This document shows positions 1-64,000 of a stretch of 64,000 nt of DNA, in pieces. The notes below the pieces were generated by a model, which did not search any database, had not been told where the DNA came from, and was given only the letters and a program-made list of their open reading frames with translations. This stretch comes from Iodobacter fluviatilis (GTDB lineage Bacteria; Pseudomonadota; Gammaproteobacteria; Burkholderiales; Chitinibacteraceae), in NCBI RefSeq assembly GCF_004194535.1, contig NZ_CP025781.1:1364001-1428000 (forward strand), in the 5' to 3' direction. Within the stretch, counting starts at the first letter, position 1, and every line of letters starts with the position of its first letter. Made by a program: the position numbers and the translations under genes.

Positions 1-2
1 AT

Positions 3-878
3 CTATTAAAAATGCAGAGTGATTTAAAAACCACCATTCAAAGCATAAATAACAACTGCTCTGAGCTGGTTAGCATGGCTGATCTGCTGGCCAGTGCATC
101 GCAACAAGTGGCGATTAGCTCGCAAACCCAATCCGAATCCGCATCTTCTTCAGCAGCGGGGGTGGAAGAGCTAACGGTTAGCATAGACAGCGTATCGGCT
201 AGCGCCACCGAGGCCAATCTACAAGCCAGCGACGCTGGATTACTGGCTAATTCTGGCAGCGAAGAGGTTAAAAAATCTAATTCACTCATCGATACCGTTT
301 TAGAAAACGTTAATAGCACCGGCACGCAGATTGCCAGCTTGGAACAAAGCTCTACCCATATTGGCAATATCGCCACCGTGATTAAAGATGTAGCCGACCA
401 AACCAATCTGCTGGCCCTGAACGCCGCCATTGAAGCGGCCAGAGCGGGTGAGCAGGGCCGGGGCTTTGCCGTGGTGGCCGATGAAGTGCGCAAATTAGCA
501 GAGCGCACCACCAGCTCGGCGCAAGAAATCACCGGCATGATTCAAACCATTCAACAAGGCACACGCGCTGCGGTAAGCGGTATGCAATCAAGCCAGCAAA
601 GCGTAAGCCAAGTATCTACGGCATCAGAGCGCACCAACCAAGTGATGGAGCAAATTAAAACGGGCTCTTTTAAAGTACAAACGTCGATCAAAGATATTTC
701 TGCTGCGCTTGCACAACAACGCTCCGTGAGCACCGATCTAGCACAAAATGTAGAGCGAATCGCCCAAATGGCGGAAGAAAACCGTGCCGCCGTTGAAGAG
801 GTTGCCAACTCATCCAATGATCTGGTGAAACTTGCCACCTCCCTAAAGCAATCTATTAGCCGCTTTAAACTAAGCTGA
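3..878 (+). CDS. Methyl-accepting chemotaxis protein, C-terminal part
   Basis: This is the cytoplasmic signalling half of a chemoreceptor, which controls the CheA/CheW kinase complex at the inner membrane. The reading frame is open to the left edge of the window, so the gene is 5' truncated; the ATG at 12 is probably internal. The long Ala/Ser/Gln-rich coiled coil and the conserved hairpin tip ([20 protein letters not shown], about residues 140-160 from that ATG) identify the family. The sensor domain lies outside the window, so the ligand is unknown. It converges on dnaK across a shared hairpin. Confidence 0.93.
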
Positions 879-907
879 ACGTCTACAGCTGAGCCTTAGC
901 GCTAAAA

Positions 908-938
908 AAAACAGGCCCGCATCAAGCGGGCCTGTTTT
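908..938. terminator. Bidirectional terminator between the receptor gene and dnaK
   Basis: A 13-bp perfect stem (AAAACAGGCCCGC, loop atcaa, GCGGGCCTGTTTT) has A-runs on one side and T-runs on the other. It can therefore end transcripts from both converging genes. Confidence 0.85.
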
Positions 939-956
939 CATTTAAATAAGCTGGGC

Positions 957-2894
957 TTATTTATCTTTTACTTCGGTGAATTCAGCATCAACCACATTGC
1001 CGTCCTCTTTTTTAGCATCTGCATGCGTATCCGCACCTGCTGCGCCAGCTGCTGCGGCACCTTCAGGTTGCTGTGCGTACATTTGCTCAGCTAATTTGTG
1101 CGATGCTTCTGTTAACGTTGCAGTCGCCGCTTCGATCTTTTCTTTATCGTCGCTGTGGTCTTTGAGTACTAGCTCCACTTCGGCCATAGCGGCTTCAATC
1201 TTAGCTTTTTCGTCTGCGCCAATCTTTTCGCCAAATTCAGCCAGTGATTTTTTCACGGAGTGAACCATGCCATCCGCTTGATTGCGAGCCGCTACTAATT
1301 CAGACAATTTTTTGTCTTCTTCAGCATTCATTTCAGCATCGCGAACCATCGCTTCGATTTCAGCTTCGGATAAACCGCTAGAAGCTTGAATAGTGATACG
1401 CGCTTCTTTGCCGCTGGCCTTGTCTTTAGCACCTACGTGCAAGATACCGTTAGCGTCGATATCAAAAGTCACTTCAACTTGTGGCACACCACGTGCTGCA
1501 GGCGGAATATCGCCCAAGTTAAATTGGCCAAGGCTCTTGTTTGCAGATGCTTTTTCGCGCTCACCCTGCAATACATGAATGGTTACGGCCGTTTGGTTGT
1601 CTTCTGCGGTAGAGAACACTTGCGATGCCTTGGTAGGGATCGTGGTGTTTTTCTTGATCAGCTTAGTTAAGACGCCGCCCATGGTTTCAATACCGAGGGA
1701 CAACGGGGTTACATCCAGCAGCAATACATCCGTGCGATCGCCAGACAATACCGAGCCTTGCAATGCAGCGCCCACGGCAACCGCTTCGTCTGGGTTTACA
1801 TCGCGACGCGCTTCTTTACCGAAGAATTCTTTAACTTTATCTTGCACCATAGGCATGCGGGTCTGACCGCCAACCAAGATGATGTCATCGATATCAGTAA
1901 TTTTCAGGCCAGCGTCTTGCAGAGCAATGCGGCAAGGCTCGATGGTGCGGGCAACTAAATCTTCAACCAAGCTTTCGTATTTAGCGCGGGTGATTTTCAG
2001 CGTTAAGTGCTTAGGCCCTGTCGCATCCATTGTTACGTACGGCAAGTTGATTTCTGTTGTGGTAGTAGAAGACAACTCAATCTTGGCTTTTTCTGCCGCT
2101 TCTTTCAGGCGTTGCAGCGCCATTACGTCTTGCTTCAGGTTGATACCTGAGTCTTTCTTGAATTCATCAATGATGTAATCAATGATGCGTTGGTCGAAAT
2201 CTTCACCGCCCAAGAATGTGTCGCCGTTCGTGGCCAATACTTCAAATTGCTTATCGCCATCTACATCGGCAATTTCGATGATGGATACGTCGAATGTACC
2301 GCCACCTAAGTCATACACAGCAATCTTGCTGTCGCCTTTTTCTTTCTTATCCATACCAAAAGCCAGCGCTGCGGCAGTTGGCTCATTGATAATACGTTTT
2401 ACATCCAGCCCCGCAATACGGCCAGCATCTTTAGTAGCTTGGCGTTGTGCATCATTAAAGTAAGCAGGTACGGTTACAACTGCTTCGGTGACTTCTTCGC
2501 CAAGATAATCTTCAGCGGTTTTCTTCATCTTGCGCAGTACTTCTGCGGAGATTTGTGGCGGAGCCATTTTTTTGTCGCGCACCGAAATCCATGCGTCGCC
2601 GTTATCAGCTTTTACAATGGCAAAAGGCATCAGGTCGATGTCTTTTTGTACTTCTTTGTCTTCAAACTTGCGGCCAATCAAACGCTTTACCGCGTACAAC
2701 GTGTTTTTTGGATTGGTTACAGCCTGACGCTTAGCTGGCGCACCAACCAAGATCTCACCATCTTCTTGGTAAGCAATAATAGACGGCGTGGTACGTGTGC
2801 CTTCTGCGTTTTCGATTACTTTAGGTTGGCCATTTTCAAACACGGCCACGCAAGAGTTTGTTGTGCCTAAGTCAATACCAATCATCTTTGCCAT
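957..2894 (-). CDS. dnaK: Chaperone DnaK (Hsp70)
   Basis: ATP-dependent Hsp70 chaperone that works with DnaJ and GrpE in cytoplasmic protein folding. The 645-aa product has the N-terminal ATPase signature ([14 protein letters not shown]), the phosphate-binding [10 protein letters not shown], the conserved interdomain linker [19 protein letters not shown], and an Ala/Gly-rich tail ending EFTEVKDK. Full length for the family. The ATG start has an AAGGA ribosome site. grpE lies just upstream on the same strand, and dnaK has its own sigma-32-type promoter in the 158-bp gap. Unusually, dnaJ does not follow; a chemoreceptor gene converges instead. Confidence 0.98.
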
Positions 2895-2955
2895 TTTTAA
2901 AATTCCTTATCTTCGCCACTCTAGGCAGCGGTAAATTAACAACCATGTTTACAAA

Positions 2956-2981
2956 ATGGGGATGCCAGAAATATTTTCAAG
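2956..2981 (-). promoter_or_regulatory. Sigma-32 (heat-shock) promoter of dnaK
   Basis: On the minus strand the sequence reads CTTGAAA, 13 bp, CCCCAT(TT). This matches the known heat-shock consensus CTTGAAA-N11-15-CCCCAT. It lies about 60 bp before the dnaK start, so dnaK can be induced independently of grpE. Confidence 0.85.
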
Positions 2982-3052
2982 TAGGGGCACGATATGCGAT
3001 GTTCAACAAAACATTTACCCGCTATAAGACGCGTCTAGCTTGCCCCTATAGA

Positions 3053-3592
3053 TTATTTAGCGGCGGAAACCATAACCATCGCAGGACGAATTACGCGGCC
3101 AGCTAACTCATAGCCTTTTTGCATAACTTGCACCACGGTATTGGCCTCTGCATCGCTTGGCACCATCGCAATCGCTTGGTGCTTATGCGGGTCTAGCTTG
3201 TCGCCCATTGGGTTAATTTCGATCACTTGCGATTTCTCAAACGCCGCAGTGAGCTGCTTTAAAGTAAGCTCCACGCCATTTTTCAGGGCATCTACATCAC
3301 CAGTTTGATCGCTCAGCGCCATTTCTAGCGAATCTTTTACCGCCAGCAATTCCATCGCAAATTTCTCTACCGCAAATTTGCGGGCTTTGTCGATTTCTTC
3401 AAGTGCACGGCGGCGATTATTTTCTGCCTCTGCCTTGGCATACAGCACGTCTTGACGGGCTTTCTCAATATCTGCAGTTGCAGCGGCTAACTGTGTTTCT
3501 AAAGTAATGCCTTCGCTCGCGGCCTCAATGCCTGCATCAGCGGTAGCGGCCAACACATCTTCATTCTGTACTTGTTCGGTTTCGTTGCTCAT
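3053..3592 (-). CDS. grpE: Nucleotide exchange factor GrpE
   Basis: GrpE dimerises and drives ADP release from DnaK. The 179-aa product has an acidic N-terminus, a long coiled coil (about 30-100) and the C-terminal beta domain with the family signature near the end ([16 protein letters not shown]). ATG start with GGAG ribosome site. It is upstream of dnaK on the same strand with its own heat-shock promoter, so the pair forms a heat-shock unit. Confidence 0.97.
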
Positions 3593-3633
3593 AGGGAACT
3601 CCAGTCAAAACTATTTCAAACATGCAAAGGCAG

Positions 3634-3659
3634 ATGGGGTTATCACGGGGCATTTCAAG
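3634..3659 (-). promoter_or_regulatory. Sigma-32 (heat-shock) promoter of grpE
   Basis: On the minus strand CTTGAAA is followed by 13 bp and CCCCAT, identical in both boxes and in spacing to the dnaK promoter. It lies about 45 bp before the grpE start codon. Confidence 0.85.
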
Positions 3660-3692
3660 TGCATAGATTGCAAGAGCTTGCTGTTTTAGCCT

Positions 3693-4141
3693 AGGAAATC
3701 AACTCAATACGCTACAAAGCACTGCGGCTTGAGCATTTTTTATCCCTTTTTTCAGACATTTTTTAGCTAATCTGCCACGAACACGCTCAAAAAATTCAAT
3801 TTTTTCCTACGCAGTTTTTTCTTCAAACACCTGTTTAACAGCATGTAGCTGACAAATAAAAATAGATTAAAAACTACATTTTCCGCATATTTTGCAACTT
3901 TATGCTTTTAAAACAGTCGTTTTAAGGTAGATAAAATCAAAGCATATTCGCTGGTCATTTCAAGCACTTATTGACTACTACTTTACTTAATTCTTACGGA
4001 AAAAAAAGTACATGAAAGCCCCAATATGTAGTCAATATTTTACAACTACAATCGAATGGTGCACTGCAAAATAACTCTGCAACACGGCTATAAAATGCTT
4101 TACTTAGACATGCAGCCCATCACCCATTAGGGAGTATTGTT
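3693..4141 (+). promoter_or_regulatory. AT-rich upstream region of aceA
   Basis: A gene-free stretch of about 450 bp, strongly AT-rich, between divergent grpE and aceA. It contains a widely spaced inverted repeat, ATTGACTAC at 3970-3978 and GTAGTCAAT at 4028-4036, about 110-170 bp before aceA. This could be a paired operator for a glyoxylate-shunt regulator. No regulator is recognisable nearby, and a 9-bp repeat can occur by chance. The ribosome site AGGGAG precedes the ATG. Confidence 0.4.
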
Positions 4142-5422
4142 ATGAGTACAAAGGAACAAAAGATCGCCGCCATCCAGCAAGACTGGGACACCAATCCACG
4201 CTGGAAAGGCATCACCCGCCCTTATACCGCTGCAGACGTTGAACGCCTGCGTGGCAATGTGCAAGTCGAGCACACACTAGCCCGCCGTGGCGCAGAAAAG
4301 CTGTGGTCCTTAGTGAACGAAACACCCTATGTGCATGCTCTAGGCGCTTTGACCGGCAATCAAGCCATGCAACAAATTAAAGCTGGCTTGAAAGCCATCT
4401 ACCTTTCAGGCTGGCAAGTTGCCGCTGATGCAAACATCGCCGGTGAAATGTATCCAGACCAATCGCTATACCCAGCGAACTCGGTACCACTGGTGGTACG
4501 CCGCATCAATAATGCACTGACCCGTGCCGACCAAATCAACCACGCCGAAGGCGACGACAGTATCGATTTTTACGCCCCAATCGTCGCTGACGCTGAAGCG
4601 GGCTTTGGTGGTGTGCTGAATGCGCACGAGTTAATGAAATCCATGATCGAAGCGGGTGCTGCCGGTGTTCACTTTGAAGACCAACTGGCTTCGGTTAAAA
4701 AATGCGGCCATATGGGCGGCAAAGTATTAGTGCCAACGCGTGAAGCGGTAGAAAAACTGGTTGCCGCACGTTTTGCTGCCGACATCATGGGCGTGCCAAC
4801 GCTAATTGTGGCGCGCACCGATGCCGAAGCGGCTGATTTACTCACTTCTGATGTAGACGCTAACGATCAGCCATTTTGCACTGGCGAGCGCACACCAGAA
4901 GGCTTTTACAAAACCACACCGGGCCTAGAGCAAGCCATTAGCCGTGGCCTTGCCTATGCGCCTTATGCTGATTTGGTATGGTGTGAAACCGGCAAGCCGG
5001 ATCTGGAATACGCACGCAAATTTGCGACCGCAATTCACGCTCAGTTCCCTGGAAAATTACTGGCTTATAACTGCTCGCCATCGTTTAACTGGAAGAAAAA
5101 TCTGGATGACGCCACCATCGCCACGTTCCAAGCTGAGCTTGGCAAGATGGGTTACAAATTCCAGTTCATCACTTTGGCAGGCTTCCACGCACTGAACTAC
5201 GGCATGTTTAATCTGGCCCACGGCTACGCCCGCCGTGGTATGAGTGCCTTTGTTGAGCTGCAAGAAGCAGAATTCGCCGCCGCCGACCGTGGCTTTACCG
5301 CAGTAAAACACCAACGCGAAGTGGGCACAGGCTACTTTGATGCGGTCACACAAGTGATCCAGCAAGGCCAGTCTTCTACCACCGCGCTGAAAGGCTCGAC
5401 CGAAGAAGAACAGTTCCACTAA
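4142..5422 (+). CDS. aceA: Isocitrate lyase
   Basis: Cleaves isocitrate to glyoxylate and succinate, the first step of the glyoxylate shunt, allowing growth on acetate or fatty acids. The 426-aa protein carries the catalytic loop KKCGHMGGK with active-site Cys188, the upstream metal-binding region ([11 protein letters not shown]), and the C-terminal [16 protein letters not shown] block. Full length for the short bacterial form. aceB follows on the same strand after 185 bp that hold a hairpin element. The satP-like acetate/succinate carrier at 48 kb fits the same physiology. Confidence 0.98.
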
Positions 5423-5448
5423 AACTTACAAAAGATCTGTAATCCTTA

Positions 5449-5586
5449 GGGTGGGTTAGGCCAGTAAAATGTACTAGATATAAGCGCTGTCGTATCTTGG
5501 CCGCGTACCCGCCGTAGCGCCATGATGGGTACGCGGCCGAAATATATCAGCGCGAAGATGACCTCAAAGAGCGGCCTAACCCACCC
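5449..5586. repeat. 138-bp nested inverted-repeat element between aceA and aceB
   Basis: The ends are a perfect 14-bp inverted repeat (GGGTGGGTTAGGCC at 5449-5462, GGCCTAACCCACCC at 5573-5586). Nested inside is a perfect 12-bp repeat (GGCCGCGTACCC 5499-5510, GGGTACGCGGCC 5527-5538), plus partial pairing between (gcgctg/cagcgc). The whole unit can fold as one long hairpin. It looks like a miniature inverted-repeat element or a REP-like unit. No clear target duplication is visible. It may also attenuate aceA-aceB read-through. Confidence 0.75.
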
Positions 5587-5607
5587 GACGATAAATGAGG
5601 GAACAAT

Positions 5608-7194
5608 ATGACAATCACGCTTGCAGGTATTCGAGTTCTCGGCCATATCAGCCCTGCTTTTGCCCCTATTCTTACCCCCGATGCACTGGCTTTTTTAGCT
5701 GAGCTGCACCGCAGTTTTGAGCCGCGCCGCCGTGAGCTAATGGTCGCCCGTACCGAACGCCAAGCACGGCTAGATGCCGGTGAAGTGCCCGATTTCCTAG
5801 CTGATACCCAGCATATCCGTGATGGCAACTGGAGTATTGCGCCCCTGCCCGCCGATTTACTCGATCGTCGCACCGAAATCACCGGCCCCGTTGAGCGCAA
5901 GATGATGATTAATGCGCTTAATTCCGGCGCTAAATCGTTTATGGCCGATTTTGAGGATTCCAATACGCCCACTTGGGAAAACCAAGTTGAAGGCCAGATC
6001 AATGTAAAAGACGCCTATCGTAAAGAGCTGTCCTACCGTTCGCCCGAAGGTAAAGAATACAAATTAAACCCTGAAATCGCCACGCTGATTCTGCGCCCAC
6101 GCGGCTGGCATTTAATGGAAAAACACCTTGAAGTTGACGGCGAAATCATGGCGGGCTCATTATTTGATTTTGGCCTTGCCGTATTTCACAACCTGAAATA
6201 CCGCCTTAGCCAAGGCACATCGTGTTATTTCTATCTACCAAAAATGGAATCGCATTTAGAAGCACGGCTCTGGAACGATGTCTTTACTTGGGCCGAAGCA
6301 GAGTTAGCCGCACCACACGGCTGCATCAAGGGCACAGTACTGATCGAAACCATTTTGGCCGCTTTTGAAATGGACGAAATCCTCTACGAGCTGCGTGAGC
6401 ACTCGGCAGGCCTAAATGCCGGTCGCTGGGATTACATCTTTAGCTGCATTAAGAAATTCCGCGTCAATACGGATTTCTGCCTCGCCAATCGCAGCCTGAT
6501 TACCATGACCGTACCCTTTATGCGTGCTTATTCCTTGCTGCTGATCAAAACCTGCCACCATCGCAATGCGCCAGCGATGGGCGGCATGAGCGCGGTCATC
6601 CCAATCAAAAACGACGAAGCCGCCAACGAAAAAGCCATGCAGCAGGTACGCGCTGATAAAGAGCGTGATGCCAACGATGGTTACGATGGTGGCTGGGTTG
6701 CTCACCCTGGGCTGGTTGCGATCGCTCAAGCGGCTTGGGATGCGGTGCTAGGCAGTAAGCCTAATCAAATCAGTAAGCAACGCCCTGATGTACACGTTGC
6801 AGGCAGCGATTTACTGGATTTTCAGCCAAGCGCACCGATTACCGAAGCTGGCCTGCGTGGCAATATTAGCGTAGGTGTGCAATATCTGGCGGCATGGATT
6901 TCTGGTCTTGGCTGCGTACCCATTCATAATCTGATGGAAGATGCCGCCACCGCAGAAATCAGCCGCTCACAAATCTGGCAATGGATCAGGTCGCCCAAAG
7001 GTGTACTGGACGATGGCCGCAAGGTAAGCACAGCGCTATTTCGCCAGTGGCTACCCGAAGAAGTCGCCAAAATCCACACCACCGGCCGCTTTGCCAGCAC
7101 GCTCGATGAAGCCGCGCAGATGTTTGACGAGCTGACCACCAGCGAGGATTTTGTTGAGTTTCTGACCTTGCCAGGCTATGAGCGCTTAAAGTAA
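5608..7194 (+). CDS. aceB: Malate synthase A
   Basis: Condenses glyoxylate with acetyl-CoA to malate, the second glyoxylate-shunt step. The 528-aa protein matches the A-type isoform in length. It has the conserved [14 protein letters not shown] block, the glyoxylate/Mg region ([22 protein letters not shown], cited here as its parts KGTVLIETI and EMDEIL), and the C-terminal [22 protein letters not shown] start with GAGGGA ribosome site. It probably shares transcription with aceA, modulated by the hairpin element, and ends at a strong terminator. Confidence 0.97.
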
Positions 7195-7214
7195 GGTTTA
7201 ATTTGTAAGAAATT

Positions 7215-7242
7215 AAAAAGGGAGCCACTTGGCTCCCTTTTT
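7215..7242 (+). terminator. Rho-independent terminator after aceB
   Basis: A 12-bp perfect stem (AAAAAGGGAGCC / GGCTCCCTTTTT) around the tetraloop ACTT, followed by a T-run. Confidence 0.9.
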
Positions 7243-7319
7243 ATTTTAGACTAGGCAAAAACCTCAACTTACTTACACGAGCGCACAGCGACTAAACGCA
7301 TGGACATAAAAAGAGCCTA

Positions 7320-7481
7320 GCAGCCTGTCGGACTTAGACGGTCGAAGCGAAAAATCGCATGGTCAAGACCAGATTTTGCCGGATTTGCAGCGCCAATAAC
7401 GAGTTATTGGTCAAAAATCTGGTGAAATATAGGCCGATCAGGTGATTTTGCAGCTGACTGATGCTAAGTCCGACAGGCTGC
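7320..7481. repeat. Miniature inverted-repeat element, copy 1 (divergent interior)
   Basis: A 162-bp unit with termini GCAGCCTGTCGGACTTA and its exact reverse complement, flanked on both sides by TA, consistent with a 2-bp target duplication. The interior differs from copies 2 and 3 but also folds (CCAGATTTT/AAAATCTGG arms and CCAATAAC/GTTATTGG). No coding capacity. It sits between the aceB terminator and the mltF stop codon. Confidence 0.85.
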
Positions 7482-7489
7482 TAGCAGCC

Positions 7490-8977
7490 TTATAAAGCAG
7501 CAGTGCGAACCTGCTGAGCAGCCAACACACGATTATTGATATTTAACTGCAAGTTATCTGGGTTTTGCACCACGATATTTTCGCTAAGCATCGGCATAGT
7601 GCTTTGTACAGGGCTTTCAAAACGCACGAGGATGTCGTAATACGTACGTAGACGTTCAACAAAAATCACGGGCTCGCCACCACGGGCATAGCCATATTTT
7701 GCCGATTTAAAGTACTGCGGATTACGCAGCAGCGGCAGCGTGGTTTTCACGTCTACCCAGCTATCTGGGTTCTTGCCTAGCTTCACCGCCAAAGCGCGCG
7801 CGTCGAGCAAGTGGCCAAGCCCTACGTTGTATGCGGCAAGGGCCAGCCAAGTACGATCCGGCTCAGTAATGTTTTCCGCCAAGCTGTCTTTCATCGTCTG
7901 GATATAACGCGCCCCACCTTGAATACTTTGGTAGGGATCTAGGCGATTCACCCCTAAGCGCTCTGCCGTGTCGTTTGTGAGCATCATCATGCCACGCACG
8001 CCCGACATCGACACCGCCTCAGGGTCCCACATTGATTCTTGATAAGACAGCGCGGCCACTAAGCGCCAATCCAAACCAGTTTTTGTTTCCGCCTCTTTAA
8101 ACCACTTTTTATAACGTGGCAAAGTGGCTTTACGCTTATCCAAAAACGCCATGGCATCAACGGGTGCAAGGCGATTCACATGGCCGTAATATCGATCAAG
8201 TAGGCTGTGCATCTCGCCATTTTTAGCTATTTTGCTAAAAAAGCCTTGGAACAAACCATATAGCTCGCTATCGCTCTCAGGTACGGCCCAAGCCAGTTGT
8301 TGAGCAGAGCCCATTTCGCGGCTAATTGCCACCTTAGGAAAGTAATTTTGCGCAACATCTGCGGCGTGTGAATCAACCATAGCGTAGCTAAGCTGACCAT
8401 TAGCCACGCGCTCAATCAGATCTTCGCTATCGCCATCTTCGACGATCTGCCAGCTGAGATTGGGCTTGCTTACTTTTAGCTTATTCAGCGCCATCACATA
8501 CTGTGGCAAGGTGCTAATCAAAGCCTCACCCGCTGTCAGCTCGGATAAAACACTGCTGGCAGAGCGGCTGCTTGGGTAAACCAAGACAGGTTCAATGCTT
8601 TGGTAAGCAGGCCCAAATGCCAAGCCTGCTCCTTCAAAATCTTTTTGCACGCCCACTGCAAAGTGCGCTTCATGCTGCTTTAGCCTAGATAACAATTCGG
8701 CATAGCTGTTGGTCACAATAAAACGCACCTTCAGCCCATTTGCTGCTGCAAAGCGAGTAACGAGGTCGTACTCCAAGCCTGCGTAATTGCCTTCAGCATC
8801 GACATAGAGTGTGGTCGGACCGTTTTGTACCAGCACGACGAGTTCTTGTGATTCTGCCCAAGGAAGAACCTGGTTGGAAGATTGCTGCGGCATATCGCCA
8901 CAACCCGTTAGGACAACTGTTGCTAGAGCCATGAGCAAATGTTTCATGCGCATCCCGTTTGTTGATACCGGCCGCAT
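7490..8977 (-). CDS. mltF: Membrane-bound lytic murein transglycosylase F-like lipoprotein
   Basis: Predicted outer-membrane lipoprotein that cleaves the peptidoglycan glycan strand. The N-terminal lipobox is LTGC. It is followed by an extracellular-solute-binding type 3 (PBP-like) domain (about 45-270) and a lysozyme-like SLT domain (about 295-420) with catalytic Glu in SYQESMWDP and the downstream SGVRGMMMLT and AYNVGLGH motifs. This two-domain order is diagnostic of MltF. The ATG at 8977 has GGAGGA 11 bp upstream; internal ATGs at 8953 and 8947 would give a more typical short signal peptide (MKHLLMALATVVLTGC). The gene ends against repeat copy 1. Confidence 0.9.
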   Translation of the reverse strand: MRPVSTNGMRMKHLLMALATVVLTGCGDMPQQSSNQVLPWAESQELVVLVQNGPTTLYVDAEGNYAGLEYDLVTRFAAANGLKVRFIVTNSYAELLSRLKQHEAHFAVGVQKDFEGAGLAFGPAYQSIEPVLVYPSSRSASSVLSELTAGEALISTLPQYVMALNKLKVSKPNLSWQIVEDGDSEDLIERVANGQLSYAMVDSHAADVAQNYFPKVAISREMGSAQQLAWAVPESDSELYGLFQGFFSKIAKNGEMHSLLDRYYGHVNRLAPVDAMAFLDKRKATLPRYKKWFKEAETKTGLDWRLVAALSYQESMWDPEAVSMSGVRGMMMLTNDTAERLGVNRLDPYQSIQGGARYIQTMKDSLAENITEPDRTWLALAAYNVGLGHLLDARALAVKLGKNPDSWVDVKTTLPLLRNPQYFKSAKYGYARGGEPVIFVERLRTYYDILVRFESPVQSTMPMLSENIVVQNPDNLQLNINNRVLAAQQVRTAAL

Positions 8978-9054
8978 TCTGCACTAATTCCTCCCCAAAG
9001 CACAAACATTGCTTTGCCTTGGGTAAAATTTGCGCTAGAATTCGTCTCCTCTTT

Positions 9055-9144
9055 GGAGAGGTGGCAGAGTGGTTGAATGTACCTGACTCGAAATCAGGCG
9101 TACTCGCGAGAGTATCGGGGGTTCGAATCCCCCTCTCTCCTCCA
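9055..9144 (+). tRNA. tRNA-Ser(CGA)
   Basis: A 90-nt cloverleaf including an encoded CCA. It has acceptor GGAGAGG, anticodon stem CCTGA/TCAGG with loop CTCGAAA (anticodon CGA at 9089-9091), a long variable arm typical of class II tRNAs, and a GGTTCGAATCC T arm. It reads UCG codons. Confidence 0.95.
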
Positions 9145-9153
9145 GAATCAGTG

Positions 9154-9184
9154 AAAACGGCAAGCTTTCGGGCTTGCCGTTTTT
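9154..9184 (+). terminator. Terminator after tRNA-Ser
   Basis: A 12-bp stem AAAACGGCAAGC / GCTTGCCGTTTT with T-run, starting 10 bp after the tRNA CCA end. Confidence 0.85.
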
Positions 9185-9246
9185 GCGTTCTGATCCTACA
9201 AGGAGCGCCAGCATAAGGCCAAGCGTCTCGTCCACCCCAGTAAAAA

Positions 9247-10098
9247 TTACCCCTTCGGCATATCCGGTGATTCAACAATCGTAAATTTTTCTAGCTGGCG
9301 CAAGTGGTTCACCGCCTTCGATAGTAGAGCCTGCGCGGGGTGCGGCATAAAATTCCGATCGCATATATTGGCCACTGGCAATAATCCCACTAGGCTATTT
9401 GTTAACCAAACTGCATCTGCTTTTTTGACATCATCCAGTGTTAAAGCTCGTTTTTCGACAGCGAATCCATGCTGCAACGCAGCATCAAAAGCCACCTCGC
9501 ACATCACTCCATTTACCCCACTTTGATCCAGTTTTGGGGTAAATAAATGGGTGTCGCATAAAACCAACACATTACTCATCACGCCTTCGATAACCCAGCC
9601 ATCTCGATCCAACATCAGCCCTTCAAAAATACTTGGGTCTTGCCATTCGCGTCGCGCTAAAACATTTTCTAAGCGATTCAAATGCTTAACCCCTGCCAAG
9701 GCAGGTTGCCAACTTGCTTTTGTGCTGCATACACGCACATTGGCCCCTTGTTGATGTAAATCTTTAGGGTAGTTGGGCAGTGCCGCACACTGAGTAATTC
9801 TATTTGGCGTCAGAAAATCAGAAGTTCCATACCCACGAATTGTTTCGCCACGTGTAATTATTATTTTAATTGCCGCGTCAACTGGCGTAATTATTCGTAA
9901 GTCTTCGAGCAGTACTGCCTCAGCTGGGCAGTTAATTCCTAAGGCGGCGCAATCTTGCTGTAAGCGGGCGTAATGCCGCTGCCAAAACTCAATCTGCCCA
10001 CCTTCGCAGCGCAAGGTGCGAAACACACCATCACCAAATTGAAACGCCCGATCAGCCATACTGATAACGTCTTGTGGCTGTCCATTAAGTAATCGCAT
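9247..10098 (-). CDS. pabC: Aminodeoxychorismate lyase (PabC)
   Basis: Class IV PLP enzyme that converts 4-amino-4-deoxychorismate to p-aminobenzoate and pyruvate for folate synthesis. The 283-aa product has the N-terminal ADRAFQFGDGVFRTLR block, the PLP-binding Lys138 in GVKHLNRLENVLARRE, and the C-terminal VWLTNSLVGLLPV. The neighbour just upstream on the same strand is the pabB-like gene, which supports PabC over the related branched-chain or D-amino-acid aminotransferases. Confidence 0.92.
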   Translation of the reverse strand: MRLLNGQPQDVISMADRAFQFGDGVFRTLRCEGGQIEFWQRHYARLQQDCAALGINCPAEAVLLEDLRIITPVDAAIKIIITRGETIRGYGTSDFLTPNRITQCAALPNYPKDLHQQGANVRVCSTKASWQPALAGVKHLNRLENVLARREWQDPSIFEGLMLDRDGWVIEGVMSNVLVLCDTHLFTPKLDQSGVNGVMCEVAFDAALQHGFAVEKRALTLDDVKKADAVWLTNSLVGLLPVANICDRNFMPHPAQALLSKAVNHLRQLEKFTIVESPDMPKG

Positions 10099-10278
10099 TC
10101 TTACACCCTAAAACGCACAATTTATTCATCATGTTTTTACTAAATACAAATCTTCGGCACACGGAACATATTTAAGAACAAGTAATAGAAAATGCTTCGC
10201 TATTTTAAGTAAGGTTTTCTTTGTGAAACGCCCTGCTCTCTGTGTGGTCCGTAGTTCAAGGTCTGGGTTTTGACGCTG

Positions 10279-11592
10279 CTACTCTTGCACGCCCAAGGCA
10301 CGAAGCAAGCCACGGGCTTTATGCCGAGTTTCTTGTAACTCACGTTCAGGATCTGAATCAATCACAATCCCTGCACCGGCTCTAAAGTAAAGATGATCTT
10401 GTTTTTGCAAGAAGGTACGAATCAGAATATTGAGATCCATAGACCCATCTAGATTGATATAACCCAAACTGCCGGTGTAAGCATAACGCGGCCTATCTTC
10501 TAGCTCTCTGATAATTTGCATGCAGCGAACCTTAGGGCAACCTGTAATAGTCCCCCCCGGGAACAACGCCCTTAAGATATCTGCCGGCGTTTGGCCTGAC
10601 GTTAAAGTGCCACGAACATTGGATTCAATATGATGCACAAAGGCGTAGGTGGCCACGGCCATCAACTCATCCACTTTTACCGTGCCTGGCTGGCAAATGC
10701 GGCCTAAATCATTGCGTTCTAGATCGACCAACATAATGTGCTCAGCACGCTCTTTTGGTGTGGCAAGTAGGCGATTTTTTAACTCTGCATCTTCAATAGG
10801 ATCGGTAGATCGAGGATGCGTCCCTGCAATCGGGCGAGTTTCGACCTGATCGCCGCTGACTTTAACCAAGCGCTCAGGAGATGAGCTCACCACTGCGCCA
10901 TGCACGCCTAAATCTAGTAGGGTAGAAAAGGGAGCAGGGTTGCGTACCCGCAGGCTGGCAAACAGCTCGGCCGGGCTTAATGGCTCGGCCAATTGCACAT
11001 CCCAGCCGCGCGATAAATTCACCTGAAAAACGTCGCCTTCTCTTATATATATAAGCGCCCGTTCTGCACCTTGTAAAAAGGCCGCTGGCTCATCCTCGCT
11101 AATGGATGCAACTTGTGGCAAAGCAGGGGTAAATTTGCGGCAGGCGGCTAGCTTTTCAGCCAGCATCTCCAGCTCTTCTAAAGTCTCAGCGACTAACCAA
11201 GCTAGGCCGGATGGGCGCTGTAATACAATTGCTGCCGGAATACGTAATAACGCCGCAAGCGGGAAATCCGCCTCCAATCTATGCGCCACGTGTGGCTCAA
11301 AAGTAGACAGCAGCTCGTAGCCTGCGTAGGCAAACCAGCCGCCGGCAAAGGGCGCATCAGCGGGTAAATCTTCAGGGCGAGCTAAATCTGGATTAAGCGA
11401 TAATTCACGCAAATCACGGACAAACGCATCCCCTTCTCCCGCAGCATAAATACGCACCTCCCGAGGCAGGGCAAATAAGATGTCCCAACCCGCGTGGCCA
11501 CCGCCTGTTTCAGCCAAAGCAGGAAAACGTGCAGGATCACTGGCATGCAGCGCCAATAGGTCTGGAGTAGTGTGGAGAGATAAGCAGTACAT
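10279..11592 (-). CDS. pabB: Aminodeoxychorismate synthase component I (PabB-like, chorismate-binding)
   Basis: Chorismate-binding enzyme of the TrpE/PabB/MenF family, expected to aminate chorismate with ammonia from a PabA glutaminase. The C-terminal catalytic domain is clear: GDVFQVNLSRGW, SSSPERLVKV, MLVDLERNDLGR, FPGGTITGCPKV and RAGAGIVIDSDPE. The ATG at 11592 (437 aa) is chosen; the frame extends to a GTG at 11634. The PIAGT motif (residues 254-258) has Ala where the well-studied E. coli PabB has a catalytic Lys (PIKGT), as in anthranilate synthase. The adjacent pabC favours a pabB role. Confidence 0.85.
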   Translation of the reverse strand: MYCLSLHTTPDLLALHASDPARFPALAETGGGHAGWDILFALPREVRIYAAGEGDAFVRDLRELSLNPDLARPEDLPADAPFAGGWFAYAGYELLSTFEPHVAHRLEADFPLAALLRIPAAIVLQRPSGLAWLVAETLEELEMLAEKLAACRKFTPALPQVASISEDEPAAFLQGAERALIYIREGDVFQVNLSRGWDVQLAEPLSPAELFASLRVRNPAPFSTLLDLGVHGAVVSSSPERLVKVSGDQVETRPIAGTHPRSTDPIEDAELKNRLLATPKERAEHIMLVDLERNDLGRICQPGTVKVDELMAVATYAFVHHIESNVRGTLTSGQTPADILRALFPGGTITGCPKVRCMQIIRELEDRPRYAYTGSLGYINLDGSMDLNILIRTFLQKQDHLYFRAGAGIVIDSDPERELQETRHKARGLLRALGVQE

Positions 11593-11746
11593 AGGTCGTT
11601 TTCTAACAAAGAGAGTTGCCTTATACCTTAACACTCACACAAGGGGTAGTGCCGGATTAAATACCCAGCAAGAATGACAAAGACGGCAATTTTTAGCGCT
11701 AAAATATAACAACACCGTGGGGCTGTTAACCGCTGATTCATGGCTA

Positions 11747-11908
11747 GCAGCCTGTCGGACTTAAGACTGATCTACCACGGGAAAGCCGGATTTGGCCATA
11801 TTTCACGCATTTTCTCGTTGAATAGCCAGCTATTCGCCTCAAAAACCCGCGAAATCTGTCTCAAACCGGTCTTTCCCTCGCTACGATCGCTTAAGTCCGA
11901 CAGGCTGC
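11747..11908. repeat. Miniature inverted-repeat element, copy 2
   Basis: 162 bp with termini GCAGCCTGTCGGACTTAAG and its exact reverse complement, flanked by TA on both sides. The interior folds around GAATAGC-ca-GCTATTC and is nearly identical to copy 3 at 40.9 kb. It fills most of the gap between pabB and the lipocalin gene. Confidence 0.9.
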
Positions 11909-11952
11909 TAGAAATAAAATATCAATAGCCTATAAAAAAAGGGGAAACAATT

Positions 11953-12468
11953 ATGCGCATATTTGCCGCATTACTCACCTTCGCTCTTAGCAGCAGCCTT
12001 TATGCTGAAACCACTGCTAATGCTGTCCCATCGCTGGATATAGAACGTTATCTAGGCCGTTGGTACGAAATCGCCAGCTTTCCTATGTATTTTCAACGGA
12101 TGTGCGTGGCGGACACTACGGCGGAATACAGCAAGCAAAGCGAAGATAAAATCACCGTGGTTAATCGCTGCCGCAAGCAAGACGGTAGCTTTGCTGAAGC
12201 TAACGGTAACGCTAGTGTTGTGCCACATAGTGGCAACGCAAAATTAAAAGTCAGCTTCTTCTGGCCATTCTCTGCCGACTACTGGGTGTTTGGCTTGGGC
12301 GATGAGTACCAATGGGCCCTAGTGGGGAACCCCAACCATAAATATCTGTGGCTATTATCCCGCAGCCAGACCATCAACAACCAAGATCTAAATGATGCGC
12401 TAGACATTGCCAAAGAGCAGGGATTTGATATCAGTAAGCTCAATTACACTTTGCAGCGAGATGATTAA
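11953..12468 (+). CDS. Lipocalin family protein (Blc-like)
   Basis: A 171-aa exported lipocalin, likely binding hydrophobic ligands such as lysophospholipids or fatty acids in the envelope. A signal peptide (MRIFAALLTFALSSSLYA) precedes the lipocalin hallmark YLGRWYEIASFP and the later strands (DYWVFGLGDEYQWALVG, YLWLLSR). Unlike E. coli Blc there is no lipobox Cys, so it is predicted periplasmic rather than lipid-anchored. GGGGAAA ribosome site; it ends at a shared terminator with fabF. Confidence 0.9.
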   Translation: MRIFAALLTFALSSSLYAETTANAVPSLDIERYLGRWYEIASFPMYFQRMCVADTTAEYSKQSEDKITVVNRCRKQDGSFAEANGNASVVPHSGNAKLKVSFFWPFSADYWVFGLGDEYQWALVGNPNHKYLWLLSRSQTINNQDLNDALDIAKEQGFDISKLNYTLQRDD

Positions 12469-12486
12469 CGCGCTACAAGCTGCAAT

Positions 12487-12514
12487 AAAAAAGGCTACCG
12501 AAGTAGCCTTTTTT
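12487..12514. terminator. Bidirectional terminator between the lipocalin gene and fabF
   Basis: A 12-bp perfect stem AAAAAAGGCTAC / GTAGCCTTTTTT with loop CGAA. It serves both the plus-strand lipocalin gene and the minus-strand fab operon. Confidence 0.9.
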
Positions 12515-12532
12515 TATGCTTGATATTCTTAA

Positions 12533-13774
12533 TTAAATTTTACGGAATACCAGCGTGCCATTCGTGCCGCCAAAACCGAAGGAGTTAGAGATCGCAACGC
12601 CAATCTTCATGTCTCTTGCGGTATTCGCTACATAATCCAGATCACAACCGCCAGCAATATCTTGCTCGAAGATATTAATGGTTGGCGGGGAAACTTGGTT
12701 GTGCAGAGCAAGAATAGAGTAAATCGCTTCCACCCCACCCGCGCCACCCAATAAATGGCCAGTCATGGATTTAGTCGAGTTCACCGCCAACTTCTTAGCA
12801 TGATCACCAAAGGCAATTTTAAGCGCATTGGTTTCATTAGCGTCACCTAGTGGGGTAGACGTGCCATGTGCATTAACGTAATCCACTTCATCCGGATTAA
12901 CGCCTGCATCTTTCAAGGCATTGGCCACGCCGCGCGCTGGGCCTTCTGCCGTTGGCGAAGTAATATGGTGAGCATCTGAGCTCATACCAAAACCAATCAA
13001 CTCCGCATAAATGGTTGCGCCACGTTTTTTAGCATGTTCGTACTCTTCCAGTACCAACACACCCGCGCCCTCACCCATTACAAAGCCATCACGGCCGGTA
13101 TCCCAAGGGCGGGATGCTGTAGCTGGATCGTCATTACGAGTAGATAGCGCTTTCATTGCGGCAAAGCCGCCCATGCCAAGGCGGGAAATCGCGCCTTCTG
13201 CACCGCCAGCGACCATCACATCGGCATCGCCGTACTGGATGATACGAGCCGCATCGCCAATGCTATGTGCACCTGTAGTGCACGCAGATACGATGCCGTA
13301 ACTTGGGCCTTGATAGCCTTTCAAAATAGTTACATGGCCTGCAACCAGATTAATTAAACAACCTGGAATAAAAAACGGGCCAATTTTGCGCGGGCCGCCT
13401 TCAAGCAAGGCAGCGCTGGTCTGCTCAATAGACCAAAGGCCACCGATACCAGAACCAATATTCACACCAACGCGGGTTTTATCCAAATCAGCAACATCAT
13501 CAAGGCCTGCATCTTTAATCGCTTGCAAGGCAGCGGCGATACCATAATGGATAAATACATCCATACGACGTGCGTCTTTTGCCGAGATGTATTCGGTAAT
13601 ATCGAAACCTTTAACTTCGCCAGCAATAGTGCAAGCTAAGTCACTAGCATCGAAACGAGAAATTTGAGCGATGCCAGACTGACCAGCGAGCAAATTTGCC
13701 CAGCCAGTGGCGACATCATTGCCTACCGGTGAGACGTGTCCCAGGCCGGTGACAACTACTCTGCGTTTAGACAC
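12533..13774 (-). CDS. fabF: 3-oxoacyl-ACP synthase II (FabF)
   Basis: Condensing enzyme that elongates acyl-ACP with malonyl-ACP in type II fatty-acid synthesis. The 413-aa product has the Cys165 nucleophile ([13 protein letters not shown]) and the two His motifs [11 protein letters not shown] and GHLLGGAGG. The GTG at 13774 is chosen because it is preceded by GGAG at good spacing and gives the usual start (M)SKRRVVVTG; the longer frame has no support. It is the last gene of the fab cluster, 108 bp after acpP. Confidence 0.96.
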
Positions 13775-13882
13775 GGGGCAGTCTCCGTAAGATGGTTCAA
13801 GCAGGCTTGCCGAAACCAGATGGAACAAGACCCCCACAATAAACGCTTACGCGCCCATCGTAGGGGCCTCGAGAAAAACGAA

Positions 13883-14122
13883 TTACTTGCTCAGGTTGGC
13901 ATTGACGAAGTCAATGGCTTGCTGAACGGTAGTAATTTTTTCGGCTTCTTCGTCAGGAATTTCGCACTCAAATTCTTCTTCCAGTGCCATGACGAGTTCA
14001 ACGGTATCGAGAGAATCGGCACCGAGGTCGTTTACAAACGATGAGTCAATCTTAACGTCTGTTTCCGGCACGCCAAGTTGCTCGGCAACGATCTTCTTAA
14101 CACGCTGTTCGATGTTTTCCAT
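13883..14122 (-). CDS. acpP: Acyl carrier protein
   Basis: A 79-aa acidic carrier of growing acyl chains. Ser37 in [10 protein letters not shown] is the 4'-phosphopantetheine site. The ATG at 14122 gives the standard N-terminus [11 protein letters not shown]; the frame extends five codons to a TTG that is unlikely to be used. It lies between fabG and fabF, the classic bacterial order. Confidence 0.97.
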
Positions 14123-14284
14123 GAATTTATGTCCCAAGCCTTGTCTTAATTACTAAAAAAAACGTCGGCATTCTACCAAAAAAACAGTCACAGCATACGT
14201 TTGTCGAGTAACTTCGGTGAAATGCACAACCAAAAAACCACGCTGAGCTGCAAAACAACTTCTGCGTACAGCATGGATACCACG

Positions 14285-15028
14285 CTAATTCATATACATT
14301 CCGCCGTTTACATGCAGGGTATTGCCTGTAATGTAAGCAGCTTTATCTGACGCCAAAAAACTCACCGCATCTGCAATATCTTGCGGATTACCCAAGCATC
14401 CTAAGGCAATTTGTTCGACCAGTTTAGCCTTTTGTTCATCAGGCAGCGACTTTGTCATGTCCGTATCAATAAAACCAGGCGCTACAGCATTCACTGTAAC
14501 CCCGCGTGAACCGATCTCACGCGCAAGTGATTTAGTAAAACCAAATAGGGCGGCTTTTGCTGCAGAGTAGTTCACCTGACCAGGATTACCTGTGGCCCCT
14601 ACCACTGAAGCGATATTAATAATGCGGCCCCAGCGCGCTTTCATCATGCCACGCATCACTGCTTTGGATAGCTTATACACCGGACGCAGATTAGTTGCCA
14701 TAACGGCATCCCATTCTTCATCTTTCATTCGCATCAGGAGGTTATCACGGGTAATACCGGCATTATTAACAAGAATAGTCACTGGGCCAAATTGTTGGGT
14801 AATTGAGTCAACAATCGCCTCACACGCGCCCTCTTCAGTCACTTGTAAACGTAAGCCACAGCCAATGTTACCCGCTTCTTTCAAATAAGCTGTAATCGCC
14901 TCTGCGCCCGTATCTGTTGTTGCAGTGCCAATCACTACCGCACCCGCACGCGCCAAATCCAGCGCAATCGCTTGACCAATCCCGCGTGATGCGCCCGTTA
15001 CGAGTGCAACTTTACCTTCAAAACTCAT
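14285..15028 (-). CDS. fabG: 3-oxoacyl-ACP reductase FabG
   Basis: NADPH-dependent short-chain dehydrogenase that reduces 3-oxoacyl-ACP. The 247-aa product has the Rossmann motif TGASRGIG (11-18), NNAG, the Ser-Tyr-Lys catalytic set (NIASVVG, VNYSAAKAA) and the C-terminal ITGNTLHVNGGMYM. The ATG at 15028 has a CAGGAG ribosome site; the longer frame begins with TTG and is rejected. Confidence 0.97.
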   Translation of the reverse strand: MSFEGKVALVTGASRGIGQAIALDLARAGAVVIGTATTDTGAEAITAYLKEAGNIGCGLRLQVTEEGACEAIVDSITQQFGPVTILVNNAGITRDNLLMRMKDEEWDAVMATNLRPVYKLSKAVMRGMMKARWGRIINIASVVGATGNPGQVNYSAAKAALFGFTKSLAREIGSRGVTVNAVAPGFIDTDMTKSLPDEQKAKLVEQIALGCLGNPQDIADAVSFLASDKAAYITGNTLHVNGGMYMN

Positions 15029-15089
15029 GCAAAACTCCTGTTTATTCAAGCGAACTGCTCAAGCAGCGTTAAATCTGCGTAGCAATCGC

Positions 15090-16016
15090 TTACAGCATTG
15101 CTTTTAATGTTTGTAGTGCAGCAGTATCAACTAATGCGGCTTGCTGAACATCGCTAGCGATGCGCTTGTTTAAGCCTGCTAATATTTTACCAGGGCCACA
15201 CTCCGCAATCACGGTCACCCCATCCTGCGCCATTTTGGCGATCGTTTCTACCCAACGGACGGGTTCGTAAAGCTGGCGAACCAAGGCATCTTTAATTTGC
15301 GCTGCATCGCTATATGCGGCCACATCTGCATTATGCAAGACAGGAATCGCAGGCGTACTGATAACAATTGTATCTAGCTTTTGTTTCAACTTATCACTAG
15401 CAGGACGCATTAGAGCGCAATGAGACGGTACAGACACTGGTAATAACATCGCTCGCTTAGCGCCACGCGCCTTACAAGCATCACAAGCACGCTCTACAGC
15501 CGCCTTACTACCTGCAATCACTACCTGCCCCGGCGAGTTAAAATTAACAGCTGCAACCACATCACCTTGGGCTGCCTCTTGGCAGGCCGCGATGATTTCA
15601 TCATCCGCCAAACCCAAAATAGCCGCCATAGCACCTGTGCCAACCGGTACGGCTTCTTGCATCGCCTCGGCACGCAAACGCACCAGTTGCAAGGCATCAC
15701 CAAAAGATAATGCTTCTGCCGCCACCAAAGCGCTGTACTCACCCAAACTATGTCCAGCCAAAACAGTAGGCTGGGTGCCACCTTGCGCTTGCCAAGCACG
15801 CCACACCGCCACACCTGCAGTTAACATCAAAGGCTGAGTATTGATAGTGGCATTCAAGAGTTCAATAGAGCCCTCAGCGGCCATCTGCCACAAGTCTTGC
15901 CCTAAAATTGCCGAAGCTTCATCAAAAGTGGCTTTTACTACCGCCAAATCTGCCCAACCGTTCATCATACCTACTGACTGCGAGCCTTGGCCCGGAAATA
16001 CAAATGCTAATGCCAT
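15090..16016 (-). CDS. fabD: Malonyl-CoA:ACP transacylase FabD
   Basis: Transfers malonyl groups from CoA to ACP. The 308-aa protein has FPGQGSQ at the N-terminus, the nucleophile Ser90 in GHSLGEYSAL, the active-site His in SVPSHCALM, and the late GPGKIL motif. ATG with CAGGAG ribosome site. It lies between fabH and fabG. Confidence 0.97.
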   Translation of the reverse strand: MALAFVFPGQGSQSVGMMNGWADLAVVKATFDEASAILGQDLWQMAAEGSIELLNATINTQPLMLTAGVAVWRAWQAQGGTQPTVLAGHSLGEYSALVAAEALSFGDALQLVRLRAEAMQEAVPVGTGAMAAILGLADDEIIAACQEAAQGDVVAAVNFNSPGQVVIAGSKAAVERACDACKARGAKRAMLLPVSVPSHCALMRPASDKLKQKLDTIVISTPAIPVLHNADVAAYSDAAQIKDALVRQLYEPVRWVETIAKMAQDGVTVIAECGPGKILAGLNKRIASDVQQAALVDTAALQTLKAML

Positions 16017-16136
16017 TTTTTACTCCTGCATACCGTGCTAAGGGTGCTTTTACCCCATCCTTACGGCGCTGTAAAATTCAAACAGTTATTTTAATGTCAG
16101 ATAGTCAAACGGCGCATTGCTGCGCCGTTATGCTGA

Positions 16137-17093
16137 TTAAAACTGGGCGATAACCGCACCCCAGGCAAAACCACCACCAATTCCTTCCATGAGCACTTTC
16201 TGCCCTGCTTTAATCCGTCCATCACGCACAGCCACATCCAAAGCTAAAGGAATAGAGGCGGCAGAGGTATTACCATGCTCAGCCACCGTAACCACTACTT
16301 TATCCATGCTTAAGCCAAGATGCTTTGCGGTGGATTCAATAATACGAATATTAGCCTGATGCGGCACAAGCCAATCAATCTCAGATTGCGCCAAACCCGC
16401 CGCTTCTAGCGTTTGACCTGCCACATCAGCCAGCGCTCTTACCGCAAATTTAAAGACCGCATTGCCTTCCATGTAGAGCCACGGGCTACCCGTCAAGCTG
16501 CCGTATTTTACTTTTGCGTCGGCTTTTAAAATATGGCGATAACGGCCATCTGCGCGCAATTCTGTGGCCAAAATCCCCGTTTCCTCGGAAGGCTTCAGTA
16601 CCACGGCTCCCGCACCATCGCCAAACAAAATACATGTACCACGATCATCCCAATTCACGAGGTGTGACAGCGTTTCAGCCCCCACCACCACCGCACACTT
16701 AGATGCACCCGTTTTTACAAATTTTTCTGCCGTGCTCAGTGCATAAATAAAGCCCGCACACACCGCCTGCACATCAAATGCCGGAAAGCCATGCACGCCC
16801 AATTTATCTTGCAAGATGCATGCCGTTGAAGGGAAAATCTGATCGCCAGTTGTGGTAGCCACAATCAGTAAATCAATGTCTTCTTTAGCTACGCCTGCCG
16901 CAGCAATCGCAGCCTCAACGGCTTTTAAGGCCAAATCAGACGTCATTTCACCTTCAGCGGCAATATGGCGTTCGCGAATACCCGTGCGCGAAACAATCCA
17001 CTCATCGTTTGTTTCAACGCGCTCGGCTAGCTCTTGATTAGTAAGAATACGAGCCGGTAAATATGAACCTGTGCCAACAATGCGAGCGTACAT
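16137..17093 (-). CDS. fabH: 3-oxoacyl-ACP synthase III (FabH)
   Basis: Initiates fatty-acid synthesis by condensing acetyl-CoA with malonyl-ACP. The 318-aa product carries the Cys112 ([11 protein letters not shown]), His (VPHQANIRI) and Asn ([11 protein letters not shown]) catalytic residues. ATG with AAGGGG ribosome site. It is separated from plsX by 182 bp that contain degenerate copies of the plsX tail. Confidence 0.97.
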
Positions 17094-17100
17094 GCATAAC

Positions 17101-17265
17101 CCCTTATTCGATGGCAGTCTTTTTAGCTGCCAATTCTGCGACTGATCTTCAAGCTATTCAGCGGTGCACCAAGCCACACAGGTGCATGGCTCTGGCTTAT
17201 CTGCAAACTTTACAAGCTGATAACTTATTCGCCAATGCGGCTGAATCACGCAGAGCGTAGTTCAA
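17101..17265 (-). repeat. Degenerate tandem copies of the plsX 3' end
   Basis: Read on the minus strand, two blocks after the plsX stop resemble its last 70-80 bp. The first (about 17195-17260) aligns to CGCTC...ATTCAGC...CAGCTTG..AGTTTGC. The second (about 17104-17160) contains a frame [13 protein letters not shown]-stop, comparable to the true plsX tail [13 protein letters not shown]-stop. Both have stops and indels. They look like decayed tandem duplications. The alignment was made by eye. Confidence 0.5.
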
Positions 17266-17275
17266 TCACAAGCCA

Positions 17276-18313
17276 TTACTCTGTGGCGGCTTCTTTTACC
17301 GCAAACTCTGCAAGCTGATCTTGAACTTGCTCGGTAATACGCTGAATTACGCCCGAGCGAGCCTCATCCATCGCTTGCCTCAGTGCCCAATAAAACGCCA
17401 CTTTGTCTGCGCTACCGTGGCTCTTCACCACGATGCCTTTTAAGCCTAGTAAGGAGGCTCCGTTATAACGGCGCGGATCCACTCTAGCCTTAAAACGAGC
17501 CAGTACCGGCCACGCCAAAAGCGCAATAATGCGCGTCCACCAGCTGCGGGTAAATTCTTGTTTTAAGAATTCGGCCAACATCTTCGCCAAACCTTCCGAA
17601 GCTTTTAGCGCCACATTGCCGGTAAAGCCATCACAAGTCACTACATCCACCGAGCCACGATAGATATCATTACCTTCTACATTGCCTTGGAAATTAAGCT
17701 GAGAGGCTTTCAGCAACTCAGAGGCTTCTTTAACCGTTTCATTGCCTTTTTGATCTTCTGAACCAATATTAAGCAAGCCAACCGTTGGGTTTTCAATATG
17801 ACGAGTTGCCGCCACCAAACACGAGCCCATAATCGCAAACTGCAAAATATTATGTGGCGTACATACTGCATTCGCACCCAGATCTAGCACGCAAGTTTCA
17901 TTACGGCTAGATGGCATCATCTTAGCAATAGCAGGGCGATCAATACCTGGAATGGTTTTAAGCACAAAGCGTGCAGTCGCCATCAGCGCGCCAGTATTGC
18001 CTGCTGAAACGCAAGCATTGGCCTCGCCTGATTTCACCAAATTAATGGCGACACGCATCGAAGAATCTTTTTTATTCTTCATTGCAGACTGAGGCGACTC
18101 ATCCATCGTAACCACTTCACTGGCAGCGTGAATACGCAAGCGGGGCCCTACCGTGGCATGGCTAGCTTTTAATTCAACAGCAAGAACGTCGGGCAGGCCA
18201 ACCAGCACAACATTTACATGGGGAAATTCTTTTAGGAAGCGAAGCACTGCAGGCACAGTAACGTGCGTGCCATGATCGCCGCCCATTGCATCAACGGCAA
18301 CTGTGATATCCAT
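17276..18313 (-). CDS. plsX: Phosphate acyltransferase PlsX
   Basis: Converts acyl-ACP to acyl-phosphate for phospholipid synthesis, linking fatty-acid and membrane-lipid pathways. The 345-aa protein begins with the conserved [13 protein letters not shown] and contains [30 protein letters not shown] and [18 protein letters not shown]. It follows rpmF in the conserved yceD-rpmF-plsX-fabH order. The ribosome site is weak. Confidence 0.97.
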
Positions 18314-18434
18314 CGGGGGCTACAAGTCCTGTAAGGAGCAGGAGAGCAATATCCAAGCTAAATACCCAAGCTTAAAAGCACGCTTCAATCACAACTCCAA
18401 AAAAGGCACAGACTGGGGAATCCAGAACGGCGAA

Positions 18435-18461
18435 CGGCGCAAGGGTTGCCCGCTTGCGCCG
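18435..18461. other. Hairpin between rpmF and plsX
   Basis: A 9-bp perfect stem CGGCGCAAG / CTTGCGCCG around a 9-nt loop in the 178-bp rpmF-plsX gap. There is no T-run on the minus strand, so it is more likely an attenuator or mRNA-stability element that separates ribosomal-protein from lipid-gene expression than a simple terminator. Confidence 0.45.
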
Positions 18462-18491
18462 CATATTATAACCAAAAGGTTATAAAGAGAA

Positions 18492-18671
18492 TTACTCGCC
18501 CTTAGCTTTGATAACGCGACGACCGCGGTAAAAGCCATTTGGGGAGATGTGGTGGCGCAAATGTGCTTCACCAGTCGTCGCTTCAACTGCCAGCGCCGGA
18601 GCGGTCAGGAAGTCGTGTGCACGACGCATGCCACGCTTAGACGGGGACTTTTTATTCTGTTGAACAGCCAT
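18492..18671 (-). CDS. rpmF: 50S ribosomal protein L32
   Basis: A 59-aa basic ribosomal protein starting [20 protein letters not shown] and ending RRVIKAKGE, full length for L32. ATG with a strong AAGGAG ribosome site 7 bp upstream. It lies between yceD and plsX as in most proteobacteria. Confidence 0.97.
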
Positions 18672-18707
18672 GATTGTAGCTCCTTGAAAACCAGTTTAAT
18701 TGACAGT

Positions 18708-19196
18708 TTATTCCGCTTCCCTGGTTTTCAACTGAGCCAGGACAGCAAACGGATTCGGTTTTGAATCTTTTAAAACAATACGATCTGCACCACAATCTTC
18801 GTGTCTAGACGCGAAAGGCAAGGCAAGCAGAATTTCATCTTCTATCAACGCAATAACGTCGAGCTCGGGATCGATAACGATACCTTCGAGATCTTCATCT
18901 GCGTTTTCCGCATCATCAAGATGGGCCTCGTCCGGAAACTGTACGAGAGTGCTACCCACATTAACAAAAAAGGGCATGGGTTTTAAGCAGCGTTGGCAAA
19001 CGAGTTGAACCTCGCCTTCCACGTCAACAAACAACCACGGCCGCTCTAACTTATCAATGCCGCTAGACAACTTCCAGACCATGCTGCCCTCAGTACTAGC
19101 AAGCAGATCATGTAAGCGGCCTAACTCAGACAGCGGCGTCAATCCTTCAATCTTTTCGCCTTCAAGCGCGAATTGACCGCTGTGAATAACAATCAT
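18708..19196 (-). CDS. yceD: YceD/DUF177 family, 23S rRNA accumulation protein
   Basis: A DUF177 protein needed for normal 23S rRNA accumulation in E. coli and co-transcribed with rpmF. The 162-aa form from ATG 19196 (MIVIHSGQF) fits the family. It has the Cys pair in LVCQRCLKPMPF, the acidic stretch DDAENADEDLEG, the conserved DVIALIEDEILLALPF and the late Cys in HEDCG. An upstream ATG at 19229 would add 11 hydrophobic residues; neither start has a convincing ribosome site. Confidence 0.88.
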   Translation of the reverse strand: MIVIHSGQFALEGEKIEGLTPLSELGRLHDLLASTEGSMVWKLSSGIDKLERPWLFVDVEGEVQLVCQRCLKPMPFFVNVGSTLVQFPDEAHLDDAENADEDLEGIVIDPELDVIALIEDEILLALPFASRHEDCGADRIVLKDSKPNPFAVLAQLKTREAE

Positions 19197-19286
19197 AAGG
19201 AACCAGAACGAATACAAGAAACCGCGCATGATACAATCTAGAGCACTACCCTGTCAAAGTCATTTACGTAAGAGTCTAACAAATCC

Positions 19287-19871
19287 ATGTACTTACCTCG
19301 ATTAATCCTCGCCTCAACCTCGCCTTACCGCAAAGAACTACTTGAGCGCCTTGGCATTTCTTTTGAAACGGCTGCGCCAGATTTGGATGAAAGCCGCAAA
19401 GAAGGTGAAACCGCAGGGGAAACCAGCATGCGCCTCGCGATTGCCAAAGCAAAAGTACTGGCGGATCTTTATCCAAACAGCCTAATTATCGGCTCAGATC
19501 AAGTCGCGCTTTTAGGGGATGAGCAGCTAGGCAAGCCTGGCACGCACGATCGTGCCGTTCATCAGTTGCAACAAATGCGTGGCCATACACTGGCGTTTCA
19601 CACCGCACTTTGTTTGTACAACACCACCACTGGCCGTGAACAGCATGCTGTTGATATTACCCGTGTCACCATGCGTGATTACTCCGATGCCGAAATCGAG
19701 ACTTATTTACAGCGTGAAAAGCCATATAACTGCGCAGGTAGCGCTAAAACGGAAGGCCTTGGCATCGTCATGATTGCCGCAATTGTAGGCACCGACCCTG
19801 CAGCGATCATCGGCCTGCCGCTGATTGAACTGATTACTATGTTAAAAAATGAAGGATTTCCACTGCTATGA
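19287..19871 (+). CDS. Maf-like nucleotide pyrophosphatase (YceF type)
   Basis: A 194-aa Maf/Ham1-superfamily enzyme that hydrolyses non-canonical nucleotides; the YceF subgroup prefers 7-methyl-GTP. Visible motifs are the N-terminal LILASTSPYRKELLERLG, the central IGSDQVALLGD and the late CAGSAKTEGLG. It is divergent from yceD and overlaps the next gene by 4 bp (ATGA), so the two are translationally coupled. Confidence 0.92.
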   Translation: MYLPRLILASTSPYRKELLERLGISFETAAPDLDESRKEGETAGETSMRLAIAKAKVLADLYPNSLIIGSDQVALLGDEQLGKPGTHDRAVHQLQQMRGHTLAFHTALCLYNTTTGREQHAVDITRVTMRDYSDAEIETYLQREKPYNCAGSAKTEGLGIVMIAAIVGTDPAAIIGLPLIELITMLKNEGFPLL

Positions 19872-20578
19872 GCGGCACTCTGTATTTAATTCCCGTCCCC
19901 CTTGGCAGCGACAGCTTAGCCAGCGTCATCCCCGCAGATGTGCTGGCCACAGCGCAGCGCTTAACGCACTTTATTGTGGAAGCCCCCAAGACTGCGCGGG
20001 CCTTTTTAAAGGAATTTGGCACCCCGCATGAGCTGCGCAGCCTGTGGATGGAAGAGCTGAACGAGCACACCAAAGAAGACGCGTTGAGCGCGCTGCTAAA
20101 GCCGCTACTGGATGGCCACGATGTAGGCCTAATGAGCGAAGCGGGCTGCCCTGGCGTGGCCGACCCAGGCGCAAACCTGATTCGTTTAGCGCACCGTAAA
20201 GGCATTAAAGTTGCACCACTCGTTGGCCCTTCGTCTATTCTGCTGGCGCTGATGGGGGCGGGTGCTAATGGGCAAAAGTTTCGCTTTAATGGCTATATCC
20301 CAGCGCAAGACCCCGCACGCCTTGAAGCGATTCGTGCACTAGAAAACGATTCCTTCCGCAATAAACAAGCAGAGTTATTTATTGAAACGCCTTACCGCAA
20401 CGGCGCATTATTTGATGCACTCTTGCTAGGTTTAAAAGGCAGCACCCAGCTCACGGTGGCTTGTGATTTAACCACTACCAACGAATTTATCGTCAGCAAA
20501 ACTGCCGCAGACTGGAAAAGCGGCCCTAAACCCGACCTACACAAACGCCCGACAGTGTTTGTAATTTACGCTGCTTAA
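19868..20578 (+). CDS. SAM-dependent methyltransferase, tetrapyrrole-methylase fold (RsmI paralogue)
   Basis: A 236-aa protein of the same fold as RsmI, which 2'-O-methylates 16S rRNA C1402, but shorter and divergent. It has LYLIPVPLGSDSL at the N-terminus, the SAM-binding LMSEAGCPGVADPG and GPSSILLALM. The true rsmI is at 45.1 kb, so this is a second, uncharacterised member. It overlaps maf by 4 bp, a pairing also seen in other betaproteobacteria. The substrate cannot be read from sequence. Confidence 0.88.
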   Translation: MSGTLYLIPVPLGSDSLASVIPADVLATAQRLTHFIVEAPKTARAFLKEFGTPHELRSLWMEELNEHTKEDALSALLKPLLDGHDVGLMSEAGCPGVADPGANLIRLAHRKGIKVAPLVGPSSILLALMGAGANGQKFRFNGYIPAQDPARLEAIRALENDSFRNKQAELFIETPYRNGALFDALLLGLKGSTQLTVACDLTTTNEFIVSKTAADWKSGPKPDLHKRPTVFVIYAA

Positions 20579-20619
20579 ACAAAAACGGGGAGTAGGGAGT
20601 GGAAAATGGGGAGTAAAAT

Positions 20620-22008
20620 CTACTCCCTAATTCCTAGCCTCAGTAATTTATGCCCCTGTTTTTTAAATTCTTTCTGAATCAACTTAAATACATCTAATTC
20701 AAACTGACGTGGCTTGCTCATCAGGGAGGGTAGCTCGTCGATATGGTTGATGGCACCCAAATAGCACCATTGGTCAAACACCTGTAGCACTGGCGCCCAT
20801 TCAGGGCCTTCTGCCAGTGCAACGGCCCCCTTGTACGGCCACGTGGAAAAGCGATAGCGCTCCATCGCAGCAGAAAAACGAGCATTGTGGGTGATATCGC
20901 GGCCCACGCAAGCGCCACGGCAGCGGCTTTCTAAAAACGCCGAGCAAGGAGCCAAGGATTTTGGCTTTGGCTCCAAACCTAAAACCTGCCGACACAGGCC
21001 GTGCCCATCAATCATTTTATTCAGCACATTAGCGGCTTCGCGGCGCGAGCGGAATGGGCCAAATACTGGCTCTTCTCCTACCTCAGCCCACGGAATCCAG
21101 TAGGGCTGCAACACATCGTCTTTGGAAACTAAGCGCCACCCACCTAGTTCTTTAATACGCCGCTGTGGTGGGTTGTAACTTGGCTCTAGTTGAGCAACAA
21201 GGCTGGTTTCCAGCAATAAGGCACCTAGCTCACCCGCAGTTTCATGCCAAGCTAGGCGTTGAGTGCGCTTAGCCAGCTGCACTTCTTTAGGATTGCCATC
21301 GCTAAAATGAGCCAACACACGTTTGCGGATATTGTGGTTTTTGCCAATATAAAGAGCCACATCGTCCGAGCCGTAAAAAATATAAACGCCGGATGATTCA
21401 GGCAGCTCGTCAATCTGCGCGGGGTCTAGCGCAGGAGGCAAAGCGGGCTGACGTAATAAATCAGCAATGGCTTGATGTAGCACGTCCGCGCCATGGTCTT
21501 TGAGTGCCACGTCTAAAAACTGCTGCAATAACTCTGCATCGGTTAAAGCGCGATGCCGACCGCCGCTGAAGGTCAGCCCATAACGGGCAATCAACGCGTC
21601 TAAGCTATGTTTGTGCTCGTTTGGATACAGCTTACGAGAGAGCTTTACCGTACACAGCACTTGCGCCTGTAAACGCATATCAAGGCGTTTAAATTCTTGT
21701 TTTAAAAAACCATAATCAAAACGCGCGTTATGCGCAACAAACACCCGCCCCTGCAGCAGATCTAACACTTCAGTTGCGATCTCAGCAAACAGCGGCGCAT
21801 CAGCCACCATCTCATTACTGATACCGGTTAATTCTTGAATAAACTCAGGGATTACTTGCTCAGGATTAACTAAGCGCGACCAGCTGCGGCTGCCCTGCTC
21901 ATCAATCTGCACAATGCCCACTTCAGTGATGCGATCACGCTGAGGATTCGCACCCGTGGTTTCCAGATCAACCAGCACAAGGGGGAAGGAAAAATAGGGA
22001 TTGTTCAT
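20620..22008 (-). CDS. DEDDh 3'-5' exonuclease fused to GIY-YIG nuclease
   Basis: A 462-aa two-nuclease protein. Residues about 10-170 form a DnaQ/epsilon-like exonuclease with motif I DLETTGA, motif II HNARFDYGFL and motif III HRALTDA. Residues about 205-290 form a UvrC-type GIY-YIG endonuclease (SGVYIFYG, LYIGKNHNIRKRV). The tail has a conserved Cys set (LCRQVLG, SRCRGACVG). It is related to Cho-type repair nucleases and is probably involved in nucleotide-excision repair. ATG 22008 is used; the longer TTG frame is rejected. Confidence 0.88.
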   Translation of the reverse strand: MNNPYFSFPLVLVDLETTGANPQRDRITEVGIVQIDEQGSRSWSRLVNPEQVIPEFIQELTGISNEMVADAPLFAEIATEVLDLLQGRVFVAHNARFDYGFLKQEFKRLDMRLQAQVLCTVKLSRKLYPNEHKHSLDALIARYGLTFSGGRHRALTDAELLQQFLDVALKDHGADVLHQAIADLLRQPALPPALDPAQIDELPESSGVYIFYGSDDVALYIGKNHNIRKRVLAHFSDGNPKEVQLAKRTQRLAWHETAGELGALLLETSLVAQLEPSYNPPQRRIKELGGWRLVSKDDVLQPYWIPWAEVGEEPVFGPFRSRREAANVLNKMIDGHGLCRQVLGLEPKPKSLAPCSAFLESRCRGACVGRDITHNARFSAAMERYRFSTWPYKGAVALAEGPEWAPVLQVFDQWCYLGAINHIDELPSLMSKPRQFELDVFKLIQKEFKKQGHKLLRLGIRE

Positions 22009-22118
22009 ATCAAAAACCAAAGGCTACAAAAACCTGTCGACACAGAAAAAAAAGAAAGCACGGCGCTCACTGAAAGGCGCTGAGCTAAGAAAAACCCAAT
22101 GTCTACGTTTCGTTTTTC

Positions 22119-22145
22119 CTCTGTGCGCTCTGTGCGCTCTGTGCC
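22119..22145. repeat. Triple 9-bp tandem repeat
   Basis: CTCTGTGCG occurs three times in tandem (the last unit ends in C) in the 180-bp gap between the exonuclease and RlmK-like genes. Similar sequence continues imperfectly (ttttctgtgcc). Its function is unknown. Confidence 0.8.
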
Positions 22146-22188
22146 CTTCGTGTTTTCTGTGCCTACAGAATTTTTTACGGCTGAAGCC

Positions 22189-23130
22189 TTAGGGCTTCAC
22201 AAATCTAAAACACTGATGAATTTTACGGTTTCTAAAGTCTTCTGGCACAGATTCATTGGATACGTCAGTACACATCGGCTTAAGCCAATCATCCAAAGTA
22301 AAGGTGCGTAGATTATTAGAGAAATACAGCACGCCGCCCGGCTTTAATAAGCCCAGCACGCTTTCTAGCAACCATGAATGATCACGCTGGATATCCAGAA
22401 TGCCGTTCATTTTTTTGGAATTAGAAAACGATGGCGGGTCCATCACGATCAGATCATAACGGGTAGTTTCGCTTAAGGCATCCGACAAAAACTCAAACAC
22501 ATCGGCACGCACGCGCTGATGGCGGGCGGGGTCCATACCGTTTAAAGCGAAGTTACGCTCTGCCCACTCTAAATAGGTATTAGACATATCCACGGTCGTG
22601 GTATGGGTGGCTCCACCGGCTGCGGCGTAAACACTAAATGAGCCTGTATAGCTAAATAGATTCAAAAACCGCTTACCCTTGGCTTCTTCCATCACACGTT
22701 TACGTGTGTTACGGTGATCCAAAAATAAGCCTGTATCAAGATACGCACCTAAATTCACCCAGAATTTAAGCCCACTTTCTTCGATCACAAAGTCTTCAGA
22801 CAGCTCACCTTCCAGCTTTTCATACTGCTGCAAGCCTTTTTGCCGCTGGCGCAACTTCAGCACCACGCTGGTTTCTGTAATATTAAACACGCTTGCGCAG
22901 GCATTGCGGATGTCTTCCAGCCATGCGGCATGGTCTTCATCACTTTCCATCCAGCCAGTGGCCACTTCTTGCAAGTGAATACGGCCTTCGTAAAAATCAA
23001 CAATGACAGGAAACTCGGGTACATCTTTATCGTACACACGGTAGCAAGTAATTCCCTGCCGACGGGCCCACTTACCCCAGTGTTTTACATTTTTGGCAAG
23101 GCGGTTACGAAAGCTAGCGATATCAGCCAT
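22189..23130 (-). CDS. RlmK-like 23S rRNA methyltransferase (stand-alone)
   Basis: A 313-aa class I SAM methyltransferase resembling the C-terminal half of E. coli RlmKL, which makes m7G2069 in 23S rRNA. It has CYRVYDKDVPEFPV, VLKLRQRQKG, LWVNLG-type YLDTGLFLDHR, the SAM motif FLNLFSYTGSFSVYAA, TTTVDMSNTYLEWAERN and the catalytic DPPSFSNSKK. The RlmL half (THUMP plus N6 methyltransferase) is absent here, so the two activities are probably on separate genes in this organism. Confidence 0.88.
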   Translation of the reverse strand: MADIASFRNRLAKNVKHWGKWARRQGITCYRVYDKDVPEFPVIVDFYEGRIHLQEVATGWMESDEDHAAWLEDIRNACASVFNITETSVVLKLRQRQKGLQQYEKLEGELSEDFVIEESGLKFWVNLGAYLDTGLFLDHRNTRKRVMEEAKGKRFLNLFSYTGSFSVYAAAGGATHTTTVDMSNTYLEWAERNFALNGMDPARHQRVRADVFEFLSDALSETTRYDLIVMDPPSFSNSKKMNGILDIQRDHSWLLESVLGLLKPGGVLYFSNNLRTFTLDDWLKPMCTDVSNESVPEDFRNRKIHQCFRFVKP

Positions 23131-23242
23131 TTTTTAAAATCTTGAGCACATAAAAGCAGAAGTGTAACACCTTGCAAGGCGGGCACCGATTTTGTGCCCC
23201 CTACTCTCTGCAACTGAAAAATTATCAGCCGCTTAAGTAGCT

Positions 23243-23743
23243 TCAGCCCTGCATCTGCGCTCTTAGAGCCACAAAGCGATTAAACACCGGCTCTGGCACG
23301 TATTGCTGCACCACGCCCTGCCAACCCGCAGGGCCAACCAAGCCCTTCACCATGGTGGAGCTGACTTCGGCTATTTCACGCGGAGGCATTAAAAATACCG
23401 TATCAATATGTGGGGCCAAATCAGCATTTACATAACGCATTTTGCGCTCAAATTCATAATCAGCCGCTTCGCGAATACCTCGCAAAATAAAATGCGCACC
23501 TTGTTCACGAGCGTAATTTACTAAAAATGAATTTTCAAATGATTCCACCCGTAAAGAAGGTAAATGGGCAGTGGTTTCTCTCAGCATAGCCAAACGCTCA
23601 GCCAAACTAAATGTGTAAGATTTATCTGGATTATCGCCAATTGCGACAATCATTTCGTCAAAAATCCTTACACCATGTTCAATCATCCATAGATGACCAT
23701 TGGTGACTGGATCAAAACTACCTGCATATACCCCTCTACGCAT
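23243..23743 (-). CDS. coaD: Phosphopantetheine adenylyltransferase
   Basis: Penultimate step of CoA synthesis: 4'-phosphopantetheine plus ATP to dephospho-CoA. The 166-aa product shows the nucleotidyltransferase motif [10 protein letters not shown] (8-17), [14 protein letters not shown] and the late VSSTMVKGL. Its start is ATG with no strong ribosome site. It lies 112 bp upstream of the RlmK-like gene on the same strand. Confidence 0.97.
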
Positions 23744-23848
23744 GGGTATGACTTCCTATATTAAAAGTTTGTGCCACTATAACACCGACAAACAATAAAC
23801 TAATATCTACTCGCAGTTATAACCCAATAAAAATAGGGAGCGACGTCA

Positions 23849-24488
23849 TGATAAAAGCCATGCTTTGCATTAGTCTGCTAATTGCACCATTGTGTCAGGC
23901 TTAAATTGCAATTGGTCAATCTGTTCCCACTACCGGCGTTGATACTGAGACGGGGAAGGCATTAGCACTTGGCGCAACACTTTATTTCTCTAGAGTAAAT
24001 GCTAACGGCGGAATGAACGTTGAGGCAATTAATCATCAGATCAGGGATGATGGCAATCATACGAAACGTACTATTGCTAATAATCAAGAGCTAATCGATA
24101 AGCAAAATGCAATTGCACTTGTGTCATTTTATGGCACAAACAATACTTCGGAACTCATCAAATCTAAAACATTAGAAAGAGTCAATATAGCCTTAATTGG
24201 GGTGCATTCGAGTGCCGATATTATTCGCAATCACCCTTATATCTTTCATACCCATGCTAGGTTCTGTTGACGTTTCATTCGCGGCTGCATTGGCTGCAGT
24301 TTTAGGGCCAGAATCACCGTTGAAGCGATCAGGCGATCAGGAAAAAACCCTAGCCGTAGCGGCGTTTACAATGCGCTTAATAGCTTAAAGAGTTATGACT
24401 TAGGCGAGTTTAATTTAGACTTTAACGATAAAAATGCCAAGGCTCTAATTATGTAGAGCTAACAATGATCTACGGAATGGCAGTTTGA
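23849..24488 (+). pseudogene. Periplasmic binding protein (LivK/Peripla_BP_6 type), decayed
   Basis: The start is intact (signal peptide MIKAMLCISLLIAPLCQA), but a TAA stop follows at about 23903. In the same frame come IAIGQSVPTTGVDTETGKAL, RDDGNHTKRT and ALIGVHSSADIIRNHPYIFH, typical of branched-chain amino-acid or amide binding proteins. At 24257 this breaks off. The C-terminus resumes at about 24304 (RITVEAIRRSGKNPSRSGVY, LNSLKSYDLGEFNLDF) and, after a frameshift, ends YVELTMIYGMAV-stop at 24488. The middle half is deleted at an IS5-like end. Confidence 0.88.
24257..24282. mobile_element. IS5-like terminus at a deletion junction
   Basis: The 26 bp from CTAG through GTTCTGTTGACGTTTC to ATTCGC match 35587-35612 with a single mismatch. 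There the same sequence is the left end of a miniature element flanked by CTAG. Here the right end is missing and the sequence abuts the binding-protein C-terminal fragment. Confidence 0.65.
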
Positions 24489-24500
24489 GCCGTTAATAGC

Positions 24501-24528
24501 AAAGGGGCATGGTTTCCCACGCCCCTTT
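24501..24528. terminator. Hairpin terminator downstream of pyk
   Basis: AAAGGGGC-a-TGG, loop tttc, CCA-c-GCCCCTTT: a long stem with one mismatch and flanking A/T runs. It can end transcripts from the minus-strand pyk. Confidence 0.6.
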
Positions 24529-24548
24529 ATGCATTCTTTAACGGTATT

Positions 24549-24568
24549 AAGCACGGCATGCCGTGCTT
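24549..24568. repeat. Palindrome AAGCACGGCATGCCGTGCTT
   Basis: A perfect 20-bp palindrome 7 bp after the pyk stop. Its 16-bp core GCACGGCATGCCGTGC recurs after nadE at 34515-34530. Confidence 0.8.
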
Positions 24569-24574
24569 CTACAA

Positions 24575-26005
24575 TTAAGTGCGTGGCTTCTCTACCGCGA
24601 TAATTTGCAAGGTATTTGCACCTAAACCCGCTTGCGAACCCCAAGTCATAGCAAAACTATCACCAACATTGACACGCTCGTCACGCACCAAAGCCATTTT
24701 TACGTGGGCAATTTGTGCATCGCGCTCATTACCAACCGATTCTGGCATCAGCATCGGCTGAACATGACGATACAACGCCAGCTTGCGGTAAGTTGCAACA
24801 TTTTGTGTCACCGCCATAATAGGTACGGCGCTGATATAGCGTGACAGCCATAGCACTGAAGTACCCGAATCAGTCAGCGCCACAATGGCACGCATCGGCA
24901 AATGACTAGCCGCATATACTGCCGCCATAGAGATCGCTTGATCGATGCGCTCTACGCCTTCGGCGGTAATAAAATCATTATCGCTTTGCATATCAGCGTG
25001 TTTTTCTACTTCTTGGCAAACGCGCAACATCGCTTCTACTGCTTCTACTGGGTACTTACCCGCAGCGGATTCAGCCGACAGCATCACCGCATCAGTACCA
25101 TCCAATACCGCATTAGCAACATCAGACACTTCAGCGCGAGTTGGCACTGGGCTGCTGATCATTGATTCCATCATTTGTGTTGCGGTGATGGATAGCTTAC
25201 GCATATGGCGGGCCATTTTGATCATGCGTTTTTGTAAGGCAGGTACAGCAGCATCGCCCACTTCAACCGCCAAATCGCCACGCGCCACCATAATGCCGTC
25301 AGAAGCTTCTAAGATTTCTTCTAGATTGGTAATGGCTTCAGTACGCTCAATCTTAGCAATCAAGCCCGCTTGGCTACCTGCAGCCAATAGCAAAGTGCGC
25401 GCCAAATGCATATCGCTGCCACTTTTTGGGAAAGACACCGCCACATAATCAGCCTGCAATGCAGCAGCTGTTTTAATGTCGGCCATATCTTTATCAGTCA
25501 GCGCTGGGGCCGTTAAGCCACCCCCTTGACGATTGATCCCCTTATTATTAGATAAGGTACCGCCCACCAAAACATTGGTTAATACTTTAACGCCCGTTAC
25601 CGAGATGACTTCCAACTTAATCTTGCCGTCATCCAGTAATAAAATATCGCCAGGCTCTACATCATTTGGCAATTCTTTATAATCGAGGCCAACATAATCC
25701 TGATTACCCAGCTCACAAGCCGCATCCAGAGTAAACGCTGCGCCTTTTTCCAGCTCAATTTTGTTGTGCTCAAACTTACCAACGCGAATCTTTGGGCCTT
25801 GCAAATCAGCAAGAACCGCCACAGATTGGCCAAGGCGCTCTGCAATAGAGCGAACCAAATTAGCACGGTCCGTATGGTCTTGCGCAGTGCCGTGGGAGAA
25901 ATTCAGGCGAACCATATTTACCCCAGCCACAATCAGCCTTTCCAAAACCTTAGGGTCATTGGAAGCTGGGCCGAGCGTTGCAACAATCTTTGTGCCTCTA
26001 ATCAT
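24575..26005 (-). CDS. pyk: Pyruvate kinase
   Basis: Glycolytic enzyme converting PEP and ADP to pyruvate and ATP. The 476-aa protein has TKIVATLGPASND at the N-terminus, the substrate region VRLNFSHG, the active-site block GLIAKIERTEAI with GIMVARGDLAVEVG, and the TQMMESM and DAVMLSAESAAGKYP motifs. ATG 26005 is chosen for its CAGGAG ribosome site. An A- or F-type assignment is not safe from reading alone. Confidence 0.96.
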   Translation of the reverse strand: MIRGTKIVATLGPASNDPKVLERLIVAGVNMVRLNFSHGTAQDHTDRANLVRSIAERLGQSVAVLADLQGPKIRVGKFEHNKIELEKGAAFTLDAACELGNQDYVGLDYKELPNDVEPGDILLLDDGKIKLEVISVTGVKVLTNVLVGGTLSNNKGINRQGGGLTAPALTDKDMADIKTAAALQADYVAVSFPKSGSDMHLARTLLLAAGSQAGLIAKIERTEAITNLEEILEASDGIMVARGDLAVEVGDAAVPALQKRMIKMARHMRKLSITATQMMESMISSPVPTRAEVSDVANAVLDGTDAVMLSAESAAGKYPVEAVEAMLRVCQEVEKHADMQSDNDFITAEGVERIDQAISMAAVYAASHLPMRAIVALTDSGTSVLWLSRYISAVPIMAVTQNVATYRKLALYRHVQPMLMPESVGNERDAQIAHVKMALVRDERVNVGDSFAMTWGSQAGLGANTLQIIAVEKPRT

Positions 26006-26178
26006 TAGGTAATACTCCTGAATAAGGGAAATCTGCACATCAAGGAAAACATCAAATATCGGGCGCTTGCCCGTATTGCTTTCTTATTTCTTGGTTTTGA
26101 TCGCGATCATACCTACAAAACACTTACCCTGCCCAAGCACATATTCCTGCTTGAGCCTATTGTGGTAATCCCCGTCGA

Positions 26179-26250
26179 TTACGCGGCTAAATCTAAATAA
26201 CGAAAGGCGCGTTTGTTATGCCAGTAAGCATGAGCATACGCCATCTCCAT
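26179..26250 (-). CDS. Possible very small ORF downstream of rep
   Basis: A 23-codon frame (MEMAYAHAYWHNKRAFRYLD, then LAA-stop) that could extend to a TTG at 26268. It lies in the 280-bp gap between rep and pyk. It may be a remnant C-terminus of a lost gene. I do not recognise it, and no ribosome site is evident. Confidence 0.2.
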   Translation of the reverse strand: MEMAYAHAYWHNKRAFRYLDLAA

Positions 26251-26285
26251 CAGGGTATTTAGATCCAAATCAGCAAGTCTGTAGT

Positions 26286-28283
26286 CTATTTACCAATCCG
26301 CGCCATTAACTCGGCATTCTTCGCCTTGCGCTCTTCTTTCGTCATGGCGGGCTTGGGCTTATCACCTGCCAAACGCCCGCTAATCGTAATATCATCAGGT
26401 GGCAGCTCTTTTAAAAAGCGGCTTGGCTCGGTAATTTGCCATTCACCGGCACGGCGGCGTTTGCCGCAATAGCTAATTGTTAAGCTGCGCTGAGCACGAG
26501 TAATGCCCACATACATCAGCCGCCGCTCTTCTTCTACCATATTGGTCTCAATGGAGTTTTGGTGCGGCAGGATGTTTTCTTCGCAGCCAATCAAAAACAC
26601 ATGTGGGTATTCCAACCCTTTAGACGCATGCAGAGTGGATAGTTTCACCGCATCTACTTCTTCTTCATCGCGGCCTTCTAACATAGTGATCAGCGCAATG
26701 GTTTGCACGATATCAATCAAGCTTTTATCGTCTTCCACGCCTTTTTTGGCAATCCACGCCACTAAATCTTGTACGTTTTTCCATTTGGCCTCGGCAGGCC
26801 GTGGGTCGTCATTTTCGTAGAGCCATGTTTCAAAATCGATAGCAAGCAGCAGCTCATTCAATAACTGCCCTGCTGGCTCTACTGGGGCGCGATCTTGCAT
26901 ACGGTTGATAAATTCTGCAAATAGCCTGAGGGGCTCGTACTGAGTGCTCTGCACCTGATGAATAAAGCCTTCTTCAAACACCGCCGCAAACAGCGATACA
27001 TTACGATTGGCGGCATAAGTGCCCAGCTTTTCTAGGGTGACATTACCCACGCCGCGCTTAGGAGTAGTGACGGCACGGATAAACGCGGGATCGTCATCTT
27101 CATTGGCAATCAAGCGCAAATAGGCCAGCACGTCTTTGATCTCGGCCTTATCGTAAAATGATTGCCCGCCCGAAATCACATAGGGAATACGGCGGCCCCA
27201 GAGCTGCTGTTCAATAATTCGTGCCTGATGATTACCCCGATATAAAATGGCGTAATTAGAATATTTGCCATTATTTAAAAAGCGGCTCGATTCTAGGTGA
27301 TCCAACACCATGGCCGCTTCTTCTTCCTCGGTCTTGGTTTCAATCACCATGATCGGATCGCCAATCCCCAGATCAGACCAGAGTTTTTTCTCAAATAATT
27401 TTGGGTTATTGCCAATCACCGCATTGGCGCAGCGCAAAATCCGCGCCATCGAGCGATAGTTTTGCTCCAGCTTAATGACCTGCAGCTTAGGAAAGTCTTC
27501 CTGCAACAGCCGTAAGTTATCCACATTGGCACCACGCCAAGCGTAAATAGACTGGTCATCATCGCCAACGGCGGTGAACAGACCGGTTACGCCACTTAAA
27601 AGCTTAACCAACTGGTATTGGGTGGTATTGGTGTCTTGATATTCATCGACCAGCAAATAGCGCAGGCGGTTTTGCCATTTTTCTAAGACTTCTGGATGCG
27701 CTTCAAATAAATCCACCGGCAGGCGAATCAGATCGTCAAAATCTAGCGCTTGATAAGCAAACAGCGTGTCTTGATAAGAGCGGTAAAGCTTAGCCAGCTG
27801 CAGCTCACCTTCAGACTCCGCCATATTTTGCGCCTTATCGGGCGAGATACGATCGTTTTTCAGCATAGAAATCTGGCTCATGCTGCTACGGATCAGCTGC
27901 TTATCTGTGGTGGTGAGTTGATCGGCAATAATCTTGGCTACGTCTGCCGAATCTAGGATAGAAAACTTGGGCTTATAACCTAAATGCCGTGCCTCTTCAC
28001 GCAGCATTTTTAACCCTAGCGAGTGGAAGGTCGATACCGTCAACCCTTTCAACATGGCTTTGGGTAAGAGCGCCCCCACCCGCTCCTCCATCTCGCGTGC
28101 GGCCTTATTGGTAAAGGTAATCGCGGCGATGTTTTTGGCATCCATGCCCGCCGTCTCAATTAAATACGCAATCTTCTGCGTAATCACCCGCGTTTTACCC
28201 GAGCCAGCACCCGCCAAAACCAGGCAAGGGCCGCCAAGATAAACCACAGCTTCGCGTTGCGGGGTATTTAAGAGATGCAGCAT
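26286..28283 (-). CDS. rep: ATP-dependent DNA helicase Rep
   Basis: A 665-aa superfamily 1A 3'-5' helicase that clears protein blocks ahead of the replisome. It has Walker A GAGSGKT (25-31), motif Ia ITFTNKAAREM, motif II LLVDEYQDTN, motif III GDDDQSIYAWRGA, motif IV EQNYRS, motif V LSTLHASKGLEYPHVFLIG and motif VI RRLMYVGITRAQ. Length and N-terminus (LNTPQREAV) fit Rep better than UvrD, which is about 720 aa. The start codon is the first ATG. Confidence 0.94.
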   Translation of the reverse strand: MLHLLNTPQREAVVYLGGPCLVLAGAGSGKTRVITQKIAYLIETAGMDAKNIAAITFTNKAAREMEERVGALLPKAMLKGLTVSTFHSLGLKMLREEARHLGYKPKFSILDSADVAKIIADQLTTTDKQLIRSSMSQISMLKNDRISPDKAQNMAESEGELQLAKLYRSYQDTLFAYQALDFDDLIRLPVDLFEAHPEVLEKWQNRLRYLLVDEYQDTNTTQYQLVKLLSGVTGLFTAVGDDDQSIYAWRGANVDNLRLLQEDFPKLQVIKLEQNYRSMARILRCANAVIGNNPKLFEKKLWSDLGIGDPIMVIETKTEEEEAAMVLDHLESSRFLNNGKYSNYAILYRGNHQARIIEQQLWGRRIPYVISGGQSFYDKAEIKDVLAYLRLIANEDDDPAFIRAVTTPKRGVGNVTLEKLGTYAANRNVSLFAAVFEEGFIHQVQSTQYEPLRLFAEFINRMQDRAPVEPAGQLLNELLLAIDFETWLYENDDPRPAEAKWKNVQDLVAWIAKKGVEDDKSLIDIVQTIALITMLEGRDEEEVDAVKLSTLHASKGLEYPHVFLIGCEENILPHQNSIETNMVEEERRLMYVGITRAQRSLTISYCGKRRRAGEWQITEPSRFLKELPPDDITISGRLAGDKPKPAMTKEERKAKNAELMARIGK

Positions 28284-28323
28284 GAGAAAGACCTAGGAAG
28301 TAAAACAGCGGCCGGATTTTACC

Positions 28324-28368
28324 ACGGACGAGGCCGCCGCTGATCGGTAGGGGGATTGCCTCGTCCGT
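28324..28368. other. Hairpin with 11-bp perfect stem
   Basis: ACGGACGAGGC (28324-28334) and GCCTCGTCCGT (28358-28368) around a 23-nt loop, 40 bp before the rep start. It could be a leader structure of rep. There is no T-run. Confidence 0.45.
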
Positions 28369-28521
28369 TTGAGATATCAAATCAAAGCAACATCATTCAT
28401 TTAAGAGCCTTTGGCCCCTTGATTTAGCTGCGCTCCTCCCGCTAAAACTCAACATTTTTTCTGTCGAACCCCATGCTCTCCGTGGTTCAAAATTTGGGGT
28501 TTAGCTGCATAACATCATAGC

Positions 28522-29004
28522 TTAAAATAAGCGCGCCAAAGCTTGGCACAACTGAGCCAGATATCGGGCGTCAATCTCATCAAAAGTGGCCAATTCGGCG
28601 GAATCAACATCCAGCACAGCCAGCACCACACCCTCACTATTTATCAGTGGTAATACAATTTCTGAGCGAGCCAACGATGAGCAGGCGATATGTCCAGCAA
28701 AGGCATCCACATCCGGCACCACTAACGTTGTGGCCTGTTGCCACGCGCTACCACACACACCGCGCCCTTTTTGAATGCGGGTGCAGGCAATCGGCCCTTG
28801 AAACGGCCCCAGCACCAATTCATTATTTTTTACAATATAAAAGCCCGTCCACAGCCAGCCAAAAGTGTGGTGTATCGCGGCGCAGGCATTGGCCATTGCC
28901 GCGATTAAATCCCTTTCGCCCTCAATCAAAGCTAAAGCTTGCGGAATCAGATTTTGATACAGCTCTTCTTTGCTATTGCCCTGAATACTTAAGTTTTCTG
29001 CCAT
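28522..29004 (-). CDS. msrC: Free methionine-(R)-sulfoxide reductase (GAF-type)
   Basis: Reduces free Met-R-sulfoxide and so repairs oxidative damage. This 160-aa single GAF domain has the three redox Cys of the family at 74, 84 and 108 (PIACTRI, GVCGSAW, HIACSS), matching the spacing of the E. coli enzyme. GHIACSSLARSEIVLPL and LDVDSAE are further hallmarks. Downstream of the scramblase-like gene on the same strand with a 26-bp gap, so probably co-transcribed. Confidence 0.93.
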   Translation of the reverse strand: MAENLSIQGNSKEELYQNLIPQALALIEGERDLIAAMANACAAIHHTFGWLWTGFYIVKNNELVLGPFQGPIACTRIQKGRGVCGSAWQQATTLVVPDVDAFAGHIACSSLARSEIVLPLINSEGVVLAVLDVDSAELATFDEIDARYLAQLCQALARLF

Positions 29005-29030
29005 TTTTATTCCACATAAATAAAGAATTA

Positions 29031-29618
29031 TTACTCTTTTAATACCATATCAATACACATTACCGCAGCTAGAATCAATGCCCGCAAAGGATCATTTCCT
29101 GCCACGCTAGTATCGATAGAGAGCATATAGTTGTCTGCCGAAGTAAACAGCTCTTTACCTAGCCCTGCCCATTTTTTACTCACTTGCGCCAGCTGCTTGC
29201 CATCTTGGTCAAAGCTAAAGTTCCAGCTAGTCCAACTTCCTTTTAACCAACAAAGCGATTGCCCATTGGCATCGAGCAATTCAAACTTACCGCCAATTGA
29301 TAATAATTTTTGTCTAAACTCACCAATTTTTTTATTCTGATGATCAAAAACCTCAACATTGGAACGAAAAATACTCACCCCACGCCGCACCGATAATAAT
29401 AAAGCGCCGCTTGGCTGTGTAATCTGTACATCAAATGGCGTCATGCGTTTGTAATCTGTAAAACGCAAGACTTTAGTGAGCATGCCTAAATTTGGCTCAC
29501 GGCACTCCAAAATAACTTGCCCGTTCTCTGGATCTAAAATATCAAAATCATTGGCCGCTTTAAAAATGCCCAAGTGCTCTTTTACAAAAAACTGATTGCG
29601 ATCCAACACAGCATTCAT
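29031..29618 (-). CDS. Phospholipid-scramblase-related (LURP-one-like) protein
   Basis: A 195-aa protein with the tubby-like beta-barrel scramblase pattern: FDILDPENGQVILECREP, FDVQITQPSGALLLSVRRG and EVFDHQNKKIGEF repeats, then a hydrophobic C-terminal helix (LRALILAAVMCIDMVL). Bacterial members are uncharacterised; a membrane-lipid role is only inferred. ATG 29618 is chosen for GGAGGT at 6-bp spacing. It sits upstream of msrC. Confidence 0.75.
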   Translation of the reverse strand: MNAVLDRNQFFVKEHLGIFKAANDFDILDPENGQVILECREPNLGMLTKVLRFTDYKRMTPFDVQITQPSGALLLSVRRGVSIFRSNVEVFDHQNKKIGEFRQKLLSIGGKFELLDANGQSLCWLKGSWTSWNFSFDQDGKQLAQVSKKWAGLGKELFTSADNYMLSIDTSVAGNDPLRALILAAVMCIDMVLKE

Positions 29619-29732
29619 CACTTTACCTCCCTCGTTGTATTGCCCCAAGCGGGGATGAAGTATGATGCCAGCTGAAAGCGATTAGCAAGCGATCGTGCTA
29701 TGTACAAACATCAGATCCCCCTAGGGAATTCA

Positions 29733-30641
29733 ATGATTCAAATTTCTGATCTCACATTTGATTACACCGGCCATCGGGCGCTCAATCAGCTCAATCTACA
29801 GGTAGAGCGTGGCAGCGTAACCGCACTAGTTGGGGCAAACGGGGCAGGTAAAACTACCTTGATGCGCTGCATCGCTGGCCTAGAAACACCGTTAGCAGGC
29901 TCAATCACCGTGGTGGGGCTAGATGTGCAAGAGCAACCACGCACAGTGCATAGGCAGATGGGCTATTTATCTGACTTTTTTGGCCTTTACCAAGAGCTCA
30001 CCGTGGCTCAGTGCTTGGAATACGCCGCAGCATCGCAAGGTTTAGCCAAGGATGCGATTGCTGATGCAATCAGTGCGACTGCAGCGCGCCTATCTTTAAG
30101 TGATAGGCTAGAGCAAAAAGCCAGCAGCCTATCGCGCGGCTTACGTCAACGCGTGGCAATTGGCCAAGCGATTATTCATGCTCCGCAAGTTTTACTGCTT
30201 GATGAGCCCGCATCTGGGCTCGATCCTGAAGCACGCAATGAGCTGGCGATTTTATTTCGCCAATTGCAGGCCAGCGGCATGACGCTTTTGGTGTCCTCAC
30301 ATATTTTAGCCGAATTAGAAGCCTACTCCAGTCATATGCTGGTACTTAGGGATGGCAAAATCCTTGAACACCGCGCCCTGCACCAAGGCCTAGCCAGCAA
30401 AGCATTACAGCTCAGGCTTGCCAGCCCCAACGATAAGCTCATTGAGATTTTAAGCGCCCACCCCGCAATTAATCTCAGCAAAGCCGATACCTTGCACGCC
30501 GAGTTTGATTTCAATGGCAATAGCGCAGAGCAAGCACGGTTACTGGCCGAACTCATCCAAGCGGGCCTTGCGATTACGAGCTTTGGTGAACAAAACTTGC
30601 AGCAAGCTTATTTGCGCTCGATAGAAGGTGGAAAATCATGA
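29733..30641 (+). CDS. ABC transporter ATP-binding protein
   Basis: A 302-aa ATPase of an ABC-2/exporter-type system. Walker A GANGAGKTT (34-42), signature LSRGLRQRV, Walker B VLLLDEPASGLDP and switch His in LLVSSHILAELE are all present. ATG 29733 follows AGGGA; a longer frame from 29700 is less likely. It overlaps the permease start by 4 bp. The substrate is unknown; no dedicated substrate gene is adjacent. Confidence 0.93.
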   Translation: MIQISDLTFDYTGHRALNQLNLQVERGSVTALVGANGAGKTTLMRCIAGLETPLAGSITVVGLDVQEQPRTVHRQMGYLSDFFGLYQELTVAQCLEYAAASQGLAKDAIADAISATAARLSLSDRLEQKASSLSRGLRQRVAIGQAIIHAPQVLLLDEPASGLDPEARNELAILFRQLQASGMTLLVSSHILAELEAYSSHMLVLRDGKILEHRALHQGLASKALQLRLASPNDKLIEILSAHPAINLSKADTLHAEFDFNGNSAEQARLLAELIQAGLAITSFGEQNLQQAYLRSIEGGKS

Positions 30642-31891
30642 ATCCAGAATTCAAACGCAATCTATGGCTCAACTTTTCTCTGCACCGCTTAATCGGCATG
30701 CCCGCTATTTTGGGGCTAATTTTTTTAGCCGTGGCAATGAACGGGCAAGCCAATCACGTAGGCAGTTCAGCTGCGATGCTGTTTGTTGGCATTGTTTGGC
30801 TATGGGGCACAAAAAACGCCGCAGCAGCAATCGGTGATGAGCAAAGAGATCACACCTGGGATCAGCAAAGAATGAGTGCGCTCAGCCCGTGGGCAATGAC
30901 GTGGGGCAAGTTATTGGGTGCAACCTTATTTAACTGGTACGGCGGGGCGATTTGTATCTTGGTATTGCTGATTAGCGATCTTGCCAAAGACCCAATTAAT
31001 ACATTGCTCAAAGCGCTATCGCTGATCGCTATGAGCCTGTTGCTCCACGGCGCAGCGCTAGTGATGAACTTACAGCTAGGCCAGTCAGATTTCACCCAAA
31101 ATCGCCGTGGCAGCTTTAATCTACTCCTCGCGATTCCAGCCCTCTTTTTCATGCCCAGCCTATTTGAGCTCAGCGAAACCCCTATCACTTGGTGGGATAT
31201 CAGCTTTATGCCACTGCAATTTCAGCTATTAGCGGGCAGTTTCTTTGCTATTTGCAGCATATTTGCGGCTTGGCGACTCATGCAAAATGCCTTGCAAGTG
31301 CGCACACAGCCTTGGGCTTGGCCAATATTTGCCTGCCTACTCACCGCTTTTTTAGCAGGGTTTAATCACGAAAATCTGCCGATGCTCGGCCTAATTATTA
31401 GCAGCAGCATGACCTACGCAACGCTATTTTCTGAGCCTAATAGCATCACCATTTGGCAGCGCATCCAGCAACGGATTCAAGCCAAAAACTGGCATGGGGC
31501 ACTGATTAACTTACCGCTCTGGCCTACTACTCTCATACTCTCATTTGCGTTTTCCTTACTCGCAACGGGGGCCGCTCCAAGCGAGCTTTCCAGCATCACC
31601 ACCGCTCCGCTCTCCATTGCGTTGATGTTACTACGAGATAGTGCCGTTTGCGTATTCCTTGCCTTTGGCCCCAAGCGTGGCGTCGCTAATAGCCTGCTTT
31701 ATCTAGCATTGATTAATGGCCTACTTCCATTTTTGGCCCATAGCAGCGACTTACCGAGCGTGGCTTATTTAATTATGCCAATCAACCATCCAAGCTCAAT
31801 CGCCAGTATTCTCATCAGCGCCATTCATGCCCTCATGGCTATCGCCTTAGCATTTTGGAGATGGCAAGCCCTGCAATCAGCCCAACGTTAA
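30638..31891 (+). CDS. ABC transporter permease, polytopic membrane protein
   Basis: A 417-aa protein with roughly ten hydrophobic segments (for example AILGLIFLAVAMN, AAMLFVGIVWLW, GAICILVLLIS, LIAMSLLLHGAALVM and a C-terminal ALMAIALAFWRW). The ATGA overlap with the ATPase gene shows they form one exporter. The cytosolic GDEQRDHTWDQQRMSAL block near residue 70 resembles ABC-2 permeases. No substrate can be assigned. Confidence 0.85.
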   Translation: MNPEFKRNLWLNFSLHRLIGMPAILGLIFLAVAMNGQANHVGSSAAMLFVGIVWLWGTKNAAAAIGDEQRDHTWDQQRMSALSPWAMTWGKLLGATLFNWYGGAICILVLLISDLAKDPINTLLKALSLIAMSLLLHGAALVMNLQLGQSDFTQNRRGSFNLLLAIPALFFMPSLFELSETPITWWDISFMPLQFQLLAGSFFAICSIFAAWRLMQNALQVRTQPWAWPIFACLLTAFLAGFNHENLPMLGLIISSSMTYATLFSEPNSITIWQRIQQRIQAKNWHGALINLPLWPTTLILSFAFSLLATGAAPSELSSITTAPLSIALMLLRDSAVCVFLAFGPKRGVANSLLYLALINGLLPFLAHSSDLPSVAYLIMPINHPSSIASILISAIHALMAIALAFWRWQALQSAQR

Positions 31892-31916
31892 GCCAAGCGA
31901 TTAATCGGCGAAGAAA

Positions 31917-32015
31917 GTGATTTACCTTGCGATCGAACAAGCTTCAAAGAAATGGACGATGCCGATTCAAAGCTGGCGGATGGCGCTGAATCGTTTCGTT
32001 ATAGAATTTGGTGAC
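31917..32015 (+). pseudogene. IS256-family transposase C-terminal scrap
   Basis: The frame reads VIYLAIEQASKKWTMPIQSW then RMALNRFVIEFGDRLNGH, the conserved C-terminal end of IS256/Mutator transposases (typical pattern ASKKWTMPIxxWxxxLNxFxIxFxDR). Only about 34 codons remain, and there is no start or terminal repeat. It abuts the broken receptor gene. Confidence 0.65.
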
Positions 32016-32048
32016 CGGCTGAACGGCCACCAGTCATTCCAAAGGCAT

Positions 32049-32621
32049 TTACACAGAAAGATTTACAAGCTCCATTAAATCGGCAGCGCGTTTTAAATCT
32101 GGCTTGCCTTGCTTGGTAAATTGCCCTGCGTCATCAACAAAACGTCCTTTTACTACATTCATGGCAATCGTTTCGCTTTTAACCAAATCATCAGAATTAG
32201 CCTGAGCTTCCTTTAATTTTGCAAACTCTTCATTGCTAAAGCTAGCCTGCTTCATTAGATCTTGTAAAGAAATACTGCCTTCACTAGGCCTTGGCGCAAT
32301 GCTACCGCCATAAAATCCCAATAAATCCGCTGATAATCTTGTGGCCGTGCTTTCTTGCCATTACGAATATCCAGCACATCCCAATATTGCTTCTCATATT
32401 TAGCATCACCCGTAATCACATAGGTTCGCGCTAGGCGAGTGAGATCATCCGAGCTCTGCCGTAATCCATCCGCCAGCAAATAAGAGTTATAACGCTGTAA
32501 CTCTGCTTGGCTAAGCGCATCGGCGCTTTGCTTCAGTAAAATGGCCGAGTTTAATTAGTAGCAGTAAGGTAAAAGCCGCTAATGCACCCACCGTCAAAAA
32601 CATACCTTTTACACTACGCAT
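32049..32621 (-). pseudogene. Methyl-accepting chemotaxis protein, N-terminal remnant
   Basis: Start, transmembrane segment (MFLTVGALAAFTLLLLIK) and a periplasmic-sensor-type stretch (LARTYVITGDAKYEKQYWDV, DYQRIYWDFYGG) are readable, but only across two frameshifts, near 32547 and near 32310. The frame ends at 32049 before any HAMP or signalling domain. The missing 3' part borders the IS256 scrap, suggesting IS-linked deletion. Confidence 0.8.
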
Positions 32622-32905
32622 ACAATCATCCCTATTAGCTAATCGCCCTGTATCAGCCTAGTACGATACGCCCGAATGCGCATGGCATTGTGGGCAGCTG
32701 TCGGCTAGATGCGGTAGCGCCGTAGTCATTATATTGAGTTAGATGGTGATGCTTTATGCTGAATAAACCGCCTAAGCCATCCTACTTGCTTGCTTAAAAT
32801 ACCCTAGCACAGGCAGATGACAGCCGCAGCTTACTCACACACTTTCCCATCCCCATAGCGTTCTGCCTTAAAATAGCTTTTTTTCTCTTACGCGACGCCG
32901 CCACG

Positions 32906-34504
32906 ATGAAAATCGCCATTGCCCAGCTCAACCCTATTGTCGGCGACCTTGCCGGTAATACCACCAAGATTTTTGCTGCTGCCGCTCAGGCCAAAGCTGA
33001 GGGCGCGGATATTTTGCTGACCCCAGAGCTGGCGCTATGCGGCTATCCGCCAGAAGACTTATTGCTACGCCCAGCTTTTTTGGCGGAGTGCGCCACCGCC
33101 GTCGGCCGTTTTATTGATGAGCTAGATGGCATCACCTTGGTCTTGGGCTATCCGCGCGCCAGTGGTGGTGAGCGCTTTAATAGTGCCATCGTGATTCGGG
33201 ATGGCAATGTACTTGGCCGCTACGACAAACTGCTGCTACCTAATGACCAAGTCTTTGACGAAGTACGCTACTTCTCGCCAGGCTATTCGCCCTTGGTATT
33301 TGAGCAAGAAGGCGTGCAGATTGGCCTCGCCATTTGTGAAGATATCTGGGACGTAGAACCGGCTTCTGCTGCGGATGACGAAGGTGCAGAGCTTTTATTA
33401 ATTTTGAATGCTTCCCCATACAATCAAGCCAAGCAATCCACCCGCCGAGAAGTGGTGGGCCAGCGCGTGGAAGAAACGGGCATGGCGATGGTGTATTGCA
33501 ATATGGTGGGCGGCCAAGACGAGCTGATTTTTGACGGCCAATCCTTTGCACTGGATAAATTTGGTGAGCTGGTAGCCCAATTACCAGCGTTTAAGGAAGA
33601 GCTCGCCTTTATTGATTACCAACAAGGCAATCTGAAGCCCGCTGCCATTACTGCAGATTTAAGCGATGAAGCCAGCAGCTATCAGGCGCTGGTACTCGGC
33701 GTGCAAGATTATATTGGCAAAAATAAATTCCCAGGCATCTTGCTGGGTTTATCCGGCGGGATTGATTCAGCGCTCACGCTGGCGATTGCTGTGGACGCAC
33801 TGGGTGCAGATAAAGTGCACGCCGTGATGATGCCATCACGTTATACCGCGGATATCAGCGTGGACGATTCGCGCGAAATGATTAAAATCTTGGGCTGCAA
33901 ATATTCAGAAATCGAAATTTGGCCGATTTATGAAGCCTTTATGTATGCCTTGAGCGATGAATTTGAGGGCCAAGCTGCGGACACCACCGAAGAAAACCTG
34001 CAAGCGCGCGCACGCGGCACCTTGCTAATGGCTTTATCCAATAAATCCGGCAAACTGGTCCTCACTACCGGCAATAAATCAGAAATGACCACCGGCTACG
34101 CCACTCTTTACGGCGATATGGCAGGCGGCTTTGCGGTGCTAAAAGACGTGGCAAAAACGCTAGTTTATCGCCTATCTAGCTGGCGCAATACCCAAGGCAT
34201 GGTGATTCCAGAGCGAATCATTACTCGCCCACCTTCTGCGGAACTTCGCCCAGATCAAACCGACCAAGACTCATTGCCTCCCTACGAAACGCTGGATGCA
34301 ATCTTGCAAGCCTATGTGGAAGAAAACCTCAGCCGCGCAGAGATTATCGCCAAGGGTTTTGCCAAGGCCGATGTAGATCGCGTGGTGCATTTGCTGACCA
34401 TCAATGAATACAAACGTCGACAAGCACCGGTAGGCCCCCGCATTACCCACCGCGCATTTGGCAAAGACTGGCGCATGCCCATTACCAACCGTTTTTCGAT
34501 GTAA
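32906..34504 (+). CDS. nadE: Glutamine-dependent NAD+ synthetase
   Basis: Amidates nicotinate adenine dinucleotide to NAD+ using glutamine. The 532-aa two-domain enzyme has an N-terminal nitrilase-type glutaminase (Glu in LLTPELALCGYPPEDL, Lys in YDKLLLPN, Cys in LAICEDIWD) and a C-terminal synthetase with the ATP loop GLSGGIDSALTLA, then ARGTLLMALSNK and LTTGNKSEMTTGY. Complete for the long NadE form. The ribosome site is poor. Confidence 0.96.
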   Translation: MKIAIAQLNPIVGDLAGNTTKIFAAAAQAKAEGADILLTPELALCGYPPEDLLLRPAFLAECATAVGRFIDELDGITLVLGYPRASGGERFNSAIVIRDGNVLGRYDKLLLPNDQVFDEVRYFSPGYSPLVFEQEGVQIGLAICEDIWDVEPASAADDEGAELLLILNASPYNQAKQSTRREVVGQRVEETGMAMVYCNMVGGQDELIFDGQSFALDKFGELVAQLPAFKEELAFIDYQQGNLKPAAITADLSDEASSYQALVLGVQDYIGKNKFPGILLGLSGGIDSALTLAIAVDALGADKVHAVMMPSRYTADISVDDSREMIKILGCKYSEIEIWPIYEAFMYALSDEFEGQAADTTEENLQARARGTLLMALSNKSGKLVLTTGNKSEMTTGYATLYGDMAGGFAVLKDVAKTLVYRLSSWRNTQGMVIPERIITRPPSAELRPDQTDQDSLPPYETLDAILQAYVEENLSRAEIIAKGFAKADVDRVVHLLTINEYKRRQAPVGPRITHRAFGKDWRMPITNRFSM

Positions 34505-34512
34505 AAAACCCA

Positions 34513-34532
34513 GGGCACGGCATGCCGTGCCC
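34513..34532. repeat. Palindrome GGGCACGGCATGCCGTGCCC
   Basis: A perfect 20-bp palindrome 8 bp after the nadE stop. It shares its 16-bp core with the palindrome after pyk at 24549, the same position relative to a stop codon. Confidence 0.8.
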
Positions 34533-34557
34533 CAACAAACTTCACTCTGGATGACCC

Positions 34558-35573
34558 ATGCTTAAGCTAGACCGCTACACGCGTATTGCCAGTTATTTCA
34601 TAATTGGGTTATTTCTACTTATCGTCATGTTGAATCACCTACTTCCCGCCTTACTCGTTGGCCTACTCGTTTATGAGTTGGTTGCCCAAGCCGCCCAAGC
34701 CCCTTTTATTTGCCGCCTGCCCCCAAACGTGCCAAACCTGTTGCCCTAGTTATCTTTTCCGCCTTTATTATCTTACTGCTGGTCTTACTGGGCTTTAGCT
34801 TAGCCTCCGTATTCCATGGCGAATCGGCATCCATGCCCAGCATTATGCGTAAATCAGGCGAAATTGCCGAAGCCTTGCATCATGAGCTAGCTAACTGGCT
34901 ACCCGCTTGGATGCTAGAAAGCCTGCCACAAGATGTAACGGCGTGGAAAACCGCTTTTTACGAATGGTCAGATAAGCACATCGCCCAATTGCAGCAAATT
35001 GGTGCCCGCACCAGCCATACGCTGGCGCAAATGCTGATCGCTATGGTGATTGGGGCCATGCTGTCCTTACACCACAACAACCAAGATAAAGCCCCCTTGC
35101 TCGATGCCCTACAAAGCCGCTGCGCCCGCTTGGCTCATTCCTTTAAGCAAATCGTCTTTGCCCAAGTACGCATTTCTGCACTTAATACATTTTTCACCTT
35201 GATCTACTTGGCCATTGTTTTACCTTCCTGCGGCGTTTCGCTGCCGCTTACCAAGACATTAATTGTCATTACCTTTTTAGCGGGCTTACTGCCTGTGATT
35301 GGTAATCTGATTTCTAACACTGCCATTGTGGCCGTTAGCATGAGCGTTTCCGCCTCGGTAGCGGCAGGTTCATTAGCGTTTTTAGTGATCATTCATAAGT
35401 TTGAGTATTTTTTAAATGCGCGCATTGTGGGTGGACGTATCCATGCTTTTGCTTGGGAGCTACTTCTAGCCATGCTATTGATGGAAGCCATATTTGGCCT
35501 GCCAGGCCTTGTGGCTGCGCCCATTTTCTACGCCTATTTAAAGAACGAATTAAAAGAAGCACAATTGATTTAA
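34558..35573 (+). pseudogene. AI-2E/PerM-family permease with one frameshift
   Basis: The N-terminal frame (MLKLDRYTRIASYFIIGLFL, then LLPALLVGLLVYELV) runs into a stop at 34749. The remaining 280 residues continue in the -1 frame from about 34700 (PPAPKRAKPVALVIFSAF ... TLIVITFLAGLLPVIGNLIS ... FEYFLNARIVGGRIHAFAWE). This is the usual AI-2E transporter architecture with about 7-8 helices. A one-base loss in the C/T-rich segment around 34700-34712 explains it. It could be a true mutation, a sequencing error or slippage; the rest of the frame is clean. Confidence 0.8.
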
Positions 35574-35586
35574 GCCCTCCATATCG

Positions 35587-35652
35587 CTAGGGTCTGTTGA
35601 CGTTTCATTCGCAATTGCGCTGAGCTGGGAAACAAACGTCAACGGAGTCTAG
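35587..35652. mobile_element. 58-bp IS5-like miniature with CTAG flanks
   Basis: CTAG at 35587-35590 and again at 35649-35652 flank a 58-bp unit. Its ends are GGTCTGTTGACGTTT (35591-35605) and AAACGTCAACGGAGT (35634-35648), pairing at 12 of 15 positions. CTAG target sites are known for parts of the IS5 family. Its left 26 bp recur at 24257. Confidence 0.7.
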
Positions 35653-36455
35653 GCAAAGCGGCGCAAAAATCTGCCGTATCTTTAATAAGCATCCCTAAAT
35701 TCATGCGCTGCCAGAGATTGATGACCATCATCCGGTCGGACTATTACGCCACCATGAAGTCATCAAATACTTTGGCTGCCCTTTTACCCACAAGCTTTAC
35801 GGGAACAAGCCTTGCAAAACACTTATGGATTGCGCCCCACTGATTGTGGAGCGCTCCACCGGCCTGCAAAAGCTATTCCAATTAGTCACCGCAGGCCATT
35901 ACTGAATTACAAATCCGCGCCGCACGCCAATCCACTGACCTTATTGCCAGGCAATGTGTCCATTCAATAATATATGAAAGTGCGACTTACAGAGCAGCGC
36001 CCGAAGCCATATAACGATGTATACGGCTATGCCCGTGGCGATAGCATGATTCGGATGTTGGGAGAATTACTACTTGGCATTGCCGGCCCACAGCTTGATT
36101 TTATGGGCCATATTGGCGGCGATGACTTTATGGTGCTGTTTCGCTCCCCATACTGGAAAAACCGCTGCCAGCGCTGACTCAAATAATTTGAGCAAAGGGT
36201 AAAAAGCTTGTTTAAGCCTGAATACGTTTTAGAAAAGACTATAGCAGTGAGGATCGCCGTGGTGTGGTGCAGAATTTCCCACTCAGCAGCCTATCTATTG
36301 GGGTAATTGAAGCACGGCAAGATCGCTACCTTACCCACCACGAAGTTGCTGCTGCTGCCACCCACGCCAAGCATCTAGCCAAAAGCAAACAGGGAAACAG
36401 CTTGTTTGTAGAGCAGCGCAAAGTAGAGCATTCAAGCGCAGGGCTCTCGCTTTAA
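35653..36455 (+). pseudogene. CBS-GGDEF cyclic-di-GMP protein, decayed
   Basis: Readable pieces in several frames: LPEIDDHHPVGLLRHHEVIK and KTLMDCAPLIVERSTGLQKL (CBS-pair region), LPGNVSIQ, then PYNDVYGYARGDSMIRMLGE and GHIGGDDFMVLFRSPYW (GGDEF domain with motif GGDDF), and finally LSIGVIEARQDRYLTHHEVA. At least four frameshifts or stops separate them. The pattern fits the C-terminal part of an EAL-CBS-GGDEF protein; an EAL domain is not present. The 5' end is cut exactly at the 58-bp element. Confidence 0.8.
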
Positions 36456-36484
36456 GCGGGGAGTTAGCCAAAGAAAAGCGCCCT

Positions 36485-37606
36485 CTATACCTTATCAGAC
36501 AAAAAACCTAAAGACCAATCCACGCCATATTCTGCATTCGCTAAATCAAGCAGAGGCTGCAAACTCGTTAGCAGAGCAGGTAGATGTGGCGCAACCTCGG
36601 CTTGCTGACCCTTATGCAGCATCAATAAAGCATCTGCTAGCGATAATACCGGCAGCCGGTTTACATTCTCATCCGGCATTAAAATACGATCAGAGCCAAT
36701 AGAGCCATACAGCCTTGTCGTGGCCTTATTAAACAAAGCAGGAGCCGAATGAGTATCGTCATGCCAAGAGTTTGCCACCGCCACACTAGCGGTCACCGTT
36801 AAACGCTCATCCCGATAATTAATTCTTGCTGCGGCCACGCCTTGCCTTAAGCGATCGGCCATAACTCGTACTTCTGATAAAGATGTGCCAGGCGCCACAA
36901 TCGCAAACTGTGGCCCGCCCACATGTGCCAAGGTGTCTTCTCGGCGCAATTTTGCTGCCAATAGCTTAGCCAACAAACTCAACATTTGACTTGCTAAGCG
37001 CTCACCGAGCTTTTGCTTTAGTGGCTGATAATGATCGATCTCTAATAAGAGTAAAGTGACTTCAGAATTATGCCGTAGCGCATAGGCCATAGATTGCTCC
37101 ATTTGCAACATCAGCAAATTCGAGCTAGAAACCCCTGTCGTGCTATCCCGAGCGATTTCCTGCGCTTTTTCCGTCCGAGCGATGACTAGCTCTTGCTGAA
37201 CTGCGGCCAATTGAATATTAGCCGCAACACGTGCTAGCATTTCAGTTTTATCAGTTGATTTTGTAATGAAATCTGTGGCACCACATTCAACACATTTTTG
37301 CTTGGTGGCGTCGTCTTCTTCGCCCGAGATAATAATCACGGGCAACAAATACAACCGACCATCACCAGCGCTACGCACACGGGCCAATAAACCCAAGCCA
37401 TCGAGCTCCGGCATGGTTAAATCAGAAATGAGTACCTGAATGCTTTCATCGTCTAAAAGACGCTGCCATCCCGCCTCACCATCAGCCTCTTCGATGACAT
37501 CGTAAGCAATGCCAAGGTGCTTTTTGATTGTTGCGCGCACAATACGAGAATCATCCACGACAAGAATGCGCGGCAAAGGAAAGTGTTCTGAATCCACTAG
37601 CGACAT
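36485..37606 (-). CDS. Response regulator with degenerate GGDEF domain
   Basis: 373 aa. Receiver domain 11-135 has acidic D18/D19, phosphoacceptor D62 (LISDLTMPELDG) and Lys116. A GGDEF-type domain (about 150-320) follows, but the catalytic motif reads GGPQF at 230-234, so diguanylate cyclase activity is unlikely. The inhibitory-site pattern RxxD (RRED 221-224), five residues upstream, is kept. It may act as a c-di-GMP receptor. The C-terminal 50 residues are unassigned. No kinase gene is adjacent. Confidence 0.88.
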   Translation of the reverse strand: MSLVDSEHFPLPRILVVDDSRIVRATIKKHLGIAYDVIEEADGEAGWQRLLDDESIQVLISDLTMPELDGLGLLARVRSAGDGRLYLLPVIIISGEEDDATKQKCVECGATDFITKSTDKTEMLARVAANIQLAAVQQELVIARTEKAQEIARDSTTGVSSSNLLMLQMEQSMAYALRHNSEVTLLLLEIDHYQPLKQKLGERLASQMLSLLAKLLAAKLRREDTLAHVGGPQFAIVAPGTSLSEVRVMADRLRQGVAAARINYRDERLTVTASVAVANSWHDDTHSAPALFNKATTRLYGSIGSDRILMPDENVNRLPVLSLADALLMLHKGQQAEVAPHLPALLTSLQPLLDLANAEYGVDWSLGFLSDKV

Positions 37607-37731
37607 CTAATCAGACCTATCTTACATCGTTGATAGAATTTAGCATAAACGCATACGCTCTGCCGATATACGGTAAAACCTTCCACCTTAAACCCTATAA
37701 GATTCAGGCTAGACCACAAGGAGCGGGCATT

Positions 37732-38088
37732 ATGAACATAAATTTGCAGCTTCAGCTGAGCATCGCCCCACTAACATACTTTGAAGCGAAATGTTGCCTT
37801 CGCAGCTTGGCACGTGAAGGCATTGTAACCCTATGGAATGAGCAGCGCTCTTTAAGTCGTGACACCTGCCTATTAAACCTTAGCGCTGAATACATCAGCT
37901 CTGATAGCCCTCTATGGCTTTGCGAGCGTCTCGCGGCAGCCATCTGGAAAGAAGCTGGGCGTTTTGTACGCCTTACTAGCTTAGTAACGAGCGACAACGA
38001 AACCGAACATTTATTTATTTTTGAAGAAGTAGATTACCAGCGCTTAATGCCCGCATTTAGGCTAAGAATGCCGCCATTACGCCGATAA
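37732..38088 (+). CDS. Hypothetical protein, 118 aa
   Basis: I do not recognise the family. The ATG at 37732 has an ideal AAGGAG 8 bp upstream, which rules out the longer open frame to 37528. The product is soluble, without signal peptide, starts MNINLQLQLSIAPLTYFEAK and ends in a basic tail (RLRMPPLRR). It is divergent from the GGDEF response regulator (125 bp apart) and converges on rpsT, so a link to that regulator is possible but unproven. Confidence 0.7.
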   Translation: MNINLQLQLSIAPLTYFEAKCCLRSLAREGIVTLWNEQRSLSRDTCLLNLSAEYISSDSPLWLCERLAAAIWKEAGRFVRLTSLVTSDNETEHLFIFEEVDYQRLMPAFRLRMPPLRR

Positions 38089-38107
38089 TTTAAGGCACAG
38101 ACAAACA

Positions 38108-38133
38108 AAAACCCCAGCCGAGGCTGGGGTTTT
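38108..38133. terminator. Bidirectional terminator between the hypothetical gene and rpsT
   Basis: A 12-bp stem AAAACCCCAGCC / GGCTGGGGTTTT with a 2-nt spacer and flanking A and T runs. It terminates rpsT on the minus strand and the 118-aa gene on the plus strand. Confidence 0.9.
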
Positions 38134-38155
38134 CTTCACTCGAACATCTACAGAA

Positions 38156-38419
38156 TTAGGCCATAGCCTTGATTGCTGCAGACAGACGGCTCTTATGACG
38201 AGCTGCCTTGTTCTTGTGGAAGATTTCTTTATCAGCGATACGATCGATGATGCTGACGGACTGTTGGAAGACAGTCTGAGCCGCAGCTTTATCACCTGCT
38301 TCCACAGCCTTCAGCACCTTTTTGATCGCGGTGCGGAAAGCGGAACGCTGGCTGGTATTGTGCTGGCGGGCTTTCTCAGCCTGACGTGCACGCTTGCGAG
38401 CTTGGGCACTGTTAGCCAT
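38156..38419 (-). CDS. rpsT: 30S ribosomal protein S20
   Basis: An 87-aa, very basic 16S rRNA-binding protein with the typical start [20 protein letters not shown] and the downstream [22 protein letters not shown] with CAGGAG ribosome site. As in many bacteria it is divergent from murJ. Confidence 0.98.
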
Positions 38420-38651
38420 GTTTTGAAACTCCTGAGACGGGCTTGCCCAAAAAGCGGGCTAATTCGGAAACCGGCGATGATAGCCCCACTTTTAGATTCT
38501 GGCAAGCACTTCTAACCAGCGAGCATCAACAAAGCACCACACGCAAAAAAAACGCCTCATTTTCTAGTAAACTCCACCAGCATTCGCATAGCTTGCAACA
38601 CAGATAAGATCCAGCCTTATAATTACGCCCTCACTACTCAAACCCTCCGGT

Positions 38652-40199
38652 ATGAACCTTCTTAAAGCACTGGCCGCAGTTAGCTCCATGACGCTAGTTT
38701 CACGCATATTAGGTTTTGTGCGCGACACCATTATTGCCCATGTATTTGGTGCAGGCGCTGCCACCGACGTCTTTTTTACCGCCTTTAAACTGCCCAATAT
38801 GCTGAGGCGTATTTTTGCTGAAGGTGCATTTTCACAAGCCTTTGTCCCTACACTGGCAGAATATAAAACACGTAAAGGCGAACAAGAAACCAAAGAATTT
38901 GTCGCTAAAATTGCTGGTGTGCTGACATTGGTTTTAGTTTTAATCACCTTGCTCGGTGTTTTAGCAGCACCTGCGATTATTTATTTTTCTGCGGCAGGTT
39001 TTGCCAAAAACCCAGATAAATTCAATCTAGCGGTCGAGCTACTCCGCTATATGTTTCCCTATATTTTGCTGATTTCTCTATCGTCCTTGGTCGGCAGTAT
39101 TCTCAATACCTATAACCGTTTTTCTGTTCCTGCCTTTGTCCCCACGCTTTTAAATATTTCATTTATTGCCTGCGCACTGTGGCTGGCCCCGTTGATGGAT
39201 CGGCCCATTTTTGCGCTTGCGATCGCCGTTCTGATTGGTGGTGTGGCCCAACTTTGCTATCAGCTGCCACATCTAGCCAAGCTGGGGATGCTGATGTGGC
39301 CCAAGCTAGATTTAAAAGATGAAGGGGTATGGCGAGTCATCAAGCAAATGGGCCCGGCTATTTTTGGTGTATCGGTGGCGCAAATCAGCTTGATTATTAA
39401 TTCTAACCTCGCTTCTTTCTTGGCTTCAGGCAGTGTTTCATGGATTTACTATGCAGACCGGCTGATGGAATTCCCAACTGGCGTGCTTGGCGTTGCGCTA
39501 GGGACGATTCTACTGCCCAGCCTAGCCCGCAGCCATGCTAGCGGCGATCAAGTCAGCTACGATCGTTTATTGGATTGGGGCTTGCGTCTATGCATCATGC
39601 TTTGCCTGCCCGCCACGGTGGCTTTAGCCATCCTTGCCGAGCCTCTGGTGCTTACCCTATTCCAAGGCGGCAAGTTTTCTATGCACGATGCCTTAATGAC
39701 CCAGCAGGCGCTGGTGGGCTATAGCGTGGGTTTAATTGGGCTGATCCTGATTAAAATCCTCGCTCCTGCATTTTATGCAAGGCAGGAAATTAAAACCGTG
39801 GTGCGTATCGGCATCATCACGCTCTTCGTCACACTAGCGATCAACCTAATCTTCTTGTATACCCTGCCTTTTAAGCACGCAGGGCTCACGCTGGGGATGA
39901 GCTTAGGTGCATGCCTGAATGCAGGCTTGCTATACCGCACGCTGCGTTTACGAGGCTATTACACGCCACAAGCCGCATGGAAGGGCTTTATGCTGCGCAT
40001 CCTATGCGGCGTAATCGCCATGAGCGCCCTGCTACTCGTGCTATTGCACTTTATGCCGGCTTTTGCCGAAATGAGTAAGCTGGTCCGAGTTGGCTGGCTC
40101 AGTATTTTGGTGGTCGCAGGTGCAGGGACTTACTTTGCATCGCTCTTTGCCTTGGGCTTTAGACCCAAAGACTTCTCACGCAAGGCGATTACGGATTAG
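38652..40199 (+). CDS. murJ: Lipid II flippase MurJ
   Basis: A 515-aa MATE/MOP-like membrane protein that flips lipid II to the periplasm for peptidoglycan synthesis. The N-terminus [20 protein letters not shown] leads into the conserved [15 protein letters not shown], with [18 protein letters not shown] next, about 13-14 hydrophobic helices and [20 protein letters not shown]. Full length. A start-site ribosome signal is weak. Confidence 0.97.
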
Positions 40200-40271
40200 T
40201 AAATCATCGTTAGGCGGATTTACCCTCCCCTTGCTCGCCACCAGCTCATTTCACGTTAAACAGAGATATCA

Positions 40272-40772
40272 ATGAAGCTGCTAAGAAAAATCATTGTGGG
40301 CATGATGTTTGGATTTATTTGTCATGTTTCTTGGGCTGCGGATGGATTTGACCTGCTGCGAGAAGAGAAGATAGGCAATCTACGGATTGATCTTCCTGAG
40401 AAAGAAGTCAAAAAAGCCATCAGCTGCAAGGAAATACGAGGGGCAGATAAATTATGGGGGGCAGATGGGGCCTATCATCAGGAGTGGGCCTATGCCGATT
40501 GTGGTATTATCCTTGATATGGTTTCAGATAAAAAACGAGGCGCAAAAAAAGTTGCCGCAATTACCTTAATTGCCCCTAGTACTTTAAGCACCCAGCGGGG
40601 CATCCGCATTGGCAGCTCCACTCAAGAGGTGATGAAGGCCTACAAACCTTTTTGGAATGAAGAGGAGAGTGACTCCAATCAGTTTGTAGCAGGTAGCATC
40701 TATGGTGGGCTAATTTTTACCCATAAAAAAAAGAAAGTAAGCGGCATTTTTCTTGGAGCAGCGGCTGAATAA
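40272..40772 (+). CDS. Hypothetical secreted protein, 166 aa
   Basis: A clear Sec signal peptide (MKLLRKIIVGMMFGFICHVS, cleavage likely after SWA) precedes a mature domain of about 140 residues with two Cys (ISCKEI, YADCGIIL) that could pair. Internal pattern IGNLRIDLPEKEV and GIRIGSSTQEVMKAY resembles small periplasmic proteins of unknown function. Family not recognised. It lies after murJ and ends before a strong terminator. Confidence 0.7.
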   Translation: MKLLRKIIVGMMFGFICHVSWAADGFDLLREEKIGNLRIDLPEKEVKKAISCKEIRGADKLWGADGAYHQEWAYADCGIILDMVSDKKRGAKKVAAITLIAPSTLSTQRGIRIGSSTQEVMKAYKPFWNEEESDSNQFVAGSIYGGLIFTHKKKKVSGIFLGAAAE

Positions 40773-40812
40773 GGGGACTTACCGTGACTGCCGAGCCCCT
40801 ACGATTTTCAGC

Positions 40813-40850
40813 AATAAAAAACCCACGAATCGATTCGTGGGTTTTTTATT
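40813..40850. terminator. Perfect 38-bp palindromic terminator
   Basis: Two 19-nt arms (aataaaaaacccacgaatc and its exact reverse complement) meet at the centre, with a GC-rich core and A/T-run ends. It lies 40 bp after the secreted-protein gene and directly before repeat copy 3. Confidence 0.9.
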
Positions 40851-40857
40851 GGGCCAA

Positions 40858-41025
40858 GCAGCCTGTCGGACTTAAGACTGATCTACTGCGGAAAAGCCGG
40901 ATTTGGCCATATTCAACGCATTTTTTCGTTGAATAGCCAGAGCCAGCTATTCGCCTCAAAAATCCGTTAAATCTGCCTCAAACCGGGCTTTCCCTCGCTA
41001 CGATCGCTTAAGTCCGACAGGCTGC
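40858..41025. repeat. Miniature inverted-repeat element, copy 3
   Basis: 168 bp with termini GCAGCCTGTCGGACTTAAG and its exact reverse complement, flanked by AA on both sides. It is nearly identical to copy 2 except for scattered changes and a 6-bp insertion in the central hairpin (GAATAGCcagagccaGCTATTC), which accounts for the length difference. Confidence 0.9.
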
Positions 41026-41034
41026 AAGGCTAAA

Positions 41035-42237
41035 TTACAAAACTTTAGCAATCGCATCCGCTACGTAATCGATATTTTTAGTATTAAGTGCAGCCAAACA
41101 AATACGCCCAGTCGATACCGCGTAAATACCGTATTCGTCTTTCAACACTTCAACTTGCGCCGCTGTCAGGCCGGTATAGGAGAACATACCGCGCTGAGCC
41201 GCTACAAAGCTAAAGTCTTGCGCTACGCCGCGCTCAGCCAGTTTTGCAACCAAGCTGGTACGCATGGCGCGGATGCGATCACGCATACCGGCTAATTCGT
41301 CTTCCCATTGCTGGCGTAGTTCTGGGCTCGCCAATACCGCCGCCACTACCGCGCCACCATGGATCGGTGGATTGGAATAATTAGTACGAATCACACGTTT
41401 CAGTTGGCTCAGCACACGAGCAGCCTCTTCACGACTTTCTGTCACGATAGACAAAGCGCCTACGCGCTCGCCATACATCGAGAAGCTTTTAGAAAATGAG
41501 CTGGAAACAAAGAATTGCAGACCAGAAGCAGAGAACAAACGCACTGCAATGGCATCTTCCTCAATGCCATCGGCAAAACCTTGGTAAGCCATATCTAGGA
41601 ACGGTACTAAATGACGTTCACGGCAGGCGTCTACGACTTCGGCCCACTGCGCATCACTCATGTCCGCGCCAGTTGGATTGTGGCAGCAAGCATGCAGCAC
41701 CACGATAGAGCCTGCAGGCATACTTAACAGAGCGGCCTTCATGCCCACAAAATTAACACCACGAGTCGCTACATCGTAATACGCGTAGTTTTCAACTTTG
41801 AACCCCGCCGATTCAAACAAAGCGCGATGGTTTTCCCAGCTTGGATCGCTGATATAAACACTGGCATTGGCATCTAAGCGTTTGAGCAAATCAGCGCCAA
41901 TTTTCAGAGCACCAGTACCGCCCAAAGCTTCTGCCGTGACCACTCGGCCCGATGCGACTAACTCACTTGTCGCACCAAATACCAAATCCTGCACCGCTTT
42001 ATTGTATAAACCAAGGCCTTCAATCGCTTGGTAGCCACGTGGTGGCTGTGCATCCATATGGGTTTTTTCTGCCGCTTTTACCGCAGCCAGCAATGGGATT
42101 TTGCCATTGTCATCGTAATACACACCCACACCTAAATTAACCTTACCAGCGCGTGTATCGGCATTAAAGGCTTCATTCAGACCCAAAATAGGGTCGCGGG
42201 GGGCCATTTCTACTGCGGCAAAAATCGAGGATGTCAT
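41035..42237 (-). CDS. tyrB: Aromatic amino-acid / aspartate aminotransferase
   Basis: A class I PLP aminotransferase of 400 aa. Visible are LGVGVYYDDNGKIPLLAAV, the ADPSWENH-type loop (YISDPSWENHRALF), HACCHNPTGADM, the PLP Lys in SSSFSKSFSMYGERVGAL and FSYTGLTAAQV. These fit the TyrB/AspC group; TyrB is the usual Neisseriales assignment. ATG 42237 is chosen because GGAG lies upstream and it gives the usual N-terminus. Confidence 0.92.
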   Translation of the reverse strand: MTSSIFAAVEMAPRDPILGLNEAFNADTRAGKVNLGVGVYYDDNGKIPLLAAVKAAEKTHMDAQPPRGYQAIEGLGLYNKAVQDLVFGATSELVASGRVVTAEALGGTGALKIGADLLKRLDANASVYISDPSWENHRALFESAGFKVENYAYYDVATRGVNFVGMKAALLSMPAGSIVVLHACCHNPTGADMSDAQWAEVVDACRERHLVPFLDMAYQGFADGIEEDAIAVRLFSASGLQFFVSSSFSKSFSMYGERVGALSIVTESREEAARVLSQLKRVIRTNYSNPPIHGGAVVAAVLASPELRQQWEDELAGMRDRIRAMRTSLVAKLAERGVAQDFSFVAAQRGMFSYTGLTAAQVEVLKDEYGIYAVSTGRICLAALNTKNIDYVADAIAKVL

Positions 42238-42430
42238 CCGAGGCTCCAAAAAGTAATAGGGAAGGCTGGCTTGTAATTGGCATAAAAGCACAAATTCACA
42301 GTGGCTAATTTTAGCATGCTGAGCTTAAACACGGCCCTTTCCTTGTAAGCTAAACGCTTAAACAAACAAAGGAGCCCTGATCCAGCTGACTATCGGTAAT
42401 GATGCGCACCTAATAGCTGGCGGCTTATCT

Positions 42431-43942
<1,512 letters not shown>

Positions 43943-43946
<4 letters not shown>

Positions 43947-45139
43947 GGAGCAGGATTAACTGCTGGGCGATCATCGCCACTATTAAAGCTATTAAGCACC
44001 AGCTCCCGTTCTATTAACCCTCCGCTTCCCATACTGATATGCCCGCTTAACCCATCAAAATTAATTTCTGCTTTGCTGCTTAATAAAATAGCCAGCTTCC
44101 AAGCATCCACCCCCAGTGCAAATAATCTTTCCACATCGTTGGATGGGGATCGGATGCGATTCAGCAAGGCATACTCGCTATTATCAGGTTGTAAAATCCA
44201 AGGCGTTTCTAAATAACGAATACCACTCATATCCACCATCGCCATTTTACTTAAATTGCCAGGGTTAATTTGGCTCGTGGCAAAAACGGGACGCTCATTC
44301 CCTATAAAAGGCCGAGACAGGCGTGTTTGTCGTGCATTGGCGGCAAAAAACACTGAATCATGCTCGCCATCTTTTAATTGATTACGCAAATCCTGCGCTT
44401 GGCTACGTGCGTCTTTCAGCATAAAAACCTTAGGCAGCACGCTATTTATTTCTTTCCAAGAATCCACAAAGCCCTGCACCATCCTAGCGGATAGCGGGCT
44501 ATCACCTTGCAATACCAAGGGCATGCGCAAGCCCTCATCAAACATCTGCCTAGCCGCTTGCTGTGCCTCTTGCTCTATAGAGAGAGAAAAACTATAGAGG
44601 TGGGCGCGGCGCAAAGTGCGTTCATCAAATGAATTTAAAGCAATCACCGGAATATCAAAATCACCAATATCCGCTAAGTAATTAATCGAAGGCTTAGTTA
44701 AAGGCCCAATCACTGCGAGCGCTCCTTGATCGTGCAGGCGCTGAAACTGCTCAAATACCTCCGCCGGCACATCATCGGTATCAAAAACTTTAACCACAGG
44801 CAATTCAGCATTTCCGTTGGCCGTCGCTGCAGCCAAGACCCCAGCCTTAATCGCATCTACAGCTGGACGCATCACCTTACTTTTGCCTGGTAATAAAACC
44901 GCGATAAAGCCAGCCCCCTCCAAGGGCTTGGTTTGCACACTTGTGTTTACGGGCACACCTTTTTGCTCAACAGCGCTCACCACAGCAGTAGCAATCGAAT
45001 ACGTTGGTTTATTCTCTGCATGAGGTACAACAGGAGCAGCTGCGCAGCCAGCTATGGCAGTTAAGAGAAGAGCACCGTATAGTACGGCTCCTAGCGCACT
45101 GCGCCATTCCGAAGCAAAAAGGAGAGCCTTGGCGTGCAT
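43943..45139 (-). CDS. lpoA: Penicillin-binding protein activator LpoA-like lipoprotein
   Basis: A 398-aa outer-membrane lipoprotein predicted to activate PBP1a. A signal with lipobox TAIAGC precedes a periplasmic-binding-fold domain (AVLLPGKSKVMRPAVDAIKA, GALAVIGPLTKPSI, SVFFAANARQTRLSRPFIG). The N-terminal TPR domain of E. coli LpoA is missing, as usual in betaproteobacteria. Its ATG overlaps the divergent rsmI GTG by 6 bp. Confidence 0.88.
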
Positions 45140-46018
45140 ACCGAATCCATTCCTATTATTAAGTCCGCATTATATGTGGTCGCAACCCCTATCGGTAACC
45201 TTAACGACATGACGCCTCGCGCCATTGCTGCCTTAAAAGGTGCCGATGTGATCGCAGCGGAAGATACCCGAGTCACTGGGCAGTTACTTAAACACTTTAA
45301 TATTTCAACGCCGATGGTGTCTTTGCATGAGCACAATGAACACAGCATGGCTGAAAAACTCATCGCCCGCATGCTTGCGGGTGAAACAATTGCGCAAGTA
45401 TCCGATGCAGGAACCCCCGCAGTATCAGATCCTGGCGCACTGCTCGCCGCAGCAGCCCATGCCGCAGGATGCAAGATCATTCCTGTACCAGGTGCCTCAG
45501 CATTGACTACCGCTCTTTCTGCTAGTGGCTTTGTATCCCCACACGCCTTGTTTTATGGTTTCTTACCGCCAAAAACTAAACAGCGTTGTGATGCACTGGC
45601 GGAGCTTAAAGAACAAAGCTTCATCACTGTATTCTATGAAGCCCCGCACCGTATCGTTGATTGTTTAGCCGATATGGCCGCAGTGTTTGGCCCAGAACGT
45701 GAAGCCGTACTTTGCCGTGAAATCACCAAAACCTTCGAAACTATCCGACGCCTACCACTGGGCGAACTCGCAGCATGGGTGGCCAGCGATAGTAATCAAG
45801 AACGTGGTGAATCTGTGATTGTGGTGAATGCCGCCCCAAAAGCAGAAAAAGCAAATGGCGCAGATTATGACAAAATATTACTCCCTCTAATTGCCGAGCT
45901 ACCGCTCAAACAAGCAGTTGCCCTAGCAGTATCCATTAGCGGGGCACCTAAAAATGCCCTCTATGAACGTGCATTAGAGCTAAAAAACAGCGCAAAAGGC
46001 AAGGAACCTTCGGCTTAA
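45134..46018 (+). CDS. rsmI: 16S rRNA (cytidine-1402 2'-O)-methyltransferase RsmI
   Basis: A 294-aa tetrapyrrole-methylase-fold enzyme with LYVVATPIGNLNDMTPRA, DVIAAEDTRVTGQLLKHF, QVSDAGTPAVSDPGA and FYEAPHRI. The GTG start at 45134 is supported by AAGGAG 9 bp upstream, lying within lpoA coding sequence. It is divergent from lpoA, as in E. coli, where the rsmI gene sits next to lpoA. Confidence 0.95.
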   Translation: MHTESIPIIKSALYVVATPIGNLNDMTPRAIAALKGADVIAAEDTRVTGQLLKHFNISTPMVSLHEHNEHSMAEKLIARMLAGETIAQVSDAGTPAVSDPGALLAAAAHAAGCKIIPVPGASALTTALSASGFVSPHALFYGFLPPKTKQRCDALAELKEQSFITVFYEAPHRIVDCLADMAAVFGPEREAVLCREITKTFETIRRLPLGELAAWVASDSNQERGESVIVVNAAPKAEKANGADYDKILLPLIAELPLKQAVALAVSISGAPKNALYERALELKNSAKGKEPSA

Positions 46019-46089
46019 ACACAGGGCTTGCTGACTCATTCATCTATTTACCGCTTTTTTTATTCAGCATTGGCGAATGCAGCAGCAAG

Positions 46090-46120
46090 ATTGATATAAA
46101 AAATAATCTTTTATATCAAT
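46090..46120. other. AT-rich perfect palindrome upstream of tRNA-Leu
   Basis: ATTGATATAAAA (46090-46101) and TTTTATATCAAT (46109-46120) form a 12-bp perfect inverted repeat around a 7-nt centre. It lies 72 bp after rsmI and 99 bp before tRNA-Leu. It may be a weak terminator for rsmI or a protein-binding site. Confidence 0.5.
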
Positions 46121-46218
46121 ACACTATGTAATACCCTAGAAAACAAAATCTACTTTTTGTAAATAACGCTTGCCAGCGGAAAAGTGTTCCTACATAATTC
46201 GACTCCTGCACTGAACGA

Positions 46219-46303
46219 GCCCGGGTGGCGAAATTGGTAGACGCAAGGGACTCAAAATCCCTCGCCGCAAGGTGTGTCGGTTCGAGTCCGACCCCGGGCA
46301 CCA
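46219..46303 (+). tRNA. tRNA-Leu(CAA)
   Basis: An 85-nt class II tRNA with encoded CCA: acceptor GCCCGGG/CCCGGGC, anticodon stem AGGGA/TCCCT, loop CTCAAAA (anticodon CAA at 46253-46255), long variable arm and GGTTCGAGTCC T arm. It reads UUG codons. Confidence 0.96.
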
Positions 46304-46326
46304 CTCGTTAAGTACATGATAAATTA

Positions 46327-46360
46327 AGGATTTCAAGGCTTAGCCTGAAATCCTTTTTTT
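46327..46360 (+). terminator. Terminator after tRNA-Leu
   Basis: AGGATTTC-aaGGC-tta-GCCt-GAAATCCT followed by eight T, 24 bp past the tRNA end. Confidence 0.8.
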
Positions 46361-46459
46361 TCATCTATTGCATGCCTCACTCCTCCCTTATAACACATAG
46401 CAATACCCCGCCACCCTCAACACAATTAGCTATACTAGCCATTTTGAAGGAGAACTATT

Positions 46460-46927
46460 TTGCAACTCGAACACCTTGTCGCGGTTAACGATCCATCCAA
46501 CGATTTAGTTCTAACTCGCGCCGAGCTTTGGAAAGGGCTATTAATACGCGCCGAATGCCCCGACATCTTTATGTCGCACGTCGACCACGTTGAAATCATT
46601 GAGCGCAGCGCTGTACATCTACTGCGAACAATGATTATCGGCGCAATGCATATCCAAGATCGCATCCACTTAGTGCACGAACAGCACATCCGCTACGATA
46701 CCGAGCCCAATGAGCAACATGGCGGCGGCACACTACTGATGCTGATCGAAGAGCCTGAAACCGACATGCTATTTGTGCGCTTTCATTACCAGACACCTCA
46801 AGATGATCAAGGCGAAGAAGCGGAATATACAAAATTTTTGAAAGCTGCATGGCAGCAAAATGATGTAGAAACCATTAAGAAAATTCGCGAATTGGCTACT
46901 GAAGGTTTGCTAGCGGTAAAACATTAA
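46460..46927 (+). CDS. DUF1857 / AtaL-like SRPBCC family protein
   Basis: A 155-aa protein with the DUF1857 pattern: LTRAELWKGLLIRAECPDIF, a central beta-rich SRPBCC fold and EAEYTKFLKAAWQQNDVETI near the end. The initiator is TTG at 46460, chosen because AAGGAG sits 8 bp upstream and no ATG matches the conserved N-terminus. Its ligand and function are unknown. It stands alone between tRNA-Leu and nagD. Confidence 0.85.
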   Translation: MQLEHLVAVNDPSNDLVLTRAELWKGLLIRAECPDIFMSHVDHVEIIERSAVHLLRTMIIGAMHIQDRIHLVHEQHIRYDTEPNEQHGGGTLLMLIEEPETDMLFVRFHYQTPQDDQGEEAEYTKFLKAAWQQNDVETIKKIRELATEGLLAVKH

Positions 46928-47018
46928 GCACCGAAGACTACGCCAGAGTGCGACCAAGGCGAGCCCAACACCTTGGCTGCTAAACGCTTCTGCGCAGCTA
47001 CAAACCAAGCACAAGCGC

Positions 47019-47789
47019 TTAAAGATTGGTGAAATCAATTTCACCAACATGGTTAAAGACATAATCTGGTTTATAAGGGAACTGCTCAATCATTCCCATA
47101 GTTGATACGCCAGAAAGCACTAAGGCGGTTTTCATTCCAGCCTCCATCCCACCAACAATATCCGTATCCATCCGATCGCCCACCATCAAGGTGTCTTCTG
47201 GGTGTACGCCCAATTTACGCGTTGCAAGTGTCATCATTAGTGCATTAGGCTTGCCGACAATATATGGCTTCTTACCGGTCGCCGCCGAAATCGCCGCCAA
47301 GATAGTCCCAGCGGCAGGCTCACTCCCTCCTTCCACCGGATCAATCATATCTGGATTGGTACCAATAAATTTGGCACCGCCATCAATAAAGCGCACTGCT
47401 TTTTTCATTTGTTCAAAATTAAAGCTACTTGATTTGGCGACAACAACATAATCAGGCTTACTTTCTGAAATAGAAAACCCAACATTATAAAGCTCATTAA
47501 TCAAGCCACCTCCACCAATAATAAATACCGTGGCACGCTCTTTCTGGCTACGTAAAAACATAGCTGTCGCCATAGCGCTAGTAATGAAATTACCCTCAGT
47601 TAAGCCATGAATACCCATCGCTTCTAGTTTTAATTTTAAATCGAGAGACGTTTGCTCTGCATTATTCGTTAAAAACAGAAAGGGCAATTGAGTACTTAAT
47701 AAACGCTGAACAAACTCATTGGCGCCTGGAATGAGTTGCTTACCACGATAAATCACACCATCCATATCAGAAATAATGCTCTTAATCAT
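47019..47789 (-). CDS. HAD-IIA family phosphatase (NagD-like)
   Basis: A 256-aa haloacid-dehalogenase phosphatase with motif I DMDGVIYRG (8-16), the cap region, the motif II segment FLFLTNNAEQT, and motif IV in LMVGDRMDTDIVGGMEAG. NagD-type enzymes hydrolyse nucleotide or sugar phosphates; the substrate here is not known. ATG 47789 is supported by GGAGAT. The longer frame is rejected. Confidence 0.9.
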   Translation of the reverse strand: MIKSIISDMDGVIYRGKQLIPGANEFVQRLLSTQLPFLFLTNNAEQTSLDLKLKLEAMGIHGLTEGNFITSAMATAMFLRSQKERATVFIIGGGGLINELYNVGFSISESKPDYVVVAKSSSFNFEQMKKAVRFIDGGAKFIGTNPDMIDPVEGGSEPAAGTILAAISAATGKKPYIVGKPNALMMTLATRKLGVHPEDTLMVGDRMDTDIVGGMEAGMKTALVLSGVSTMGMIEQFPYKPDYVFNHVGEIDFTNL

Positions 47790-48076
47790 CTTTATCTCCC
47801 TATTTAACAGCGACTTCATCGTAACAGCATCCAACTTGTCATGTCCCAACTTAGCGTAATAGAGCTGTAGTCATCATTATTTTTCTCCGCCATAACGCCA
47901 GTAAATAGTGGCGACTAAGCTCAACATAAATCAGTAATACTATTGTAATTTATCCTACAGAAACAATCAGCTAAGTGCTTTAAACTCGTAAATACTGCCA
48001 TGTTAATCTAAGCCCACTTTTTCAACAGCAAGGCTAGGTATAATCACGCCTCCATATAATTCAAACCGATATCAAT

Positions 48077-48661
48077 ATGCCCCAAAGCCATCACACTCAA
48101 GACCAAACAGCTAATCCTGCTCCACTAGGGCTACTCGGCTTTGGTATGACCACCGTGTTACTGAATTTACACAACGCAGGCGCCATTGAGCTTAGCGCCA
48201 TGATATTAGCCATGGGGATATTCTATGGAGGCATTGCTCAGGTTATTGCAGGGATTTTAGAATGGAAGAAAGGCAATACGTTTGGTACCGTTGCCTTTAC
48301 CTCTTACGGCATGTTCTGGCTCACGCTAGTTGCCCTACTGATACTTCCTAAGCTAGGGCTTGCAGAGTCCGCTTCAGTCAATAGCATGACCGCCTACCTA
48401 ACCATGTGGGGAATCTTTACCGCATTTCTTTTTATTGGCACGCTTAAGTTAAATAAAGCCACACAATTTATTTTTGGCTCGCTCACCATTCTTTTTGCTC
48501 TCTTAGCCGTTGGCGACTACACAGGCAGCGCCACCATTAAACAAATAGCGGGAATCGAAGGAATTGTTTGCGGCGCATCGGCCATTTATGCAGCGATGGC
48601 CCAAATATTAAATGAAATGTACGGAAAAACTATAATGCCTTTAGGTGAAGTAGGCTGCTAA
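48077..48661 (+). CDS. satP: Acetate/succinate transporter, GPR1/FUN34/YaaH (SatP) family
   Basis: A 194-aa inner-membrane protein with six hydrophobic segments and the family signature [10 protein letters not shown] at 13-22, followed by the conserved [13 protein letters not shown] and [11 protein letters not shown]. SatP takes up acetate and succinate, which would feed the aceA-aceB shunt seen at 4-7 kb. The IS3 element begins 3 bp after its stop. Confidence 0.92.
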
Positions 48662-48707
48662 TTATGGACACCTTCAATTGAGATAAAATCTTCTCTGGAG
48701 GTAAGTC

Positions 48708-49001
48708 ATGGCCAGTAGTTACACCACTGCATTTCGTGCAGAAGCCGTTAAATTAGTACTCGAACAACACTTGAATGTGCCGCAAGCGATGCCCAAACAG
48801 ACGCTGGATAAGTGGGTCAAATTGGCACAGCAAGGCAAGCTAGCGGGCCTGGATCAACATCGCGTTCAGCCTGTCGACGAGCTCAGCGCCGAGGTCGCCA
48901 GGCTCAAACGAGAACTGGCCGAAAGCAAAATGGAGTGCGCTTTTTTAAAAAAGGCCGCCACGTACTTTGCCAAGGAATTCACGCTAAGTACGCGTTCATG
49001 A
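48708..49001 (+). CDS. IS3-family OrfA
   Basis: 97 aa: helix-turn-helix region (TAFRAEAVKLVLEQHL, KQTLDKWVKLAQQGKL) and a leucine-zipper-like tail (VDELSAEVARLKRELAESKM). The HTH is shorter than usual between residues 23 and 30, suggesting a small deletion. A slippery A-AAA-AAG (48947-48953) would shift ribosomes by -1 into orfB. Strong GGAGG ribosome site. Confidence 0.85.
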   Translation: MASSYTTAFRAEAVKLVLEQHLNVPQAMPKQTLDKWVKLAQQGKLAGLDQHRVQPVDELSAEVARLKRELAESKMECAFLKKAATYFAKEFTLSTRS

Positions 49002-49391
49002 AACAGCAAAGAAAGCAGTATCCGATTTCACAAATGGCACAATGGCTTGGCCTGTCGCGCAGCGGATTTTATAACTGGCTACAGTCCAAATCAGCACCAA
49101 AGCAGGCGCATCGCCTGCTGCTGGAAGTCAAAATACGTGCAGCACATGCGCACGGCAGAATGACTTATGGGCCACGACGTTTACAGAAAGAGCTTGCGGC
49201 TGATGAGGTACAAATTGGCTTGAGTCAATTGCGCTATTTGAGGCGCAGACTGGGTTTGCGCTGCATTCAAGCGAAGAAATTCAAGGCGACGACCCATTCA
49301 AATCATAGCTTGCCAGTGAAAGAGAATTTACTCGGGCAATGTTTCGAACCGGTCAAGCCGAATGAAATGTGGGTGAGCGATATTAGTTACA
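48998..49391 (+). pseudogene. IS3 OrfB transposase, exon 1
   Basis: Starts MKQQRKQYPISQMAQWLGLS, includes the HTH_21 region (HAHGRMTYGPRRLQKEL) and reaches the first Asp of the DDE core in MWVSDISY. The frame then enters the intron after the first base of the next codon. Joined to 51672 it reads DISY-I-PTTEGWLY, the expected transposase sequence. Confidence 0.85.
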
Positions 49392-50069
49392 GTACGCCCA
49401 GCCAGCGTAGCCTGCATTGATTGGGGTGATGCTGCTTGAGCATGTTTGGAATGCAGTATCCCAGCAAGTCGTTGATGTTGCGCTGGGGAATGCCCTTCTT
49501 CTGCTACAAGGGGAAGTGAGCCGAAGCGGCGGTGACCTGCTGACACTGGCAGGGTGACGAAGTCCGTGGGAAACGGGGTTTGCGGCGAAGCGGTTACGCC
49601 AAGATGAACCTCTAGGCTGAGCATGGGACGGTTGAGGAACACGTACCTATTAAACCGCATCTGAGGATTGAAATGTCACCACGGCCTACACCGTTTAACA
49701 GGCTGGATTTGGATTGGTATCAGTGACATATATCCACTGATGCCGCGATTGTAGCCAGAAATGTAGACTGGTCTGTATGGAGTCATGGGGAGTGTGTAGC
49801 TAGACCATGGCATCTAAATCGACTTGCGGAAAGCAAGGATAAAGACTGCGATAGGCAACCTCACCCATGCGTTGAGTCCAGCATGTGAACTGGGGAAGGC
49901 TTGCACAAATGCCAAGGGAGTGTGCCCCCGATGATGTGCGAGTTGGCGGAGCCTCCGTAGTAGTCCGAAACTGGGAAAGCCAGTTACATGGCGAAGGGAG
50001 GCAGTTTAAGTGGTTTGCTGGGTCGACTAACTGACCACAATAAGGTGAAGACCTTTGATAATCAGTGAA

Positions 50070-51425
50070 ATGCAAAGCAAGCTGGCAATATGGTCTTCAA
50101 AGGATAAAGAACGCAAGTTCGATCGTCTGCTGAGGCTCATTGCTGAACCGGTCTGGCTACGCGAAGCTGCTCACACTACGCTGGCGTCAAGTGGAGCAAA
50201 GACACCGGGAATCGATGGTGTCACTCGGGTTTATATGGAAAATCATCTCCAGCATGAACTTGAAACCTTACGCACCGAGCTACTTGCTGGCACGTTTCAG
50301 CCACAAGCCGCCCGTCGTGTGTAAATTCCAAAAAGCAATGGCAAGATGAGGCCTTTGGGCATCCCTTGCCTGCGTGATCGGATTGTACAGCGTGCCATTT
50401 TGATGGTGATGGAGCCGATATGGGAAAGTGATTTCCATACCGTTTCATACGGATTCAGAAAAGCGCGCAGCGTACATCACGCCATTCGCACGGTGAAATT
50501 ACAGCTACAGGATGGGGGAGAACAAAGCACAGCTGGGCGCTGGATTATTGAAGGCAATCTGGCCAGCTACTTCGATACCATTCACCATCGATTACTGCTT
50601 AAAGCAATGCGCAAGCGTATCGCAGACCCGCGTTTACTGGCTATGGAAGTTCATCAAAGCGGGCTGTGTAGATCGCGGTTTATTTCGGGCGGCAAGTGAA
50701 GGCGTACCGCAAGGTGGGGTTATTTCACCTTTGTTATCAAACATCATGCTGCATGAGTTTGATACTTGGATGGAAGCGAAATACCTTAACAAGAAAGTAC
50801 GTAAAGATCGTTGGGCATGGAACTTTGGCATACAAAACCAGCGCCCATTGCGGTACGGGAGCAGCGCCAGTGGAAACCGGCAATATCTTATTGTCGATAT
50901 GCTGATGATTTTGTTGTGATTGTCAAAGGCAGCAAAGCGCAAGCTGAAACTGCGCGCGCAGACTGCCGAGCATTTCTTGAAGATCAGCTTAAATTGACGC
51001 TGAATCTTGAGAAAACCCACATTCCGCATGTTAACGATGGCTTTGTGTTTCTGGGGCATCGAATCATTCGTAAGCGTGGCGCGCGCGGTCAGATGCGGGT
51101 GGTGAGTACAATTCCATGGGATAAATATCGGCGCTTTACCGAGAAGTTGGTAAAGCAACTGTCGAGTAATTACAGCACGAATCGAATGGATATGCTGGCG
51201 AGTCTTAACCGACACCTCACTGGGTGGGCAAACTTTCACCAATACACCGACTTTACTGCCACTTTATTCAGCAAGTTAGATCGCGCCATCTTCTGGAAGT
51301 TTGGCTATTGGCTGGCGCGTAAATACCGACGCGGCTTTAGATCGCTCATGCGAGATTATGTTAAATCGCCAGCAAACGGTGTCGCTAAAACTTGGTTGAT
51401 TGGAGGGCAAAACACTCATGGCTAG
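50070..51425 (+). pseudogene. Group II intron reverse transcriptase/maturase, broken
   Basis: Start MQSKLAIWSSKDKERKFDRL. RT blocks are PGIDGVT, MRPLGIPCLRDRIVQRAI, the conserved SEGVPQGGVISPLLSNIML and the catalytic YADDFVVIVKG. The C-terminal maturase X domain includes LNRHLTGWANFHQ; no HNH endonuclease was seen. Lesions: a TAA stop at 50322 (ARRV-stop-IPKSNG), a frameshift near 50640 and another near 50850. The YADD box itself is intact. Confidence 0.88.
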
Positions 51426-51586
51426 TATGGAGCCCTCACACTCCGGCGGCTGATTACAAGCCGGAAGAGTCGGTTCAAATGGCGAACCTTGACTGAAAAT
51501 CCATTCATATTGCACGACGAGCCGATCAGCACCATGGAGTCGAGGTATGGTGAGGTTGCCTTTGCGATGAGCAGCACTTAGATGAA

Positions 51587-51671
51587 GAGCCGGATGCATT
51601 GAAAGGTGCAAGTCCGGTTCGGAGAGGAGAGACGGGGAAATAGTACGACTACGCCCCGTCTCTTACTCCAC
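51587..51671 (+). ncRNA. Group II intron domains V and VI
   Basis: Domain V is the 34-nt hairpin at 51587-51620, starting GAGCCGGATGCATTGAAA and ending AGTCCGGTTC, close to the canonical form. Domain VI follows with a 10-bp stem AGAGACGGGG / CCCCGTCTCT (51628-51637, 51654-51663) and an A-containing segment that would supply the branch point. Confidence 0.85.
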
Positions 51672-52107
51672 TTCCGACCACAGAAGGCTGGCTTTATTTG
51701 GCTGGAATCAAGGATGTGTTTACTTGTGAAATCGTCGGTTATGCGATGGGTAGTCGAATGACAAAAGAGTTGGTGAGTGCCTCATTGAAGCTGGCCTTGG
51801 CGCAAAAGCGACCTAAGGAAGGATTGATTTTACATTCGGATCGAGGGAGCCAGGCAAGTGGCATTGGCGGGCTTGCGGGGGTCTATGTCACGCAAAGGGA
51901 ACTGCTATGACAATGCGCCAATGGAAAGTGGGCTCATTGAAGAATGAATTGGTTCATCACCGTAGCTACAAAACACGAGTGGAAGCGCAGGAGGAAATCA
52001 CCGAATATATTGAAATTTTTTACAACCGAATTCGCCGTCATTCACGTTTGAACGATGAAGAGCCAGCAGTATTTGCCAAGCAATTTGAGCTAGCAAATCA
52101 GGAATAA
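51672..52107 (+). pseudogene. IS3 OrfB transposase, exon 2
   Basis: Begins PTTEGWLYLAGIKDVFTCEI, holds the second Asp in ILHSDRGSQ and the C-terminal NELVHHRSYKTRVEAQEEIT with YIEIFYNRIRRHSRL. Between them there are a deletion after GSQ, a frameshift around MSRKGNCYDNAPMES, and another before GSLKNELVHH. The catalytic Glu region is therefore not translated in frame. Confidence 0.85.
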
Positions 52108-52264
52108 ACCCAAAGCGTGGTGTCCGTGATTGACGCAGCCCTCGGTATTGCGACTCAGCCTTGGCAGCGAGTTTGCGAACCCAAGCGCGAATGGTGTGGT
52201 AATCCCCCCACAAAACCAGCTCATTTTTAAGTAGAATTTTCTCGTAGTCTTTGAGGAGCTCTAC

Positions 52265-52528
52265 ATGAAAGCAGCACGTTATTCTGACAGCCAGATTATG
52301 GCGATTTTAAAGCAAGCGGAAGCCGGTTCAACCGTCCCCGATCTGTGCCGCGAGCACGGCATGAGTTCTGCCTCTTTCTACAAATGGCGCGCTAAGTTTG
52401 GCGGCATGGACGTCTCGATGATGACGCGGATGAAAGAGCTGGAGGACGAAAATAAGCGCCTTAAAAAGATGTATATCGAAGCCCAGATGCAAGCGGATAT
52501 CATCAAGGAGGCCATGTCAAAAAAGTAG
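52265..52528 (+). CDS. IS3-family OrfA (second element)
   Basis: 87 aa with HTH ([37 protein letters not shown]) and a coiled coil ([20 protein letters not shown]). It ends at TAG just after a slippery A-AAA-AAG (52519-52525), the usual -1 frameshift site that makes the OrfAB transposase. Confidence 0.92.
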
Positions 52529-53352
52529 TGAAGCCATCTCAGCGTCGTGAGATGGCTCAATGGGCCGTTGAAACCAAGGCCGTTTCTATTCGTGCAGCTT
52601 GCGCCAGCTTTGCGATTAGCACGACTTGCTATCGCTATGTTCGTAAGCTGGATGCAGAAAATGCCCAAATCGCTGACTCATTGGTTCAACTCACGGAAAC
52701 GCATCGCAACTGGGGCTTTGGCCTTTGTTTTTTGCATCTGCGAAACGTAAAGAAAAAGCACTGGAATCATAAACGGGTCTACAGGATTTACTGCGATTTA
52801 GAATTAAATCTGCGGATTAAGCCTAAAAAACGCTTAGATCGTGAAACCCCAGCGCCATTAGCTGTGCCAGAGGCAAAAAATGAAACGTGGTCGATGGATT
52901 TTATGCACGATCAATTGGCCGATGGCCGCAGTATTCGCTTATTTAATGTGATTGATGATTTTAATCGGGAAGGATTGGGCATTGAAGTCGATTTCTCTTT
53001 GCCAGCAGAGCGCGTCATACGCAGCCTGAATCAAATTATTGAATGGCGCGGCAAGCCAAAACGAATCAGGTCCGATAATGGCCCAGAATATATCAGCCAT
53101 CTGCTGAAAAATTGGGCAGAGCAACAATCGATTGAATTGGCTTATATTCAGCCTGGCAATCCACAGCAAAACGCATATATTGAGCGTTATAATCGGACTG
53201 TGCGTTATGAATGGCTGGCCTGCGATGACTTTGAAAGTCTTGCTGAAGTACAAGAAACCGCAACGCAATGGCTTTGGACTTACAATAACGAGCGTCCGCA
53301 CATGGGATTGGGCGGCATCACCCCGAAACAAAAACTGGCATTACATGCCTAG
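52528..53352 (+). CDS. IS3-family OrfB transposase (second element)
   Basis: A 274-aa DDE integrase-like transposase with all catalytic acids: Asp in WSMDFMHDQ, Asp in RSDNGPEY, Glu in [15 protein letters not shown]. The C-terminal [16 protein letters not shown] is typical of IS3 subgroups such as IS407/IS51. The GTG start overlaps orfA by one base. No lesion seen. Confidence 0.93.
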
Positions 53353-53517
53353 CCTCTACTTTTAAGTGAGCTTAAAAATGGGGGATTACCGTGTTACGCG
53401 CCAGCCCTGTGCGCGTGGTGATTTCCATCATTTCCATGGTGATCACCTTTTATCCTCTGCTCAAGAGTTAAGCAGAATAAGTAAAGCACCTGGGTCAGTT
53501 TTCGGTCGGCGTCAACA

Positions 53518-53585
53518 TGCGTACACCTGCCAGCCGACCATTTTTCGGCTGAAGATATCGAGAAACACATACAGATAAAAATTAG
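53518..53585 (-). pseudogene. Older IS3-type transposase relic
   Basis: The minus-strand frame NFYLYVFLDIFSRKMVGWQV ends at YAC where the IS21-type terminus begins. This phrase is characteristic of IS3 OrfB around the first catalytic Asp. Only about 22 codons survive. It lies between the rRNA terminator and the IS21 end. Confidence 0.65.
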
Positions 53586-53623
53586 TGCATTCTTACCACT
53601 GCCGCCATTTTTTCCGCCCAAAG

Positions 53624-53658
53624 CAAAACCCCCGCCTCTTTCGAGTACGGGGGTTTTG
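53624..53658 (-). terminator. rRNA operon terminator
   Basis: A hairpin with 11-bp stem CAAAACCCCCG / CGGGGGTTTTG and T-run on the minus strand, 17 bp after the 5S gene. Confidence 0.88.
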
Positions 53659-53674
53659 TTTACGGCTTAGGGTG

Positions 53675-53787
53675 TCTGGCAATGACCTACTTTCACACAG
53701 GTAATCTGCACTATCATCGGCGCTAAGGTGTTTCACTGTCCTGTTCGGGATGGGAAGGAGTGGGGCCACCTCGCTATGGTCGCCAGA
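53675..53787 (-). rRNA. rrf: 5S ribosomal RNA
   Basis: On the minus strand it starts TCTGGCGACCATAGCGAGGT and ends GCCAGA, with the pairing ends of 5S rRNA. Internal CCCATCCCGAACAGGACAGT is the conserved loop. About 113 nt. Confidence 0.95.
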
Positions 53788-53919
53788 CTTTAACGGGTTA
53801 ACTCGTTGTGTGTATTGCTCCACAACGCGTTCAGTTCAATAGAAGAAGTAATTCAATACTCAAATTTAACTCTAATCTGGGTAGATTATACCGTCGCACA
53901 CACGCGTCTCAGGTTATAG

Positions 53920-56808
<2,889 letters not shown>

Positions 56809-56965
56809 TATAACCTCAAACACGTATTAACAAAGTTAATACAATTCAAAGTATCTGATTTCGCTTTGTTTGCGACACTTAAACCTCAGTTCTGACTTCG
56901 AGATTTAAGGTTTCATACAATCTACCCTTATTTATTTCTAAATTTGAGTATTACTTCTTCTATTT

Positions 56966-56977
56966 TTTTAAAGATCA
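56966..56977 (-). promoter_or_regulatory. boxA-like antitermination site before 23S
   Basis: GATCTTTAAAAA on the minus strand, in the tRNA-Ala to 23S spacer. The identical 12-mer lies before 16S at 59143. It resembles E. coli boxA TGCTCTTTAACAA, the NusB/S10 binding site. Confidence 0.7.
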
Positions 56978-57098
56978 AAGATACGTCTTGCTGATTTTAG
57001 AAACCAGAAATAAATGATCGTCTCAAGCGATGAATCTCTCTTGAGACAGTGATTTATTTCTATTTTCTGAACTTCATTTTTCCACCACTCTAAAAGAA

Positions 57099-57174
57099 TG
57101 GTGGAGGCTAACGGACTCGAACCGTTCACCCCCTGCTTGCAAAGCAGGTGCTCTACCAGATGAGCTAAGCCCCC
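57099..57174 (-). tRNA. tRNA-Ala(TGC)
   Basis: A 76-nt tRNA with CCA: starts GGGGGCTTAGCTCATCTGGT, anticodon loop TTTGCAA (TGC), T arm GGTTCGAGTCC. It is in the 16S-23S spacer of the operon. Confidence 0.97.
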
Positions 57175-57343
57175 AATAATTCCGCACATACTCAAATCAA
57201 ATTGGCTGCTCAATAAATTCATTAAGCAATCACCTTTCTGGCCGCAATAGTCAAGTGAGGCTAGAAATAAAATAACGCCGTGTACGTTTCAGTACACAAG
57301 TTATTTTATGACGACGCATCACGCAGGCTAGTGCGGATTAGAA

Positions 57344-57420
57344 TGGTGGGTCAGACAGGAATCGAACCTGTGACCCCCGCCTTATCAAGACGATGCTCTA
57401 ACCGACTGAGCTACTGACCC
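57344..57420 (-). tRNA. tRNA-Ile(GAT)
   Basis: A 77-nt tRNA with CCA: starts GGGTCAGTAGCTCAGTCGGT, anticodon loop TTGATAA (GAT), T arm GGTTCGATTCC. First tRNA of the 16S-23S spacer. Confidence 0.97.
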
Positions 57421-57487
57421 AATGTGATTTCGTATCTTCTTTTCTACAGCCGATGAGTGTGAGTACTCAATCCAAAAGACTTCTCTT

Positions 57488-59022
<1,535 letters not shown>

Positions 59023-59142
59023 AATCGCTAAGCTAGTACTTACTGGCTTACTTTATTCAGAGTAACCATCGCTGGCCCCTCTTTACTAATGCAAGCACTT
59101 GTTTCGCTTCCGAATCAAGCACTCACACTCATCGACTGTATT

Positions 59143-59154
59143 TTTTTAAAGATC
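59143..59154 (-). promoter_or_regulatory. boxA-like antitermination site in the 16S leader
   Basis: GATCTTTAAAAA on the minus strand, about 120 nt before 16S; identical to the spacer site at 56966. Confidence 0.7.
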
Positions 59155-59207
59155 ATTCGCTACTGCTAGAACACCGTGTTGCTGTGTGCGCTGCAGCGAG
59201 AGGCCGA

Positions 59208-59236
59208 AATATACCCCCATCCCCCAGCCCCGTCAA
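59208..59236 (-). promoter_or_regulatory. rRNA operon P1-type promoter
   Basis: On the minus strand TTGACG and TATATT are separated by 17 bp, about 190 bp before 16S and upstream of boxA. Both boxes are close to the sigma-70 consensus at optimal spacing. The spacer is G-rich. Confidence 0.75.
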
Positions 59237-59441
59237 CCCGTGAAACGAGATAAAACGCAACAAGTGACTAAGTCTTTGATTTTATGAGGGGCTATTTTGT
59301 ATTTTTAAGCCACAGAGATCTGATCTCTTTTTTAGCAAGGAGTCATGCCACAGTTACGCTCAGAAAAAAGCTCAAAAATAAGACCGTCACCTGGACGGCC
59401 TTCTATAACCAAGCATGTATGAGCATTGCTGACGACTGTTT

Positions 59442-59600
59442 CTACAAGCACCCCAAAAGTAATAGAACGACAACAACAATGACAATAAGGCCTAAACCGC
59501 CACTTGGGCCATAACCCCAACTTCTGCTGTGTGGCCAGCTTGGGATGGCCCCGATTAGCATTAGGATCAGCACGATCAATAATATGGTTCCTACACTCAT
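59442..59600 (-). CDS. DUF3309 family small membrane protein
   Basis: 52 aa: MSVGTILLIVLILMLIGAIP, then SWPHSRSWGYGPSG, then a hydrophobic tail (LIVIVVVVLLLLGCL). The two membrane helices around a PxWPHSxxWGYxPSG motif are the DUF3309 hallmark. The family's function is unknown; it often lies with stress genes, as here. AGGGGAA ribosome site. Confidence 0.88.
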   Translation of the reverse strand: MSVGTILLIVLILMLIGAIPSWPHSRSWGYGPSGGLGLIVIVVVVLLLLGCL

Positions 59601-59702
59601 GATATTCCCCTAAAAAAAGTTAATTTAATCCGGTACTAGGCCGCGAACACGACTCTCCCAGAGGCTCCAATGGCAACTCTGCGGGGGATAAAACTGCGAG
59701 TG

Positions 59703-60529
59703 CTATTGTTGAAGAAAACTAATTAAATCCCGGCTCAGCATGTCTTTATCTGTAGCAAACAATCCATGTGGCGCCCCCTCATACTCAATCAACGTGGCCT
59801 GTGGAATACCTTGAGCGGCCTCTCGGCTAGATATTTCGATGGGTACAGTTTTATCATCGGTGCCATGAATAATAAGAGTGGGCACATTAAACGCGCTAAG
59901 GTCATCACGAAAATCGGTGATTGAGAATAACTTCACACATTCAATGTGTGACTCTCAAGCTGGCTTGCATCGCAATACTCAGCATCCAATGCATAAGCTC
60001 ATCGCTCACTGGCTGGGCGCAATGATGCCAATACCGAAGAACTTCTTAAAAAACCCAGCAAAGAACTTTGCCCGATCTGCTTTTATGATCTTCAATCATA
60101 TTGTTAAATACTTCTTGTTCTTCACCATCGGGGTTATTGTTCTTTTTCAGCATAAAGGGCAGTACCGAAGAGATCAGTGCCGTTTTCACTTCAGACTTGC
60201 CTTGATGGCGAGACATATAGCGGGCAACTCCCCCCCCCTCCCATTGAAAAGCCCACTAGCGTTGCATCAACGGCTCCCGTTTGCTGAATCACCGTGGCCA
60301 GATCATCCGATAAAGTATCGTAATCGTAGCCATTCCAAGGCTAGGATGAGCGACCAAAACCGCGGCGGTCATAACTAATCACGCGATAGCCTTCTTCTAC
60401 AAGCACCATCGCCTGATCTTCCCAGCTGGCGGATGATAATGGCCAGCCACTCAATAAAATAACAGGCTGACCTGAGCCCCTGTCTTTAACAAAAAGCTCA
60501 GTATGATCAGATGTTGTAATGATATTCAT
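59703..60529 (-). pseudogene. Alpha/beta hydrolase (non-heme chloroperoxidase type), decayed
   Basis: N-terminus MNIITTSDHTELFVKDRGSG through YDRRGFGRSS is intact, then a TAG stop replaces an expected Gln (SS-stop-PWNGYDYDTL). The nucleophile elbow VGFSMGGG runs into a G8 tract with a frameshift. Further shifts occur near 60080, 60010 and 59940 before the C-terminus FRDDLSAFNVPTLIIHGTDD...PHGLFATDKD. The catalytic Ser, Asp and His regions are each recognisable but never in one frame. Confidence 0.88.
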
Positions 60530-60670
60530 GACGAATAATCCTTTATTGAGTTGAATAAACGGCACTCACTAAACACAGGAAACAATCACGCTTTTCATCT
60601 ACAAGCAGCCTGGCAACTTCCCTCACAGGCTGCTTGTATGAAAATCTAAAAAAGACGACTCAATATGCGA

Positions 60671-60985
60671 TCATTTAACTCGCATATCATTTTTAACTGA
60701 CTTCACACCTTTCACTGTTTTAACCAGCTGCTCAGCATGATCTGAAGCGGCCTGTGAGCTAACAAAACCGCTCAATTGCACTACGCCTTTAAATGTTTCT
60801 ACATTGATTTCCATAGATTTCAGCTTAGGGTCACCAAAAATGGTCGACTTCACTTTACCAGTGACAACGCTATCATCTAGATACTCGCCCGTACCTTCTT
60901 GCGTTGGCGCAGATGAACAAGCGGCCACAGACAATAAGGCGGTCACCACAAAAAATGCTGCACAATACTTGCCGAGGTGTTTCAT
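60671..60985 (-). CDS. BON-domain lipoprotein (OsmY-like)
   Basis: A 104-aa lipoprotein with lipobox SVAAC and one BON domain (about 40-104: DDSVVTGKVKSTIFGDPKLK, VVQLSGFVSS). BON domains bind membranes; such proteins are often induced by osmotic or envelope stress. It is surrounded by other stress-type genes. Confidence 0.88.
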   Translation of the reverse strand: MKHLGKYCAAFFVVTALLSVAACSSAPTQEGTGEYLDDSVVTGKVKSTIFGDPKLKSMEINVETFKGVVQLSGFVSSQAASDHAEQLVKTVKGVKSVKNDMRVK

Positions 60986-61106
60986 GGCTAATTCTCCAAA
61001 AGGGATAAGAAAACGAAAATGTTCAAGATCAGAGCAAACGAGTTATTTTTTGCTTGCCATCACGCAAGCAGTCTTGCTTATAAAGCTGCGCAACTCACCC
61101 ATAGCC

Positions 61107-61399
61107 TCAGAACCTGTGACGAGCCAGCTCTCGGGAGATTCGCAGCAATAAGAGCGCCCCCAAAATGGCACGAACACCAACGATTAAAGCAACCGTAGCC
61201 GCTACAGTAATAAACAAGCTGTAAAGGCTAAGCTCGCTCATACCCTCATAGCCTAAGGAAATGACGGCCCAGCAGCCCCAAAAAGCCCCAGCACGCCAAA
61301 GATCATATCCAGCACCACCCCTTGGCTTATCGTGGTCAGTATCTTATTAATGATAAAACCTGCAATTAGACCAAGCATCATCAAGGGAAAGAGCAACAT
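61107..61399 (-). pseudogene. GlsB/YeaQ/YmgE-family membrane protein with a frameshift
   Basis: The first frame reads MLLFPLMMLGLIAGFIINKI then GVVLDMIFGVLGLFGAAGPS-stop. The second frame restores WAVISLGYEGMSELSLYSLF and VAATVALIVGVRAILGALLL, to a stop at 61107. Together they give the small stress-induced membrane protein family (formerly transglycosylase-associated). The shift is in the G/C-rich stretch near 61265-61275. Confidence 0.72.
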
Positions 61400-61470
61400 C
61401 TTGTTCTCCGGCACTGGCTAGGTGCTTGCTGACGACTCATCCGCCAAGCAAACCTGAGGGCTAAGCAAAA

Positions 61471-61695
61471 CTATGGAAGATGCTTAGGTGGGGCATCTTT
61501 ATTGAGCTTTTCAAACTTGGTAATTTGCAACTCGGCTTCATCTTTTGTAATGCCATAGGCTTTCTGGATTTGGCCTGCCAGCCTGTCGCGCTTACCCGCA
61601 ATCACATCCAGATGATCATCCGTTAAGTTGCCCCATTGCTCTTTCACTTTGCCCTTAAATTCTTTCCAGTTGCCTTCGGCGATATCCCAATTCAT
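61471..61695 (-). CDS. CsbD family stress protein
   Basis: 74 aa with the CsbD pattern: MNWDIAEGNWKEFKGKVKEQ, WGNLTDDHLDVIAGKRDRLA and a helical tail. Small hydrophilic proteins of this family are made under general stress; their mechanism is unknown. AGGAG ribosome site. It lies between the broken YeaQ-like gene and the triple-BON gene. Confidence 0.93.
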   Translation of the reverse strand: MNWDIAEGNWKEFKGKVKEQWGNLTDDHLDVIAGKRDRLAGQIQKAYGITKDEAELQITKFEKLNKDAPPKHLP

Positions 61696-62220
61696 ATCAA
61701 GCTCCTTTGTGTTTAGGAGGCAAATGGCATGATGCCATTTCAGCCCCTTTTTACATCGAACACTTCATCAACTACATGCCGCCTGATGATGCTAAACATG
61801 AGCTTCTAGAGATGCAGCCAAGCCATGCTTGGTGCGAAAACTATCGATGACAGAACCAGATTAAAGCAGATGTCTAAACTTGGTCGGTGCGCTGGCGAAC
61901 ATAAGCGTATTTAATCTTTTAGCCTCTCTCCCTAGCCCACTTCCTCTCCGCCATCGCAGCAAGCCCGCAGCTCAAATCCACCGAGCCCAATGCAATGATC
62001 TTGGAATAAAAAAGCCACTTAAGTGCGCTAGCGTACAGACAGTTTTTTTCTTCCCACGCATTGTTTATGCCTAAGCACTTACCCCCTTCTTAAGCAAGCT
62101 ACTTGGCATGCTTGCTAGTATCGGGTGCACTGAGAAAAGCCTATTTAAAGCGCATCAACAGCTCAATACCACGGTTGATCGCCATTTTTATAACCCACTT
62201 TTTTCTGATGGAGAAATAAG
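61696..62220. other. Gene-free region with a repeated 15-bp motif
   Basis: No convincing gene in 525 bp. It has two copies of a near-palindromic motif, GTGCGCTGGCGAACA (61887-61901) and GTGCGCTAGCGTACA (62023-62037), matching at 13 of 15 positions. They lie between divergent csbD and the triple-BON gene, a plausible position for stress-regulator sites. Confidence 0.45.
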
Positions 62221-63057
62221 ATGCATTTAAACGCCCACAAACTACTGATTGCCTCAAGCCTTGCCGCTGCCCTCACTGTCTTTAGCGGTCCGCTTGCTGC
62301 GGCAAGCATTCCCCAGGAAATCAGCGATGCCAAACAGGAAACCCAGATCTGGACCACCTATGCCTTAAGCCCTTATCTGCGAGCCAGTGATCTCAAAGTA
62401 TCTGTGCAAAACGGTAAAGCAGTGCTGAGCGGAAAAGTAGATGAAGAGGTCAATAAAGACTTAGCCAAACAAATCGCCCTAGGCGTTGGCGGAATTAAAG
62501 AAGTCGATAATCAGATTGTGGTTCAGGCGGATTACGCACCAGTCAAAGAAGGCGCAAGCCGTAGTTATGGCGAAGCAATAGACGATGTGAACATCAGCGC
62601 GGCGATTAAATCGAAGTTGCTTTGGAGTAAAAATACCGATGGGCTAAGCACAACGGTAGAGAGCCATGCAGGTAAGGTGCGGCTAGCGGGTACAGCCAAC
62701 ACTGTGAAATCCAAAATACTGGCCAGCAACTTGGCCATGAACACCCGTGGCGTGGTTTCGGTAGATAACCAAATTGTGGTGGATGGGGCTAAAACCCAGG
62801 TTATTAATAGCGTCAAAAGCACTGCATCCGATGCAGATCAAAGCATTAGTGATAGCTGGGTCACCACCAAAGTCATCTCCACCTTTCTATATTCCCGAAA
62901 CGTGCCAAGCACAGATATCTCAGTGAGTACACAACACGGCGTGGTGACACTCAGTGGTAAAGTAGCCAGCGGTGCAGAGCGCTCTTTAGCCATCGAGCTG
63001 GCAAAAAATGTACGTGGCGTGAAGCGTGTAGAAGCCAAGGGGCTCATCGGCCTTTAA
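62221..63057 (+). CDS. Exported protein with three BON domains (OsmY-like)
   Basis: 278 aa. The signal peptide (cleavage likely after GPLAAA, about residue 28) is followed by three BON domains at about 38-105, 120-190 and 205-278 (LSGKVDEEVNKDLAKQIAL, VRLAGTANTVKSKILASNLA, VTLSGKVASGAERSLAIELA). The third ends the protein. No lipobox, so it is predicted periplasmic. GGAG ribosome site. Regulation may involve the 15-bp motif upstream. Confidence 0.9.
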   Translation: MHLNAHKLLIASSLAAALTVFSGPLAAASIPQEISDAKQETQIWTTYALSPYLRASDLKVSVQNGKAVLSGKVDEEVNKDLAKQIALGVGGIKEVDNQIVVQADYAPVKEGASRSYGEAIDDVNISAAIKSKLLWSKNTDGLSTTVESHAGKVRLAGTANTVKSKILASNLAMNTRGVVSVDNQIVVDGAKTQVINSVKSTASDADQSISDSWVTTKVISTFLYSRNVPSTDISVSTQHGVVTLSGKVASGAERSLAIELAKNVRGVKRVEAKGLIGL

Positions 63058-63185
63058 TTACATTTATTCCCAATTAATGGATCACCGGCCTCAATGGGCT
63101 GGTGGTCCTTTTTTACATTATTGGATCCGCTATCCAAATAAGCCTTTTTCTCTACAGCCCCCCCCCAACAAGGACACTCCGCATC

Positions 63186-63734
63186 ATGAACAACTCAAAC
63201 GAGCAGCTCGCCAGCCAGTTTTTAAAAACCTGCAAAGATGCAGGGGAAAGCGAGCAAAAAGTCATGGAGCGTTTAACAAAACGCCTACATATAAGCCATA
63301 ACACCAATAAGAACTTTGATGACTCTTTAACTTTGGGCCAGCGACTGGCCGATAAAATCGCTATTTTTGGCGGCTCTTGGACATTTATTCTTATTTTTAT
63401 AGGCATACTTTTTGCGTGGATCGTCCTCAACACGCTGATCTTGGCTAATAAATCCTTTGATCCTTACCCTTATGTTTTCCTTAATCTGATTTTATCCATG
63501 CTGGCAGCATTACAAGCCCCTGTGATTATGATGTCGCAAAACCGGCATGCCGCCAAAGATCGTGCCGCGGCCGAGCATGATTACGAAGTGAATTTAAAAT
63601 CAGAACTAGAAGTGCTGGCTTTGCACCAAAAAATTGACGTCTTGCGCGATCAACAATGGTCCGAGCTGGTTTCAATGCAGCAAGAGCAAATTAAGCTCCT
63701 CACTCAAGTGCTTGAAAAAAACAAAACCTCATAA
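63186..63734 (+). CDS. DUF1003 membrane protein
   Basis: 182 aa with the DUF1003 core: LGQRLADKIAIFGGSWTFIL, a second helix (YVFLNLILSMLAALQAPVIM) with the conserved SQNR, then KDRAAAEHDYEVNLKSELEV and a coiled-coil tail. Its function is unknown; in other species it lies in stress or cation-related regions. ATG 63186 is chosen over the upstream extension, which lacks a ribosome site. It may be co-transcribed with the triple-BON gene. Confidence 0.9.
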   Translation: MNNSNEQLASQFLKTCKDAGESEQKVMERLTKRLHISHNTNKNFDDSLTLGQRLADKIAIFGGSWTFILIFIGILFAWIVLNTLILANKSFDPYPYVFLNLILSMLAALQAPVIMMSQNRHAAKDRAAAEHDYEVNLKSELEVLALHQKIDVLRDQQWSELVSMQQEQIKLLTQVLEKNKTS

Positions 63735-63865
63735 ACCAAAACACCGAGCTTTTGATCTGGCTAATGCAGCTCGTCATTTAAACGCTTCAACACATAGAAC
63801 TGACACTTAAACAACAAATTACTTACAAAAAAAACTATAAAAACTTTACTTTTACCACTTTTTTA

Positions 63866-63894
63866 TTGACGATATATGTTCGGTAAAGAACATA
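63866..63894 (+). promoter_or_regulatory. Promoter with overlapping palindromic operator
   Basis: TTGACG (63866-63871) is followed by TATGTTC-ggtaaa-GAACATA (63875-63894), a 7-bp perfect inverted repeat placed where RNA polymerase would sit. It lies about 100 bp before the next gene start. The regulator is unknown. Confidence 0.5.
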
Positions 63895-63990
63895 GTATTA
63901 GCAAGTAATTCGGTATAACTAAGGGTAAGTACTTCATTCACTTTGCAGCACCTAGCTCTTTATTGAATAAATACCAAGCTGGAGACTCAA

Positions 63991-64000
63991 ATGACAGAAC
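63991..64000 (+). CDS. Start of the next gene (truncated by window end)
   Basis: ATGACAGAAC with CTGGAG 7 bp upstream. Only three codons are visible, so the product cannot be named. Confidence 0.4.

Follow-up and report, generated by a model that had tools for sequence, protein, structure and literature searches.

Which element interrupts the transposase gene at positions 49392 to 51671 of a 64,000-nucleotide stretch of the Iodobacter fluviatilis genome (the window, by which we mean the whole stretch of DNA analysed), and is it still able to splice and to move? The initial annotation, made from the letters of the sequence, had read this segment as a group II intron inside an insertion sequence (IS). 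It had left two readings side by side, an intron stranded in a dead IS or an intron still spliced in trans by another maturase.

Introns of this kind in transposases of IS3 elements are already known from Escherichia coli. E.c.I4 is described as a class A intron, which had three near-identical members at that time (PMC3552965). According to PMC3522654, all E.c.I4 copies reside at specific positions in the transposases of IS629, IS911, ISEc16 and ISEc31, and some of them carry a disrupted ORF; the same source suggests that already inactivated E.c.I4 arrived in E. coli on larger mobile elements. Bacterial introns without ORF are rare and nearly always found alongside related introns in the genome, and a related maturase splices them in trans, as outlined in a review (PMC4424553). 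A ribozyme is likewise tied to an IS in the group I intron IStrons described in PMC4227781. These, however, are group I and form a chimeric element, whereas in the window a gene of the IS is interrupted by a group II intron.

Borders and RNA structure of the intron

The group II intron occupies 49392 to 51671 on the forward strand (2280 nt), and its borders are exact, as had been proposed: the Rfam model RF00029, the borders common to its relatives and an empty-site IS homologue agree on them. The search with a covariance model for the intron class gave a match of RF00029 (the Rfam group II intron model) to 51585-51671 at 58.8 bits versus a gathering score of 40. Folding of 51585-51671 yields domain V and domain VI as expected (z -7.06, none of 200 shuffles equally good). 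Domain V comprises 34 nt (51587 to 51620), and domain VI with the 3' end follows at 51621 to 51671, its bulged branch A at 51665 lying 7 nt upstream of the 3' border. The two domains thus look intact, in line with the initial annotation. In DNA comparison, relatives sitting in other exons align to the intron from nt 1 through nt 2280; the alignment to three relatives (L072, L076, L077) ends at intron nt 2228.

The 3' end of the intron, AC, fits the group II 3' AY. The common group II 5' consensus is GUGYG. The window intron starts with GUACG, as do 27 other 5' ends in the comparison, not counting the rows of the window intron's own two copies (L001, L002). Among all 60 rows, GUACG is found in 33 and GTGYG in 27, the ends having been located with the pattern GT[AG][CT]G, so that other starts could not appear. 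The GUGYG consensus is not strict. An alifold consensus of the 5' 660 nt, computed from 31 GTACG-type introns including the window intron itself, contains 174 pairs, of which 76 show compensatory double changes. In the window intron one of the 174 is broken, compared with 0 to 13 in the 30 other introns, and its ribozyme thus gives no clear sign of decay.

The host IS3 element

The host orfA (48708 to 49001, forward strand, as all features given here) matches the IS3 model under its curated whole-protein cut-off. The 5' exon (48941 to 49391), which carries orfB as far as its first catalytic Asp motif, also matches the IS3 model. The 3' exon, at 51672 to 52107, holds the damaged remainder of orfB, with Pfam matches to rve and rve_2. 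The best match of the host pieces to NF033516 (IS3 transposase) has an E-value of 2.1e-33, each piece staying under the curated cut-off, which is set for whole proteins. A same-genus genome holds L186, a homologue of the host IS that lacks the interruption. Its alignment, at 83%, runs over the junction without a gap, so that it agrees with the junction proposed earlier instead of differing from it; further on, L186 carries an in-frame stop of its own. The lesions that had been claimed for the host orfB are seen as a gap relative to L186 downstream of the junction and as split reading frames.

Two further traces of the host IS were observed. A MITE-like element of about 210 bp elsewhere in the same genome (C1:1140454-1140661; L039, L048) has both host-IS ends and no middle. 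Short matches to the left end in genome G008 may merely reflect contig ends, as in L185.

Distribution of relatives

At E-values up to 1e-100 the maturase is present in 2 of 274 genomes of the class, the own genome included. The intron DNA has a match in 6 of 61 genomes (the own and 60 relatives), two of which, G025 and G027, hold short pieces only. Intact copies of the intron exist in same-genus genomes. The piece in G027 (L055) is a 148-nt 5' fragment of 95% identity whose flank does not resemble the D-x-T-Y exons described below, and four relatives (L071, L076, L079, L085) are split by insertions of about 1.2-2.0 kb. L054 (with L057, in the same-genus genome G007) is about 97% identical to the window intron over its first ~600 nt (21 differences in 680 nt). 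In the maturase region the two differ at 374 of 1505 sites; over the last 150 nt, L054 is 95% identical to L064 versus 80% to the window intron. To judge from this mosaic of identities, L054 is probably a recombinant intron.

Insertion site across relatives

For 58 rows the 5' border could be set from where the intron matches and from the pattern GT[AG][CT]G, independently of the exon. These are the 60 five-prime ends minus L055, being the fragment, and L130, whose border is ambiguous by one base. L069 and L126 have no 5' end within 40 nt, and 5' ends were left unexamined for L059 and L060, which resemble L052 and L053, and for loci matching only after intron nt 140. The residue four codons upstream of the border is Asp in all 58 rows; the motif closes with Tyr in 53, Thr or Ser precedes this Tyr in 56, and Trp stands three residues before the Asp in 55. 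The insertion site hence follows the motif W-x-x-D-x-T-Y nearly always. Family models were run on the 53 host exons whose open frame reaches 40 aa or more and assigned 47 to IS3 and four to IS6, with none for L082 and L094; IS481, a model that overlaps IS3, also matches 23 of the 53. The Asp is the sole invariant column among these exons, and it is the first D of the DDE triad established for IS3 transposases. The earlier placement directly after the first catalytic Asp of an IS3 OrfB was thus right, and this position is common to the intron's relatives. In a further set of 14 loci, four of which had no 5' end, W-x-x-D-[IVF]-T-Y precedes the border in all ten readable ones; nine of these stand close to L139, an intron of E. 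coli, and so do not count as independent lineages. Relatives of the intron in other bacteria occupy the same spot in transposases of at least two families.

L139 shares with the window lineage the exon site (D-I-T-Y, then one base) and a similar domain V/VI, and its maturase has 63% protein identity to that of the intact relative L053. We infer that L139 is E.c.I4 itself. With this assignment and the published class of E.c.I4, the window intron would belong to class A. The two differ in the 5' end, GUGUG in E.c.I4 and GUACG here, and also in that the window maturase is broken and its host is a dead IS3 element.

Guide pairing and a proposed codon register

Two guide sequences in the intron face the 5' exon. 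EBS2 (49672 to 49677, intron nt 281-286) faces exon positions -13 to -8 and covaries with -9 and -10. EBS1 (49729 to 49734, intron nt 338-343) is located in a consensus hairpin loop and faces -6 to -1, with covariation at -1 and -5, weaker at -6 and none at -2. The corresponding IBS2 (-13 to -9) and IBS1 (-6 to -1) lie at 49379 to 49391, over the codons D-I-S-Y plus one base. A first guess for EBS1, nt 404-410, was dropped, as the columns tracking the varying exon bases are nt 338-343.

Over 58 rows the mean pairing is 9.52 of 12 versus 8.81 (sd 0.09) with the exons permuted, and none of 2000 permutations was as high, where the EBS columns had been chosen by a scan for exon-intron covariation on the same rows and the permutation ignores relatedness. 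None of 2000 permutations reached the observed value for position -1 alone (0.52 versus 0.35 permuted) or for -9 and -10 jointly (1.79 versus 1.51); 10 of 2000 did so at -5 and 68 at -6. At -2, pairing in the 58 rows was not above chance (545 of 2000). The window intron itself pairs at 10 of 12 positions, with EBS1 mismatches at -2 and -5, and 11 of the 57 other rows pair more.

The pairing appears to follow the codons of the exon. At the third positions -11 and -2, an exon T stands opposite G in 36 of 41 cells and opposite A in five; at -9 and -4, it stands opposite A in 106 of 109 and opposite G in none. The third positions -8 and -5 are paired in just 10 and 28 of the 58 rows. Several observations run counter to a clean codon rule. 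Pairing is missing at the first position -10 in 12 of 58 rows and at -1, which opens the next codon, in 28 of 58; neither EBS1 nor EBS2 covers -7, where the Thr codon starts; and the window intron has A, not G, facing -2. In five introns with D-E-T-Y exons, EBS2 is altered at the matching bases. Four of their hosts had enough exon for the models and match IS6; the fifth (L079) had an open frame of 11 aa.

On these data, with the counter-examples having lowered its odds somewhat, we lean slightly towards the view that the guide reads a protein motif at the DNA level. EBS2 and EBS1 would be in register with the codons that spell the first catalytic Asp motif of DDE transposases. They would pair mainly with codon positions 1 and 2, place G against the C/T thirds of the Asp and Tyr codons, and leave the freer thirds (-8, -5) largely unpaired. 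One guide could in this way home into many transposases, and a two-base switch in EBS2 would go with IS6 hosts. Since few lineages are represented, a reading of this pattern in terms of selection is tentative. We found no description of a codon-register guide in the titles and abstract openings of the literature searched, and it may be in print already.

The maturase remnant

The intron-encoded maturase remnant, with RT and maturase domains, extends from 50067 to 51575, as judged by Pfam (RVT_1, GIIM) and by the match to an intact relative. One stop and two frameshifts had been claimed for it, and these were recovered: two short frame-shifting gaps are present relative to L052, L053 and L054, and an in-frame stop closes the first open piece. 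The longest open frame is 206 aa in the window. It reaches at least 512 aa in 20 of 21 full-length uninterrupted relative rows and 291 aa in L064, in a count that excludes introns split by insertion and in which L059 and L060 probably repeat L052 and L053. RVT_1 is found on two of the three larger window pieces and GIIM on one of those two; the first piece has no Pfam match. The RT and maturase ORF that a group II intron carries in domain IV is thus present in pieces, and both domains are whole in L053. For L053, Pfam at E-values up to 1 gave RVT_1, GIIM and RVT_N, besides a YezG-like match that is weak. An HNH domain was absent from these matches, which describes an RT/maturase without endonuclease domain, as in the class A lineage of E.c.I4. 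RmInt1 of Sinorhizobium meliloti is likewise described with a maturase that has no endonuclease domain. RmInt1 also resides in IS elements and belongs to class D, a different class from that of the window intron.

Because the RNA is still well formed (1 of 174 pairs broken), the loss of the maturase was probably recent. Window-specific changes at codon positions 1/2/3 (5/6/12, versus 2/2/19 in L053 and 4/0/3 in L052) were considered as a decay signal and set aside, being too few for a claim of relaxed selection. A defence role for the RT was also rejected, as the PADLOC matches of L053, judged on the best 25 of 67, look like generic RT similarity.

Second copy and other introns in the genome

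One further copy of the intron is present in the genome, 100% identical over 2280 nt. The intron of the window lies in a duplicated block (48646 to 52197) of IS, intron and short right neighbour, which occurs elsewhere in the genome at 99.97% (3552 bp, one mismatch between the copies). Both copies are near ribosomal RNA operons. As the right end of the IS is read here, the block extends past it, and the second copy therefore looks like a block duplication and not like a second homing; for the same reason independent transposition of two IS copies is unlikely. In the window, an IS-like element with a 274-aa rve frame (52198-53390) interrupts the right neighbour of the block and is absent from the other copy.

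The search for an intact sister copy, proposed in the initial annotation, ended with one sister, identical and equally broken. A protein search with an intact relative as query found only two members of the lineage in the genome, both with stops, and no intact maturase of the lineage. It also brought up a distant second maturase family, with an uninterrupted 450-aa frame at 14 places, which is 40% identical to the query over residues 4-246 and 27% over residues 275-408. RF00029 matches at least 21 places in the genome, the two copies described here and at least 19 with a different domain V/VI type, 150 of 276 first-look candidates having been scored. In this second group II intron family (L016, L019-L036), the ends of most copies are nearly identical and their downstream flanks resemble each other, which looks like homing into a repeat. 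A search of the genome with the strict pattern W-x-x-D-I-(S/T and others)-Y, which does not extend to D-F-T-Y and other variants, hit the two occupied sites and no free one.

Discussion

The element is probably a group II intron from the E.c.I4-like lineage known from E. coli (labelled class A in the literature), with an intact ribozyme and a dead maturase, left stranded in an IS3 element that is itself dead. This explanation is based on the borders, the RNA structure, the guide pairing, the lesions, the duplication and the failure of the genome search to find an intact maturase of the same lineage. Its history would have begun with homing into an IS3-family orfB, EBS2 and EBS1 pairing with the bases that encode the first catalytic Asp motif. 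Copies with a working RT/maturase would use it for their own splicing and would reach further transposases by reverse splicing. Here both the maturase and the host transposase are broken, the two copies would derive from one broken copy by block duplication, and the element would now be a passenger that neither splices nor moves.

Of the two readings offered at the outset, the stranded intron is the better supported, with maturase and orfB both broken and no intact maturase of the lineage found in the genome. The other, splicing in trans by the maturase of the genome's second group II family, could draw on the well-formed ribozyme, on the 14 places with a 450-aa frame and on the reported splicing of ORF-less introns by a related maturase (PMC4424553). 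The available maturase is, however, a distant one in both aligned segments and serves introns with a different domain V/VI, and no other of the window intron's lineage turned up in the genome search; as the host orfB is damaged, splicing would moreover give the host protein nothing. We therefore regard trans splicing as improbable. It is more doubtful still that the lesions are sequencing errors in an active intron. The well-kept ribozyme and the intact copies in same-genus genomes would suit such errors, but two chromosomal copies share these lesions, barring an assembly that duplicated one copy in place of the other, and the damage extends to the host orfB.

A variant compatible with the stranded intron has the IS block bring it into this genome in an already broken state. 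Both copies lie within the same duplicated block, and arrival in an inactivated state is what PMC3522654 suggests for E.c.I4. Intact close relatives live in the same genus, and loss inside the genus would thus have been equally easy; we hold the variant to be possible, on the unlikely side.

As a stranded remnant, the window copy is an ordinary decayed mobile intron, and it is the wider targeting rule that deserves following up. The lineage suggests a retroelement that specialises on other mobile elements via their most conserved codons. If true, such targeting would account for hosts in more than one transposase family and would give a testable rule for the change of host.
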